Positions 1 through 64,000 of a stretch of 64,000 nucleotides of DNA are shown here, piece after piece (position 1 is the stretch's first letter; each line of letters opens with the position of its first letter). Origin of the DNA: Cafeteria roenbergensis (lineage: Eukaryota; Sar; Bigyra; Bicosoecida; Cafeteriaceae); the NCBI GenBank assembly GCA_008330645.1, contig VLTN01000031.1, forward strand, positions 1 through 64,000. The letters are read 5' to 3'. The translations under genes were made by a program, and so were the position numbers. Under the pieces are notes generated by a model. It made no database searches. It saw nothing but the letters and a program-made list of their open reading frames with translations, and was not told the origin of the DNA.

Positions 1-3000
1 ATGAAGACGAGCGGTGCAAGCGGTGCTCCACCAGCTCTCCGGACAGCCTCGCCAAGGGAGCCTTTCTGAGACACGGATGTCCCTCCAAGAAGTGGGTGCA
101 GTGGTACATCAAGGCGCTGCTCCGGCAGTGCACCTTCGGCGAGGCCTTTGCCGCGGACAAACTGCGGCAGCGCAAGGCGGTGAGCGATCACGTGCCGGTG
201 GCGCTCGAGCCCACCTTGCAGCATGGCACCATGGCAGCGGCGGCGTCCCTGGCGGGTGCTGGGCGCAGAGGCAACGCGGAGGGCCACCCGACCGTCGAGC
301 AAGCGGCGGGAATAAGGGTGCAGCTCACCACGGTAGCGGCCCTGAAGGCGTATCTGCGGCGCCAAAACGGCACTTCCGCCAAGGACCTGGCGAAGAGCAT
401 GGCGTCGGCGGGCACCGTCGCGCAGGACAGGGAGACGCTGGAGGCATTGGTGGACCTGCACCCGAGCGAGGAGGAGGTGGTCGACGGCACAGTGGAGGGA
501 GAAGCGCCGGACCTCACCGACTCCGAGCTCCGGGAAATGGTGTCGGCGGCGATCCAGTCGATGCCGCACAAGAAGGCCGTGGGCCCGGACGGCATGGTCG
601 CGAAGCAGCTGGAGAACATCGCCGAGAAGGACCTGGAGGCGCTCGTGTCATTTGTCCGAAGGGCGTTGAGGAACGACCTCTCTGCCGAGGAGCGCAGGGT
701 CCTCGGGTCGTCAACCCTGATGGCGATCCCCAAGGGCAACGGCAAGATCAGGCCGGTGGCCATGGTCTCGGGCCTGGGCAAGCTGGTGGGCAAGGTGGTG
801 AACACCATCCTGGGAAAGCACGGACTGCTGGACCAGCTGCGCTTCCAGTTCCTGGGCTGCCGAGACGGGTCGTGCAGGCTGGTCCATGCTGTCCGCACCG
901 CGTTCGAGGAGGGGAGGAGCCAAAACGGTGGTGGTAGCGTTGGACATGGCCAACGCCTACAACTCCGTCTCCAGGCGCGCGATGATCGAGGAGGTGCGGC
1001 GGTTGGACGAGAAGCTCGTGCCGGCGGTGCTGGCGCTGTACGGCTCGTCCAGCCCGCTCCTCTTTGCCACGGACGAGGGCGAGGTCTTTGAGCTGAAGTC
1101 CAACAGGGGCGTGCGTCAAGGCGACCCGGCAGCGGGCGCACTGTTTGCGATCGCAGTGCACCCCCTGGTGGACGAGGTGAGGCGCGCCTTCCCAGATGTG
1201 CTCATCTTGCAGATGGCCGACGACACGACGCTGGTGGGCCCGAGGAGGAGCGCCTTCAAGGCAGCCCAGATGCTGGCCGAGCGGCTCAGCACGGTGGGGC
1301 TGCGGATGAACACCAGCAAGACCCAGGTGCTGTGCAAACGTGGACAGCGCGAGGAAACCAAAGCCAGAATTCAGCGGGAGATGAAGCGGAGTAGGGACGA
1401 TCCAGGGTCCCCACCCTCGGTGCTGGAGGGGTGCCACCTCACCGAACGGAGCGTGGCGGTGCTGCAGTGTCCTGTGGGGGAGGACCTCTCACCGGAGGTG
1501 GCTCTAGAGCAGTCGATGAAGCGACTAGAGAAGGAGTTCGGGCCGGCGGCGGAGCGCCTGCTCGCGGGCATCGAGGTCTGCGGGCTCAAGCGGGCGCACC
1601 ACCTACTGCTGTCAGTGCTCGGACAGAAGTTCAGCTACCTGCACAGAGCAGCGGGTGCGGCGGCGGGCCAGGAGCTGGCGGTGTTCCATGCGGCGCTGCT
1701 GGCCAACCTGGCGGCAGTGGCGCACAAGACGGAGCTGGATGCGATCGGCCACGCGCTCTCGGACGAGATGTGCACGGTGACCGAGGACGGCTTCCGTGAG
1801 GCCATGTCCAAGGCCATCGAGGCGCTTGTTCGGGGGCTGCCGGACGAGCACGCAAGGCGGGAGGCGTGGTGGGCGCTCCTGGGCCGGGAAGCCGACGGTG
1901 TGACTCGGCTCGCATCGGCAGCGTCCAACCCGGCCTTGAAGAAGGGAGGCTACGCTCAGATGAGGCTGGCAAAGATGCTGAGCAAGGGCTGCAAAGCCGG
2001 GGGCATGGGCCTGCCTGGCGTGGCGCAGTTCCGCTTCGAAGCGACAGCGGGCTTCATCGAGGCCGTTCGGGACATGCGGAAAGGGCGGTTCGAGATGGCA
2101 CCACCGCCGGAGGAGGCCCTCGACGGACCCGGCACTGGTGGAGGCGGAGGAGAGCCAGCGTCGGGGAGTGGTGCCGGAGCGGGACCAGCCAACGCCGGCG
2201 AGGCGGAAGCGGAGGATGAGTCGGGTGCGGCGGCTGCTGCAGCGGGCGGCACGCCGTGGGTGGACCACCCGGCGGTCGGAGAGAGCGAGTCCAAGGAGGA
2301 CTGCGAGGAGGGGCCGGCGCACGGGCAGCAGCTTGCAGGTACGCTGGACGGCTGGCTCGTCAGCGGTACGGGGGGAGCGGCTGAACCGGGGCATCAGCCA
2401 ACACCGACAAGCGGAGGCCAGACGGTCGGCGGAGGTGCGGCTGCCGCCAGCGCGGCGGGAGCGGCGACCGAGATGACGACGGGCGGCGGCGGCGCAGCGG
2501 CAGCTAGTGCGGCTGGCGCTCCAACCGGCCAAGAGACATCTGATGCCGCACAGCCGAGAGCGGATGCGGCACAGGTCTACTCGGTCAGGCGAACGCCGGC
2601 GATCGGGTTGGCCAGGGACGGACCCGACGCGGACGCGGACGGCAACGACCCCAACTGGAAGGGCATCTCGCTCAAGAAACTCGTGATGCGGGCGCTGAGG
2701 CGCTCAGACCGCAGCGATGCGACCAAGGAGGTGGGCGACATCCTGCTGCGATGCGAGGAGGTCGCCAAGGGAGCTTACCGGGACTACGAGCGGGACAGCA
2801 AGGAGTACAAGGACGCCTGCACCGAGGCACGGTACTTCAGGCCGGACAAGGACTGCGTCGTGGGCAAGGAGGCCGACCTTCATGCCGCCAGGGTGACGAA
2901 GCGCTACCAGCTGGCGCATGTGTGGAGGTCGGACATCGCGGGGGCTGTCGAGGGCCTGGAAGAGCTGCGCGCCGAGATCGAGGAGCTGGCGCTGGAGGCG

Positions 3001-4257
3001 ATGATGGAGCTCAGATCTGACGACGAGTCGTCGGATGACATGGAGGCAACTGCAAACCTGGTGGAGGAGTTCATCAGGGCCTGCAAGGGAGCCCGCTGCC
3101 TGGCCGCAGCGACAGGGTTCGAGGGCTTCTTGCCCGACACCCTGGGTAAGCTGCCGGGCGAGCTGAAGGCCAAGCTCCGCAAGTGCCTGTACGGCGACGG
3201 GGTGACGGCGCGGGCGAACGAGCAGACCGAGGCGCCCTGGCAGCGCAAGATGGTGCTGCACCACGACGACATGCTGCGCATCAAGCACGAGTGTGTCTTC
3301 CTGCGCCGGCTGGCCAAGGCGCGCAGGGCCTGCACAGCACGCTGCAGGGCCGAGGCGCTGGCCAAGGGCACGCCGGAGAAGCGTGTCGCCAACATCGACG
3401 ACCCGGCCATGCTGCGCGTCATGAGCGACCTGGTCGCGTTCCGAGAGGCGTGCGTGCCGGGAACGCACTACTGGCTCCGCAACACGATGATGGGGCCCCG
3501 CGGGCTCACAGACGAGGAGTTCGCGGTGGTCACCCGCTACCGCATCGGAGCCTCCGAGGCCGACCACGTGGTGCCGGACGGCGTGTCGATCAACTGCGCG
3601 TGCGTGCAGCGGGACACCACCGCGAGAGGCACCGTCCACATCGGCGGGGTCTCCGGCGTGGCACATCACCTGGCGCGCTGCCGCTGCGGCAAGGGCTCCA
3701 CCATCCGGGCGCACAACGACGTCCGCGACGTCCTGCACGCGGCGGTGCGCTCGGCGGGGCTGCAGTCGGTGGTGGAGCCCTCCAGCTGGCAGGACGGGCA
3801 GACGCGCTTCGGGTCCCAGCCGGGGTCCAGCGAGGCCGCGCGCAAGCGACCGGACCTGCGGGTGCACGTCGACTTCGAGACCACCTGTCTCGTCGACGTG
3901 CAGATCACCTCGGCGGTGAGCAAGTCCTACGTGACGCAGGGCCTGCAGAACATGGACGCCTTTCTCGAGCGCCGTGAGAATGACAAGATGAGGGAGTACA
4001 AGAAGAGCTCAGCTACAAAGGACAACTTGAGCTCCATTGTGCCCTTCGTCATCACGACCACGGGACGCATGGGACCGGCGGCCTTCGCCTTCCTCAAGAA
4101 GGTGGCGGACACGGCCTTCGGCGACCGGCCGAGGGAGCGTGCGCGCTGGGCCTTCCGCTGGCTGTCGAGGCTGAACGAGGTCATCGCCAAGGGACTGGCG
4201 ACCCAGCTGATCGGGCAGACGCAGTACCTGCGACAGCAGGTGGAGCGTTTGCGGTGA
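1..4257 (+). pseudogene. Frameshifted retrotransposon ORF (reverse transcriptase + restriction-like endonuclease), copy A
   Basis: The frame is the same as the intact ORF of copy C, but one extra G in the GGGG run at 911-914 (GGG in copy C) shifts it just before reverse transcriptase motif A. The N-terminal part is open to about 1091 in one frame, and the rest runs 886-4257 in another. The downstream part keeps LDMANAYN (motif A), GVRQGDP (motif B), MADD (catalytic motif C), a Cys/His cluster and RPD...VDVQI of the endonuclease. As it stands it cannot make a full protein. A homopolymer sequencing error is an equally possible cause. Confidence 0.85.
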
Positions 4258-4446
4258 GCAGGGGCGGCTGAGTGACGACTCGAGGCAGTGTGATGGGAGT
4301 GATCTGGGACTTGAGACTTGGGATTGCGGGTTTGGCGCGGTTTGTGATTCATCGGTGATGGAGTTGCTGGATTGGTGATTGGTGAGTCTGTGAATCGAGT
4401 GTGTGGCATGGTTACGCGAGTTTTCGACCCCCCCCAACGATGTTCA
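1..4446 (+). mobile_element. Non-LTR retrotransposon copy A (R2-like, RLE type), 5' end outside window
   Basis: This is the first of five head-to-tail copies of one LINE-type element. Its sequence is nearly identical to copy C from about base 13 on. It carries the reverse transcriptase and endonuclease region, then a short 3' UTR from 4258, a C8 run (4428-4435) and AACGATGTTCA (4436-4446), where copy B begins. The 5' end is cut by the window edge, so neither its length nor its upstream flank can be seen. The coding frame is broken once, near 911-914. Confidence 0.9.
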
Positions 4447-6141
4447 TCTCGAGGAGGTCGCCAAGGGAGCCTACCGGGACTACGAGCGGGACAGCAAGGA
4501 GTACAAGGACGCCTGCACCGAGGCACGGTACTTCAGGCCGGACAAGGACTGCGTCGTGGGCAAGGAGGCCGACCTTCATGCCGCCAGGGTGAAGAAGCGC
4601 TACCAGCTGGCGCACGTGTGGAGGTCGGACATCGCGGGGGCTGTCGAAGGCTTGGAAGAGCTGCGCGCCGAGATCGAGGAGCTGGCGCTGGAGGCGATGA
4701 TGGAGCTCGGATCTGACGACGAGTCGTCGGATGACATGGAGGCAACTGCAAACCTGGTGGAGGAGTTCATCAGGGCCTGCAAGGGAGCCCGCTGCCTGGC
4801 CGCAGCGACAGGGTTCGAGGGCTTCTTGCCCGACACCCTGGGTAAGCTGCCGGGCGAGCTGAAGGCCAAGCTCCGCAAATGCCTGTACGGCGACGGGGTG
4901 ACGAGGCTGGCGAACGAGCAGACCGAGGCGCCCTGGCAGCGCAAGATGGTGCTACACCACGATGACATGCTGCGCATCAAGCACGAGTGCGTCTTCCTGC
5001 GCCGTCTGGCCAAGGCGCGCAGGGCCTGCACAGCACGCTGCAGGGCCGAGGCGCTGGCCAAGGGCACGCCGGAGAAGCGTGTCGCCAACATCGACGACCC
5101 GGCCATGCTGCGCGTCATGAGCGACCTGGTCGCGTTCCGAGAGGCGTGCGTGCCGGGAACGCACTACTGGCTCCGCAACACGATGATGGGACCCCGCGGG
5201 CTCACAGACGAGGAGTTCGCGGTGGTGGAACGCTACCGCATCGGAGCCTCCGAGGCCGACCACGTGGTGCCGGACGGCGTGTCGATCAACTGCGCGTGCG
5301 TGCAGCGAGACACCACCGCGAGAGGCACCGTCCACATCGGCGGGGTCTCCGGCGTGGCGCATCACCTAGCGCGCTGCCGCTGCGGCAAGGGCTCCACCAT
5401 CCGGGCGCACAACGACGTCCGCGACGTCCTGCACGCGGCGGTGCGCTCGGCGGGGCTGCAGTCGGTGGTGGAGCCCTCCAGCTGGCAGGACGGGCAGACG
5501 CGCTTTGGATCCCAGCCGGGGTCCAGCGAGGCCGCGCGCAAGCGACCGGACCTGCGGGTGCACGTCGACTTCGAGACCACCTGTCTCGTCGACGTGCAGA
5601 TCACCTCGGCGGTGAGCAAGTCCTACGTGACGCAGGGCCTGCAGAACATGGACGCCTTTCTCGAGCGCCGTGAGAATGACAAGATGAGGGAGTACAAGAA
5701 GAGCTCAGCTACAAAGGACAACATGAGCTCCATTGTGCCCTTCGTCATCACGACCACGGGACGCATGGGACCGGCGGCCTTCGCCTTCCTCAAGAAGGTG
5801 GCGGACACGGCCTTCGGCGACCGGCCGAGGGAGCGTGCGCGCTGGGCCTTCCGCTGGCTGTCGAGGCTGAACGAGGTCATCGCCAAGGGACTGGCGACCC
5901 AGCTGATCGGGCAGACGCAGTACCTGCGACAGCAGGTGGAGCGTTTGCGGTGAGCAGGGGCGGCTGAGTGGCGACTCGAGGCAGTGTGATGGGAGTGATC
6001 TGGGCTTGGGACTTGGGATTGTGGGTTTGGCGCGGTTTGTGACTCATCGGTGATGGAGTTGCTGGATTGGTGATTGGTGAGTCTGTGAATCGAGTGTGTG
6101 GTATGGTTACGCGAGTTTTCGACCCCCCCCAACGATGTTCA
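4447..6141 (+). mobile_element. Retrotransposon copy B, 5'-truncated
   Basis: This copy starts directly after the AACGATGTTCA end of copy A. After a few junction bases the homology begins at 4450 (CGAGGAGGTCGCC), matching copy A from 2754. Everything upstream, including the whole reverse transcriptase, is missing. It ends with its own 3' UTR, a C8 run (6123-6130) and AACGATGTTCA (6131-6141). Such 5' truncation is the usual result of incomplete target-primed reverse transcription. Confidence 0.88.
4451..5953 (+). pseudogene. C-terminal remnant of the retrotransposon protein (linker, zinc-knuckle, endonuclease), copy B
   Basis: An open frame of about 500 codons is left from the truncated copy. 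It opens with EEVAKGAY and keeps the Cys/His cluster and the PD-D type endonuclease near its end (RPDLRV, then VDVQIT), but no reverse transcriptase. The frame also reads back into the 3' tail of copy A (to an ATG at 4403); that start is an accident of fusion. It differs from copies A and C by scattered substitutions only. Confidence 0.82.
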
Positions 6142-9100
6142 CCTCAGGAGGCAACGAGATGCCACTCTCTGACGGAGAGAGGGCGTGTGGGGACGGGCGG
6201 TGCAAGCGGTGCTCCACCAGCTCTCCGGACAGCCTCGCCAAGGGAGCCTTTCTGAGACACGGATGTCCCTCCAAGAAGTGGGTGCAGTGGTACATCAAGG
6301 CGCTGCTCCGGCAGTGCACCTTCGGCGAGGCCTTTGCCGCGGACAAACTGCGGCAGCGCAAGGCGGTGAGCGAGCACGTGCCGGTGGCGCTCGAGCCCAC
6401 CTTACAGCATGGCACCATGGCAGCGGCGGCGTCCCTGGCGGGTGCTGGGCGCAGAGGCAACGCGGAGGGCCACCCGACCGTCGAGCAAGCGGCGGGAATA
6501 AGGGTGCAGCTCACCACGGTAGCGGCCCTGAAGGCGTATCTGCGGCGTCAAAACGGCACTTCCGCCAAGGACCTGGCGAAGAGCATGGCGTCGGCGGGCA
6601 CCGTCGCGCAGGACAGGGAGACGCTGGAGGCGTTGATGAACCTGCACCCGAGCGAGGAGGAGGTGGTCGACGGCACAGTGGAGGGAGAAGCGCCGGACCT
6701 CACCGACTCCGAGCTCCGGGAAATGGTGTCGGCGGCGATCCAGTCGATGCCACACAAGAAGGCCGTGGGCCCGGACGGCATGGTCGCGAAGCAGCTGGAG
6801 AACATCGCCGAGAAGGACCTGGATGCGCTCGTGTCATTTGTCCGAAGGGCGTTGAGGAACGACCTCTCTGCCGAGGAGCGCAGGGTCCTCGGGTCGTCAA
6901 CCCTGATGGCGATTCCCAAGGGCAACGGCAAGATCAGGCCGGTGGCCATGGTCTCGGGCCTGGGCAAGCTGGTGGGCAAGGTGGTGAACACCATCCTGGG
7001 AAAGCACGGACTGCTGGACCAGCTGCGCTTCCAGTTCCTGGGCTGCCGAGACGGGTCGTGCAGGCTGGTCCATGCTGTCCGCACCGCGTTCGAGGAGGGA
7101 GGAGCCAAAACGGTGGTGGTAGCGTTGGACATGGCCAACGCCTACAACTCCGTCTCCAGGCGCGCGATGATCGAGGAGGTGCGGCGGTTGGACGAGAAGC
7201 TCGTGCCGGCGGTGCTGGCGCTGTACGGCTCGTCCAGCCCGCTCCTCTTTGCCACGGACGAGGGCGAGGTCTTTGAGCTGAAGTCCAACAGGGGCGTGCG
7301 TCAAGGCGACCCGGCAGCGGGCGCACTGTTTGCGATCGCAGTGCACCCCCTGGTGGACGAGGTGAGGCGCGCCTTCCCAGATGTGCTCATCTTGCAGATG
7401 GCCGACGACACGACGCTGGTGGGCCCGAGGAGGAGCGCCTTCAAGGCAGCCCAGATGCTGGCCGAGCGGCTCAGCACGGTGGGGCTGCGGATGAACGCCG
7501 ACAAGACCCAGGTGCTGTGCAAACGTGGACAGCGCGAGGAAACCAAAGCCAGAATTCAGCGGGTGATGAAGCGGAGTAGGGACGATCCAGGGTCCCCACC
7601 CTCGGTGCTGGAGGGGTGCCACCTCACCGAACGGAGCGTGGCGGTGCTGCAGTGTCCTGTGGGGGAGGACCTCTCACCGGAGGTGGCTCTAGAGCAGTCG
7701 ATGAAGCGACTAGAGAAGGAGTTCGGGCCGGCGGCGGAACGCCTGCTCGCGGGCATCGAGGTCTGCGGGCTCAAGCGGGCGCACCACCTACTGCTGTCAG
7801 TGCTCGGACAGAAGTTCAGCTACCTGCACAGAGCAGCGGGTGCGGCGGCGGGCCAGGAGCTGGCGGTGTTCCATGCGGCGCTGCTGGCCAACCTGGCGGC
7901 AGTGGCGCACAAGACGGAGCTGGATGCGATCGGCCACGCGCTCTCGGACGAGATGTGCACGGTGACCGAGGACGGCTTCCGTGAGGCCATGTCCAAGGCC
8001 ATCGAGGCGCTTGTTCGGGGGCTGCCGGACGAGCACGCAAGGCGGGAGGCGTGGTGGGCGCTCCTGGGCCGGGAAGCCGACGGTGTGACTCGGCTCGCAT
8101 CGGCAGCGTCCAACCCGGCCTTGAAGAAGGGAGGCTACGCTCAGATGAGGCTGGCAAAGATGCTGAGCAAGGGCTGCAAAGCCGGGGGCATGGGCCTGCC
8201 TGGCGTGGCGCAGTTCCGCTTCGAAGCGGCAGCGGGCTTCATCGAGGCCGTTCGCGACATGCGGAAAGGGCGGTTCGAGATGGCACCACCGCCGGAGGAG
8301 GCCCTCGACGGACCCGGCACTGGTGGAGGCGGAGGAGAGCCAGCGTCGGGGAGTGGTGCCGGAGCGGGACCAGCCAGCATCGGCGAGGCGGAAGCGGAGG
8401 ATGAGTCGGGTGCGGCGGCTGCTGCAGCGGGCGGCACGCCGTGGGTGGACCACCCGGCGGTCGGAGAGAGCGAGTCCAAGGAGGACTGCGAGGAGGGGCC
8501 GGCGCACGGGCAGCAGCTTGCAGGTACGCTGGACGGCTGGCTCGTCAGCGGTACGGGGGGAGCGGCTGAACCGGGGCATCAGCCAACACCGACAAGCGGA
8601 GGCCAGACGGTCGGCGGAGGTGCGGCTGCCGCCAGCGCGGCGGGAGCGGCGACCGAGATGACGACGAGCGGCGGCGGCGCAGCGGCAGCTAGTGCGGCTG
8701 GCGCTCCAACCGGCCAAGAGACATCTGATGCCGCACAGCCGAGAGCGGATGCGGCACAGGTCTACTCGGTCAGGCGAACGCCGGCGATCGGGTTGGCCAG
8801 GGACGGACCCGACGCGGACGCGGACGGCAACGACCCCAACTGGAAGGGCATCTCGCTCAAGAAACTCGTGATGCGGGCGCTGAGGCGCTCAGACCGCAGC
8901 GATGCGACCAAGGAGGTGGGCGACATCCTGCTGCGATGCGAGGAGGTCGCCAAGGGAGCTTACCGGGACTACGAGCGGGACAGCAAGGAGTACAAGGACG
9001 CCTGCACCGAGGCACGGTACTTCAGGCCGGACAAGGACTGCGTCGTGGGCAAGGAGGCCGACCTTCATGCCGCCAGGGTGAAGAAGCGCTACCAGCTGGC

Positions 9101-10631
9101 GCATGTGTGGAGGTCTGACATCGCGGGGGCTGTCGAGGGCCTGGAAGAGCTGCGCGCCGAGATCGAGGAGCTGGCGCTGGAGGCGATGATGGAGCTCAGA
9201 TCTGACGACGAGTCGTCGGATGACATGGAGGCAACTGCAAACCTGGTGGAGGAGTTCATCAGGGCCTGCAAGGGAGCCCGCTGCCTGGCCGCAGCGACAG
9301 GGTTCGAGGGCTTCTTGCCCGACACCCTGGGTAAGCTGCCGGGCGAGCTGAAGGCCAAGCTCCGCAAGTGCCTGTACGGCGACGGGGTGACAGCGCGGGC
9401 GAACGAGCAGACCGAGGCGCCCTGGCAGCGCAAGATGGTGCTGCACCACGACGACATGCTGCGCATCAAGCACGAGTGTGTCTTCCTGCGCCGTCTGGCC
9501 AAGGCGCGCAGGGCCTGCACAGCACGCTGCAGGGCCGAGGCGCTGGCCAAGGGCACGCCGGAGAAGCGTGTCGCCAACATCGACGACCCGGCCATGCTGC
9601 GCGTCATGAGCGACCTGGTCGCGTTCCGAGAGGCGTGCGTGCCGGGAACGCACTACTGGCTCCGCAACACGATGATGGGACCCCGCGGGCTCACAGACGA
9701 GGAGTTCGCGGTGGTCACCCGCTACCGCATCGGAGCCTCCGAGGCTGACCACGTGGTGCCAGACGGCGTGTCGATCAACTGCGCGTGCATGCAGCGAGAC
9801 ACCACCGCGAGAGGCACCGTCCACATCGGCGGGGTCTCGGGCGTGGCACATCACCTGGCGCGCTGCCGCTGCGGCAAGGGCTCCACCATCCGGGCGCACA
9901 ACGACGTTCGCGACGTCCTGCACGCGGCGGTGCGCTCGGCGGGGCTACAGTCGGTGGTGGAGCCCTCCAGCTGGCAGGACGGGCAGACGCGCTTCGGGTC
10001 CCAGCCGGGGTCCAGCGAGGCCGCGCGCAAGCGACCGGACCTGCGGGTGCACGTCGACTTCGAGACCACCTGTCTCGTCGACGTGCAGATCACCTCGGCG
10101 GTAAGCAAGTCCTACGTGACGCAGGGCCTGCAGAACATGGACGCCTTTCTCGAGCGCCGTGAGAATGACAAGATGAGGGAGTACAAGAAGAGCTCAGCTA
10201 CAAAGGACAACTTGAGCTCCATTGTGCCCTTCGTCATCACGACCACGGGACGCATGGGACCGGCGGCCTTCGCCTTCCTCAAGAAGGTGGCGGACACGGC
10301 CTTCGGTGATCGGCCGAGGGAGCGTGCGCGCTGGGCCTTTCGCTGGCTGTCGAGGCTGAACGAGGTCATCGCCAAGGGACTGGCGACCCAGCTGATCGGG
10401 CAGACGCAGTACCTGCGACAGCAGGTGGAGCGTTTGCGGTGAGCAGGGGCGGCTGAGTGGCGACTCGAGGCAGTGTGATGGGAGTGATCTGGGACTTGAG
10501 ACTTGGGATTGCGGGTTTGGCGCGGTTTGTGATTCATCGGTGATGGAGTTGCTGGATTGGTGATTGATGAGTCTGTGAATCGAGTGTGTGGCATGGTTAC
10601 GCGAGTTTTCGACCCCCCCCAACGATGTTCA
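6142..10631 (+). mobile_element. Retrotransposon copy C, longest intact copy
   Basis: This is the only copy seen from junction to junction with an unbroken ORF. It follows AACGATGTTCA at 6131-6141, has about 17 bases before the first ATG at 6159, and ends with a C8 run and AACGATGTTCA (10621-10631). No long 5' UTR is present, so it may itself be somewhat 5'-truncated. The 3' UTR (10443-10612) is about 170 bp with no poly-A tail, which is common in site-specific RLE elements. Confidence 0.9.
6159..10442 (+). CDS. Retrotransposon polyprotein: reverse transcriptase and restriction-like endonuclease
   Basis: This protein copies the element RNA into DNA at a nicked target site (target-primed reverse transcription). 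The 1427-residue frame has, in order: a short N-terminal Cys-rich stretch (CGDGRCKRC); the RT fingers with GPDG and IPKGNGKIRPV; motif A LDMANAYN (about residue 324); motif B GVRQGDP; motif C MADD (7398-7409); a long Ala/Gly/Glu-rich linker (about 8280-8760); and a C-terminal Cys/His cluster (9780-9880). It ends with RPDLRV then VDVQIT (10033-10092), the PD-(D/E)XK signature of R2-type elements. No apurinic endonuclease domain is seen. The start is the first ATG inside the element; the frame also reads back into the tail of copy B (ATG 6096), which I discount. This copy is plausibly active. The exact clade (R2, NeSL, CRE-like or Utopia-like) is unresolved. Confidence 0.9.
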   Translation: MPLSDGERACGDGRCKRCSTSSPDSLAKGAFLRHGCPSKKWVQWYIKALLRQCTFGEAFAADKLRQRKAVSEHVPVALEPTLQHGTMAAAASLAGAGRRGNAEGHPTVEQAAGIRVQLTTVAALKAYLRRQNGTSAKDLAKSMASAGTVAQDRETLEALMNLHPSEEEVVDGTVEGEAPDLTDSELREMVSAAIQSMPHKKAVGPDGMVAKQLENIAEKDLDALVSFVRRALRNDLSAEERRVLGSSTLMAIPKGNGKIRPVAMVSGLGKLVGKVVNTILGKHGLLDQLRFQFLGCRDGSCRLVHAVRTAFEEGGAKTVVVALDMANAYNSVSRRAMIEEVRRLDEKLVPAVLALYGSSSPLLFATDEGEVFELKSNRGVRQGDPAAGALFAIAVHPLVDEVRRAFPDVLILQMADDTTLVGPRRSAFKAAQMLAERLSTVGLRMNADKTQVLCKRGQREETKARIQRVMKRSRDDPGSPPSVLEGCHLTERSVAVLQCPVGEDLSPEVALEQSMKRLEKEFGPAAERLLAGIEVCGLKRAHHLLLSVLGQKFSYLHRAAGAAAGQELAVFHAALLANLAAVAHKTELDAIGHALSDEMCTVTEDGFREAMSKAIEALVRGLPDEHARREAWWALLGREADGVTRLASAASNPALKKGGYAQMRLAKMLSKGCKAGGMGLPGVAQFRFEAAAGFIEAVRDMRKGRFEMAPPPEEALDGPGTGGGGGEPASGSGAGAGPASIGEAEAEDESGAAAAAAGGTPWVDHPAVGESESKEDCEEGPAHGQQLAGTLDGWLVSGTGGAAEPGHQPTPTSGGQTVGGGAAAASAAGAATEMTTSGGGAAAASAAGAPTGQETSDAAQPRADAAQVYSVRRTPAIGLARDGPDADADGNDPNWKGISLKKLVMRALRRSDRSDATKEVGDILLRCEEVAKGAYRDYERDSKEYKDACTEARYFRPDKDCVVGKEADLHAARVKKRYQLAHVWRSDIAGAVEGLEELRAEIEELALEAMMELRSDDESSDDMEATANLVEEFIRACKGARCLAAATGFEGFLPDTLGKLPGELKAKLRKCLYGDGVTARANEQTEAPWQRKMVLHHDDMLRIKHECVFLRRLAKARRACTARCRAEALAKGTPEKRVANIDDPAMLRVMSDLVAFREACVPGTHYWLRNTMMGPRGLTDEEFAVVTRYRIGASEADHVVPDGVSINCACMQRDTTARGTVHIGGVSGVAHHLARCRCGKGSTIRAHNDVRDVLHAAVRSAGLQSVVEPSSWQDGQTRFGSQPGSSEAARKRPDLRVHVDFETTCLVDVQITSAVSKSYVTQGLQNMDAFLERRENDKMREYKKSSATKDNLSSIVPFVITTTGRMGPAAFAFLKKVADTAFGDRPRERARWAFRWLSRLNEVIAKGLATQLIGQTQYLRQQVERLR

Positions 10632-11076
10632 TCATAGCTCAGCTACAAAGGACAACTTGAGCTCCATTGTGCCCTTCGTCATCACGACCACGGGACGCAT
10701 GGGACCGGCGGCCTTCGCCTTCCTCAAGAAGGTGGCGGACACGGCCTTCGGTGATCGGCCGAGGGAGCGTGCGCGCTGGGCCTTCCGCTGGCTGTCGAGG
10801 CTGAACGAGGTCATCGCCAAGGGACTGGCGACCCAGCTGATCGGGCAGACGCAGTACCTGCGGCAGCAGGTGGAGCGTATGCGGTGAGCAGGGGCGGCTG
10901 TGTGGTGACTCGAGGCAGTGTGATGGCAGGGATCTGGGATTTGAGACTTGGGATTGTGGGTTTGGCGCGGTTTGTGATTCATCGGTGATGGCGTTGCTGG
11001 ATTGGTGATTGGTGAGTCTGTGAATCGAGTGTGTGGCATGGTTTTGCGAGCTTTTGACCCCCCCCAACGATGTTCA
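10632..11076 (+). mobile_element. Retrotransposon copy D, strongly 5'-truncated
   Basis: Homology starts at about 10636 (AGCTCAGCTAC, matching copy A from 4005), so only the last 80 or so codons and the 3' UTR remain. It ends with C8 and AACGATGTTCA at 11066-11076. Its tail differs from A-C at several positions (for example GTTTTGCGAGC in place of GGTTACGCGAG), so it comes from a slightly different source copy or is older. Confidence 0.87.
10636..10887 (+). pseudogene. Last 83 codons of the retrotransposon protein, copy D
   Basis: The fragment encodes the extreme C terminus downstream of the endonuclease motif, ending VERMR where the other copies have VERLR. It is only a leftover of the truncated copy and has no start of its own. 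Confidence 0.8.
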
Positions 11077-11240
11077 TCTGTTCTGCCTGGGAGTGATCTG
11101 GGACTTGAGACTTGGGATTGCGGGTTTGGAGCGGTTTGTGATTCATCGGTGATGGAGTTGCTGGATTGGTTTTTGATGAGTCTGTGAATCGAGTGTGTGG
11201 TATGGTTACGCGAGTTTTCGACCCCCCCCAACGATGTTCA
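11077..11240 (+). mobile_element. Retrotransposon copy E, 3' UTR only
   Basis: After the AACGATGTTCA of copy D come a T and 11 bases (11078-11088, CTGTTCTGCCT) that do not match the element at that point. The 3' UTR then starts at 11089 and runs to the C8 run and AACGATGTTCA at 11230-11240. The low-GC island starts immediately after. The 11 bases look like junction filler. Confidence 0.82.
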
Positions 11241-11834
11241 TTCAAACGCCCTGTTACTCGTCCTTGCACAGAATATTGTTATAACGACCTGTATTTGCTT
11301 CGTATTTGGTACTGGGATACCCACGGCGTCGACGATCTACGGGTTATCACGACAGTTCGTGATTATCATCGGATGAGTGTTGAGAATCGATCAACAATTT
11401 CCATTACAACCGAAGATGGAAACATCATGAATGCCCCATTCAACATCTTAGAGTATATGAGATTCAGGATTGTTTTTGACATGGAGAAAAAATTTGTCCT
11501 GAAACGTCGAGAAAAGGATGGTGCTCTGACTCGGGACATGACCTTCACAGATTTTGAGATTTCAGGACATGGCAGTGCGCTGATTGTAACTGACGAAGAC
11601 CTGGACAGAGTAGCGTTCCCGTACCACATTTTGTCTTTGGGTTACTATCACAAGAAGACGGTGAGAAAGGAGCCTGGAGAGACCTTTTCGCATCGTGAGG
11701 TGCTAGATGCCCTGTTTGAACTGGAGGAGTATGAACGTGTAGATATCCCTCGCTTTAACGAAAAATTCTTCCATGGTTTGTATTACGAGCCTGCACACGG
11801 CATGTATGTTCCGTGTTGGGGAGAAAAAGGCTAA
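11241..11834 (+). pseudogene. 3' part of an unrecognised gene, 5' end lost to the retrotransposon array
   Basis: About 197 codons are open up to TAA at 11832. I do not recognise the protein. It is rich in aromatic and charged residues (LLRIWYWD, YMRFRIVFDMEKKFVLKRRE, FHGLYYEPAHGMY) with no obvious motif, signal peptide or membrane span. Codons are AT-leaning (AAA, GAT, TTT, GTT), unlike every host gene here. The frame stays open into the tail of copy E (ATG 11166), but that is fusion. The simplest reading is that the retrotransposon inserted in this gene and split it. An intact homologue in a low-GC viral or mobile element would explain it. Confidence 0.6.
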
Positions 11835-11965
11835 AATGTATGTGCAAGATGATAAGAGCCGCTGCCCGGATAATACATTTTACTATAGAGAAAAAAGATA
11901 AAAGGGGCACCTCCCACTAATCCTCAAAATGCTCCCACAGAGCAATAATACCCGAAATTGCACTG

Positions 11966-11991
11966 AACCCATGGGGGGTACCCCATGGGTT
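11966..11991. other. Short hairpin, 11-bp stem
   Basis: AACCCATGGGG and CCCCATGGGTT are perfectly complementary around a GGTA loop. It lies about 130 bases after the stop codon of the island gene. It might be a 3' processing or termination signal of the foreign element; the role is not known. Confidence 0.5.
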
Positions 11992-12034
11992 TCAACCAAT
12001 TATTGCAAAAATCGCTGTACAGCATGGGGGATAA

Positions 12035-12259
12035 TTACCCGTTGACTTTTTTGGCAACATTGGATAATTTTTAGCAGGCAATGCTTGCTGAGAATTTCCC
12101 AGGTACTTATCGACGTCGATAAGTACTATACATACATTTTGTTTACCCGCTGACTTTTTTGGCAACATTGGATAATTTTTATCCCGTAATGCTTGCTGGG
12201 AATTTTCAGGTACTTATAGGTACTTATCGACGTCGATAAGTACTATACACATATTTTGG
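12035..12259 (+). repeat. Two diverged direct repeats of about 108-117 bp
   Basis: Unit 1 is 12035-12142 and unit 2 is 12143-12259. Both open with TTACCCG(T/C)TGAC and GGCAACATTGG, share an AATGCTTGCTG block, then a 24-bp palindrome (12103-12126 and 12220-12243, core TATCGACGTCGATA), and end with AAGTACTATACA plus ACATTTTG or a close variant. Unit 2 carries an extra partial copy of GGTACTTATA. The order of parts is fully kept, so this is tandem duplication of a functional-looking block such as an origin or recombination site. Confidence 0.8.
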
Positions 12260-12301
12260 CAAATATATTTCGCTGTTTTCAATATATTCAGAGAAAAATC
12301 A

Positions 12302-12433
12302 CTGTTATAGTTTAATATATTTCTGGATATGATGATATTTCAGCGCGGCCAAAAATGTGTGTATAGTACTATACACACATTTTTGGCCGCGCTGAAATAT
12401 CATCATATCCAGAAATATATTAAACTATAACAG
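12302..12433. repeat. Perfect 132-bp palindrome at the island/host border
   Basis: Bases 12302-12367 are the exact reverse complement of 12368-12433, with no spacer and no mismatch; the next outer bases (A at 12301, C at 12434) do not pair. The centre reads AGTACT and continues ATACACACATTTTTGG on either strand, close to the ends of the two direct repeats upstream. The right end adjoins host ankyrin coding sequence. A replicated hairpin telomere or two terminal repeats joined head to head would give this structure; so would a fold-back assembly artefact. Confidence 0.9.
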
Positions 12434-13477
12434 CAACAGCTCCACCGTGTCCTTGCGGCCCCTTGCTGTCATCATCAGTAGCGCAGTAGCGCCATCCTGC
12501 GAGCACGCATGCTTGTACGACACCGTACATCGAAGTACCGTCACTGACGTCCAGCCAGCCCCTCCAGCAAGGCCTCCCACGCCAGCACGCGGCATGAGCC
12601 CGACAACTTGACGCCTCGACGCCATTGCGGTCCACGGCCAAAAGAGTGACGCCGGCCGCGGTCCGTCGCACAGTGTGGCACAATCTCGGCGCTCACGCGG
12701 CCCTTGGCCTGCACGTCGGCGCCGCAATGCACCAGCAGCTCCACCGTTTCCTTGTGGCCCCGCCGGGCAGCCGCAACAAGCGCCGTATCGCCATACTGCG
12801 AGAACGCCCGCTCGCACCGCACCGCACATCGACGTCCCGTCACCGCCTTCCAGACAGCCCCTGAAGCATGACCCCCCACGCCGGCAAGCGACACGAGCAC
12901 GGCTCCCTGACGCCTCGACGCCATCACGGTCGCCGGCCCGCTAGTGACACCCAACGCTGTCCATTGCACAGTGTAGCACCATCGGAGCTCTCACGCGGCC
13001 CTTGGCCTCCAGGTCGGCGCCTCGGTCCAGCAGCAGCTCCACAGTGTCCGTGTGGCCACGCTCTGCCGCAGCCAACAGCGCTGTGGAGCCTCCCTGCGAG
13101 GACCCATGTCCCGATTACGCACGGCCCACCACCGCCTAGCAGCCCTCTCGACACATCACCGGCGCCGCCGCTTTGTCGACTCACGTCCCCAGGCCGTCTT
13201 GTGTCTGGCTCCGAGCACCTGCTCCTCGCGGCTCGCCCGCGGTCATTGGCACAGACCGCCAGCAGCCTGCTCGCTGAGCAACTCTCTGTCCTGCTCGGTG
13301 AGCACGATGGCTTGGGGGCACCACGCCGTGGCACCAAAAGCTCACCTGTTTGAAATTTCTCCAGTCGACAGGCGCGCCCGCGTCGAGCAGACTTCTTGCT
13401 TCGGCGGTGTTCCCTCCCTTCGCCGCCTCCCAGTGGGCAGCCCCCATTGCTTCCGCGTCTACTGCAGGCGCTGCCAT
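12425..13477 (-). pseudogene. Ankyrin-repeat gene, broken in its fourth exon by the low-GC island
   Basis: Reading on the minus strand, exon 1 is 13477-13346 (start MAAPAVDAEAMG, a first ankyrin-like helix pair AAHWEAAKGGNTAEARSLL), exon 2 is 13093-12995, exon 3 is 12795-12697 and exon 4 starts at 12496. All junctions are GTGAG...CAG and phase 0. Exons 2 and 3 are exactly 99 bp, one 33-residue ankyrin repeat each, with TAL.AAA..GH.(D/E)TVELL..GAD. Exon 4 begins the next repeat (DGATALLMMTARG) but runs into the palindrome after VELLL and meets a stop at 12425-12427. Without the insertion more repeats would be expected. Ankyrin repeats bind proteins; no partner can be named. Confidence 0.85.
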
Positions 13478-13876
13478 GTCCTCAGCTTGGAGGGGTGGCG
13501 GGCGAGTGCGAGTTTGGCGAGGCGCCAGGCTCCGCGTTGGGTTTTTGCTTGCCTCTGCCTTGGCCAGCTGCTGGGTTGCAGCCGCTTTGCGTTGCACTGA
13601 CGAGCTCAGTTTGTGGCTGCCCGCAACCCAACTTCGATACCGCAAGGGATCCGACTTCGTCCTGTCCCTGCGGCTGGCGGGGAGCTGAGCTTGGCACTCA
13701 CAGCCAATATTGCACTTGCCGCAAATGTGCCGGATGCAGATCCCCAGGAGAGCTGCAGCGGGCCGCCTGCGCACAGCCACCGCTTGCCGGCGCAATTCGT
13801 GACTGCCTGCCCGGCGAGGGCAAGCCGTGCCGTGCTCCTTGGCGCCGGGCGCGAAGTGGCCGCTCCAGGGGTCCAC
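13478..13876. promoter_or_regulatory. Divergent intergenic region between ankyrin and FN3 genes
   Basis: About 400 bp separate the ATG of the ankyrin gene (13477, minus) from the ATG of the FN3 gene (13877, plus). It must contain both 5' UTRs and probably both promoters. I see no TATA-like box or other recognisable element. Confidence 0.45.
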
Positions 13877-16800
13877 ATGGCAGGCAGCCAGGCCGCCATC
13901 GCGGCGTTGCTTGCGCGCATGGCTTTCCCCGAGTTCAACGACATTGTCTTTGCCGGTGAGCACTTTCCGGAGGTGATATGCGCGAATGCGCGTTGCGGGA
14001 GCGAGCGCTGGCTGGTCCCTCTCGGGAGGATTGGGGGGGGAACGCATCCGCTGCGGCAAGGCCGACTGCAACCTGGGCGCCGGCCGAGGCGTCAATGGCA
14101 CAATGCAGCCGTCTGCCCCGGCAGCTGCACGAGGGTGGCCTCCGCAGGTTCACGACATCAGCTATCGTTCCGCCCCTCAGTAGCCATCTGCGCTGTCCGC
14201 TCTCCACCTTGCCACTGTGCGCCGATTCCAACAAGCCTGCTGCGTGTGTTAAGTTTGCCTCGTTGCGAGCGCAGAGAGCTCGGAACGCGCGCTGCCCGGC
14301 CTCGTCGAGTGCCGCGCCCGTGTCCGCGGCAACTTCCTTTGGTTCCAGCCCATTTACAGTGACAAGCCCTTTGCCTTGGCGCTCGGGCCGCGCTCGGTGA
14401 TCCGCGAGGCGTCGCCTGCAGTGCTGGCGGCGGCGGCCGCGCGGCGACCGCCTCCCAAGCCGCAGGCCCCCGCGCCTCGCGGCGTGCTGCCCCGGGGCGT
14501 GGGCCACTTCGGCGTCGTTGTGCAGCCCGAGTCCTCCTCCCCTTCCGGCAGCAGGGTCGTTGCGCTTCCGACGCTGGAAGCGGCTCTGTCGTTTCGCGCC
14601 GCGGCTGAGGGCGTGGTGCGCGTCCTCAGGGGCGACGGGTCGCTCCCGCAGCAGCCGCCCCCCCCAGGCATGCCGCGGCTTGCTGCGGTTCCAACCCACG
14701 CGGCGCTGGATGTGATTTGGGAGTCCCCGCCGGCGTCAGGCCGGTGTGACGAGCGGCTGGTTGCGCACTGCGCCCGGGTGGCCATACTGCCCCATCTGCA
14801 GCGCGGCAGCCAGAGCCCTTCCAGAACGTCGCTCGCCGCCGCTCTCCGGGCGCTCGGCCCGGCGGACCGCTGGGCCGTCACGGCCTCGGCAGGCCCCGCC
14901 GGGCCGGCGCCCGACTCGCTCGTGCCGGGCGCTGTCGTCCAGGTGGAGCTTCCACGGTGCGACGCCGGCCAGCCCAGCCCTCGTGGCGCGGCGGGCGCGC
15001 CCCTCCCCGCTCCTGACTGCACGGTGCGCGCCGATTCTGGGGGCGGCGCTGCAGGCGCCGGCGGACCGCCCTGGGGTGACGCTGCGTTCGTGTCCACCTT
15101 CGCGCAGGGGGGGCTGCGGCTGCGGGGGCTGCGCCCCGGAACCGTCGTGGTGGTGGCAGCGTCCGTGCGCAACCCCCGCGGCTGGAGCGGATGGGCGGTC
15201 GGCCCCGCCGTCGGCACGGCACGCCGCCCCTTGTTGCCGCCACCACCGCCTCGGCCCGACACGGGCTGCCGCTTCATCGACACGCTGCGGTTTCAAGACG
15301 TCAGATGGGATGCCATGGACTGGAAAGATCACCCGGACAGGGCGCTGGCAGCGGGCATCGTCCCCGATGACCCGCTGCCGGACGCGCAGCCGCTGGCAGG
15401 GGAAGTGGCCTGTGTGCCGGCAGAGCCTAGGGAGCTCTCTGGCAGAGCCGTGCACCGAGACCGTGGATCCCGTGCTGGCGCCTCGGGGGCGGCCGCGACG
15501 ACGGCAGCGGCGGAGGCGGACGGAGCTGACCATCGCCGCAGCGACAGCGGCGCCGCCGCAACAGGCCCCAGGGGCGACTCTGGGCCCAGCGATGGGCCGA
15601 CGGAGGCGTTCGTTCCCGGTCGCGTGGTGGCGGCCGTCGCGGATGTGGCCGCTGCCAGCGCCGACGTCTCCGGGCTGGAGCCCGGAACGCTGTATCTGGC
15701 CCGCGTTCGGGCGCGGACGGCGGCAGGCTGGGGCCCGTGGAGCGACGCGGTGTCGGCGCGCACGCTGGGCCGCCCGTCGACCGGGGGTCCGGTGTGCGCC
15801 GCCGCGGAGGGGGAGGACTGCTTTGACCCGTTCCGAGTGCGGGTTTCCTGGCTGGGGCTGGCCCCGCCCGCCGCCGACGACGCCCCGACGGCCGCAGTGG
15901 AGGTGGCCGTGCTGCCGCTTGAGCGCTGGGAGGACGCCTCCAGCGCGGAGGCAGCTGCCGGCGAGGCTGGCGAAGGGCCGCGGGACGCGGTGGTGCTGGC
16001 GCTGGCGGCGCAGCGGGCTGTCATGGCCGTCTCGCCTGGCGACGCGGGGGGCAGCGCGCTGGTCGAGGGGCTGCCGCCAGGCAGGTCGTGGGTCCCTGTG
16101 GCCCGGCTCTGCAATGCTGCTGGCGTTGGGCCCTGGGGCCCGCCGGGTGAGGTGCTTCACACGCAGGGGCGGCCCTCGGTTGCGCCGCTTCCGCCGGCGC
16201 TGGTGACGACTGGTCGCGCCGCAGCCACCGCCAGGCAGCCCACCGAGCTGCTGGTGCGCTGGCCAGAGGCAGAGCAGCCCCCGCGCGACGCGCCCCTCAC
16301 CAGCTATGACGTGCACTGCGTTGAGACCAGCCCGCCGCAGGGCTGGTCCGACGGCTTCGCCAGTCTGCCGGCGGCGCACTCTCGCGCCTCCCAAACCAGC
16401 GAGGCAGTTGCGGCGGGCGCTGCTCCAGACGCCCCCGTTCGTCCCCCCGGCGCCGCGGCCCAGGGCGGGGCAGTGCGCACAGCGGAGGCCAGCCCGCCCA
16501 GCAGCGCCTCGGCTCCCGCCGCTGCCGCCCTCGCTCCGGGCAGCGCTGCTGCGAGCGGGGCTGTCGGCACCGCCGCGGGCGCCGCCGACGGTACAGCTGA
16601 TGCTGCCGCCGCGGGTGCCAACAGCGCGGCTGGCGCTGCGGCGGACACAGCGGTGGGCGCGGACGACGGCGCGGACGCCCGGCTATCGGGCGTGCCCTCG
16701 GCCCCGGAGGAGGACGCCGACGGCGAAACCGTGGACCCCACCACTGGCGTCATGGTGTCTGTTGCCGGCTCCGACTCGCAGGGCGGCCGCCCCCCCACCG

Positions 16801-19800
16801 TCGCCACCGTCGGCGGGTTGCGGCCGTCCACGTGGTACCGGGTGCGTGTGCGAGCGCGGAACGCCGTCGGCCGCGGACCGTGGAGCGTCTGGTCCCAGCC
16901 CACCACCACTCTCCGCCGCCCCACGCCCGTGGGCCCCTCGTGCCGCATCGTGGCCCGCACTGCCACCACCATCACCGCCGAGTGGTCGCGCGCGGAGCTA
17001 GCGGCAGAGGACGCGCCCCTGAGCGGGTACGGCGCCGCGTGCCAGTGCCTCGACGACCATGTCACAGCGGCTCTGCCCGGTGCGACCGATCCCGAGGCCG
17101 ACTGGGCGGCGGTGGGGGCCCTGGCCGAGGGAGCGCCCTTCCAGCCCAGCTGGTCGGGCAGGGCTACTGTGGAGGGCATCGTGTTCGAGGGACTTCGCCC
17201 CGGATCAGCCTACCGCGTGGCGGTGGCGGCGCGCAACTCCCTGGGGGCCGGGGCCCCTGGGCCACCTAGCGTGCCTGCGCTCACCCTCCGGGCGCCCTCC
17301 CGTCCGCCCAGCCACAGGTCCATCGCCCCCGAGCCCTTGAGCAGCACCTCCGTCAGCGTCCGGTGGAGGGTGCCTCCAAGGCGCCGTGACGACTGCGGGG
17401 CCGAGTCATTCCGGCTAGAGTGGCAGCAGCTGCCGGCAGAGCCTGCCCGCAGGCTAGACGACTGGCACCGCGACGTCGCCGCCGCGTCGCCCCCGGCAGA
17501 CACCCCAACAGCAGGCGCTGCCAGCGGCGCCGGCGCGGCTCCTGCGGCAGCTGACGCCGAGGCCAGCTCTGCCACCGCCTTGCCCGAGGCCTCGCTGCTG
17601 GAGGGCGCGCTCGAAGGCCGCGTGGACGGAGCGGTGGACGTGCCTGCCGGCGGGGCCGCCGACTGGGAGTCCGACCCGCGAGCCGTGGACGGCGGCATTG
17701 ACACCAGCGCTGCAGCGGCCGCATCCAGCGACGATGCCGCGTCCGGCCCTGTCAGCGACGATGCCGCGTCCGGCCCTGTCAGCGGCGAGGGCGAGGGCGA
17801 GGGCGAGGCGGTGGCAGAGGTGGCGTGCCTCCGGCCTGGGAGCTGGTACCGGTTCCGCCTTGCTGCCTGCTGCGAGGCCGGCTCCAGCGGCGTCAGCGGG
17901 TGGTCGCGGCCGGCCCGGACGCTGGGGCTGCCTGAGCAGAGCGGGCCGCTTCTCCGGGCAGAGTCACTGGGATCCTGCCAAATGTCCGTTGCGTGGGAGC
18001 CCTCGGCGGCTCGCTCTGCCAGGGAGGCTCGCTTCCAGTGGCTGCGCGTCCGCTGGACGGCTGCGCCGGCTCTGCCGACATCGTACGCGGCAGCTGCTGA
18101 ATCTGCCGGCTCTGCCGATGCATCAGCGGAAGGATCCGCTGAAGGATCCAGTGGCGGTCTGGGCGGCAGGCCCTGGCCGAGCAGCCGCTCCCCGGCTCAG
18201 GGGCAGACGGACCTGCGCCTCGAGGGCGCCGGGCTGGCGTCGGGGGTCATTGAGGGCTTGCCCCCTGGCTGCGAGGTGTCCGTTGAGACAGCCTGGGTGA
18301 ACGACGTCGGGGCCGGCCCCTGGTCCGACTCGACGACGTTGGGCGTCACGCTTGGCGCTCCCCTGCCTGCGCTGCCGGGGTCCGTGTGGGCTCTGCCGCA
18401 CCCGACCGCCGACGAGGTCGTGGCGGTGGGCTGGCGGCTGGCCGCTCGGCGGCGGGCCGCCGCTGCGGGGGCAGCGCAGGCCAGCGCTGTCCGCGTGGCC
18501 TGGCGGTTCGCCGCGCCCGCCCCCTCCAACGCTGCTGGCGACGGCTCTGCTGCTGGCGACGGCTCTGCTGCTGGCGCTGCTGGCACGGCGCCCGCGTGGG
18601 GTCCCTGGCGGGTCGGAGTGTCGCTGCCGTGCGAGACATCGCTGCGGCCGGACTGCGACCCGGACAGCGACGCAGGCGTCGCTCACTCGGCGCTGCTGGC
18701 GGTGCGGCGTCCTCCGGAGTGCACGGCGATTCAGTTCGCCGTGCAGCCCGTCGGGGAGGGGGGGTTGGCACCGCTTGCCGCCTGCGCCGGGGCCGGCAGG
18801 ACCGCGGACGCGATCCTTCCAGCCGCGCCAGCGGTGCTCCCGGAGGTGCGCGTCGGGCGGGTCGGACAGCGCTTCGCCGAGCTCTGCTGGCGCGTCAGCG
18901 GTGAGGCCGACGCCGGGGCGGGGCCGGGCGTGATGGAGCGGCCCGCGGGCGAGAGACCAATTGCGGCGTGGGAGGTTGAATGCGTTCGCAGCCGGGACGG
19001 CGGCGTGGTGGCGGTGACCCGCGTCCCGGCGATGTTCCCGGGGCTCGCCACGGAGGCTGCCGCGGGAGCCGGGTCCATGCCCGTGGCGGCGGTGCGGCTT
19101 GCGGAGGGCCTCACAGGGTTCGAGCTTCCCGCCGCATGGCGCCGCTTCTGGGTCGGGGCCGGCGCTGTCCAGCGCGGCGACGCCGTCGCTGGCGCCGGCA
19201 CGGCGGCTGCGAGCGACCGGGCCGCTGTGTCGGCTGCCGTGAGGGCAGCTGGGCAGCCCGTGACGGCGTGGTCCTGCCCGCCCCCCCGCTCGCGGGCCGC
19301 TGCCGTGGCGTCGGCTGATGCGTCCGCCGCATTCACGTCTCTCACCGGATACGCGCTCCCGGCTGATGCTGCCTCGGCGCAGCTGCCCGCCGCCACGCCA
19401 GACTCCCTCACGGTCACCCCGGTGCCCGCGCTGCTGCTGGCTGAGGTGGCCAGGAACCACCGTGGCTGCGCGCTGGCAGGCGCTGCCAGGCTCGACCTAG
19501 CGCCCAACTGCGCCTACAGGGTGCGTGTCCGCGCGCTGGCGGCGGGAGGCGCGGCGGGGCCGTGGGGCGCCCCCGCGGAGCTCCACACTCTGTGGTCGGT
19601 GACCCCGCCGCTCGCCCCACCTCCCCACGCTGCTGCGGCTGGCTCTGCAGGTGCGGCCGCCGCAAGCTCGGAGGGGGCCGCGGCCGCGCAGGGCGACCGC
19701 GCCTCGCCGCTGGTCGCCACAGACGCCGTGCTGGAGGGGTCCGGGCCCTCGGCGGCCTCGGTCCGGCTGTCGCTGCGCCTGGGCGCACACTCGCGCCTCA

Positions 19801-21536
19801 GAAGGCCGGTGGTCCCGGGGGTCGCCGCCGTGGCAGCGGCCCGCCGCGACACAGCAGAGCTGGTGTGCGAGTGCGAGGGCCTCTGGTCGCAGGACGTGGC
19901 GTCAGCTGACCGCGCGGCGGACCTGTCGGCGCTGGCTGCGTTGCTCTTCGGCTGGCAGGGGCGGCAGGAGCGGTTTCATGTGGTTTCCGCTGCGCTGCGC
20001 ATGGGCGAGGCATTTGCTCGCGAGGGCGGCGACTGGCCCGGGCTGGCGGGCGGCGCTGCCGCTGGGCGGTGGCCTGCGCAGGCGCTGGTGCTGGAGGCTG
20101 GCTCGCAGCGCAGGCGGCCTACCGCCGAGCCGGCCCGGACTGCCGCTGTGGCGCTCGCTGCGCTGCCGCCGCGTGACGCTGAGGCGCCGGCGTGGGGCGA
20201 GGACGGTTCTGCTTCCGATGCGGGCGCCCGCGCGGCGGCCGAGGGCGACTCAGATGCCGACGCTTTCAGCGTCAGAGTGGCCCTGCCAGAAGACGCTGCC
20301 TCGATGTTGGCTCGAGCCCTGAACGGGAAGGATGCGGCCTCGGCTCTGCCGGCTCTGCCTGAGAAGGCACCGACGTCCCTCGCGGCAGGGCGACTGGCCG
20401 CGGCCGCAGCAGAGGCGGACTCCAGCGACGCTCTCGACGAGCGATCGAGCGCCGCCGCGCCCGTGAGCCCCGCCCCTGAACGGCAGCTCGCGGGCTGCCT
20501 GCCGTTCCCGCTGGGCGGCGCGGTGGTGGCCTGCTGCCGGGTGGTGTGGTGCGAGGCCGGCAGCGTCAGCGGCGGGTGGGCACCGGCGGTTCTGCTGGCA
20601 GAAGCCTCTGCCGCAGGTAACTGCGTTGTGATTGGCTTGCAGAGCCAGGAGGCAAGACGCCAGGCCGAAGCTGCAGCGGCGGCGGCTCGGCTCAGAGAGG
20701 AGGAGGAGGAGGCGCGAGCGGCGGCAGTGGCCGCAGCTGCAGCTCGGCTCAGAGAGGAGGAGGAGGAGGCGCGAGCGGCGGCAGTGGCCGCAGCTGCAGC
20801 TCGGCTCAGGGAGGAGGAGGAGGAGGCGCGAGCGGCGGCAGTGGCCGCAGCTGCAGCTCGGCTCAGGGAGGAGGAGGAGGAGGCGCGAGCGGCGGCAGTG
20901 GCCGCAGCTGCAGCTCGGCTCAGAGAGGAGGAGGAGGAGGCGCGAGCGGCGGCAGTGGCCGCAGCTGCAGCTCGGCTCAGAGAGGAGGAGGCAGCGGCTG
21001 CCGAGCGGCGGGCCGAGGAGGCAGCGGCTGCCGAGCGGCGGGCCGAGGAGGCAGCGGCTGCCGAGCGGCGGGCCGAGGAGGCAGCGGCTGCCGAGCGGCG
21101 GGCCGAGGAGGCAGCGGCTGCCGAGCGGCGGGCCGAGGAGGCAGCGGCTGCCGAGCGGCGGGCCGAGGAGGCACGCAGAGAGCCAGCCGCCGTCGCGGCG
21201 GCTCGCAGTGCCTCTGCCGGTGCCGAGAGTGCTGCACCCGGTGCAGCTGGTGCAACCGAACCAGCCGAGACGGGATCGCCTGCTGGAACCGACAGGGATA
21301 GCCCTGCGTCGTCTGTCGAGTCGGGAGTCGCATGCCCAGAATGCGGCGAGCACGTTGCCCACTCGAACATGTTCTGCACGGGCTGCGGGTGGCTAAACCC
21401 CAGCTGTCCCGCCGTCAAGGCCCGTCAGGGGCCCGTGCGCGCGCAGGTTTGCGGCAACTGCGACAGCAGAGTGCTTCCCGGAAACCGGTTCTGCCATGTG
21501 TGCGGCGCCGCCGTTGCGCAGCAGCCGACTGCTTGA
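13877..21536 (+). CDS. Large fibronectin type III protein with coiled coil and C-terminal zinc ribbons
   Basis: Exon 1 is 13877-13955 (MAGSQAAIAALLARMAFPEF, ending in VFA), intron 13956-14274 (GTGAG...GCAG), exon 2 14275-21536, giving 2446 residues. Exon 2 opens in frame with SSERALPGLVECRARVRG. There follow about eight FN3-like modules, each ending in a G.GPWS-type strand and a TLGRP-like linker (near residues 325, 511, 644, 891, 1014, 1231, 1372 and 1787), separated by Ala-rich inserts. Residues about 2150-2330 are a repetitive Glu/Ala/Arg coiled coil. The C terminus has two four-Cys ribbons: CPECG...CTGCG and CGNCD...CHVCG. There is no signal peptide or membrane span, so it is likely an intracellular scaffold. 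FN3 arrays occur in cytoskeletal and ciliary proteins; the true role is unknown. Confidence 0.85.
20683..21175 (+). repeat. Two coding minisatellites in the coiled coil (57 bp, then 30 bp)
   Basis: A 57-bp unit encoding ARLREEEEEARAAAVAAAA occurs five times plus a partial sixth to about 20988. It passes directly into six copies of a 30-bp unit encoding AAAAERRAEE (to about 21170). Copies are nearly identical at DNA level, so copy number should vary between strains. Both keep the reading frame and helix propensity. Confidence 0.9.
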
Positions 21537-21821
21537 GTGCCACAGAACGCAACTGCGCCTTTCGCACCTTCGCTGGCACCCCTCCTGCTCCGCGCGCCCT
21601 CTCAAACATTCGGGGTGGGAAAGCCGTCTGGCCGCGCCGTCCACGCGCGCGGCCCACGCGCGGCTGCAGCCATTGTGGCGCGCCACGAGCGCAGGCAGAG
21701 CTGCTCGGACCTCAGGCTGCAGTCGGGGAAACCATTGCGGCGACTCCGCGTTTTTGCACTTGGTCGCGGCGGCCACTCGTCCCGCGCTCGACCACAGCAC
21801 CGCTTCGGCGCCCCCGCTCCC

Positions 21822-23058
21822 ATGCTTCGCTTGGCTCGCCTGACTCGCCCAGGCCGCCGCGCGCTTTCGACCGATGCCGCGGCGGCAATGGGTGCTGACA
21901 TCACGGCGGCGCTGCGCCTCGAGCGCCTCGACCGCTACTCGTACCTCGCGCGCCCCGACGCCCTCTGGCGACCTGCGGGCTCGCGGGCCGTGTATGGCGG
22001 GCAAGTCTTCGGTCTCGCGATGCTCGCAGCGCACCAGACACTCGGGGGAACGTCGGCGACGGAGTCCGAGCGGCTGCTTGCGCGCGAGGAGCTGCCCTTG
22101 CACAGCGCCCACGCCATGTTCCTGCTCCCAGGACGGGCGGACATGCCCATTCTCTACTCGTGAGCTGCCCCGCGGTGCGGGCGTCTGCTCCTGCGCCTTG
22201 TTCCGCGGCTGCCGCTCGCGCGCCGCGCCTGCGTCAGTCACTGACCCGCCCCTCCCGCACGCCGCATCTGCCCCCCATCCCCCGCTTCCCAGCGTGGACC
22301 CGATTCGCAACGGCAAGTCGTTCACGACGCGCTCGGTCAAGGCTGTGCAAGACGGGCAGTGCATATTTACGGCCACGATGAGCTTCCACCGCCGGGAAAC
22401 GAGCGTGTCCCACAGCGTCCCCATGCCTGACGTGCCGCCCCCCGACGCGCTTCCGTCCACGGAGCAGCATTTGGAGACACTCTTGGCCGACGGCGCGCTG
22501 AGCGAGTCACAGCGGCGCCTGGTGGACCTGGCCATGCGAATGCAGCAGCCGATGCCGCTCGACGTGCGCATCGTGGACGGGCTGCCGAACCCGTTTGACG
22601 AGACGCCGCGCGAGGCAAGGCAGCTTGCCTGGATCCGCGCCAAGCTGCCGGACCGTGAGCAGACCGTGCAGGTGGAAAGCTGCGGCGCCCTCGCCAGCGC
22701 CGCCGTCGGCGCGCCGGCAGACGACCTGGCTGGCCCTGGCAGCTACATGCACCGCTGCATTGCGGCCTTCGCCTCGGACTGGACGCTGTGTCTGGCGTCG
22801 CTCCGGCCGCACGGGCTCAGCATGCTGTCGCCTCGCCTGCGCATGCTGACGTCCATCGACCACAGCATGTGGTACCACCGGCCGTTCGACGCCACGCAGT
22901 GGATGCTCTACGAGACAGACTCCCCGGTGGCCACTGGCGGGCGCAGCCTCAACCACGGCCGCCTCTTCGACGCCCAGGGAAACCTCTGCGTGTCCGTGAG
23001 CCAGGAGGCCCTGGTGCGTGCGGACCCGCCGGGCAGCGAGGCAGCCGACAGGCGTTGA
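21822..23058 (+). CDS. Acyl-CoA thioesterase (TesB/ACOT8 family), probably organellar
   Basis: It hydrolyses acyl-CoA to free acid and CoA. Exon 1 is 21822-22159, the intron 22160-22292 (133 bp), and exon 2 22293-23058; the product is 367 residues, near the usual length of about 320 plus a leader. The double hot-dog signatures are clear: YGGQVFGLAMLAA, SAHAMFLLPG, PILYSVDPIRNGKSFTTR spanning the splice site, MSFHRRE, then in the second half YMHRCIAAFASDW, DHSMWYHRPFDATQWMLYE and GGRSLNHGRLFD. The first residues (MLRLARLTRPGRRALST) are Arg-rich and lack acidic residues, like a mitochondrial presequence. The C terminus (EAADRR) is not a peroxisomal SKL signal. Mitochondrial location is therefore inferred, against the peroxisomal location of animal ACOT8. 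Confidence 0.92.
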
Positions 23059-23722
23059 ATGGGAGGGGGGCTGCCCCCGCGCGTGCGCGGCACCGGGCGG
23101 AGCTCCAACTCTCGAAGGCGCGTCTTGGGACACACTGGTGCATTGGATGTGTGCGTTGTCGGCGCCTTGCTTCGTGCCCCCTGCGTGGCGCGCGCTGCTG
23201 TTGCCAATATCTGCTTCGACTGAGAAGCTGAGTCGTGGATGACTTGGGCTCGCGCCTGCGCTTGGCACCCACACTGGCCAGCTTGTTTGCAAGCCATCGC
23301 CTTTCTTGCCGGAGCACGCACGATCGCCCACGCGCGCCTGCAGCACGCGATCAGGACGAGAGCTTGGCGAAGCCGTTGATCGCACCGAGGGACTCCGTCG
23401 ACGGGCCGGCAAATGCGATTGGCTGCAAGAGTTGCAACGCTGGAGCAACGCGCCGTCGGCGACCGCCTCTGCCGGACGCAAAACATCGCACGCGGCGCTG
23501 CTTGCGCATCCCGCCCCTGGCCGCCACAGGTCCGGGCCAGTCTGCCTGCACGCCAGGGAGCGCCCAGTGCACCGCCTCTCTGGGGGGGTTCGCGACCGTC
23601 AGACGGCGTTCACGCCCGCGACGGACCAGTCCGGTTCCGTTGCCCGGTGCAAACGCAACGCGGGCTGAGCGCCTTGCGCCCGCCCCAGCCAGGACTTCCA
23701 GGGCGCAACCAGTTGCACCGCC
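23059..23722. other. Intergenic region upstream of the GAF-protein gene
   Basis: These 664 bp lie between two co-directional genes. I see no RNA gene, repeat or convincing conserved frame; it presumably holds the 3' UTR of the thioesterase and the promoter of the next gene. Confidence 0.4.
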
Positions 23723-26700
23723 ATGAGTGGGGACGCCCCTTTCACCCAGATCCGGCGGCAGGCCGCCCAGTTCCGTGCCGAGCAGGCCCGCTCGCGGACG
23801 CGGGGCGCCGCGCCAAGGGACGCGCCAAGCGACAAGGCCTCGGGCAAGGGCGCCTCGGGCTCGCTGCGTCACTACGCCGTCCCGCAGGTTTTGCCGGACA
23901 GCACCAGTGCGCACCGTGGTCGTCGCGATGCCACTGGAGGCGCGGTTCGCTGGACGACGGTCGACAAAGCTCCCGGGCGGGGCGCCGCCGCCGCCGCCGC
24001 AATGTCCCGAACCACTGGTTCGCTGCCCACGGCCGCGCAAGGCCACGGCGGGCACAGCCACCAGCAGCACCGGCACCATCAGCTCGGCAGGGGGGGGTCG
24101 CTGCGCACGCTGCCCGCCGCGGGTGGCGGACCCGGAGCGACGCCGTCGAGCCCGGTCCTGGCCGGCCTCCCCGTGGTCCGCATGCCGCCCCTGCCCGGCG
24201 CCGCCGCCGCCCCCCACGAGGAGAGCAAGGCCGCGGCATCTGCCACCGCGGCGCCCCGGTCCGGGCGCTGGGCGGGGGGGCCGCCCTCGGAGGCGGGCAC
24301 GGCGCTCTGGAGCCACCGCTCCGCGGCTCTGCCCATGGCGGGCGGCGCCACCGCCGGTGGCGAGGCTGCCCGCGCCGGGGGCCCGGACGGGAGGGAGGCC
24401 CGCGCGGCGTCGGGCACCGGCACAGGGCGTGAGAGCCTTCTGTCCGGACACCTCAGCCACAGGGCGGCTGCGGCAGAGCCGGGGGGGGGCGTCCCCGACG
24501 CTGCCGCGGCAGGGCTGGGCATCGCAGGCGGCCGCCCGCGCGGCGCAGCGGGGGGCGGAGTCGGCGCTGGCGCTGGCGCTGGCGCTGGCGGCGGGAGCGG
24601 CGACGCGACAAGCACCGGCCTCTTTGAGCGGCCTGGCGCTGGTGGCAGGACCCAGGAGGGGGCCGGGGGTCTGGCGGGCCAGCGACCGGTGCAGACGCCG
24701 GTGATGCGGGGCCACGCTGCTGGGGCCGCCGCCGGCGCAGGCCTGGGGGCCGCTTCTCGGGCCATATCTGCAGCGGCCGAGGAGGACGCAAGTGGCGGCG
24801 GCGGCGGCGGCGGCCGGGTGGTGGTGGGTTCGGGCCACCGCCGGCCCGCCGGGCTAGCTGTGGCCCTGGGGGTGCACCGGCACGCGTCGGCGGGGGAGGG
24901 GGGGCTTCGCGTCGGCCAGCCGCCTGCAACGGACAGAGCCTCGCCCGAGCTGCGGGGCCACGCCGGGCCCGATGCCGGTCCGCAGGGCGGTCGCCGGAAC
25001 TCGCTCGACGCCGAGGTGCTGGGCATAGCCGACCGCCGCTGGCAGCGCTCCCCGCCGTCGGGCGGCCCGGCAGTGGCCGCGCGCTTTCAGGACGGCAGCG
25101 GCCGAACCGGCGCGCCAGGCGCGGGGCCGGGGCCGGGGCCGGGGTCGGCGGCCAGCTCACGCGCAGCCGTGGCCTCTGCCGCTGCCGGCGGTCCTGGCGC
25201 GGCTGGCGCGTCGTCGGGGCAGGGCGGGGGGGGCGGTGAGGCCCCTCCAGTGTTCTTCGGCGCCTCGAGGGACCTGTTCAGGGCCCGCCCCGCCCCGGCA
25301 GGGGCCTCCATTCTCGACAGCGCCGTGGAGGCTTCCAGGGCGCGCGCAACGGCCTCGCGTCAGGCCGCGGAGATGGCCCGTCTGCGGGCCGGCCTGGAGC
25401 GCACGCGGCAGGAGCTGGCGCTGGAGCGGGAGGAGGCGGCTTCGCTGCGGCGCCGGCGGGCGGCGGAACTGAGCGACGCGGCGTCGCTCGACGTGGGGCA
25501 GAACCGGTCCAGCTGGGCCAGGGCCGGGCACGCCTCCCAGGGCGGCAGCGTGCACGGCGACGTCCCCTCAGCGGCCACGGCCGAGCTGTTCGAAGAGGCG
25601 CGGGCGGCGGCCGCACGCTCGCCGCACGTCAAGGGCGGCGGGGGCAGCCTCGCCAGGTGGAAGGGCGCCGGCCAGACGACGTCGACCGCCGGCGGCGGCG
25701 GCGGCGGCGAGGACCTCGCGTCGCGGTCGCTAGCCCACGGCGGCGGCGCGGCGTCGACGGGCGTGTTTCGGCTGGGGGCGGCATCCGTGTCGGCCACGCG
25801 GTCGCTCGCCGACCTTGGCGGGGTGAGCGCGCCGGCGGTTTCCGACTTTGTGGCGGTGAGAGACACCGAGCAGAGGCTTCGCTCCAGCGTGGTGGCGCTG
25901 CGCAAGCAGCTGCGAGCCCAGGAGAAGGCGGAGGCGGCGGCGCGGGTCCGGGCCACGCGGGCAGAGCGGCTGCTTGAGGCTGCGACGAAGCGGCTGGGCG
26001 CCGTGGAGGAGGCGGCATCGGCCTCCCATCACGACGCCGTCACGCTTCGCCAGCAGCTCGAGCAGAGCCGCCGCGAGAAGGAGGGGGTTGAGGCCCACCG
26101 CGCGCGCCTCACGCGCGCCATTCGGGTGCTTGGAAGGCAGTTCCGAGCCGCCGGCGCCATCCGGCCGCAGGCGCTGGCCACGGCGCGCACACTCGGCCCG
26201 CCGCCGCCCGGGACGGCAGAACACGAGGCAGAGCTGGCAGAGCTGGCAAGTGCCCCGGAAGGGAGCGACGCGGCGGCGGAGCTGGAGGCGCGGCTGGGGC
26301 CCAGCGCGGCGCGGGAAGCGCGCCTGACGGCGGCGGCGGCGCTGCAGGCGGTGGGGGTGCAGCCGGGGCGTGAGGTGCTCGCGCTGTCGGCCATGCAGGC
26401 CCGCGGGGAGGCGGCGGTGGTGCCGCTGCCGTCGGGGGGCGGGGGGTTGCGGCGGGGGGAGGGGGGCGGCCGCGGCGCTGGGCAGTCATCGCCGGACGCG
26501 TCGGCGGGCGGGGCCGGCGGGGCGCGGGCCACTGCCGCCGCCGGTGGCGGCGCCTTTGACGTGCGCTCCCGCCGGGACAACGCGGTGGCGGAGGCCGAGG
26601 ACGACGAGGTGGCTGGCGCTGCCCGGGAGGTGTTCCAGGGGGCGGAGGCGCTGAGCTCGCCGAAGCGGCTGGGCCGCGGCGGGGCGGCGCGCCAGGCCGG

Positions 26701-29700
26701 CGGGAGGGTGGTCCACGAGCGGTACACCGACAACGCGGCCTTCCGCGACGCGCTGGTGGTCACGGCGGTGGAGAACGGGGTGTGGCGCGCACAGGCCGAC
26801 CAGCACCGGGCTCGCGCCGACCAGCTGGCGGCGGAGCTGGCGGCGGCGCAGGAGCAGCTGGCGGCTGCGCAGGCCGGCCTGCGGGCGGTGAGCGACCGTG
26901 CCCGGGAGGCCGACACGGCGCTGGACGTGGTGTCGGCGCAGCGGCGGGCGGTGGTGGACGCCGCCCTGGCGGTGGAGGGCGGCCGGGCTGCGCTGCTCGG
27001 GGCCATGTTCGAGCTGGGCCTGCCGGAGGAGGGCGGCTGGGCGGCCGTGCTGCAGAGCGACGCCGCCCCGGGCGAGGCGGCAGCCGCCCTGGAGCAGGCG
27101 ATGGACCGTGCGGCGGCGGGCGGCGCGAGCGCCCTGGACGGTGACGACGAGGACGGCGGCGGCGCCGGGCTGAGGCGCGCTGCTGTACACACGGAGGCTG
27201 ACGCCTGGGTGGCGAGCACCCGCGTCGTTGCGGTGCCGACGGGCTGGGCGGCGGCGCAAGCAGCTACTGCCCCGACAAGCCCCACTGGCAGAGCCGCAGG
27301 CGCTGGCAGAGCCGATGGGGCTGGCAGAGCCGCTGGGGCTGGCAGAGCCGCTGGAGGGCAGCCCACGTCGCCGACAGGCGGCTCTACCGCCCCAGTGCGC
27401 GTGGTGAGCATCAGCAGCCGGCGCGGCCGCCGGCGGGATTCCGCCACCGCCATGCTGCTGGGGCTGCCTGCGTCCGCCGCGTCCTCGGCCGCTCTGCTCC
27501 CCAGCCCGGCCGGCCACGGCGGCTCCGAGACCAGCGGCCACAGCGGGCAGGGCGTGCCGCTTGCCGTGCAGACCCCGGGCCAGTCCGGCTCCATGCCGGG
27601 CGCGATGGCGGGAAATCTCGAGTCTGCGTCCTGGCTCCCTGTGGCAGCGGGCGGCTCGGAGAGCACCCTGGCCGGGGACACGGAGGCCAACCCACGCAGC
27701 CCGTCGGCCCAGGAAGGGTCTCTCAGCGACCGCTCCCCGGGCCCAGCCGTGGACTTCACCGGCGGCAGCGCCATGTCCGCGCGCTCCGCCGTCTCGGACG
27801 GCGAGGAGGACGCCGTGGGGCTGCTGGTCCCTGCAGAGCCGTCGGACGTCGACGCTCAGCGGTTTCACCACCCGCAGCCGATGGCGCGGCCGCCGTCTGC
27901 TCGGAGCACCATGGTTGCGGCGGCGCTGCCTCGGCCGGCGCGGCACTCGCGGTCCTCGGCCGCGGAGGCGGGGCTTCGGGCGGCGGCGCTGCCAACGGGG
28001 CTGGCCGGGCCACCGGCTGCGCTGGGCAGAGGGGCAGTGGAGGGGAGGGCAGTTGCTGGCGGCGCCGGCGGCCGGGCGGTCCCGGTGCCTCTGCTGGCAG
28101 AGGCGGCAGCGGCAGCAATCGCACCAGCTGCAGCGGCAGCGTCTGGCAGGGGCGGTCGGCGGGCTGGTCGCGCTGCCGCTGTAGCGGGGACTGCTTCGGC
28201 GTCCCGCCCGGCCGCGGCTGCTCGCGTTCCCGCCGCGGGCGGCTCGGCCGCGGACGGCCCAGCCGCTCGGGCTGGCGCTCCAGTGGGGGGCGACAGGGGC
28301 AGTGGCGGTGCTGCTTCGGGCGGCGAGACGGCCACGCGAGCGCCCCTGCCGCCGCTGTCCGGCGGGCTGCCAGTCGACACCCTGCCGCCGTGGTTCCGGA
28401 CCCCGGCACAGTCCCCCGAGGCGGCAAGCGGGACAGCTAAGGCGCTTGCCATGCTCCCCAGGCGCGGGCCGGCCACCGAGCACGAGGCCGGCGGCGGTGG
28501 CGGCGGGGCCGCAGGCGCTGAAGCTGGCGAAAGCGGCGGCGGCGGCGGCCGTGGCGGCGGGGGCGGTGTGGGGGGCGCGAGCAGGGGCGGTGGCCTGTTT
28601 GCTGGGCGGCCGCTGTCGGCGATGCAGGTTGACAGAGAGATGCAGCGGCAGCTCGCGGCCGGGCTGCTGACGCCCGCTGCGGTGGCCGCGGCGCAGCTGG
28701 CGTGGCGCGACCGCGCGTCGTCGTCCGCTGGGGCGCGCACCGCCGTGCTAAGGCGGCCCGTGACGCGGGGCCCGACCTCTGGCGAGCTGTGCGCCGCGCA
28801 GATGCAGACGTTCAACGCGGAGCTGCGCCGCTGGCAGCCGGCCGCGGCCGCGGCTGTCGACGGCGACGAGGCCGCGGCAAACCGGCTCAGCCAGGCGGCG
28901 TCCCCTGCCCCTGCTGCCGCCGGGCCCACGGCCTCTGGCGGCGGCACTGCCGGTGTGCCGGAGCCCGGGGGGGCATGGGAGGAGGCGCGCAGCCTGTGGT
29001 CGCTGGCCCTGCGGCTGCGTCGCGTGGCTGGGGCCGGCGCTCTGGCCGGCAGAGCCGCCACATCGCTGGCGGCCGTGGTCGACGTAGCCGTCGCTGAGGC
29101 GTGCAGCGTGGTGGGCTCCGACCGGGCAAGCCTGCTGGTGTTCGACGAGACCCGCGACGAGCTCTGGACGCACCGGCAGAGCCTGGGCGGCGGTGGCGGC
29201 AGGGCAAGCGCGAGGGGCGCCGGCGCGGGGGCGACGGAGGTGCGTCTCTCGGCGGCATACGGCGTGGCCGGCTGGGTCGCGCGCTGTGGCGTGGCCGATC
29301 TGGTGGCCGACGCGCACGCCGACCCCCGGTTCCAGTCGGACCACGACGCACGCATCGGCGTGCGCACTCGCAGCCTCGTCACAGTGCCCGTGCTGGACCC
29401 CGGCTGGGGCGTCGAGGAGCCCGCCGGCCGCGGCCGCCGCCGGTCCGTCGTGGCGCCGGCCGCTGCCGGCCCGCCGGGGAGGCGCGGCCCCGTCATCGGC
29501 GTGCTGCAAGCGGCCAACCGCCGCGGCGGGGGCGCCTTCGACGATGCCGACGTCGTGCTGCTGGGGCTTCTCGCCGCGCAGCTGGCGCCGGCGCTGCTCC
29601 GGGTGACGGCGGCGGTCGACGCCCAGACCCGAGACGCCGGGCTGACCGCCGCCGTGGCGGCTCTGCCGACGCGGCTCTGCATGCCGCTGGCGCCGGTGTG

Positions 29701-30754
29701 CGCGGGGCTGCGGCCGCCGGCGCTGCCGGAGCACGTGGCCAGGGCGATGCTCGCGAGCGCTGCGGGGCCGGAGACCGCCTTGCCGACGCGGCTGGACGTG
29801 GCGCTGGCGTGGCTGGAGAAGGCTGAGGAGGCCGTCGCGGCGTCGCTGGGCGTCGCGGGGTGCAGGATCTTTGTGGCGGACCTGCGCGGGGGCCGCCGCT
29901 CGGAGGGACTGCACCTGAGCCTGCACGACGCACGAGGGGCCGACGGCGGCGGCGCTGCTGGCGGCGCTGCTGGCGGCACTGCTGGCGGCACTGCTGGCGG
30001 TACTGCTGGCGGCACTGCTGGCGGCACTGCTGGCGGCACTGCTGGCAGCGCCGGGCTGGACGCCGGGCCGGGCGCCGGTCCGGGTCCGGCTGCGAGGCTG
30101 TGGTGGAGCAGCAGGGACCTGTCAGCCGCGGGTCAGGGCATGCGGAGCATGGCCGCGATCCGGCAGGGCAAGGCGGACGCCGCCACGCGGGAGCGGACGG
30201 CGGGGGTGCTGGCGTCGGCCGTGGCGGGCGGAGGCGCTCGCGGGCCGGACGGCGGCGGGGGCGGCCTCCAAGCTGCTCTGGAGACGGCGGCTGCCAGGGG
30301 CGGGCTAGCGGACGAGGAGGAGGCGGAGCTGGTCACGGGCCGCTGGCGAGACGCCGTGCCGCGCGGCGTGCGGGTCTTCGGGCAGAGCGACGCGGCGAGA
30401 TCGCTTGCAGGGCGGGCGGCGGGGCGCGTGCGAGGCGGAGCGCAGGCCTTGGCAAGCGACGACGTGGGCCGCGGGGTGTGGTTCAACTCGTCGGTCGACG
30501 TGGATGCCGGCCCCGCCTCGCTCGTGGTGGCGGCATGCGTTGCGGAGGTGGGCTCGGCCAGCTCCTTCCTTGGGGGCGCTTCCGAGGCCGGCAGCGTCGT
30601 CGCTGGAGTCTTGCAGCTGCCGGTGCTGAGGCCAAACTCTGTTTTCTTGCGCGCCGTCGAGCTTGCGGCGGCGCAGCTTGGCAGCGCGCTTGTGGGTCTG
30701 CAGGCGCTTGATGCGCAGCTGGCCGGCGCTGCCCCCTCTGAAGCGGAGGCGTGA
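23723..30754 (+). CDS. Large coiled-coil protein with C-terminal GAF domain(s)
   Basis: The single frame of 2343 residues starts MSGDAPFTQIRRQAAQFRAEQ at an ATG in good context. The N-terminal half is disordered and Gly/Ala/Ser-rich, with coiled coils at about residues 540-582 (EMARLRAGLERTRQEL), 712-812 (EQRLRSSVVALRKQLRAQEK) and 992-1092. Residues about 1770-1960 form a recognisable GAF domain: a long first helix (LAAVVDVAVAEACSVV), DRASLLVFDETRDELW, GVAGWVARCG, DPRFQSDHDARIGVRTRSLVTVPVLD and GPVIGVLQAANR. A second degenerate GAF-like region covers about 2030-2332 (LEKAEEAVAASLGVAGCRIFV ... VVAGVLQLPVL). GAF domains bind small ligands such as cyclic nucleotides; no kinase, cyclase or phosphodiesterase domain follows, so the output is unknown. 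Introns in the low-complexity parts cannot be excluded. Confidence 0.8.
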   Translation: MSGDAPFTQIRRQAAQFRAEQARSRTRGAAPRDAPSDKASGKGASGSLRHYAVPQVLPDSTSAHRGRRDATGGAVRWTTVDKAPGRGAAAAAAMSRTTGSLPTAAQGHGGHSHQQHRHHQLGRGGSLRTLPAAGGGPGATPSSPVLAGLPVVRMPPLPGAAAAPHEESKAAASATAAPRSGRWAGGPPSEAGTALWSHRSAALPMAGGATAGGEAARAGGPDGREARAASGTGTGRESLLSGHLSHRAAAAEPGGGVPDAAAAGLGIAGGRPRGAAGGGVGAGAGAGAGGGSGDATSTGLFERPGAGGRTQEGAGGLAGQRPVQTPVMRGHAAGAAAGAGLGAASRAISAAAEEDASGGGGGGGRVVVGSGHRRPAGLAVALGVHRHASAGEGGLRVGQPPATDRASPELRGHAGPDAGPQGGRRNSLDAEVLGIADRRWQRSPPSGGPAVAARFQDGSGRTGAPGAGPGPGPGSAASSRAAVASAAAGGPGAAGASSGQGGGGGEAPPVFFGASRDLFRARPAPAGASILDSAVEASRARATASRQAAEMARLRAGLERTRQELALEREEAASLRRRRAAELSDAASLDVGQNRSSWARAGHASQGGSVHGDVPSAATAELFEEARAAAARSPHVKGGGGSLARWKGAGQTTSTAGGGGGGEDLASRSLAHGGGAASTGVFRLGAASVSATRSLADLGGVSAPAVSDFVAVRDTEQRLRSSVVALRKQLRAQEKAEAAARVRATRAERLLEAATKRLGAVEEAASASHHDAVTLRQQLEQSRREKEGVEAHRARLTRAIRVLGRQFRAAGAIRPQALATARTLGPPPPGTAEHEAELAELASAPEGSDAAAELEARLGPSAAREARLTAAAALQAVGVQPGREVLALSAMQARGEAAVVPLPSGGGGLRRGEGGGRGAGQSSPDASAGGAGGARATAAAGGGAFDVRSRRDNAVAEAEDDEVAGAAREVFQGAEALSSPKRLGRGGAARQAGGRVVHERYTDNAAFRDALVVTAVENGVWRAQADQHRARADQLAAELAAAQEQLAAAQAGLRAVSDRAREADTALDVVSAQRRAVVDAALAVEGGRAALLGAMFELGLPEEGGWAAVLQSDAAPGEAAAALEQAMDRAAAGGASALDGDDEDGGGAGLRRAAVHTEADAWVASTRVVAVPTGWAAAQAATAPTSPTGRAAGAGRADGAGRAAGAGRAAGGQPTSPTGGSTAPVRVVSISSRRGRRRDSATAMLLGLPASAASSAALLPSPAGHGGSETSGHSGQGVPLAVQTPGQSGSMPGAMAGNLESASWLPVAAGGSESTLAGDTEANPRSPSAQEGSLSDRSPGPAVDFTGGSAMSARSAVSDGEEDAVGLLVPAEPSDVDAQRFHHPQPMARPPSARSTMVAAALPRPARHSRSSAAEAGLRAAALPTGLAGPPAALGRGAVEGRAVAGGAGGRAVPVPLLAEAAAAAIAPAAAAASGRGGRRAGRAAAVAGTASASRPAAAARVPAAGGSAADGPAARAGAPVGGDRGSGGAASGGETATRAPLPPLSGGLPVDTLPPWFRTPAQSPEAASGTAKALAMLPRRGPATEHEAGGGGGGAAGAEAGESGGGGGRGGGGGVGGASRGGGLFAGRPLSAMQVDREMQRQLAAGLLTPAAVAAAQLAWRDRASSSAGARTAVLRRPVTRGPTSGELCAAQMQTFNAELRRWQPAAAAAVDGDEAAANRLSQAASPAPAAAGPTASGGGTAGVPEPGGAWEEARSLWSLALRLRRVAGAGALAGRAATSLAAVVDVAVAEACSVVGSDRASLLVFDETRDELWTHRQSLGGGGGRASARGAGAGATEVRLSAAYGVAGWVARCGVADLVADAHADPRFQSDHDARIGVRTRSLVTVPVLDPGWGVEEPAGRGRRRSVVAPAAAGPPGRRGPVIGVLQAANRRGGGAFDDADVVLLGLLAAQLAPALLRVTAAVDAQTRDAGLTAAVAALPTRLCMPLAPVCAGLRPPALPEHVARAMLASAAGPETALPTRLDVALAWLEKAEEAVAASLGVAGCRIFVADLRGGRRSEGLHLSLHDARGADGGGAAGGAAGGTAGGTAGGTAGGTAGGTAGGTAGSAGLDAGPGAGPGPAARLWWSSRDLSAAGQGMRSMAAIRQGKADAATRERTAGVLASAVAGGGARGPDGGGGGLQAALETAAARGGLADEEEAELVTGRWRDAVPRGVRVFGQSDAARSLAGRAAGRVRGGAQALASDDVGRGVWFNSSVDVDAGPASLVVAACVAEVGSASSFLGGASEAGSVVAGVLQLPVLRPNSVFLRAVELAAAQLGSALVGLQALDAQLAGAAPSEAEA
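29945..30050 (+). repeat. Coding 15-bp microsatellite (GGTA/AGG linker repeat)
   Basis: A 15-bp unit (GGCGGCACTGCTGGC-like) is repeated about seven times inside the second GAF-like region and encodes a flexible Gly/Thr/Ala linker (GGTAGGTAGG). Nearly identical copies suggest recent slippage. Confidence 0.85.
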
Positions 30755-31668
30755 TCCGCGCTTGCGTAGGTGCGTGAGTCCAACTGTGCGTACGGGTAGC
30801 GCTATCAAGCGAGAACCGAAACGGCCAGAGCGGCTTGCCCTTGCAAACCCGCACAGTTGTGAGTGCGCCATGATCCGCCGCTACTCAAAGTGCTGCTTGG
30901 GCAAACGGCTGCGCCCGGGTCGCCCATGGGCTGCGTCGGTCGGTGGCCTCCTCCGTCGGGAAGCTGCTGCAGACCGTGCAGAGCCAGCGCTGCAGGGGGA
31001 CAATGGGGCGTCCTCGACGGGCGGCACAATCAGCGGCAGACGCCACCTCTGCGAGCAGCCTCGCCTTCGTCCCGAGAACCTGTCGCGTCCTTGGAAGCTC
31101 AGGGAACTCTGTGAGGCCATGTCAAACTCCGCTGCAGCGGGACGGCGGGGTGGGGCGTCGAGCCCTCGGTGCTGAAGCGGCTCGCCATGCGTTTGGCAAA
31201 AACAACAAAACGGTCCCGAGTCCGGTTTCACAGGCGCCTTCGCCGCTTTCGCCAGCCCCAGCCAGAGAGGGCGAGGGCGCCTGGGTCCGCACAGCACGCG
31301 CGTGGTTCCACTCTCGGCCTTCCCCGTGGGCCAATCGGTTGCGAGCGGGCATCCCCAGCGAGCTGGGTAGGGTCGTTGGGACGGCCGAGCTGGGTTGAGA
31401 CCACCGAGAGCACCGTTGCCAGCCCCGCTTTGTGGGCCTGTGCACCGACCGCGAGTTCCCAGCCCTCCCGTCGTTTGCCGCAGGCTGTTCGCTGGAATTG
31501 GGGCCTCATGGACCGCACCGCTGCAAGCAGGGCCTCTCTGGAGGGCGTGCCCAGCTTCATGACAATGGGCTTGGGGTGAGCGCTGCGACAACCCGCCCCG
31601 GCCGAGCCACTGGCGCCGCCGGCCGGCGCTCCCCACTGTCTCCCCGACTCTCAGCCACGAGTCGTTGC
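30755..31668. other. Intergenic region, nothing recognised
   Basis: About 914 bp separate the GAF gene from the DM10 gene. Short open frames on both strands look like composition noise. I see no tRNA, repeat or conserved domain. Confidence 0.4.
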
Positions 31669-34050
31669 ATGGCGCGCACGCAAGGGTTTCGCAGGCTGGA
31701 CCGCACGCAGCCTCGCACTGGAGGGGTCACGGTTGGTCACGGCGCAACGAACCAGCTGGTGATGTTCGACAAGCCGCTGCATCGCGCGTCCAAGCCTTCG
31801 GACGACCTGGCCTTCTCGATGGCGAGCAGACGCATGGGGGAGTCGCTGGCCGCCGCGACGAGCGCTGCGGCCGCAGCCGGGGAGACCACGACCGGCAGGG
31901 CCGCAGCCGCTGCGGCAGCGGGCTCCCCTGTCCTGCGGACCGTCGGGGCGGCCTCGCTAGGGCTGACCGGTGACATGGCTCACATGGCCGCAGCGGCGGT
32001 GGGCGGCACGGCGACGGTCCCGGACCATGTAAGGCTGACGGGCCAGGTGCTGTCGTTTCGTGGGTACTTCAAGGAAGCCGTCACAGAGAGCCGCTTCGAG
32101 ACCTTCCGGCGCCGCGTGGTCCTGTTGCGCTACTTTCTCGAGGACGACACGTTTGAGATCTTCGAGACGCGCGCCCGCAACGACGGCATGTCGGGCTCCA
32201 AGTTCCTGAACCGCCAGCAAAACGATGCCGTCACCATCGAGTCGCTCCGCGTCGGCTCCAACATCACCGTGTACTCTCGCTCGTTCCACTTGACCGCGTG
32301 CGACGAGCACACTCGCTCCTTCTTCGACGAGCGCGGTGAGCCGCAGCCTCCCGACGAGGACATCCCCGACGACGCCTTCACTGCCACGACCACGGCTCAG
32401 ATGGCTGCGACCTCGGGCTGGAACGGCAAGCGCACGCAAGCCATCAGCAGGTACGTCGAGGCAGTGCGGGGCAAGGTTGTCAAGAAGCAGGACACCCTTG
32501 CGCGTTTCCTGGAGCACGATGGCAACGTGCTGCGCTTCTCTGTGCTCTGGGACGGCGCCAAGACGCGGGGCGACCCGCTCGCAGTGAGGCAGCGCCTGTC
32601 GCTCGTGTACTACCTCACCGACGGCACCGTCGAGGTGCTTCGTCTCAAGCCGCCCGGGGCCAACCGGCAGTCGCTTCCCGCAAAGTTTCTGCTGCGAGCC
32701 AGGCTTCCGCGCAAAATCATCATCCACGATGACCGTGCCCGGTCATGCGAGGACGGAACAGGCGACGAGGACTACTTCAACGAGACGGACTTTCGCGTCG
32801 GCGACACCATCACGGTACACTCCATGCCCATGCTGATCTACGACTGCGACGGGCCGACCCACCGCTGGTACATGGACAACTACGGCATCGACCAAAAGTC
32901 TGGCGCTGTGGACATCTCCGAGGCTGCCAAGCCCAAGCCCACGCTCCCCGTTCCGCCCCACCACGGCTTCGGATCCGAGGAGGACACCCTTCACTCGGTC
33001 AAGTACCTGGACCCGCAGTCGCATCCGCGCAAGGGCGACTACAAGCGCTTCTTGCAGTCCAAGGGCAAAACGCTCAAATTCTTCGCCACTCTGGACGGCG
33101 AGGACCCAATCGACACCATGCGCAGGTACCGCATTTCGTGGTACCTGGACGACGACACGCTCGCAGTGTACGAGCAGAAGGTCCGGAACTCGGGAATCGC
33201 TCCAGGCAAGTGGCAGGCTCGCACCAAGATGGTCAACCCGGCAACCGGAGAGAACTTCAAATCGTCCGACTTCTTCGTCGGCGCCAGGGTCACGATCAAG
33301 GGCCACAAGTTCTGCATCCAGGAAGCCGACGACTTCAGCTACAGCTACATGGAGGACCTGGCGTCCCTGTGGCCCATGTCCTCCGTTGAGTTTGTGTTTG
33401 CGAAGCTCAAGGCCAAGCTACTCGAGAAGTCGGCCTCGCTGCGAGAGCTGTTCCGCAGATACGACACAGACAAGTCGCAGTCCATCTCGCTCAGCGAGTT
33501 CGTACGCATGCTCGAGAGCTTCGGCATTGGCCTCGCCAAGCAGGAGTGCGTCACCGTGTTTCGGGCATTCGATACTTCGGGCGAGGGCCTCATCGACTAC
33601 AATGAGTTCCTCAGCGTGTTTGAAGGCACCGATGCGGTGGGCGGGGTCCTTGCAGAGGCCTCCGGGCTGCATGCCGATCGCATGGCAGCTGCTGCCGCCT
33701 CGGGTGCCGACCCTGCAGCGTTCATGGCCATGGCCGAGCGTCAGGCAGCCAGGGAGTCGACCGAGGCTGCGACGGAGCGCCTCGTCACGTCCATCGCGCA
33801 GTCCATGAAGAGGTCGCGGCAGCTCCACGCGATTCACGACAGCTTCCGCAAGCTTGACAGCAACAAGGACAACACCGTCGACAAGCGCGAGTTTACCACG
33901 GCCATGGGCCGGTTCGGCTTCCACCTTGATCCTCGCGAGATTGAGCTGCTGTCGACTCGCTTCTTCCCGGACGGTGCCCAGACTATGGACTACGAGCACT
34001 TTGTCGGCATCATGCGCGAATATGGCGAGAAGCCCCGCGTGCGCGGCTGA
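31669..34050 (+). CDS. DM10/EF-hand ciliary protein (EFHC1/Rib72 family)
   Basis: Proteins of this family sit inside axonemal doublet microtubules and stabilise cilia. The 793-residue product, taken from the ATG at 31669 (MARTQGFRRLDRTQ), has three DM10 domains: about residues 118-220 (LRYFLEDDTFEIFE), 268-395 (LVYYLTDGTVEVL) and 458-560 (ISWYLDDDTLAVYE), each with the R.(F/Y).(I/L).(Y/W)(Y/F)L.D.T pattern. EF-hand loops follow at DTDKSQSISLSEF, DTSGEGLIDYNEF and DSNKDNTVDKREF, with a degenerate fourth (FPDGAQTMDYEHF). Length and domain order match Rib72/EFHC1. The frame extends 79 codons upstream of this ATG, but that part is low-complexity and non-conserved. It marks the organism as ciliated. 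Confidence 0.92.
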   Translation: MARTQGFRRLDRTQPRTGGVTVGHGATNQLVMFDKPLHRASKPSDDLAFSMASRRMGESLAAATSAAAAAGETTTGRAAAAAAAGSPVLRTVGAASLGLTGDMAHMAAAAVGGTATVPDHVRLTGQVLSFRGYFKEAVTESRFETFRRRVVLLRYFLEDDTFEIFETRARNDGMSGSKFLNRQQNDAVTIESLRVGSNITVYSRSFHLTACDEHTRSFFDERGEPQPPDEDIPDDAFTATTTAQMAATSGWNGKRTQAISRYVEAVRGKVVKKQDTLARFLEHDGNVLRFSVLWDGAKTRGDPLAVRQRLSLVYYLTDGTVEVLRLKPPGANRQSLPAKFLLRARLPRKIIIHDDRARSCEDGTGDEDYFNETDFRVGDTITVHSMPMLIYDCDGPTHRWYMDNYGIDQKSGAVDISEAAKPKPTLPVPPHHGFGSEEDTLHSVKYLDPQSHPRKGDYKRFLQSKGKTLKFFATLDGEDPIDTMRRYRISWYLDDDTLAVYEQKVRNSGIAPGKWQARTKMVNPATGENFKSSDFFVGARVTIKGHKFCIQEADDFSYSYMEDLASLWPMSSVEFVFAKLKAKLLEKSASLRELFRRYDTDKSQSISLSEFVRMLESFGIGLAKQECVTVFRAFDTSGEGLIDYNEFLSVFEGTDAVGGVLAEASGLHADRMAAAAASGADPAAFMAMAERQAARESTEAATERLVTSIAQSMKRSRQLHAIHDSFRKLDSNKDNTVDKREFTTAMGRFGFHLDPREIELLSTRFFPDGAQTMDYEHFVGIMREYGEKPRVRG

Positions 34051-34393
34051 GAGTCCTCGTCGAGAGGCACGTGCGGCCTGGACCAGCTCGATGCGTGATT
34101 GCGATTCGTTTTGGACCGTTGTGTGCGCAACACGAGCACGCTTGCTCGCGGCACCCTCTGCAGGATCGTATGCTCTGGGCTCTGCCCCCCCGCTTTTTGC
34201 CTCGCAGGGCCGCCAAGGCGCCGCATTTTGACGTGGTCACGCACAAGCAGGCATTCGATCTTATCAAGCTCCGGCAAAGGCTACGGGCTCGCCTCGGTGA
34301 GGCAGGCCGATTCGACGCAAGCACACACACGCACTGCCCGTGCACCACTGCACCTGGCGTTTCACGGCGCAGAAAGAAAAAAACAGGCGCCGC
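34051..34393. other. Convergent intergenic region, no gene seen
   Basis: The stop codons of the DM10 gene (+) and the EF-hand gene (-) face each other across 343 bp. I see nothing but the dispersed octamer GCTCTGCC near 34178-34186. Both 3' UTRs must end here. Confidence 0.4.
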
Positions 34394-37300
34394 TCAAAGA
34401 GCAGACAGGCCCGAGCCAATCACGTGGTCAGTGACGTCGAAGGGGACGTAGGCGGTGCCCGAGTCCGCGTCGGGAGGGTTGAGCGCCGCAGCCGCCGCGC
34501 CCGCAAACTCGCTTGCGAGCACAGCCGCAGCCTTGTTCCCGTGGCGGTCGTGGATGGATTTGATTGCAGAATCGGCGAGAGGCCGCGCAGCAAGTCCGGG
34601 GTCCGGCCAGACTGCGCACTCTACCGCTTCCGCGTGCAGCGCGGCAGCCGTCACCGCGGCCACCACGGAGTTGGGCGTGGTGCGTCGGTTGGCCGCGAGT
34701 ACCGCGGTCCACACGTCGCGCAGCTGGCCGGCTGCCCCGGCGCCTGCGCCGCCCGAGCACGCTCGCGCAGCCGCCGCTGCACCCATGTGCTGCAGCGGCG
34801 CGCCTCCGCTCGAGCCCGGCAGGTCGTCCTCCAGGTCGAGGGCCGGGTCGTGCGGGTCGCCCAGCACGGGCCCGTGTTCGTCCTCCACCAGGCCCGCGCC
34901 AACGACGGCGGGCGTGGCCACCGGGGTAGCGCCGGCCGCCGGCGTACCCGGCTCGCTCGTGGCCCTGCCAGCCATCGCGGGGGTTCCGGGCGGCGAGTCT
35001 GCACTCGCAGCCCGGCCGGCCGGCCCGCCTGGCACCCGGGACGCGGTGCGCCGAACCGCCTTGCGCGCGTTGGAGCCCGTCGCGGCGTCCCCGAGGTCCG
35101 CCCTGGAGAGCACCACGGCGGCCGCCCCTGCCCGTGCAGCAGCCATGGCCCGCAGCGACGTCCACGGGACCAGGACGCCGGCGGGGCCGCCGTCGCCCCC
35201 GCACGGCAGCAGCGCCAGCGCCAGCGCCTCCTTGGCCCTGAGCGACGCTGCCGACGACACGCGCACCTCCACCGTGGGAGGGCGGTGCCCCACGATGAAG
35301 TTTCCCGTCTTGCCAACGAGGCTGCTCCGCCGCTGCTGCGAGTCCACGGTGTCGATCCGCAGCGGGCAGTTGACGGACCCGCCGCTCAGCCGCACGCGGC
35401 GCGTCGCGGACCCCTTTCCGGCGGCCAGCTCTGCCAGCGGGATGGCGGCCCACCCCAGGCACACTTCGACGGCAGAGGTGCCCCGCGCGTGGGCCACCTC
35501 CGCCCCCAGCCCGTCGACGACCAGCGCAGCCGCTCCGCTCGCCGCGCCGCCACGGCTGCCTGCGGCGGCGCGCCCGCCCCCGCCCCGGCCGGCGGGACCC
35601 TCCGCCGAGGGCGCCCCTCCTGCCGCTGCCGAAGAGGACGACTCCGCGGCCGGCGGCAGCTGGCTGCACTCGACAGCCGCCACCAGCTCGATCAGAAGAT
35701 ACGGGTTGTTCGCAGCGGCGGCGTCCGCGCGGGACACGAGTGGCTGCCGCGGGTGTGCCGACCTCACAGCCACTCTGTTCCAGCCCTGCGCAGGGCGTGT
35801 GGCCGCCGACCGCGCCGCCGCCGCCGCCGCCGCCGCCGCCTCGCCGCGGCTCTGCCCCGGGACGGCCCCCGCCGCGGCCGCCGCCACGCGCGCTGCCTCG
35901 GCCCGTGTTGGGCCGTCATCGGTCAGCGCCCTGTCGTGCGCGCTGGCCCACGCCACAGGCAGCACGGGGCCCAGGCGGCGGCTGCCACCGTATCCGGGGC
36001 CAGGCAGCGCAGCCGCCGCCGCAGCCGCCGCCGCCGCCCCCTCCGTCAGGAGCTCCGCTCCCACCGCGCCCCCGCCTGCGGCGGCGGCAGCGGCGGCCCG
36101 TCGACGGTTGGCATGCACCCGCGCCGGGTCGAAGTGCCATTCGTCCTCCGCCTCCGGGCCCCAGCTGGCGGGGAGCGTGGGGCCGGCGACCAACACTCTC
36201 GCGCGCACCCCGGACTGGTCCGAGACGGCCGACGCCATGTCGACGATTGAGAGACGCGCGGCCCTGCCAACCACCCGCGAGCGGCCGTCGACGTCTGACG
36301 GCGTGGGCACCCCGCGCGCGGCCACCACGTCCACCAGACACTGGAGCAGCCCACCCGCCTCCCGATGAACCGCCGACGCCGTGGCACCGGCGGAGGGCGC
36401 GGACCAGGGGTCGCCGGCCGCGCCGATGCCGCGCACGGGGGCGGGCGGCTGCACGGGCCGCCCAAAGTAGTGGCCCTTGAGCGTGAGATACGGCCGCGCG
36501 GTCACGAGCGGGGCGGCGCTGGCGGCGGGGGCGGGCTGCGGAAGCACATCGCTGAACCTGGAGACCACGCCGAACCCGTCGGCGCCCACGCCGGCCGACC
36601 GCGCCCGCTGGCCGTCAAGCCCCCCGCCAACGCCACGGCAGAGCTGCTCCCCCGCCTGCTGCGGCCCCAGCCGCGCGGCAGAGGCCACCGTGCCACCCGG
36701 GTCCGCCGCCAGCGGCGCCGACGTCCGCCGGCGCGCCGCCCACGCCACCGCCCCGGCAGCCAGGCTTGTCAGCGGCAAGCCCGTGGGCGACGGAAGACCC
36801 GCCGCACGCATCGCCCGGAACAGGATGGCAGGGCCGGAGTCACTCGTGAAACCGCCGCTGCTGGTGGCTTTGCCGCTGTCGGCGGCGCCGGCGTGCCGGC
36901 GTGCCGCCCTGGAAGCCCCCCCCGCCGACGCCGCCGCAGCCACCGGCGCCCGCAGCGGCATGCGGCAGGCCGGCCCCGCCAGCGTCGCCAGCCCCCTTGC
37001 GGCAGCCGGGGCCTCGCTACCGGGCACAAACTCGCCAGCCGCTGCCACGCGCACGGACGCCAGCCACCCCTCCGCGCAGATGAGTTCCCAGTCCGCGCCC
37101 GCGGCCGACTCACTTCCCGCGGTTTCGTCCTCCTTTCCATCGCCCTCGTCGTCCTCGTCGTCGGCCGCCTTGGACTCGGACTCGCCGATCGGCCGCGCTG
37201 CTGACAGGCCGAAGGCCGTTGGAAGCGCCCCGACCGCCGGCGCGAACTCCGGGCCGGACAGCGCCGCCGCCTCGTCGACGTCCAGGCAGAGCGGCGCCTC

Positions 37301-40300
37301 TCGCAGCACCGCGCGCAGCGCCTGTCGCCGCAGCATCACTCTCCCGCCCCAGTCGCCCGCCGCTGCGCGCTGCAGCGCGCGGCAGAGCCGGCTGAGGGCG
37401 CACGCGTGAAGTGCGTTTGGCTCTGCCGCGCTGGCGTGCGGCCGTGACCTACCCCTGGCAAGCCGGCGCGCAGTGGCGGCCAGCGCCTCCACCGCCACCT
37501 CCGACTGTTCCGAGAGGGCCAGGGCCTCGGCGCGGGGTATGTCCAGCCCCATGGCCTCCAGAGCCCACGTGCAGTGCGCGGCGGGTACGCCGTTGGACCC
37601 CGCAGCCGCGGCTTCGAGCAGCTCCTCCAGGGCCGCTTCCCACTGACGCTGGCCTGCGCAGGCGTCGAACGGCAGGCAGAGCCAGCGCGACGCGGCGGCG
37701 CGACGACCGTCGCCCCCAGCGCCGCTGTGACCGCCGTCGCGGCCGCTGCGACCGGCAGAGCCAGCCGGCGTCTCCTCCTCCCAGGGCGGCAGCGCCCGCT
37801 GCGGGAAAAACGCCGGGTGTCTCATGACCAGGTCGTCGGAGGCGTCGGGGTTGGCCACCGGTATCAGCGCCGGGTCGGCCTGCGGGGGCGGGCCGCGCCA
37901 GTCCGCCGCGGCAGAGCCGCTCACAGCGCTGACGGCCTCGGCGGAGGGCTCTGCCGGCTGCTGCTTCTGCGGCCGGGCACGCGCGTGCCCGGCCGACTTG
38001 TCGGCTCTGCCGGCAGAGCTCGAGGGGGGCTGCAGCAGTGCCAGCAGCTCTGCCGCGTTGCAGGCGCCGTCTGCCGCCCCGCTGGTGACGGCGGCGGCAC
38101 GCAGCAGAGCCGCAACGTCCTCGCCCGTGAGCGGCACTCCCAGGCGATCGACCAAGAGCTGCTCTGCCTGCTCCGAAGTGAGAGAGACACCGCGGAGGTC
38201 GGCGTCGGGCTTGGCGCCTGTGGCCCGGCGCAGCTCTGCCGGGACGTCGACGCCGCGCCCGGCGAGGAGCGGCCCCACCCGGCCCCAGCGGCGGCGGGTA
38301 GCGGCGAGGGCTTCGTCGTCAGCCAGCAGCGCGACCAGCTCCGCGTAGGACACCCCGCCGTCTGCGTCGGTGTCGGCCTTACCCAGCAGATCCTTCCACT
38401 GCCCGGCCTCGTCCGCGTGCTGGCGGGGGTCGCAGCCTAGCTGGGCCAGAAGCGTGGCCAGTTCCCTCGCGCTGAGGCGCCCGCTGTCGTTGGCGTCGGC
38501 CTCCCGGAACACCGCCAGCGGGTCCAGCGCCCGGCCCGTGCCTCTGGCGGCCTGTACAGCCGCAGCGAGCAGAGCGGACCGGGCACGGCTGGCGAGCGGC
38601 GCCCGCCGCCCGTCGGCAGCGGCCTCCGCGGCCGCCCCGTCGTCGACGAACTGCTTCAGCTCTGCCAGCGAGACCCTTCCGTCGCCGTCGTCGTCCAGCA
38701 CCTGCAGCAGCGCCGCCAGTTCGCCGTCCGTGGCCTCGGGGGCGCCGATCCGCCGCAGCACGTCGCGGAGCTCCGCCTGGCCAAGCGACCCGTCGCCGTC
38801 GCTGTCTAGCGCCCGGAACGCCGCCTCCACGCTCTCACCGCTGCCGCCGGTGCGCGCCCGCTCCTGCTTCGATGCCGCCAGCAGGGCCCGGCGCAGCAGG
38901 GCCGACAGGAGGAGGCCCGTGGTGGAGCTGCTTGTGGCAGAGCCACTGGCATCGGCGTCGGCGCCACCTGCGCCAGCATGACCAGCGTCGCTCCCGCTAT
39001 CGTCCCCGTCGTCGGCTGCGGCTGCGGCTGCGGCTGCGGCAGAGCCTTCGCCGTCGGGGGCGGTTCCGCCGTCCGCGCCACCGGCCGCTGCAGGCTCCGC
39101 AGCAGAAGCGCCTCCTCCTCCTCCTCCTCCTGCTCCCGCTGCCGCTTCCCCTGCTGCTGAGGCTGCGCGCGTGACGCTGAACCCCGCCGGCGTCGCGTCC
39201 ACGGCTCCGATCGTCTTTCCCACAGGAACCTCCCCCAGCCCACCACCGGCATCGTCACCTCGTCGTTCGCTGCCACCCGCCCGAGGCGGCTCCGCGGCAA
39301 GCAGAGCCGCGCGCGCTGCCTCGCGGTTTCGCCACACCCCGCGGGCCAGGAGCGCGTCGGCGAGCGTGTCCACCCCGATGCGAGACGAGCCCACGCCGCC
39401 CGCCGCCCGCAGCAGCGCAGAGCTGGCTGACCTGGGCAGAGCCCGACGAAGTGCCGACAGGGGAACTTCGAAGGCGCCACCGGATGCTGCTGCCGCCGCT
39501 GCCGCTGCAATGGCCGCCGCGGAGGTGCCCCCGCCCTGCCGCCGAGACAGCGGGGCCACGGTTGCTGTGGTGCGGAGCTTGAAGGTGCGGAGTTTGTCCG
39601 CCCACTCCGCAGTCAGTTCGGGACCGTGAGTGTCTGCTGCGTCTGGCACGAAACCGGTCGGGTAGGCAGTGGGGCCCGCAGCGGCGGAACGATTGGCCGA
39701 CTGAACCGAAACTGCCTCGCAGCGACAGGCAACCTCCGCGTCGCCATCGTCGTCGCCGGGAATGTCAGCCGCGCCCGCAGCCCGCAGGGCGGAGGCTAGC
39801 ACGTACACGACATCGCCCGAGGCGGGGGGCCGCTGCAGGCGTCGGCGGGTCACCAGGAGAGCCGTTGGGCCGGCGTCGCTGTCGAGGTTGGCGAACACGC
39901 TGTACTTGGCAGTTGCGTCGTTGTGCGCGGCCAAAATGCCGGCCTGACGCCCTTGGGACGTTTCCAGTAGCCACAGGGCCCCCAGGGGGGTGACGCCGTC
40001 CCGGCCTTGGGGCGGTGGCACGGGCGCCCAAATTCGTCGGAAATCCGCTCGGGAGCTCTGCGGTCAAGTCTCGGACAGCCGTGGGGATGGGCGCGACGGC
40101 AGCCTATCGCGCAGCGCAAACGCGTCGGACGGAAGCGTGGCGATTGCGGGATGCGCGGGACCGTTGGCGACCGGTGCAAGCGCGGCAGCTCGAACAGCTG
40201 CGGCAAACCAAGCCGCACGAGCAGGCAGAATTGCAGGCCCCCGGAGCGAAACGCTGGGCGTCGGACACATCGGCCGGCCATGCCTCCGCAGCGCGCGGCA

Positions 40301-40634
40301 ATTTGGTTGGTGCCCGGCCCGCGCTTCAGGCAGTGCTCCCTCGGGGCGGCCTCACAGGCTCGACCTCGCCGTCGTCAAACGCCGTGTCAAACGGAGCCGA
40401 CCCGTCCGCGCATTTCTTTAGGGCGCCAGCGTAAAAGCTCCCGTCTTGGCTCTCGTCGAGCCCGTCCTTGCCATTCGGCTTGGGCAAGTCGTCCGGCCCG
40501 CCGCTGCCTGTGAAGAAAAACCCTTGAACCCGGTCGCCCACGCGAAAGGGCTGCTGGTCGTCATCGTCGTAGACAACCAGGTCCGCCTTGCACTCGCGCA
40601 GGAGCGCTGAGGTCCATGCTGGGAGCGCGGCCAT
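34394..40634 (-). CDS. Large protein with N-terminal SH3/Tudor-like module and four EF-hands
   Basis: I infer two exons: 40634-40356 and 40057-34394, joined by a 298-bp intron with GTGAG donor and CCGCAG acceptor, both phase 0 (product 1980 residues). Exon 2 alone has no ATG near its start, which is why the upstream exon is needed. Exon 1 encodes a small barrel-like segment (FRVGDRVQGFF ... FDTAFDDGEVEP) resembling SH3/Tudor folds. Four EF-hand loops follow: DSDGDGSLGQAEL, DDDGDGRVSLAEL, DANDSGRLSAREL and DTDADGGVSYAEL (about 38820-38335). The middle is Ala-rich. A beta-rich, C2-like stretch (YLLIELVAAVE, VCLGWAAIPL) lies at about 35720-35100 and recalls ciliary nephrocystin-type proteins, but too weakly to name. 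Calcium-responsive scaffold is a fair guess. Confidence 0.75.
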
Positions 40635-40937
40635 GAGGGCAACCGCGAACCGCCGTTGGCGCCGCGTGCCCAGTACCGGGGGACTCAGAGGCCCAGGCCG
40701 GTGCTGCTGCGACTCAACAAGCTGGGCTGGCAATATCTGCCCGGGCTGTTCGGGCCAGCGTGCGCTGGGGCACGAGGCTTTCGCCGCTGTGCTCCGCCTC
40801 GCTCGGCCGCCGTTTGCTCTCCCGGCAGAGCAAGGCTGGTGGCCCGTTGAGCAAGTGCCGGACATTGCGCAAACGGGGTCAAGCACATTCCGAGGTGCTC
40901 TCCTGTGCTTCACCCACGCATGCCTGACATGAACAGG
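40635..40937. other. Short intergenic region between two minus-strand genes
   Basis: These 303 bp separate the start of the EF-hand gene from the stop of the transporter gene. They contain one GGCAGAGC octamer (about 40826) and nothing else I recognise. Confidence 0.4.
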
Positions 40938-42245
40938 TCAAACAGACAGCTCGATTTCAGCGGGATGGCTTTGCTGCGCGGGCGCTGGGTCGTGGGGCGC
41001 CGAGTCCCGCTTGCCACCCACCGTCACCATTCCTGCTCCCACAAGAAGGACCGCGCCACCAACGAAAGTCCACGCGTGAGGCACGGCCTGCACGCCTGCA
41101 GCGTACCCGATCAGCGATCCCACCACCGGCTCCAACAGCAGCGACACCGACACCACAAGCGACGGCAGGCGAGCCAGGGACAAGTTCGCAAGCGTGTGGC
41201 CGAGGATGCCCGACACCAAGCCAAGCGCGCACACCAGCAGCGCTAGCCGTCCGTCCACGAGCCAGCCAAACAGCGTCAGCCGCGCAGGGCCTGTCGAAAG
41301 CGCGACGCCGTGGCTTGGACCCTCGATTGCGAGGGATGCCGCGGAAAGCGAGATGGCCGCAAACAGCGTCACGGGGGCTGCGTACAGGAAGAGCGGGAGC
41401 TTCAGTTCTGCGCGGTAGTGCCGCCCCGCCGAGAGGTACACTGCCATCGCCGCAGCGCCGAGTAGTGCCACCATATCGCCAGCAAGCGTCACGTTCGACT
41501 CTTGCCCCGCAACAAGAACCACCATGAGCACCGCCCCGGCTGCACCAACGCCCGTGCCCAACGTTTCAAGCCACGTCGGCCGTCGCGGCAGCAGCGCATG
41601 TGCGGGCGCCAGGGGAGCGACTGCATCGCCCGCCGCTGCAGTTTCGGCCTCGAGCGCAGCGCCGTTGGCTGCCACCTCCTCCGTCACCTTGGTATCCGTC
41701 GCCGACTGGGCCTCGCGAATCGCTTCTGCTGCGGCGGCCATCTTCTCCAGGTTGCTTGGCTGCGCGGCTGCCATCTCCAGCTCGACTGGAGCTGGGAAAC
41801 GCGCTGGCCCGCGCGAAAGCATGCCCATGCAGCCACACGCGAGGAGCGCTCTGCTGGCCGCCCACTGCGCCCATGCTGCCGCAATGATGAGCACAGGGTG
41901 GGCGGTGACGAACAGCAGCGAGTGCGTCAATGACGTGTTGTCGATCGACCAGACCCAGGCCCCGAAGTGCACCGCCAAGAAGACACCTATGCCGCACAGA
42001 CCAATGACCGAGCGCGCGTAGGTGCAGACGGCAGGGCGGCCCTGAGTCCGGGCCAGGGTGCGCAGTTGCAGCGCGAACCAGGGCGCTTGCAACGCAGCCG
42101 TCGCCCAAAGACGCCACGACGCCTTGAGCAGTGGGGGCGTGCTGTCTCCAATCAGTGCAAAGAGGGCGCCCCCTGCGCTCATGGCCGTGAGGGCCGTGGC
42201 GAGGGCAAGCCAGGGCCACGAGTTTTCCCACGACGGCAGGGCCAT
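40938..42245 (-). CDS. EamA/DMT-type membrane transporter
   Basis: The product has about ten predicted membrane segments in two five-helix halves, as in the drug/metabolite transporter superfamily. The first half holds WLALATALTAMSAGGALFAL, an Arg/Trp-rich segment (SWRLWATAALQ), GIGVFLAVHFGAWVWSI and the typical TSLTHSLLFVTAHPVLI. The second half holds GTGVGAAGAVLMVVLVAG, VALLGAAAMAVYL, LVSGILGHTLANLSLARLP, VVSVSLLLEPVVGSLIGY and GGAVLLVGAGMVTVGG. A hydrophilic loop of about 100 residues separates the halves. I start at ATG 42245 (MALPSWENSW, 435 residues), just before the first helix; an upstream ATG at 42365 is possible. Substrate unknown. Confidence 0.85.
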   Translation of the reverse strand: MALPSWENSWPWLALATALTAMSAGGALFALIGDSTPPLLKASWRLWATAALQAPWFALQLRTLARTQGRPAVCTYARSVIGLCGIGVFLAVHFGAWVWSIDNTSLTHSLLFVTAHPVLIIAAAWAQWAASRALLACGCMGMLSRGPARFPAPVELEMAAAQPSNLEKMAAAAEAIREAQSATDTKVTEEVAANGAALEAETAAAGDAVAPLAPAHALLPRRPTWLETLGTGVGAAGAVLMVVLVAGQESNVTLAGDMVALLGAAAMAVYLSAGRHYRAELKLPLFLYAAPVTLFAAISLSAASLAIEGPSHGVALSTGPARLTLFGWLVDGRLALLVCALGLVSGILGHTLANLSLARLPSLVVSVSLLLEPVVGSLIGYAAGVQAVPHAWTFVGGAVLLVGAGMVTVGGKRDSAPHDPAPAQQSHPAEIELSV

Positions 42246-42487
42246 CGGACTGCCCGCTTGCGCAAGCTGCGTCGCCAGGCCTGGCGAGCACCGACTGAGC
42301 GCCGGCCCGGTGCTTGGCCGCGGTCGCAATGACAGCCAGGGTGTGTGCGTGATGAGGGCTTGCATGCTTGCGGCTGCAGTTCTGATGCAAGCATTGCGCG
42401 AGACAGGCGCGAATGCGAGACCGCGGCTGCTCTGCCAAACACAGCTTCGACAACGAGATGCGAGGCGCGAGCGTGGGGAGCGCCCGG

Positions 42488-45270
42488 TCAATCCGAGCTC
42501 GGCGCGGCCGCAGCGCCAGTCGAAGCTGGCGCCTTGCCGTTCTTGGAGCGGTTGGGGCGAGAGCGACGGGGCAGGGCCTTTTCGGTCGCGGCCGAGGTAG
42601 CGGCAGCAGCCGGCTGGGGCGAGGCGCCATTGGAACCACGAGTGCCCTTGGCACCGCCGGCCGCCGGAGCCGCAGCGGCGGGGGCCGTGGCGGTCGCGCC
42701 AGCACCCTTGCCGCCACGAGTACCCTTGGCACCGCTGGAAGCCGCAGCAGCGGGGGCCGTGGCGGTCGCGCCAGCACCCTTGCCGCCACGAGTACCCTTG
42801 GCACCGCTGGAAGCCGCAGCAGCGGGGGCCGTGGCGGTCGCGCCAGCACCCTTGCCGCCCCGTCCGCCCTTGGCACCGCCGGCAGCCGGAGCCGCAGCAG
42901 CGGGAGCCGTGGCGGTCGCGCCAGCACCCTTGCCGCCACGAGTACCCTTGGCACCGCTGGAAGCCGCAGCAGCGGGGGCCGTGGCGGTCGCGCCAGCACC
43001 CTTGCCGCCACGAGTACCCTTGGCACCGCTGGAAGCCGCAGTCGCGGGGGGCGTGGCGGTCGCGCCAGCACCCTTGCCGCCCCGTCCGCCCTTGGCGCCG
43101 CCGGCAGCCGGAGCCGCAGCAGCGGGGGCCGTGGCGGTCGCGCCAGCACCCTTGCCGCCCCGTCCGCCCTTGGCACCGCCGGCAGCCGGAGCCGCAGCAG
43201 CGGGGGCCGTGGCGGTCGCGCCAGCACCCTTGCCGCCACGAGTACCCTTGGCACCGCCGGCAGCCGCTGCTGCCCCGGTGGGACGCGCACTTCCGTTGCC
43301 TGCCTTGTTTGCAGAGCCGTTGGCGCCGCGACGAGGCTGCTGGGACGTCGCTGCCGACTGCACGTAGGTTGCTCCCCGGCCGCCGGGGCCAGGCACAGCG
43401 ACACGACCGTTGGCCTGGCGAGCCGTTGCGCCACCGGGCCCGGCGCCAGCAGCGCTGGCTGGGCGAGCAACACCAGAGGCGTCCCTGCGAGCGCCCCCGC
43501 CTCCGTTGGTCGCGCGAACAGCCCCGCTGCCGGCGGCATCCCGGCGGGGGTACGCCCGCGCCGCGCCTGCGGCCCTGTCGGCGCCTCGGCGGGCATCGCC
43601 GCTGCCGTCCCGACGAGCCCCGCTCTCGCCGCGCCGTGCGGCGCCCTTGCCCCCGCTGCTGCTGCTTCCGTCGCGGCTGGCTCGGCCAGCGTCGCTTGCC
43701 GCGCCACCGCGCCTGTCCTTGCCCCCGCGGCGGGCGGGCGCAAGGTCGCCGTAGGCCCTGTCGATGCTCTCCAGCTCGCGCTGCTGCTTGCGCTGCTGGG
43801 AGCGGCGGAGGGCTGCCTCCTCCTCGAAGCGCATCTCCTCTGTCAGCAGCGCGATGCAGCCCACGACCGCAGACTTGAGGCCCGTCACGCGCACGGCGGG
43901 GCCGCGCGCCGAGCCGGGCTCCGTCTCCGCCTTGGCCCCGTCCATTGGGCGGAGGACGTTCTTAGCCAGCTCCAGCCGCACCACCCCGGTGTCGCGGCGC
44001 ACGCGGTCGAGGCCCTCCTCGCGGTCGCGCAGGCGGGCGGCTTGCTGCGGGGAGATGTGGAGGTCCTCCACCGTGAACTCCAGCAGCGAGCGAGCCAGCG
44101 CGACGTGCTCCCGTGAGGGCCCGCGCACGCGCACGGTGCCGTCGTCCTCGGTCACGATGCGGTCCACGCCGGTTTCGGTGCGAACGCGGTTGATGTTGGC
44201 TCCCTGCTTGCCGATGACCAGGCCGAGAACCTCCGTGGGGACGGTAAACTCCGCCCGCAGACCCAGCTCCTGCTCGCGCATGGCAGCCTCGTAGTCCTCC
44301 CGGAGGCGGCGCGTCTCCTGCTCCTCGCGGATCCGGTGCTGCTGGTGGCCCAGGATGGCGTGGGCGAGCGGGATGAACGCTCGGAGAGCGACTGCCAGGT
44401 GACCGGGCACCGAAACCGTGATGATGGCGGCGCCGGGCCGGTGGCTCGACAGGGACAGCGTCGCTCCCTCGATGTGGAGGCGGTCGCTGAGCGAGGTGGT
44501 CAGCTGCTCCTCCAGCTCTGCCCATCCGCCCGACGTGACCCAGTCCACGAGGTCGCGGGGAACGTCGATCTGCTCGGCGTGCTGGGGCACGATGCTGACG
44601 GCGGGGGCGGCAGGGGCGCGCGCCCAGGGGCGGTCGTAGCCCGGGCCGGACGGGACCGTCGCGAATGCCGGGCGGTATGGTCCGGAGGGGCCGCTGTAGC
44701 CGAAGCTGCGCGCGAACTGGGCCTGCTGCTGCTGCGTGAACTCGGTGCCCTCGGGCGCGCCGCCGTATCCGCCACCGCTGCCCCCCCCCGCGCCGTAAGC
44801 CTCGCTGTACTCGGCCGCGCTCGAGGGCACGCCGCCGTCGTGGTGGCCGTCACCGTAGCCGGCCTGGCCGTAGGAGCTTGGGTACGGCGCGTAGCCGGGA
44901 GGCGCGGAGTAGCCCTGGGGGGCGTGACCGTACCCTGCTGGGTAGCCAGCGGCGCCGTAGGCCTCGGGGCCGGGCTGGTAGCCGGGGTGGGCGCCGCTGT
45001 AGCCGTGCGGAGGGCCGCCGGGGTGGCCGCCGGCCGAGGAGGCCGGATAGCCGCCACCGTGGACGCCGGTGGGGGCTTCCAGCTGGTCGGGGGCGGGCGG
45101 GCGGGGCCCGGCGGGCGCGCCGCCGGGGGCGTAGGCGCCGTGGCCGTGGCCGTGGCCGTGGCCGCGCTCGAGGCCCATTCCCGGGGGCACAGCCGGGTGA
45201 GCGCTGCCGCCGCCGCCGCCACTGCCGCCACCGCCGGAGCCGTGGCCACCACGGGAGTGCGATGAGGAGC
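42488..45270 (-). CDS. KH-domain RNA-binding protein, FMRP/FXR-like
   Basis: It probably binds mRNA to control translation or localisation. A canonical KH domain has LGLVIGKQGANINRVR followed by a GVDRIVTEDDGTVRVRG strand (about 44250-44120). It is followed, as in FMRP/FXR, by SLLEFTVEDLHI and a second KH whose GXXG loop is altered (DREEGLDRVRRDTGVVRLEL), then a strand and helix (VRVTGLKSAVVGCIALL) and a charged tail helix. The N terminus is Gly/Tyr/Pro/Gln-rich and His/Gly-repetitive; the C terminus is Arg/Gly/Lys-rich. The first ATG in this frame with a plausible context is 45178 (MGLERGHGHG), giving 896 residues. A strong splice acceptor ends at 45271 (pyrimidine tract, GCCGCAG), so an upstream exon I could not place may carry the true start. 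Agenet domains were not seen. Confidence 0.8.
42640..43280 (-). repeat. Tandem coding repeats in the KH protein tail
   Basis: About nine imperfect units of 24-26 codons each contain AKG(T/G)RGGKGAGATATAP followed by an Ala-rich spacer (AAAAPAAGG or AAASSG). Two sub-types alternate, pointing to block duplication. Each carries an RGGK motif, a typical RNA-binding or phase-separating module. Confidence 0.88.
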
Positions 45271-46015
45271 CTGCGGCAGCGAGAGGCAGGAGAGCGCGCG
45301 TTGCAACGACGGGCGCGGATCGCGAGCAGTCCGGTTTTCGATTTCTCTCAGCTTCTGCTTCAGAGCCGGGCGAGGCGCAGCGCCGTCCCACAGCGCCTCG
45401 GGGCGCCGGATCGCGCAGGCGTGCGCGCGGGCGACGCGAACGCGATAGGAGGAGCCGCAGTGCGCGAGGACCGTCGGGTGGGGCTGGCCCGGGCGCGGTC
45501 GCAGCGGTCTCGGCAGGCGATCGGCACTTGCGTGGGGCTGTCGCGCTGGGCGCCTCGCGGCTTCCGGGGCGGCAGGGAGGCGCATTCCCGTGCGCAGGGG
45601 TGCTCGCGACGGGGGAGTCTGCGCCGTTCCCCCGCTGCCGCGAGCGTGCGGCCCGCCCGGCGGCCGGGAAGGCTTGGCTGGCGGCGCGCCAAGGGCGGTC
45701 GGACGACTTTGGCCCCGGAGCAAGTGCCGTCCAGGGCAAGCCCCGCCCCCCAGGCGCGCGGCTCGCGGCGGCCTCGGCTCACTCTGCATGCTGGACGGGG
45801 GGTCACGGGGTCCCAGCGCGATCCGCGGCTGGAAACGGCGAGGTTTGGGGCGTTGGTTCCCTCCGAGGGGGGAGGCCTTTGCCGCAAGTGGGGCGGGCGG
45901 CCGAAAAAGTCGGATCGCCCAAACGCCAAGCCGCGGCGGCTCTGCCCCTCGCCCCTGACACCGCGGCCTGCGGCACGCGGCCGCGAGGCGACGCACCGGC
46001 ACCTGCACTCCCGCG
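45271..46015. promoter_or_regulatory. Divergent region between the KH gene and the mutase gene
   Basis: About 745 bp hold the 5' ends of both genes. Part of it (45300-45590, minus) has an open frame that may include the missing first exon of the KH gene, but no GTGAG donor fits. One GCTCTGCC octamer lies near 45938. No other element is recognised. Confidence 0.4.
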
Positions 46016-48042
46016 ATGGCAGCCGCCGCAGCTTCCTCCCCCTTCCCTGCCGCGAGCAAGCTCGCTGCGGCCCACCCGCCGCCGGAGGGCGTCAAGTACG
46101 CGTACGGCACCGCCGGCTTCCGCATGCGCGCCGAGCTCCTGGACGCCGCCGTCGTGCGCATGGGCATGCTGGCGGCACTGAGGGCAAAGCAGACGGGCAA
46201 GGTGAGCCACCCTCTCACGCTGGCCCTCCCCGAGAGCAGGTGCTTTCGCTCGCCGCGCGGCCAAGATCCGGCGCTGTCACAGGCTGGGTCGCATTGGCGG
46301 CCGCTTGGCCAGCCCCACGCGCTGAGCTGCATCCCCCCGTGCCCGCTCTCTCACTCTGTGTATGCTTTTCAAACACGGGCCTGCGCTGCTCCCCGCAGGC
46401 TGTGGGCGTGATGGTGACGGCGTCCCACAACCCGGTGGCAGACAACGGGCTCAAGATGGTCGACCCGTCAGGGGGCATGCTGGCGGCCAGCTGGGAGGTG
46501 CTTGCGGCCAAGCTGGCCAACGCCGGCATCGCTGACGTCGGCGCCGAGCTGGCCGCTGTGGCTGGCGAGGGCGCCTGCGGCGACGCCGCCTGTGAAGGCG
46601 CCGTCGTCATCGTCGGCCGCGACACCCGTCCCAGCAGCCCCGCGCTGGCGGACCTGGTGGCGGCCGGCGTGGCGTCCGTCGGCGGCAGCGTGCTGGACGG
46701 CGGCGTGGTGTCCACCCCGCAGCTTCACTACCTCGTGGGGGCGTCCAACGCCACAGCCAGGGCTTGCGAGTCCGCCCGCCTCGGGGGCCTCCGGCCCGAC
46801 GTCGACGGGTACTTTGCTCGCCTGGCCACCTCGTACAAGGCATGCCTCGCGGCGGCTGCCGTCGACGCCGCTGCGGCCGCGCCCGAGCAGGGCACGACCA
46901 TCATCGACGCCGCCGACGGCGTGGGGGGGCCTCAGGCCGCCCGAACGGCGTCGGATCTTGCCGGGGCGCTCTCCTGGGAGGTGCGCAACGCAGGCGACAG
47001 CGCGTCTCTCAACGACGGGTGCGGGGCGGAGTTCGTGCAGAAGGGCCGAACCCCTCCTCGCGGCGTGGACGCGGCCTCGGACGCGCTGCCCGGGTGCCGG
47101 ATCTGCTCCCTGGACGGCGACGCTGACAGGGTGGTGTTCCACGCGTTCGTCCCCGCGGAGGGCGAGGCTGGCGCCAGCTGGGAGCTGGTTGACGGGGACA
47201 AGCTGGCCGCGCTGCTCGCCGTGACGGTGGGCGCCCTGCTGAAGCGGGCGGGCGGGCAGGCGGCGCGGCTCAGCATGGGCGTGGTGCAGACGGCCTACGC
47301 CAACGGCGCGGCGACCAGGTGGGTGGCCGCCCGCGGCCTGGAGGTGGCCTGCGCCAAGACGGGCGTCAAGTTTGTCCACCATGCGGCGGAGGCGTATGAC
47401 GTCGGCGTCTACTTCGAGGCCAACGGACACGGCACCGTCGTCTTCTCGCCCGCGGCTCTGCTCGCGATCGACCACGAGGCCGACGCGGCGGTGGCGGCCG
47501 ACCCTGCGGTGGTCAGCGGCGCGGGCGCATCGGAGCGGGCCGCCGCTGCCGCTGCGGCGCTGGCCGCGGGCGGGGACGCGGGGGCAGCCGTGGAGGCCGC
47601 GGTGGGCGCCATGACCCCGGGCGCCGCGGCGGTGGCGCTGCAGGCCCTGACAGTGCTCATCAACCAGTTCGTCGGCGATGCCATTGCCGACGCCCTGGCC
47701 TGTGAGGCCGCCCTCCGCATCGGCGGCGCGCCGTTTGGGCGGTGGATCGCAATGTACTCGGACCTGCCGTCGCGGCAGACCAAGGTGCGCGTGGCCGACC
47801 GCCTCGCGCTCACAACCGTGCCGGACGAGTCGCGCCTGGAGGCGCCGGCGGCTCTGCAGGCCGCGATTGACGAAGCGGTCAAGGCGGTCGACTGCGGCCG
47901 AGCCTTTGTCCGGCCGTCCGGCACGGAGGACGTGGTGCGCGTCTACGCCGAGGCCGCAACGGTTGCGGCGGCTGACGAGCTGGCTGCGGTGGTGGCGCGC
48001 GCGGTGTTCGACCTCGCAGGCGGGCAGGGCAGCCGGCCGTGA
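46016..48042 (+). CDS. PGM3: Phosphoacetylglucosamine mutase (EC 5.4.2.3)
   Basis: It converts GlcNAc-6-phosphate to GlcNAc-1-phosphate on the way to UDP-GlcNAc, needed for N-glycans, GPI anchors and chitin. Exon 1 is 46016-46201, the intron 46202-46398 (197 bp), and exon 2 46399-48042, giving 609 residues against about 540 for human PGM3. All four active-site motifs are present: the phosphoserine loop TASHNPVADNG (about residue 69), metal loop DGDADR (about 299), sugar loop FEANGHG (about 400) and phosphate loop RPSGTEDVVRVYAEA (about 565). GTAGFR near the N terminus is also typical. The extra length is mostly an Ala-rich insert after LAIDHEADAAV. AGM1 is an alternative name. Function is assigned with high confidence. 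Confidence 0.96.
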
Positions 48043-48384
48043 GAGGGCCGCCCCCCCCCCCCCGGCCCGTTGGTGGCAGGTGTGCCGGCCGCTCGAATGA
48101 CCGGGGTAGGAAGGGTCGCGGTGACCTGCGCTCTTAGGGTTTGCTGCGTGAGAGGGCTTCGCGGCCCGCTGGTTGGGCTGAGGCTTGCAGCCACCAGACG
48201 GGCCGGCGCTCCGAGTGTGCGTGGATGCCCCCTCGCATTGGACCCTTGCAACGACGCAGCGATACGCGCTGCGCGTCTCACAGAACACATCACCGCGCTG
48301 ACTTGCAGTCAACTGGCCGCGTGACTGGGATGCGACCTCTGGCCGCCTGGGCAGAGAGGTCGCCGTCTCTCGGACGCGCAGCAA
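48043..48384. other. Convergent intergenic region with a C13 run
   Basis: The mutase gene (+) and the TIR-like gene (-) converge here across 342 bp. A run of 13 Cs lies at 48051-48063, only eight bases after the mutase stop. No gene is seen. Confidence 0.55.
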
Positions 48385-51300
48385 TCACAAATCGTCCTCG
48401 CCCCCGTCAAGCCACCGCCTGGAAGGGTCGTTCTCCGCGTCCACGTCGGTGTGCCACTGGAACACCCCCGACAGGGGCGCGACGAGCCAGGACCGGACCT
48501 GCTCCGCCACGCTCGCCCGCAGGCGCACCTGCCGCCCCACCCGCTCCAGCACGGGCGACACCGTCGGGCTGAGGAACCACGGGCGGAGGCCCTCGGCGCC
48601 GAGGCGGGGGCGGTGCACCAGCGCGCCGATCTTGGCCGCGAGCCTCGCAAAGAGGTCCTTGGCGATGGAGGGGGAGCTCATATCCTGGAACAGCACCGAC
48701 CGCAGCGCCGTCAGCGGGTCCACGTCCGTCTCGGAATCGGCGGCCGCCCCGCCCTTGGTCGCTGCCGCAGCAGCTTGTTCCTGGGTGAGGGAGCTTGCGA
48801 TGGGCGCGTAGGGCGCGAGCACGGTCTGGTAGTTGACGAGCAGCGTCTGGCAGACGCGCACCATCCCCATGAAGTGGTGAAAGTAGGCTTCGGCGTCCGG
48901 CACGGTCTCCACGCAAAAGACGAAGCAGTTTGGGAAGAGCAGCGCCTTCCACTCCTCGTGCTCGGCGCGACCGTCGGGCTGCAGGCCGAGCTCGACGGCC
49001 AGGTCGCGCGCCTCCTGCTCCACCTCCTGAGGCTGCATCTGGCGCAGGTACGCGACCAGCCGCAGCCGGGTGCCCCACTCGAAGAGTTCCAGGTCGGCGG
49101 CAGACAGCCCGCACAGCTGCGCGATGAGCGACAGGATGGAGTCGTGAGTGGCGCTGTCCATATCGGCCTCGCCGTCGGCCTCGCCGGAGTCGTCGCCCTC
49201 GTCCATCCACAGCTCGGACAGCTCGGTGTGGTCGCCGCTGCTCGGGCGCCCCGACGGCGCGGGGGCGGCGGTCGGCGAGTCCCGCGCGGCCTGTTTCGTG
49301 CGGCCGATGAGGAACTGCACGGCCCTCACAGTGGCGCGCAGCGACTTGTGAGACGACGCCCGGCGGTGCCGCCCCGCCCCAGTTTTGCTCGAATTGGCGC
49401 TGGCGGCACGGGACAGCGGCGGGGCGCGCGGACCGGCAGGTGTGCTGGGGGAGCCCTCCGCGGTCAGCGACGGGCCCAGGCCGGGGCCCGCTGCGTCGTG
49501 CTCGCTGGAGGAGGTGCCGCCTGGCGAGAGCGGGCCGGACGCTACCAGGCCGCGCCTGCCGTTGGCTGCCGCTGCCCTGGCGCGAGGGAACTCCCCCTGC
49601 GACGCGGAGTCGAGGTGCGTGGCAACGCGAGCGGCGCCGGCACGAGCGACCCCCGCGCTTGACGTGGCGGCCGCCACGCTCGGCGGCCCGCTGGCTGCCG
49701 TCCCGGACGCAGCAGCGGCAAGGCCTCTGGACCGGCTGGCGGCCTGCGCGGCCATATCCATCGGCTGGCTGAGGTCCAGCGGCGACTGCCACGTGGACAG
49801 GCCCTGGCCGCCGGTGCGCAGCGCCGCAAACTTTGCAATTCGCCGCTGCTCGCTGGAGAAGGCCGGGGCCGTCATGGTGTCGATGCAGAGCATCCACAGG
49901 CGCTGCGCCTGCTCGTAGGTCACCTCGCGGGTGCGGAACCCCACCTCGGACTGCACGAAGTGACGGAACTCGCGGCCCAGCGGCGGGGGCTTCGAGGGGC
50001 CGCCGCTCCCGGGCCCGGCGGGGCCGGTGCGTTCAGCGCGGGGCAGCGAGCTGGCGTCGCTCTGGCTTCCGTCGCTGCTGGAGTCGTACGCGGCCCCGGG
50101 GTCATGGCCGCGAACGACAAAGAGGCAGAGGTTGGGATCCACCTCGGCGGCGAGGAGCAGCGGAATCATGGACTGAGAGTGGCCCACTGCGAAGTTGACA
50201 AAGGCCTGCGACAGCAGCCTGGCCGCCTGCACAACGATGAGCAGGGTGAGCACGATCACCACCCAGGGCATGCGCCGGGCGGCCTGCGCCGCCGAGGCCA
50301 TGCCCGCCTTTTCAAAGTGCAGCGGCAGCAGCGGCGAAATCACAAAGAACCCGAGCGCCAGCAGCGACGCCACGATGATGACGGGCGGCAGCGCGGAAGC
50401 CCTGCACGCGATGGTGCTGCGGCGCGTGTCGGCCGACAGCGTTGCGGGGCCCACGTGCACGGAGGCGGACCAGTCCAGGCAGCACGGGTTGCCGCGCCGC
50501 GTGGGCCCGCACGCCGCGCAGCCGGTGCTGTTGGAGCCCCCGCTGGGAGAATAGACCATCGCCAGGCAGGGGTTGCACCCGTCGTCGCACCGCACGACGC
50601 ACGCCGACCCCGGGAGGCCGCTGCTGGAGTCTGCCCGGCCTGGTGACGCCCCGCTCGCGTCGCGGAGGCAGCACGTCCAGAGCTGCACCCCGCAGCAGAG
50701 CGTGAGGGCGTTGATCAGCGGCCCGCACAGCAGCAGCGCGGGCATGGTGTCGCACAGCTGCGTCCCGGCCTGGGGGCGCCGCCCTGCCGTTCCGGCCGGC
50801 CCGCGGGGTGCGGGCCGCCTGGGCGCGCTGGGGGCCGCGTCCAGCGCCGAGACGGCAGCAGAGCCCCCGACAAGGGCCGCGCTGAAGGCAGCCCCCGGGC
50901 GCGCCCGCGCCAGCGCCACCTGCGCTGCCATGCGCCTCCGCTGCATCGTGGCTGGGAAGAGGGCCATCTCACCCCGGGGCAGGGGCGCCTTGTCCTCGGG
51001 GGCTCGCCGCCAGTAGTGCACCAGCGCGCTCTCCAGCCCGCGCAGCCCGCTAGACTTGAGAGCGGGGCCGGACCCACCAGCTCCCGCGGACGGTGCCCGG
51101 GGCCGAGCGGCGAGCCCCTGCGGCTGAGAGGCCACCGCCACCGCAACGTCGGCTCTGCTCATCGCTTCCCCCGTGCCGCCGCCGGTGCCGCCGCCGCTCG
51201 TACCGCCGCCACCGCCGCCGCCGCCACTGCTGGCTGCTCGCAGCGATGCCTCCGTGAACTGGCCCGGGTGCGCCTGCCCGCTGCCGCCGATCGACGCGGC

Positions 51301-54207
51301 GGACGTTGCCGCGCTCCAAGCGGCGCCACGTCCTGCGTTGCGGTGTGCCTCCGCCCGCCAGTTGGGCACCAGGTGCGGGAGGCGCAGGCACTCGGCCGAG
51401 AGCTCGCTGATGAGGCCGGCGCGCGTGGTCACGACGCGGCAGCCGGCGCGGTGGAGGGCCTCTGCCAGGTCGATGGCGAGGCCCCAGCCGCCCGACGAGC
51501 CCGATGGGGACGTGATGGGCGACTCCCACGGGGTTCCTCCGACGTCCACGGCCGACCAGTCCAGCGGCGGCGAGGTGTCCACCAAGGCGAAAATGGTGGA
51601 GGGGTCGGGCCGCTCGCAGGCCGACAGCAGCTCAGTGACGCAGTTGGGGCTCAGCACGTACTTGGGCGTGATGTGCAGGATGCAGAAGCACGCGTCGCGG
51701 GCGCCGGCCACGGTGGTCACGCTGATGTCGTCGCCGTTGTCCAGGGACCGTCGGTCGATCCAGGCCGAGCCGGTGGGGAGCGCGTGGTAGAGGGACAGGC
51801 TGAACTCCTCCGCGGCAAGGGGCACGCCGCCGCTGGACGTGGACGCGGAGGCGGCAAGCTTCCGGGCCCGCGAGCGGCGCTGCCGGCCGGAGGCCGACAC
51901 CTGCGACTGTCTGCGGCCGGGCGGAAGCTCCGCCGCGCCGGGCTGCGGTCGGCCGGCGCCAGGCCGGCCGACAAGGAGCCTAGCCAGCTGCCACTTGGAG
52001 GCCGGGCGGGGCTCGGCGTCTCGCTGCAGCGGCACACCCGCAGCCGCGGAGGAGGAGGCGGAGGAGGTGACGGCGGCGGCGGCGGCGGCGGCGGCGGCAG
52101 GTCGGTGTGCCGAGCGAGTCTCCGGGTCCGTTGTGTCTCCAAGGAGCGGCGCCGCGTGCATGTTGCCGTCGCCTTGGTTCAGCGACTGGGCCGGCCACGC
52201 GTCGGACAGGAGGAGGTCGCTGCCCGCTGTCCACATGCCCTCGGCGCCTGCGTCGCGCCCGCCGTCATGGCTGCCCTCGCTTCGCACCATCTCCGTTGCT
52301 CGGCTCAGGCGCGCGTCGGGGGGGCCCGTGATTGAGGCCTTTCTGGCCGGCGGGTCGGTGGGGGGCCTCGCCTGCGGGTCCCAGAGGAGGCGGCCCACAG
52401 CCCGGCACAGGCACGCCACAGTCCCGACGCGGCGACAGCAGCAGCATACTGTGTCGCCGCCGCGGCCGCCCCCGCACTGCTCGCAGCAGGCCGGGGCCGT
52501 GGGCGGCTTGACAGCGTCCTGCGCCCGGTGCACGGACGACCAGGCGTAGGACAGGAAGAAGAAGAACCCGCCGATGCGCTGCAGGCGCGCGAGCTTGGCA
52601 AAGGGGGAATGGTGCGCGCTCTCAGCGGACAGGTTGCTCCGGCGCAGCAGCCACCGGCCGATGCTGATCGGCAGCAGCGTGAGGATGGCCACCACGAAAC
52701 CGTCGAGAGCCGCGTAGGGGAGCCACGTGTATGAGTCCATGCGGATGTCCCGGGCGGCGCACACCCACCACTTGACTTGCAGCGGGAGGACGAGGCCCGT
52801 TTCGATGTGCTGGGTGCCCTGCCCGCCCGCCGCGGCGTCGTCGTCGAAGTCTACAAAGTCGTCGTCAAGAGAGCCGCCCTGCTGCTGCGTGAAGCTGAAC
52901 GGGCTGATGGGGGAGCACACCGCCACCGACAGCAGCGCCGACAGCGTGGACACGAGCACAATGGCGGCGGCGAGGCCAGCGAGCAGCCGAAGCGTGCGGG
53001 CGGAGCTGGGCAGCGGCACCACCAGGTACCCCTCCTGTGACACGAGCGACAGCGCCACGTGCCGCCGGCCGAGTCGCTCCGGCAGCGTCTCTGCCACCGC
53101 GCGGCTGGCGGCGTCCGAGGCAATCGACTCGAGCGGCCTGCCGTCACAGCCAGGCATGCAGGCGCCACACGCGCAGGCGGCGAGCGCGGAGCACTGGCCG
53201 CCGCACGCGCAGCAGCAGCATGCGGCGCACGGTGTGCAGGGCAGCAGGAGGCCGCGGCAGGCCTGCGAAGCCCTGCTGCAGCCGGACCAGCCGCAGCGCC
53301 GCTGCGCGCAGCTGACGCTCACGCCCTCGGGGTCGACCTGCGCCCACGGGCCGTGGCGCGTGCTAAACACGGCGCAGCCCGCATCGCCGCAGGTATCCTT
53401 CACGGCGGGCGACGCCGCTGAGCCCCGCCCCGCCACCGATGCCGATGCCAATGCCGATGCCGGCCTGCTGCTGGGAGAGCGGCAACCGCACGGGCATGCC
53501 AGCGAGTCGTGGCTGACCAGCGCGACGCTGGCGTCCTCGCCCATGTCGTGCACGAAGTACACCCCGCGTCGCTCGTCGCCCCACACGCACGGGCAGCACC
53601 CCGTCGCGCGGCTTGCGCGCCGCATCGGGCACAGGCAGCAGCAGGTGGGCCCGGGCAGCGGGAGCGGCGAGGAGCAACCGAGCAAAAACGGAATCACTTC
53701 CAGCCAAGCCCACAGACACCACGCCTCGGCCTGCGGAAGCCTGCCCTGGCGCCCGTCGCCAGTGCACAGCTGCCCCAGCACCTTGGCCCCCCGCTCGCCC
53801 CCCGAGTGGCCGCAACACCCCCTGCAGAACTCGCGGCGCACGGACGGGTAGCGCACCGCCTCCCCGAAGCGCCGCCCGTACATGCCGTCCGAGGTGACGG
53901 CCGTGGCCTGCGGGTGTGCGTCCGCCTCTGGGCCTGGCGCCGGCGCGGCAGGGACGCCGCCGCCGGCCTGGGCTCCGGGAGAGCCGCTTGCGCCGGCAGG
54001 CCGCAAGAGTGATGGCCATTTGCTGCTCGCATGGCTGCTGGTAAAGGCGCCAGACGCCGGCTGCCGCGGCGCCACGTACCGCCACCGCGACGATGCGCTC
54101 GCACGGAGGATGAGCTGCCGCGCCTCCGTGAAGCCCGGCAGATTGGAGACGATGGTTTGCAATGTTGCGGACTCCTGCGCTGGACGGCGCGCTCCCGCCG
54201 ACGCCAT
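48385..54207 (-). CDS. Multi-pass membrane protein with a split TIR-like domain
   Basis: The 1940-residue frame starts at ATG 54207 (MASAGARRPAQESATLQ). In order: a Cys-rich N-terminal region (many CC and CXC pairs); membrane segments at about residues 399-424 (LAAAIVLVSTLSALLSVAV) and 497-520 (FVVAILTLLPISIG); a TIR-like domain; an acidic/Ser-rich linker; three more membrane segments at about 1150, 1270 and 1310-1338 (VIIVASLLALGFFVISPLL); and a soluble C terminus. The TIR-like signature has FFFFLSYAW (about 551), SAWIDRRSLDNGDDI (about 816) and ITPKYVLSPNCVTELL (about 845-861). The gap between the first two blocks is about 260 residues, against about 45 in ordinary TIR domains. The Glu of the C..EL motif, catalytic in NADase-type TIRs, is kept. 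Signalling or NAD cleavage is only inference. Confidence 0.7.
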   Translation of the reverse strand: MASAGARRPAQESATLQTIVSNLPGFTEARQLILRASASSRWRYVAPRQPASGAFTSSHASSKWPSLLRPAGASGSPGAQAGGGVPAAPAPGPEADAHPQATAVTSDGMYGRRFGEAVRYPSVRREFCRGCCGHSGGERGAKVLGQLCTGDGRQGRLPQAEAWCLWAWLEVIPFLLGCSSPLPLPGPTCCCLCPMRRASRATGCCPCVWGDERRGVYFVHDMGEDASVALVSHDSLACPCGCRSPSSRPASALASASVAGRGSAASPAVKDTCGDAGCAVFSTRHGPWAQVDPEGVSVSCAQRRCGWSGCSRASQACRGLLLPCTPCAACCCCACGGQCSALAACACGACMPGCDGRPLESIASDAASRAVAETLPERLGRRHVALSLVSQEGYLVVPLPSSARTLRLLAGLAAAIVLVSTLSALLSVAVCSPISPFSFTQQQGGSLDDDFVDFDDDAAAGGQGTQHIETGLVLPLQVKWWVCAARDIRMDSYTWLPYAALDGFVVAILTLLPISIGRWLLRRSNLSAESAHHSPFAKLARLQRIGGFFFFLSYAWSSVHRAQDAVKPPTAPACCEQCGGGRGGDTVCCCCRRVGTVACLCRAVGRLLWDPQARPPTDPPARKASITGPPDARLSRATEMVRSEGSHDGGRDAGAEGMWTAGSDLLLSDAWPAQSLNQGDGNMHAAPLLGDTTDPETRSAHRPAAAAAAAAAVTSSASSSAAAGVPLQRDAEPRPASKWQLARLLVGRPGAGRPQPGAAELPPGRRQSQVSASGRQRRSRARKLAASASTSSGGVPLAAEEFSLSLYHALPTGSAWIDRRSLDNGDDISVTTVAGARDACFCILHITPKYVLSPNCVTELLSACERPDPSTIFALVDTSPPLDWSAVDVGGTPWESPITSPSGSSGGWGLAIDLAEALHRAGCRVVTTRAGLISELSAECLRLPHLVPNWRAEAHRNAGRGAAWSAATSAASIGGSGQAHPGQFTEASLRAASSGGGGGGGGTSGGGTGGGTGEAMSRADVAVAVASQPQGLAARPRAPSAGAGGSGPALKSSGLRGLESALVHYWRRAPEDKAPLPRGEMALFPATMQRRRMAAQVALARARPGAAFSAALVGGSAAVSALDAAPSAPRRPAPRGPAGTAGRRPQAGTQLCDTMPALLLCGPLINALTLCCGVQLWTCCLRDASGASPGRADSSSGLPGSACVVRCDDGCNPCLAMVYSPSGGSNSTGCAACGPTRRGNPCCLDWSASVHVGPATLSADTRRSTIACRASALPPVIIVASLLALGFFVISPLLPLHFEKAGMASAAQAARRMPWVVIVLTLLIVVQAARLLSQAFVNFAVGHSQSMIPLLLAAEVDPNLCLFVVRGHDPGAAYDSSSDGSQSDASSLPRAERTGPAGPGSGGPSKPPPLGREFRHFVQSEVGFRTREVTYEQAQRLWMLCIDTMTAPAFSSEQRRIAKFAALRTGGQGLSTWQSPLDLSQPMDMAAQAASRSRGLAAAASGTAASGPPSVAAATSSAGVARAGAARVATHLDSASQGEFPRARAAAANGRRGLVASGPLSPGGTSSSEHDAAGPGLGPSLTAEGSPSTPAGPRAPPLSRAASANSSKTGAGRHRRASSHKSLRATVRAVQFLIGRTKQAARDSPTAAPAPSGRPSSGDHTELSELWMDEGDDSGEADGEADMDSATHDSILSLIAQLCGLSAADLELFEWGTRLRLVAYLRQMQPQEVEQEARDLAVELGLQPDGRAEHEEWKALLFPNCFVFCVETVPDAEAYFHHFMGMVRVCQTLLVNYQTVLAPYAPIASSLTQEQAAAAATKGGAAADSETDVDPLTALRSVLFQDMSSPSIAKDLFARLAAKIGALVHRPRLGAEGLRPWFLSPTVSPVLERVGRQVRLRASVAEQVRSWLVAPLSGVFQWHTDVDAENDPSRRWLDGGEDDL

Positions 54208-54719
54208 TGCGGGCGGGCAGCCGACTCCGAGCGAGCACGAGGCAGCGCTGGCCAACTGCGCAGCGGAACGGCCCTGGGCGGAGACGAGGGGCTGGGTTGG
54301 CTGTCCGCCGCGGTGGCCGGGACTTTTTTTTCTGACAGCTCTCGCTTCAGCGCAGATTGCTGACGAAGCGGCAAATATGAGCCGCCGCGGATTCGGGCGC
54401 TGCGCTGCGCAACGAATCTCAACTTGAAGTTCCGTCACTCTGGGGGGTCCTGGCTCTCGGGTTGAATTGGCGGCTGGGCGCCAGCGCTGCAGACTGCCGG
54501 CCGTGGCTAGCGCATGCCTGACGCAAACAGCGCAAGCCCTTTGGGGCGGCGCAAGTGCCGAGAGCCGGCAGCCAAGCGCGCGCGGGGGGGAGCGAGGGCA
54601 GGAGCGCAAACTGCAGCAGAGGCAGCCGCCGGCGCGGCGTGGGCTGTGCGTGCACGAGTGGCAATGCGCGCACGCGCCAGGCGCAAACTGCTTGGGTCAC
54701 CGCGCGAGGGCGGCGGCGT
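54208..54719. other. Intergenic region between two minus-strand genes
   Basis: These 512 bp should contain the promoter of the TIR-like gene and the 3' UTR of the phosphoesterase gene. A T8 run lies near 54326. No gene or repeat is recognised. Confidence 0.4.
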
Positions 54720-56486
54720 TCACAGCGCGACCGAGTCGATAACGAGCCCGCTTCCCGTCGCAATCACGTCCAGAGTTGCCTCGACAAACCCGCCCGAGTT
54801 GGGCTCCGCTCGCAGCAGAGCGCCGGCCGGCTGCCCCAAGACGGTGCGCTGCATCCACGGGCACTCGCCCACGGGCGGGTCGGCTTCCATGGCGCCGCCA
54901 GCCGTGCCGATTGTGGCCGCAAGCACGAACCGTCCCGGCTGCCACTCCCACATGCCCCGCTGGTACAAGTGCGAGTGGCCAGACAGCACCGCCCTCGCGG
55001 GCGCCCCGGCCTCGTCCGCAAGCGCTAGCACAGACGAGATGCGCCCAGCCGCCGCCTCGGGGTCCGCGCTCTCTCCGGCCTCCCACGCCTCGCGCTCCCA
55101 GTGCGTGATGCACGGAGGCACGTGCGACACCACCACGCGCACAGCAGCGCCCCGCCACGCTTGCGAATCCACGGCCAGCTTCGCCCACGCTTCGAGCTCC
55201 CGCTGCCACCCGGAAGCCGAGCCAGGCCCTGGCGCCTGCGCCGGCGCGTGCTCGCCGCCCTGGGCAGCGACGCCCGCAACCCGCCCACCGTGCCCCGCGG
55301 GCAGCACCAGCAGCACCACGTGCCCCACCCTGGCAAGCTGCACTGGCGGCGGAAGGATCGCGTGCTCCCTCCCCGCCCCCTCGTCGTGGTTCCCCCGCGC
55401 CCACACCAGCGAGCCTGTGCCCTGCGGGCCGACCAGCACCCCGGACGCGTGGACCGGCCCGAACAGGTACGACCGCCACTCTCGGGGGTCGCTGTCCGGG
55501 GACTGCACGCCGTCGCCGAGGTGCAGGAGGGCCGATGCGCCGCCGGCTCTGCTCGCCTTGGCAGCCCCGGCAAGAGTGGCAAGCGTCGCTCGAAACACCG
55601 GCGCGCCGCTCTGCGAGTCGCCCACCACCGCCACAGCGATGGCGGGCTTGCTAGGCGGCTCGACGGGGCCCGGGGCGCCAGGGGGGGCGGGCGGCGGCGC
55701 GGTGGCTCCGTCCCACCAGCCGAGAGGCGTGGCTGCCTCGCAGCCGGCTGAGGCGCCGTCGGCGCCGGGTGCGGACACTGTGATACGCACCGAGAGACTG
55801 CGTAGCAGCGACGGCGCTGCAAGGCGGGGCAGGATCCCGGCCAGGGGTGCCCGCGCTACCCAGCCGAGCCCCTGGTGCTGTGGCGTGGGCGGCAGTCGCG
55901 GCCCGGCGCCAAGGCGCCCCGAAGGCGATTCAAGCGGCGGCGGGGCGGTGCGCGCCCCGCTATGGGGAGATCCCTCCTCCCGCGGGGGTGGGGTGCCGGA
56001 GGGCGGGGCCGGCAGCGGCCCGGACCACTCCAGCTGCAACTCCTGCGCCCGGCCGCACGGAACGCGGTTCGGCCCGCACAGGGCTTGTGCCGTGGCCGAC
56101 AGACCCCCGGGTCCGATGAACGCGGCCAGCACCTCGAGCTGAGCGGCCGAGCCTGCCACGTCGGCGCCCTGGCGCTCCAGCTCAGCCGCAGTGACGGCGC
56201 CACGTCGCACGAGCAACGGCGCCAGCGTCCACGCCACACCAGCCGACGACCAGCATGCCTGCTCGGACAGCGGCAGCCACCCAGTCGCCTCCAGGTACTC
56301 AAGCACGACCGCCGCCCGCGCCGGGAGTTGAAGCGACGCAAGGCTCTGAAGCGCCACAACGACGAGCGCAGAGCACGCCGCCGCCCCGCACACCCAGACC
56401 CAGGCCCGTGAGCCCACCACGCGCGCACCGGCGGCCCACGCCCGCGCGGCGAGGGTTGCGTGCGGGGCCTTGCGCCGGCGCTTGCG
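54720..56486 (-). CDS. Membrane-anchored calcineurin-like metallophosphoesterase
   Basis: The five metal-binding blocks of the calcineurin-like/purple acid phosphatase fold occur in order: VVGDSQSG (about 55610), LLHLGDGV (about 55520), ARGNHDEG (about 55385), VVSHVPP (about 55125) and LSGHSHLYQRG (about 54975). An N-terminal hydrophobic span (WVCGAAACSALVVVAL) follows a basic stretch (RKRRRK), so it is probably a type II protein with the catalytic part in the lumen or outside. The frame has no ATG near its start. A good acceptor (CTGACCCGCAG) ends at 56487, so I start the visible exon at 56486 and take the first exon as unplaced, somewhere in 56490-56960. Substrate unknown. Confidence 0.82.
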   Translation of the reverse strand, partial: RKRRRKAPHATLAARAWAAGARVVGSRAWVWVCGAAACSALVVVALQSLASLQLPARAAVVLEYLEATGWLPLSEQACWSSAGVAWTLAPLLVRRGAVTAAELERQGADVAGSAAQLEVLAAFIGPGGLSATAQALCGPNRVPCGRAQELQLEWSGPLPAPPSGTPPPREEGSPHSGARTAPPPLESPSGRLGAGPRLPPTPQHQGLGWVARAPLAGILPRLAAPSLLRSLSVRITVSAPGADGASAGCEAATPLGWWDGATAPPPAPPGAPGPVEPPSKPAIAVAVVGDSQSGAPVFRATLATLAGAAKASRAGGASALLHLGDGVQSPDSDPREWRSYLFGPVHASGVLVGPQGTGSLVWARGNHDEGAGREHAILPPPVQLARVGHVVLLVLPAGHGGRVAGVAAQGGEHAPAQAPGPGSASGWQRELEAWAKLAVDSQAWRGAAVRVVVSHVPPCITHWEREAWEAGESADPEAAAGRISSVLALADEAGAPARAVLSGHSHLYQRGMWEWQPGRFVLAATIGTAGGAMEADPPVGECPWMQRTVLGQPAGALLRAEPNSGGFVEATLDVIATGSGLVIDSVAL

Positions 56487-56962
56487 CTGCGGGTCAGGCG
56501 CGGCGTGCAGGCGGCCTTGGCCGCCCACGGAGTCAGCCACCGCGCGAGGTCACTGCCGCTGCGCGCGGCACTTGGGCCCTCCCGCCCGATCGGGGAGGTG
56601 GAGCCGAGGAAGCAAGCGTCGATGGCGCCTCCAGGCCGCCTTTGCGCCGCGCGAACGATTGCCTTGCCTGCAACAGAGCGGGCCGGGTCGGGGGGAGAGG
56701 AGCAAGGTGCGACCGCGGCCGTCGCAGCACAGCCGCGGCTCTGCCGGCTGGAGCACCGCCGCCGGCCTTGCTGACCCCAAGCGAACCGCGGCCCCGGCCG
56801 GGCGGGCCAGAGCACATTGCCGCGCGTTGCGAGGCAGGCTCGTGCCCCTCGCCTCCCCCCCCCCCGTCCTAGTTCCCCGCGCGTCTGCAGACTGCGTCTG
56901 CTGGCCGCTGGCGGGCGGGGGAGGCGCGCGCAATAGAAACCAGCAGAAAGAAAAAAATCGCC
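56487..56962. other. Divergent region holding the unplaced 5' end of the phosphoesterase gene
   Basis: It lies between the minus-strand phosphoesterase and the plus-strand gene at 56963. A minus-strand frame from ATG 56817 to 56533 (94 codons) could hold the missing first exon, but the donor is weak. A C-rich tract at 56854-56864 and an A7 tract just before 56963 are also present. Confidence 0.4.
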
Positions 56963-59050
56963 ATGGCCTCGCCCAAGCGCGCCCCGGGGGGGCGCTCCCG
57001 TGGTCATGGGTTCGACGAGGGAGAGGCAGGCCCGCCTGCGCTGCCCGCTCTGACCACGCACGTGGTGCAGGTGCGGCGCTGGGCCGACCAGGTGGGCGTC
57101 GCTGCTGCTCTCTCCCCCAAGCCCGCGTCCCCGGAGCAGGCTGCCCAAACGCCCTTACTGGGCAGGGCAGGGCGCCCCAGGTCGGCGCCACGGTCGCGGC
57201 CTGAGGCGCTCTCCAGCTGCAGCAGCATATCGTGGGGGGCAGACACTGCCGACGCGCCCGCCGATGACGCAGGCGGTGATCGATCGACGACGCGGCCGCG
57301 CGTCCGTCGGCGCTCGTGGGGGTCTGACAGCTCGGCGCCCAGGCCTGATCCGCCCGCTGCCGCGGACAGCGCGAGGCTCGACCGGGCGTTCCAGCTCCTG
57401 CTTCGCGCTGGCCGGGTGAGCGACGCGGCGTCGCTCCTTGAAGGGGAAGGATCTGGCGTGATCGGGCAGAGCCCCGAGGCTCTGCAGCAGGGAGTCGCAT
57501 TGGCTCTGCACTGCCTGGCGCAGGCGTACGACGCCGGCGGCGCGGCGTCAGCGTCGCCTGGACACCTGTCCGTGCTGCGGCTGCTGTGGGCGGGGGCACC
57601 GGCGGCGGCGCGGCTGCAGCGGCCCGAGACGGCGTGGGTGCTCTTCTGCGTGGCCTGCAAGTTCGGGCGGGTGGACCTGGGGCTAGCATCGCTGCGAGAC
57701 ACGTTTCGGGCGCTGCAGGGTGCTGCTGCCGGTGCTGACGCTGCCGGTGCTGACGCTGCCGGTGCTGACGCTGCCGCCGGTGGTGGCGCTGCTGCTGCTG
57801 CTGGTGCTGCTGCTGTCCGTGGCGGCGTGGGCCCCGTCCAGGCGCGGGCCGCCTCCCCCGAGGCCGCTGCCCGCGCGGAAACACACTCGGTGACGCATCA
57901 GTCCAGCCAAGCGACAGGCGCCGGCCGGGGGCCGGGCGGCGGCCAGTCCGTTTCCGGAAGGATCGCAGCCGCCCGGGAAGAGCTCTGCCGGCTGTGCTCC
58001 GACTCGCAGCACCGGTGGAACCGTCTGGGCCACACGCCGCTGCACTACGCCGCCCGCTGTGGCTGCCTGCCCCTGTGGGCGGCCATGCACTCGCTCTGTA
58101 GTACCAGCCCCGTGGTGGCCGAGGCGGGGCTGGTTCTCGGGGATATGGAACGCGAAGCCGCGGGGGCGCGCGCGGACACCGACGCCGCGGCGGCCGTTGC
58201 TGCGGCTGCTGCTGCTGGCGGCGGAAGTGGCTCTGCAGGCAGAGCCGATGCGTCACGTCGGGGCAGCGATTCGAGGCAGAGCCACTCTGGGGGCCGTCAG
58301 CGGCGGCGCGGCCGCGGCAGGCCCCGCCTGCAGCCGAAGGGCCGGGATGCTGTTCAGCGGCGCAGGGACCCCCCCGCGCTTTACGTGGCTGCTGCCGGCA
58401 GGCACGCGGCGCTCCTCCGGCACGCGCACAAGCACGTCCACCCGGCCAGCTCCCCCAGGGGCGGGGCGCGGCTGGCCCCTCAGTGGGAGGCCTGGGCTGC
58501 GATGCTGGTCACCGGCGTCATCGCTCACGACGACGTCGACACCCTTGAGTGGCTGGCAGAGCTCCCCGAGGAGCCCGACGTTGACAATCGCTCGCGGAGG
58601 TCGCGACGAGGCTCCTCCTCCGCGCCGGCTGGCGACCAGGAGGGCTCTGCACGCGTGGCAGAGCCGCTGGTCGACCGGCTGGCCGGAGCGGCGGGCCCCG
58701 GAGACGCCGCCCCGTCAAGCGCAGAGCGGAATGGCGCCGGCGGGGCGGCTGGTCGGCCGGCAAGGCGCCTTCTGATCGACGCAAGCGTGCTGACGCTGCG
58801 AGACGACTCCGCGGCAGGGGGTCTGACCCCGGACGATCTGCCGGCGTCTTGGAGGAGGGCTCTGCTCGGCGGCTCTGCCGAAGTGCCGCTGGAATCCCGA
58901 ATCGGGTGCGTGGCGGCGCACGTGTGCGTCGAGCGAGGGGCGGCCGTGGAGGCCAGCGGGCTGGTTCCGGCGTGTGCCGGCGGCCCTGGCGGTGCCGGCG
59001 GCGCTGACGCCGGTGCTGGCTACAGCGCTGCTGGAGCCGGGTGTGCTGGT

Positions 59051-59082
<32 letters not shown>

Positions 59083-62000
59083 GCGCGCTCGCGCGGGCGT
59101 CGGCGCGTCGGCGTGCTCGTCGTCGTCGTCGGGGTATCGTTTTGCCGTGCTGCGGGCGTTGCTGCGGCGGTTTCCCTGGCTGGCTTGCAGCCCCGTTGCA
59201 GCAGCCGACGCCGACCCGGAGCTGGTTGACGCACACGTGTCCGCTCACGCCGACAGCGCAGCGGCCGGCACGCCGGCTCCGCGCCCGGGCGGGAAGGCTG
59301 CGACGTCTGCGTCGCCCCCCCCGGCTCTGCCGCTGGTGGAGTGGCGCCACTGCCTGCACGCTGCTTGCGCCGCTGGTTCTGCCACGGCTGCGCTGGTGGT
59401 GCTCGACGCCGCACCCAGCTCCGCCGGCCTGCGTGGCTTCGTACCCGCGCGCGCCTTTGAGAGCCGCGGTGGCAAGGATGGCAGAGCCGCTGGGCCGTTG
59501 CTCTGCCCGAGCCACCCGCTGTGGCTGGCGCTGGGAGCGGCGCGCGTCGCTCACAACTACGAGGTGCTGTCCGCTCTAGCGGACGGGTACCGGCTCTCGG
59601 CTCTGCAGCGCGAGGTATACGCGCACGGCCCAGCCCTCATAGGGATGCTTCCCGAGTTCGTCAGGACCGTGTGCGCCAGGACGGGGCTAAGTTTCGCCGC
59701 TATGAAGGCCGGCCACGCCCCGGCCGCCCGAGTCCGCCGGCAGAGCCACGCGTCTGCAGGAACGGCCGCCGGCGCGGGTGCATCGTCCGACGCCGCAGCG
59801 GCTTCCCAGGGCCGCGGTGAGGGCGGAGGAGGCGACTCTCCCACCGGCCTGGACGCCGCTGACGACCCCTTGAAAGAGTGGATCGGGAGCTCTGCTGGCA
59901 GAGCCGCTTCGAGTTCCATCGGGAGCGCATCCTCGGCGGCCAGGCGATCGACCAAGGGCAGGCGGGATTCCGAGAGTGCGCCACCGGCAGCGCCGGCGCC
60001 GCCGGCTTCGGGCGTGGCATCGGCAGAGCCGGTTGCTCTCCGGCCCGGTCCCTCAGGCAGACTCTCGTTGCAAGCCGACCAGAGGACCCCTCACTCCCGG
60101 GCGAATGACTCGGCACTGACCGGGTCTGGACCCGCCGGTGATGGCGCGTGTGGCTGGACCGGCTCCGGCTCCGCAGGCAGAGGCGGCGGCTCTGGGCGGG
60201 GGGGCTCTGCCGACGTCGGCACCGACGTCGACACTGAGAGGCAAGATCCCGGGGGTCGGTCTGGCGAGTGTGGCTCTGCCGGTGCTGGGAGTACCACCGT
60301 CGTTGACGTCCCAATGCCTGGATCCGGCAGAGCCATCGGAAGTGGGGACAGCACCGGCGGCGTCATTGACAGCAGCAGCGACAGCGCTCCGAGCGACGGC
60401 GCGATCAGCGACCACGGTGGCCTCACTTCCGGCGGCAGAGCCACTTCTCGCACGTCTGGGCGCGGGGAGGGTGGCTCTGCCCGGCGCCAGCGGTCGTCAG
60501 GCCTCCTTGGCCGCGCTGCCGACGGCTCGTCCGCTGGCCACGCCGCAGAGGCCAGCGGTGCGAGGGAGCCGGACGCCTCGGGTCAGCAGCCAGTCACCGA
60601 ACCGTCAGCGCGGCATCCAGACTCATCTCGTGACCAAGGGGAAGCCCGTGAAACCGCTGGCGGCCGCCTTGCCGCTGTCGCGTCGCAAGAGCTCCAGCCC
60701 ACGGAACGGCAACAGCAGAGCCGTCAGCGCGACGATGGCGCCATCGGGACGGCGCAGATCCACACGCTGCTCTCCCGCCGCCACAGGCCGGCCGTGGACC
60801 ACACAGGCTCGCCTCTGGCGGGCTCGGACTCCACCGGAGCCGGGGCGGCCGCGGACGACCGCCGATCGGGCCAGGAGCTCGGCTCTACCGGGGACGTGGC
60901 TCTGCACGACGCTCCGCGTGAACCTCTGCCGGAAGCGCAACGGGCGGAGGGTCCCAGTGCCGTGCAGAGCTGGCGGAGGGAGGCTTCGAGCGATCAGCTG
61001 ATCGCATCGCGCCCGCAGCGGCGCCGGCGGGGCGGCAGCGCCGACGAAGTGGCCCTCGCTCTGGACGCAAGGGCGGTTTCACGTGATCGAGTGACGCCGC
61101 TGGCAGGATCTGCGGCCAGGATGGCAGCAGACCCCGCAATGCAAGCAACGGCTGCTGCGGAGGCGCGATCCGGACGCTTCCGCTCGGCCCCATCAGCTGC
61201 GCGTCATGAAACGGTCAGCTCCACGTCACAAGGTCCGGCACCCGCCACAGCTGCGGCCGCTGCTGCAGCCGCGGCGGTGAAAGCTGCCCTATCCCATGGC
61301 GTCGTGTCATCAGCTGCAACTGCAACTGCAACTGCCGCGAGGGGCGGAAGAGGATCGCGGGTGAAGGCAAGAAAGTCAGGTCGCCACCCTGTCGCTGACG
61401 CATCACCAAGGCATCATCACCCGCGTCGGTCACCGGAGACCTTTGCGGATGCAGTTCGCGGCTCAACACGCCGAGCGGACGCAGCCCTGACCGGCAGCGC
61501 CGGTGCGAATGGGTCCGCTGGGCCAGGGAGGAGCGATGCTCGGAGCGCTGCGGACCACAGTCACTTCGATCAGCGGAGGGCGGGCGACCCGCGGCGCGAG
61601 CCGAGCCCTGAGGCGATGCATCAGCCATCACCAGCACATCATTCGAACATCTCGCCCGCATCACGTGCGGCTGCATTGGCGGGGTCAAGTCCCCGGTCGA
61701 TCTCCAACGCTGCCGACCCCTCCGTGCCGTCGCCCAGCTACGCCGCTGCAGCAGCTGGCGCCGTCGGCGCGAGCGCCACCTTTCGGCCCAATATTTCACC
61801 GATGGACCGCCGCCCCATGGCTCCGGGCTCGCTCCTGGGTGTGTCAAGAGGGTCTGGCTCTGCTGGACGCCCGTCGGATGCCAGCTCTGCCACGGCTTCG
61901 GCTGGCTTGATGGCGGGAGCGCGGCTCACTTCGCCCCGGCGAAGAGGCTCTGCCACCAGGCCAGCTCTGCGCACGCCAGTCGGGCCGCCGCCGCGATCCC

Positions 62001-64000
62001 CAGCCGGACGGCCGATTGCGCCCCCGGCGTGGCCGCAGTCGCCACCGCTCAGCGCCCACGGCTCGGTTGGGCACGGCTCTGTCGGTCATGGCTCTGCCGG
62101 TCATGGCTCTGCCGTTTTGCCAGTGTTCGCCCCGTCGTCCGGAGCCCGGCGCCGGCGCCGCACCCGCGCCAGCAGCGGCGACCAGGCCTCAACGGGCGAT
62201 GAGGGGGGTGGTCTCTCGTCGCGGGCTCTGTCGCCGGCAGGATCGAAGAGCTCTGCCTCTTCGTTCGGAAGGATCCGTCGATCGTCAATGGCCGAGCTGG
62301 AGCTGGGGGCGGCCCTGGCTGATTTGCCGAGCGACGTGGAGCCCCTGTCCGACGGTGACGACGCGCCGTCAGAGACGCCTAGCCGACTGGCGGCGGCGCT
62401 GGACTCACTGCCGTCGTGGCTGGGAGCCAGGGCTGATGCGGCAGCGGCGGCTGCGGCTTCGGCTGCTGCTGCTGCGGCTTCGGCCGAGGTGTCCACTGCG
62501 GCGGCAGTATCAGGTTCACTCCACGCGCCGGCAAGTCCGTCTCAGGACGCCCGAATTGCGGCCGAACAATTCACCGAAGGGGGTTACCGACACCGACCTC
62601 TCCCCTTGCAGGTCAGGCCACGAAGTGTGAGCATGTCCCTTCCGTCGGCAGAGCAGAACGACAGAGCTCGTCACGTCACATCACCAGCAGAGCCGTGCCT
62701 GGCGGAGCCGGCAGGAGCAGCCGGCGCCTCGCCGGGCAGAGCGAGATCCGCCTCCGGCAGAGACAGCAGCAACGCCCCAGGCGCGGGGTTCACTGCCGGC
62801 GTCCCTGGTGGCATTGCCAGCACTGCCGTCGACGCTGCTCCGGCTCTGCCGCCCGCTGGACCCTCCCTTCGTCGATCGCGAGCCGCACCAGAGTTTGCGG
62901 TTTCGCTTCCGACCGTGGTGTCCATGGATAACTTGGCAGGGCTGGCAGGATCGGCAGAACCAGGAAGCCCGCTCGGTCCGCTGGGTCGGGGCCACACTAG
63001 CCCGCGACACTCGCGCACAGCGACCCCAGCGGCAGGATCGGGGTCAGACCCCGGATGCGGCAGCGACTCGCTTTCGTCCCGGGGCCACAGCGACTCTTCC
63101 TCCTCCCGGGTGGGCGCCTCCCGCCGTCACGATGCATCGACGGCCTCGCAAGCACCGACGGCAGGCTCAGCGCAAGCCTTCAGTGGCCCGCCGACGTCGC
63201 TGCCGCGGCCGCCTTCGCCGACGTCGGAAACCAGGTCGGGCGTCGAGCAGAGCCGTCAGCACGGCGGCGGTGGCACCGCCGGCAGTTGTGGCGGCGTGTC
63301 GATCACCACGAGCGCCGGCCGCTCCAGCGCTGAGTGTCCCGACTCCGAGCCCACAGCCGCAGCTGGTCGAGCCGCGACGGAGGCGGAGAGGTGGCCGCTG
63401 CTCCGCGCTGGCGGGATCGCCGTGCGCTGCTCGCCGGACGCCGTCACGGGTGTGCAGAGCCCCGCGCCGCCGAGAGACACGGACGTCAGCGAGTGGCACC
63501 GTCAGTCGGTCTGCCGGCTGGCAGGCCCGGCGACGACGGAACCCGGCCCCGCAAGCCGAATGCCAGTGGTGGTGATGGCTGGCCACTGTGGCAGGCAGAG
63601 CTCTGCCGTCGTGGTTCGGACAGTGCCTCGGCCGGCTGGCCCAGCCAGCGAAACCGCTGGCCGCGAAACTGCTGGTGCTCCCCAGGCTGGCGCCGGCAGA
63701 GCCGGTTCGGACGGCGTCGCGGCGGCCGCCCGCGCCGCCGCGACCGAGGTGGTCGCGCTGGCCCGCATCGACGCCGTCGCCTCGGCGGGGGGGGACGCGC
63801 GCTCGCGGCTGGTGGCTCGCTGCCTGGGGGACGGCTGTGTGTCCGACGCCGCCGGCCGTCGGATCCTCGTCGCCCTGGAGGCGGCCGACCGAACGCTTGC
63901 GGCAGAGCTAGCTCTGCTGCGCGACGTCGATAACGTGGCAGAGCGGGCAGAGCGAGCGCTTGGGCTCTGCCGCCAGCTGACCGCCGCGGTGGCGCTGACC
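56963..64000 (+). CDS. Very large Ser/Ala-rich protein with ankyrin-like segments, 3' end outside window
   Basis: The frame from ATG 56963 (AAAATCGCCATGG context, MASPKRAPGGRSRGHG) has no stop for 2346 codons and is still open at the last base. The first third has ankyrin-like helix pairs: GHTPLHYAARCGCLPLW (about residue 356), PALYVAAAGRHAALLRHA, LEWLAELPEEPDVD and HCLHAACAAGSATAALVVLDAA, split by low-complexity inserts. From about residue 920 the protein is a disordered Ser/Arg/Ala/Gly chain with many RRxS-type sites (RRSTKG, RRSSMA), suiting basophilic kinases. The last 100 visible residues turn helical again (ALARIDAVASAGGDARSRLVARCLGD). Function unknown. Introns inside the disordered part are possible but not required. 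Confidence 0.75.
57727..57772 (+). repeat. Three tandem 15-bp coding repeats
   Basis: GGTGCTGACGCTGCC is repeated three times, encoding GADAA units in an Ala-rich insert between ankyrin-like parts. The copies are identical, so the number may vary between strains. Confidence 0.85.

What the first reader, a model, noticed from the sequence alone, without database searches (positions are those of the whole stretch)
12302..12433. Perfect 132-bp palindrome exactly at the border of a low-GC island and a broken host gene
The two 66-bp arms match without mismatch or spacer and end precisely where host ankyrin coding sequence resumes. Ordinary terminal inverted repeats of integrated elements sit at opposite ends, not back to back. 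A back-to-back arrangement suggests a replicated hairpin telomere, head-to-head joined termini, or snap-back replication before integration. This could be an undescribed integration route for a virus-like element. A fold-back assembly error is the main dull explanation.
Basis: partly seen in the sequence, partly recalled or inferred. Interest (0 to 1): 0.82.

Follow-up and report, generated by a model that had tools for sequence, protein, structure and literature searches.

The report
Virophage genome end: perfect self-complementary palindrome
The palindrome is the outer tip of a small virus that inserted itself into a marine flagellate's genome, and many related inserted copies end the same way, which suggests that these viruses cap and copy their linear DNA with fold-back hairpin ends.

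Summary
The palindrome is real (12302-12433; 65-nt arms plus one chance pair with a host base). It is not a one-off and hardly an assembly fold-back. The genome (36.3 Mb, most like Cafeteria burkhardae BVI) holds 29 tip-to-tip copies against 0 for reversed patterns. Of 28 read, 23 are perfect palindromes, each at the outer end of element sequence. Complete copies carry virophage genes, and 3 of 4 have 5-bp target duplications: this is the terminus of an integrated mavirus-like virophage (EMALE) of the group with a tyrosine recombinase (YR). In the window, Ngaro-like retrotransposon sequence truncates it. Diverged ends stay self-complementary: 7 of 12 distinct sequences are perfect, one of them with unrelated arms, and one element has two different ends, each matching itself. 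So arms are copied within an end, as expected of a fold-back or hairpin terminus. Three sampled edges of other virophages had none. The two main EMALE papers' texts never use 'palindrom' or 'hairpin'. Integration looks ordinary; the telomere-like end appears new. The resolving enzyme, and whether free genomes have closed hairpins, are not shown.

The parts
12303..12432 (.). Terminal palindrome of the integrated virophage, 130 bp, two 65-nt arms (12302 and 12433 add one chance pair)
   Evidence: identical in 15 of 28 ends read
12303..12367 (+). Inner arm, joined to the element's subterminal repeat
   Evidence: same or similar inner neighbour in the family
12368..12432 (-). Outer arm, ends at host DNA with tip CTATAACA
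11828..12302 (+). Subterminal part of the virophage terminal inverted repeat (92.7-94.9% to seven of the eight ends of four two-ended elements, 86.9% to the diverged left end of C23)
   Evidence: one search gives a full TIR of 833 bp at 99.2% in the C1 element
12103..12126 (.). 24-bp perfect palindrome GTACTTATCGACGTCGATAAGTAC, first subterminal copy
12220..12243 (.). 24-bp perfect palindrome, second subterminal copy, 117 bp on; candidate protein-binding site (inference)
11242..11834 (+). Rest of an element ORF (P0001); no Pfam family above cut-off; no tblastn match in the element pieces compared
1..11241 (+). Ngaro-like retrotransposon sequence (reverse transcriptase in two ORFs, parts repeated about 6186 bp apart; terminal repeats ending in ACCCCCCCCAACGATGTTCAT) that truncates the virophage; the contig starts at window base 1
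12434..13021 (-). Host target: tandem ankyrin-repeat coding array, 299-bp unit

Best explanation
The palindrome is the natural terminus of an endogenous mavirus-like virophage (mid-GC EMALE group). SHOWN: of 25 genome matches to the subterminal repeat, 24 have a palindromic or stem-forming tip outside and 1 a truncated arm; two-ended elements have 5-bp target duplications outside the tips in 3 of 4 cases; the two arms of one end change together while the two ends of one element may differ. INFERRED: the linear virophage genome has self-complementary ends that fold back. Copying through the folded end makes one arm the template for the other, which completes the 5' ends without a protein primer and keeps the palindrome perfect. 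A strand-transfer step at the palindrome/subterminal border, or at its centre, separates the copies; the rve integrase then inserts the extended, blunt form. The resolving enzyme is not identified: the element's tyrosine recombinase, its HNH protein, or a giant-virus resolvase are candidates.
For: 29 tip-to-tip ends (6+23) with 0 reversed controls. Subterminal repeat: 25 matches, 24 of them next to such an end (against 74, 75; C34 truncated). 23 of 28 read are perfect palindromes and 7 of 12 distinct sequences are perfect, although arms differ from the window arm by 0 to 32 positions; C35 is perfect (not fetched). A second family with unrelated arms (C149, C137, C35) was found by looking beside YR genes that are 42% identical (C149) or match in short pieces (C137). 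C23: left and right ends differ by 12 positions per arm, yet each is perfect. 5-bp TSDs AGAGC, AGCTC, AGACC in 3 of 4 two-ended elements. Genes: rve, MCP_V20_C, primase-helicase and a YR with Cre/XerA-like fold. YR gene: 10 contigs, 8 with a palindromic end, 1 truncated end, 1 edge not reached. Published: mid-GC EMALEs lack the protein-primed polymerase and have a YR (PMC8547959); truncated EMALEs regained TIRs; helicase versions go with TIR sequence (PMC10945749; there for low-GC type 4).
Against: No free virophage DNA was examined, so closed or folded ends are inferred. Five of 28 ends are not perfect (C29 left, C58 right with a 3-nt loop, C76, C110, C108), so integrated ends decay or integrate in other forms. 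15 of 28 ends are identical and so count as one observation of symmetry. Most ends were found by searching for this very sequence or its tips; C149 and C137 are the exceptions. Gene conversion between arms inside the host, or read polishing, could also equalise arms. C29 has inverted host flanks instead of a direct duplication. Absence of a protein-primed polymerase was not shown here: PF03175 gave no match in the genome at E 0.001, but the control genomes did not ring either, or only below cut-off.
Confidence: 0.72

Rival explanations
1. The palindrome is only a long, symmetric integrase-binding end or a fold-back transposon tip; its symmetry is kept by gene conversion between arms in the host chromosome and has no role in replication.
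For: Conserved tips TGTTATAG/CTATAACA and 5-bp TSDs fit an integrase end; YR and rve are both encoded.
Against: Three sampled edges of other virophages in the same genome have no such palindrome, and an integrase should need only a short end (general knowledge). Symmetry survives in unrelated arm sequences and in block replacements. Homogenisation between the two ends is not seen in C23 or C58.
Confidence: 0.17
2. Assembly or polishing artefact: fold-back reads or short-read polishing produced or equalised the second arm.
For: PacBio-based assembly polished with Racon (PMC6972860, passages); C29 shows a suspicious inverted host flank.
Against: 24 of 28 ends have host-type DNA outside the outer arm, with 23 different flanks; a fold-back would give element DNA on both sides. 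Arms with mismatches survive at C29, C76, C110. TSDs abut the outer arm in 3 of 4 elements.
Confidence: 0.04
3. Version of the best explanation: parvovirus-like rolling hairpin. Ends are open, self-priming palindromes nicked at the border between palindrome and subterminal repeat.
For: The integrated form equals an extended terminal palindrome. C58 carries A-[stem TCC stem]-centre-[stem GGA stem]-A' on the left and A-[stem TCC stem]-A' on the right, so a T shape and a simple hairpin are possible (read; only the right end was folded). C108 and C58 right are single versions of a part doubled elsewhere.
Against: No HUH-type nickase was recognised among the proteins scanned; an HNH/DUF3223 protein is only a guess.
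Confidence: 0.3
4. Version of the best explanation: telomere-resolvase-type end. The genome has closed hairpins and the tyrosine recombinase cuts and reseals the palindrome at its centre.
For: YR co-occurs with palindromic ends (8 of 10 contigs). Proposed telomere resolvase and telRL-like palindrome in Ectocarpus giant-virus elements (PMC13236599, passages). Breaks near the centre at C135 and C110.
Against: Structure matches listed are ordinary recombinases and topoisomerases (XerA, Cre, lambda Int and others). The protein is about 278 aa, smaller than known resolvases (recalled). The integrated form keeps both arms, which a closed hairpin would have to re-extend.
Confidence: 0.15

Closest known systems
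EMALEs / mavirus-like virophages of Cafeteria burkhardae (PMC8547959, PMC10945749)
   Same: Low-GC island in a 70% GC host, rve integrase, MCP, primase-helicase, YR, TIRs, short TSDs, Ngaro insertions; TIR 833 bp in the C1 element lies within the published 0.2-2.3 kb
   Different: Terminal palindromes and concerted arms are not mentioned in either main text (0 occurrences of palindrom or hairpin; supplements not read)
Adeno-associated virus / parvovirus terminal repeats (recalled)
   Same: Genome ends in a long palindrome flanked inside by a non-palindromic block; C58 left end could fold as a stem with two side hairpins
   Different: Virophage genes and a TIR of about 0.8 kb; no Rep-like nickase recognised
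Telomere-resolvase replicons: phage N15, and proposed for Ectocarpus phaeovirus elements (PMC13236599, passages)
   Same: Palindromic telomere junction and a resolvase-class or tyrosine-recombinase enzyme encoded in the same genome
   Different: There an internal site is cut; here a palindrome caps both ends of an integrated form; YR fold is Cre/Xer-like and resolvase activity is unknown
Poxvirus, asfarvirus and phycodnavirus closed hairpin ends (PMC11788076 passage; otherwise recalled)
   Same: Inverted terminal repeats with fold-back ends; replication through them gives palindromes (recalled)
   Different: Those are described as flip-flop hairpins; here most are perfect, and they are read from integrated copies
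Mavericks/Polintons
   Same: rve integrase, TIR, TSD (6 bp in a passage of PMC12747079; 5-6 bp in PMC8547959)
   Different: Polintons encode a protein-primed polymerase; this group reportedly lacks it

Membership tests
Endogenous mavirus-like virophage (EMALE), mid-GC group | Capsid, rve integrase and primase-helicase genes | tested here: met
   In the complete C1 element with the identical end; the window holds only a fragment
Endogenous mavirus-like virophage (EMALE), mid-GC group | Tyrosine recombinase besides rve | tested here: met
Endogenous mavirus-like virophage (EMALE), mid-GC group | TIRs and short target duplications | tested here: met
   TIR 833 bp at 99.2%; 5-bp TSD in 3 of 4 two-ended elements. 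Window copy: one end only, not testable
Endogenous mavirus-like virophage (EMALE), mid-GC group | No protein-primed DNA polymerase | tested here: inconclusive
   PF03175 gave no match at E 0.001 but the control genomes did not ring over cut-off either; absence taken from PMC8547959
Ngaro retrotransposon (window 1-11241) | Reverse transcriptase and split direct repeats | tested here: inconclusive
   RVT_1 in two ORFs and four repeat copies ending in AACGATGTTCAT fit; the exact split-repeat order was not worked out and its tyrosine recombinase was not sought
Parvovirus-type terminal palindrome | Long self-complementary terminal sequence | tested here: met
Parvovirus-type terminal palindrome | HUH nickase and nick at the palindrome border | tested here: inconclusive
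Telomere-resolvase replicon | Resolvase homologue | tested here: inconclusive
   Listed fold matches are XerA, Cre, lambda Int and others; an unlisted family is not excluded
Telomere-resolvase replicon | Covalently closed hairpin ends in free DNA | not testable with these tools
   No reads or virion DNA on hand

The most novel reading that the evidence does not exclude
Virophages that gave up the protein-primed polymerase replaced it with hairpin telomeres, and their puzzling second integration enzyme, the tyrosine recombinase, is really a telomere resolvase acting on the terminal palindrome.
Probability: 0.15. Interest if true: 0.92.

Novelty: new variant of a known kind. Interest (0 to 1): 0.74.

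Why it matters
How virophages without a protein-primed polymerase finish the ends of a linear genome is not answered in the parts of the papers I read. Concerted palindromic ends give a concrete, testable answer, could explain how truncated EMALEs regained TIRs, and offer a role for the second integration enzyme. If true, related virophages use different ways of replicating their DNA ends, and the palindrome is an exact sequence mark for genome ends in protist assemblies.

Tried and rejected
Phage collection, blastn of 11242-12450: no match. tRNA and Rfam scans of the window: nothing. Viral-contig scans with single MCP, primase-helicase and integrase proteins (close relatives only): none confirmed. 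PF03175 search for a protein-primed polymerase: inconclusive. PDB sequence search with the YR alignment: one match at E=0.21, not credible. Telomere resolvases did not appear among the fold matches shown; this excludes nothing. Tip pattern with a 30-60 gap: 0 matches.

Rejected: a one-off hairpin made during this insertion (same sequence at many sites); solo MITE or fold-back element (in the bases scanned no such palindrome lies away from an element end); ordinary host repeat.

Limits: control edges were 4 of 15 other MCP loci; 3 of these 4 reached the GC edge (C69, C16, C100; C2 did not), their exact termini were not fixed by a second end, and C16 shows short stem-loops near its edge. C5 edge not reached, C35 not read. 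Corrected on checking: at C8 and C76 the DNA outside the tip is Ngaro sequence, at C88 (one end) low-GC DNA, at C110 an extra half-arm; the other 24 of 28 ends have host-type DNA outside (at C137 only about 25 nt of it before Ngaro sequence).

Full report
Observation. The reported 132-bp palindrome is present exactly as described. Comparison with other copies shows that the element's own palindrome is 130 bp (12303-12432), with tips TGTTATAG and CTATAACA. The outermost pair arises because the neighbouring flank base happens to be complementary, as in 10 of 28 copies. Folded as single-stranded DNA it has -71.2 kcal/mol against a shuffled mean of -9.8 (0 of 200 shuffles as low). It is the only palindrome with arms of 20 nt or more and a loop of 5 nt or less in the window.

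Where it lies. The window is the first 64 kb of contig 31 of a 36,303,456-base genome in 167 contigs. Published strain BVI of C. burkhardae (then C. roenbergensis) has 170 contigs and 36,327,047 bp (PMC6972860, passages), and 3 of 5 database relatives of the capsid protein are named Cafeteria roenbergensis. I infer this species, most likely strain BVI. To the right of the palindrome is a tandem ankyrin-repeat array (299-bp unit). To the left are about 474 bp of terminal inverted repeat, shared at 92.7-94.9% with seven of the eight ends of four two-ended elements and at 86.9% with the left end of C23, then the rest of an ORF (P0001), then Ngaro-like retrotransposon sequence with reverse transcriptase that runs to the contig start. 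The window therefore holds one end of a truncated element.

It is a family of ends. A DNA search with the arm gave 52 arm matches at 26 loci. All were fetched. At the full-length copies examined one side carries the same element sequence and the other differs. Of the 28 ends finally read, 24 have host-type DNA outside, with 23 different flanks (the two C29 ends share one); C8 and C76 have Ngaro sequence outside, one C88 end has low-GC DNA, and C110 has an extra half-arm. Tip-to-tip patterns found 6 + 23 = 29 ends and 0 with reversed control patterns. A search with the subterminal repeat alone gave 25 matches, 24 of them beside such an end and one (C34) beside a truncated arm. C135 has an outer arm interrupted by a Ngaro-type repeat.

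What the elements are. The complete element C1:229814-248770 (18,957 bp) has a TIR of 833 bp at 99.2% identity, and its flanks carry the 5-bp duplication AGAGC. C23 (19,600 bp) has AGCTC and C58 has AGACC. C29 (25,824 bp, with a high-GC insert) has inverted flanks and no direct duplication. C1 genes include an rve integrase, MCP_V20_C capsid, a primase-helicase of 1073 aa (PriCT_2 and Herpes_ori_bp) and an HNH/DUF3223 protein (HNH below its cut-off). A tyrosine recombinase was recognised by motif, by alignment of six database homologues and by a model with mean pLDDT 81.5 and pTM 0.61 that matches XerA, Cre and lambda integrase; Pfam gave it no family. This is the gene set of mid-GC EMALEs in Hackl et al. 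2021 (PMC8547959; abstract and sections 7-11 read).

Arms change together. Of 28 ends read, 23 are perfect palindromes; there are 12 distinct sequences, 7 of them perfect. C48 and C86 share a substitution and an insertion present in both arms. C58 left and C23 left have an inner block replaced in both arms. C4 lacks 20 positions in both arms. The C23 element carries two different ends, 12 positions per arm apart, each perfect. C58 right is a shorter stem with a 3-nt loop whose sequence occurs in both orientations in the left end. Arms are thus equalised within an end, not between ends. Against this stand C29 left (2 differences between arms), C76 (5), C110 (2) and C108 (an unpaired block of about 30 nt).

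A search that found a second family. YR relatives were found on C149 (42% identical), C5 (36%) and C137 (short pieces, 37-55%), where neither the arm nor the subterminal repeat had matched. Fetching the likely edges gave a perfect 90-bp palindrome exactly at the border on C149 and C137, with the same 8-bp tips but unrelated arms. A third copy is on C35 (not read). The C5 stretch fetched did not reach an edge. In all, YR occurs on 10 contigs: 8 have a palindromic end, 1 a truncated end, 1 is unresolved. Three edges of other virophages (C69, C16, C100; no YR match there) had no palindrome with arms of 14 nt or more and a loop up to 5 nt; this is 3 of 15 other capsid-bearing loci.

How it most likely works. 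A terminal palindrome lets a linear genome fold its end back and use one arm as template for the other. This completes the end and keeps the arms identical, as the data show. After extension the end is a full palindrome with a free tip; the integrase joins that tip to the host and leaves a 5-bp duplication. Published points fit. This group is said to lack the protein-primed polymerase and to carry a longer primase-helicase (PMC8547959). Truncated EMALEs regained TIRs. In EMALE04, a low-GC type, helicase versions follow TIR sequence (PMC10945749, section 7). Whether the end is an open self-priming palindrome (parvovirus-like) or a closed hairpin cut by a resolvase is open. The YR is a candidate by co-occurrence only.

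Prior art. Neither main EMALE paper contains 'palindrom' or 'hairpin' in its main text. Searches for virophage with palindrome/TIR/hairpin (2 papers), virophage with telomere resolvase (1 paper), polinton-like virus with hairpin, virophage with palindrome (71 papers, 20 listed), virophage with covalently closed and Maverick/Polinton with palindrome showed nothing on palindromic virophage ends in the listings. Passages of PMC10120064, PMC12220804, PMC9952930, PMC12747079, PMC11071308, PMC7031253 and PMC11788076 likewise. The library lacks most subscription papers and supplementary files were not read, so this is not proof of novelty. The nearest precedent seen is a proposed telomere resolvase site in Ectocarpus giant-virus elements (PMC13236599, passages).

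Verdict. A real and striking terminus of an endogenous virophage. The element is of a known kind; the palindromic telomere-like end with concerted arms appears undescribed and makes the question of virophage end replication testable.

Noticed in passing
G000 C29:7076-32899 (L023, L027, L041-L043): A two-ended element whose host flanks are inverted copies of each other (99.7% over 2.5 kb); probably a walk through the inverted repeats during assembly, but a real inverted duplication is not excluded.
   Followed up: partly
G000 C8:740907 (L019) and C76:128700 (L028): The DNA directly outside the palindrome is Ngaro sequence (96.6% and 90% to the window's), so these virophages seem to sit inside or against retrotransposons.
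   Followed up: no
G000 C88:13169-20367 (L015, L016): Two palindromic ends point the same way 7 kb apart and the outer flank of the first is low-GC DNA 350 bp from a capsid gene: one virophage seems inserted in another.
   Followed up: no
G000 C110:20744-20939 (L029): An extra half-arm lies outside the palindrome and stops near the centre sequence TATAGT, as if an older end broke at its centre.
   Followed up: no
G000 C135:14407-14475 (L032, L049): An outer arm is interrupted near the palindrome centre by a Ngaro-type repeat end (AACACCGTTGGGGGG), a possible insertion preference for the hairpin tip.
   Followed up: no
G000 C108:28118-28205 (L026): End with stem arms around an unpaired block of about 30 nt: a single-copy version of the central part that is doubled in the standard palindrome.
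   Followed up: partly
G000 C1:227813-229101 and 249481-250770: A 1,290-bp direct repeat of host DNA at 99.9% identity lies about 710 bp outside both ends of the C1 element.
   Followed up: no
G000 C16, L046 3200-3460: The low-GC virophage edge carries short stem-loops (TAACCGCCGTCGGCGGTTA and an imperfect one) near the border; perhaps another, weaker terminal hairpin.
   Followed up: no
window 12103-12126 and 12220-12243: Two copies of a 24-bp perfect palindrome in the subterminal repeat, followed by TATACA like the core of the terminal palindrome; its 22-bp core occurs once per end in C1 and C23 but not in C58.
   Followed up: partly
L035:1006-1614: A DUF3223/HNH-like protein lies just inside the TIR; the same ORF start is seen in 4 of 4 two-ended elements. 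A conceivable nicking enzyme.
   Followed up: no
window 1-10490: Ngaro-like sequence is repeated directly about 6186 bp apart at about 99% identity in several blocks.
   Followed up: no
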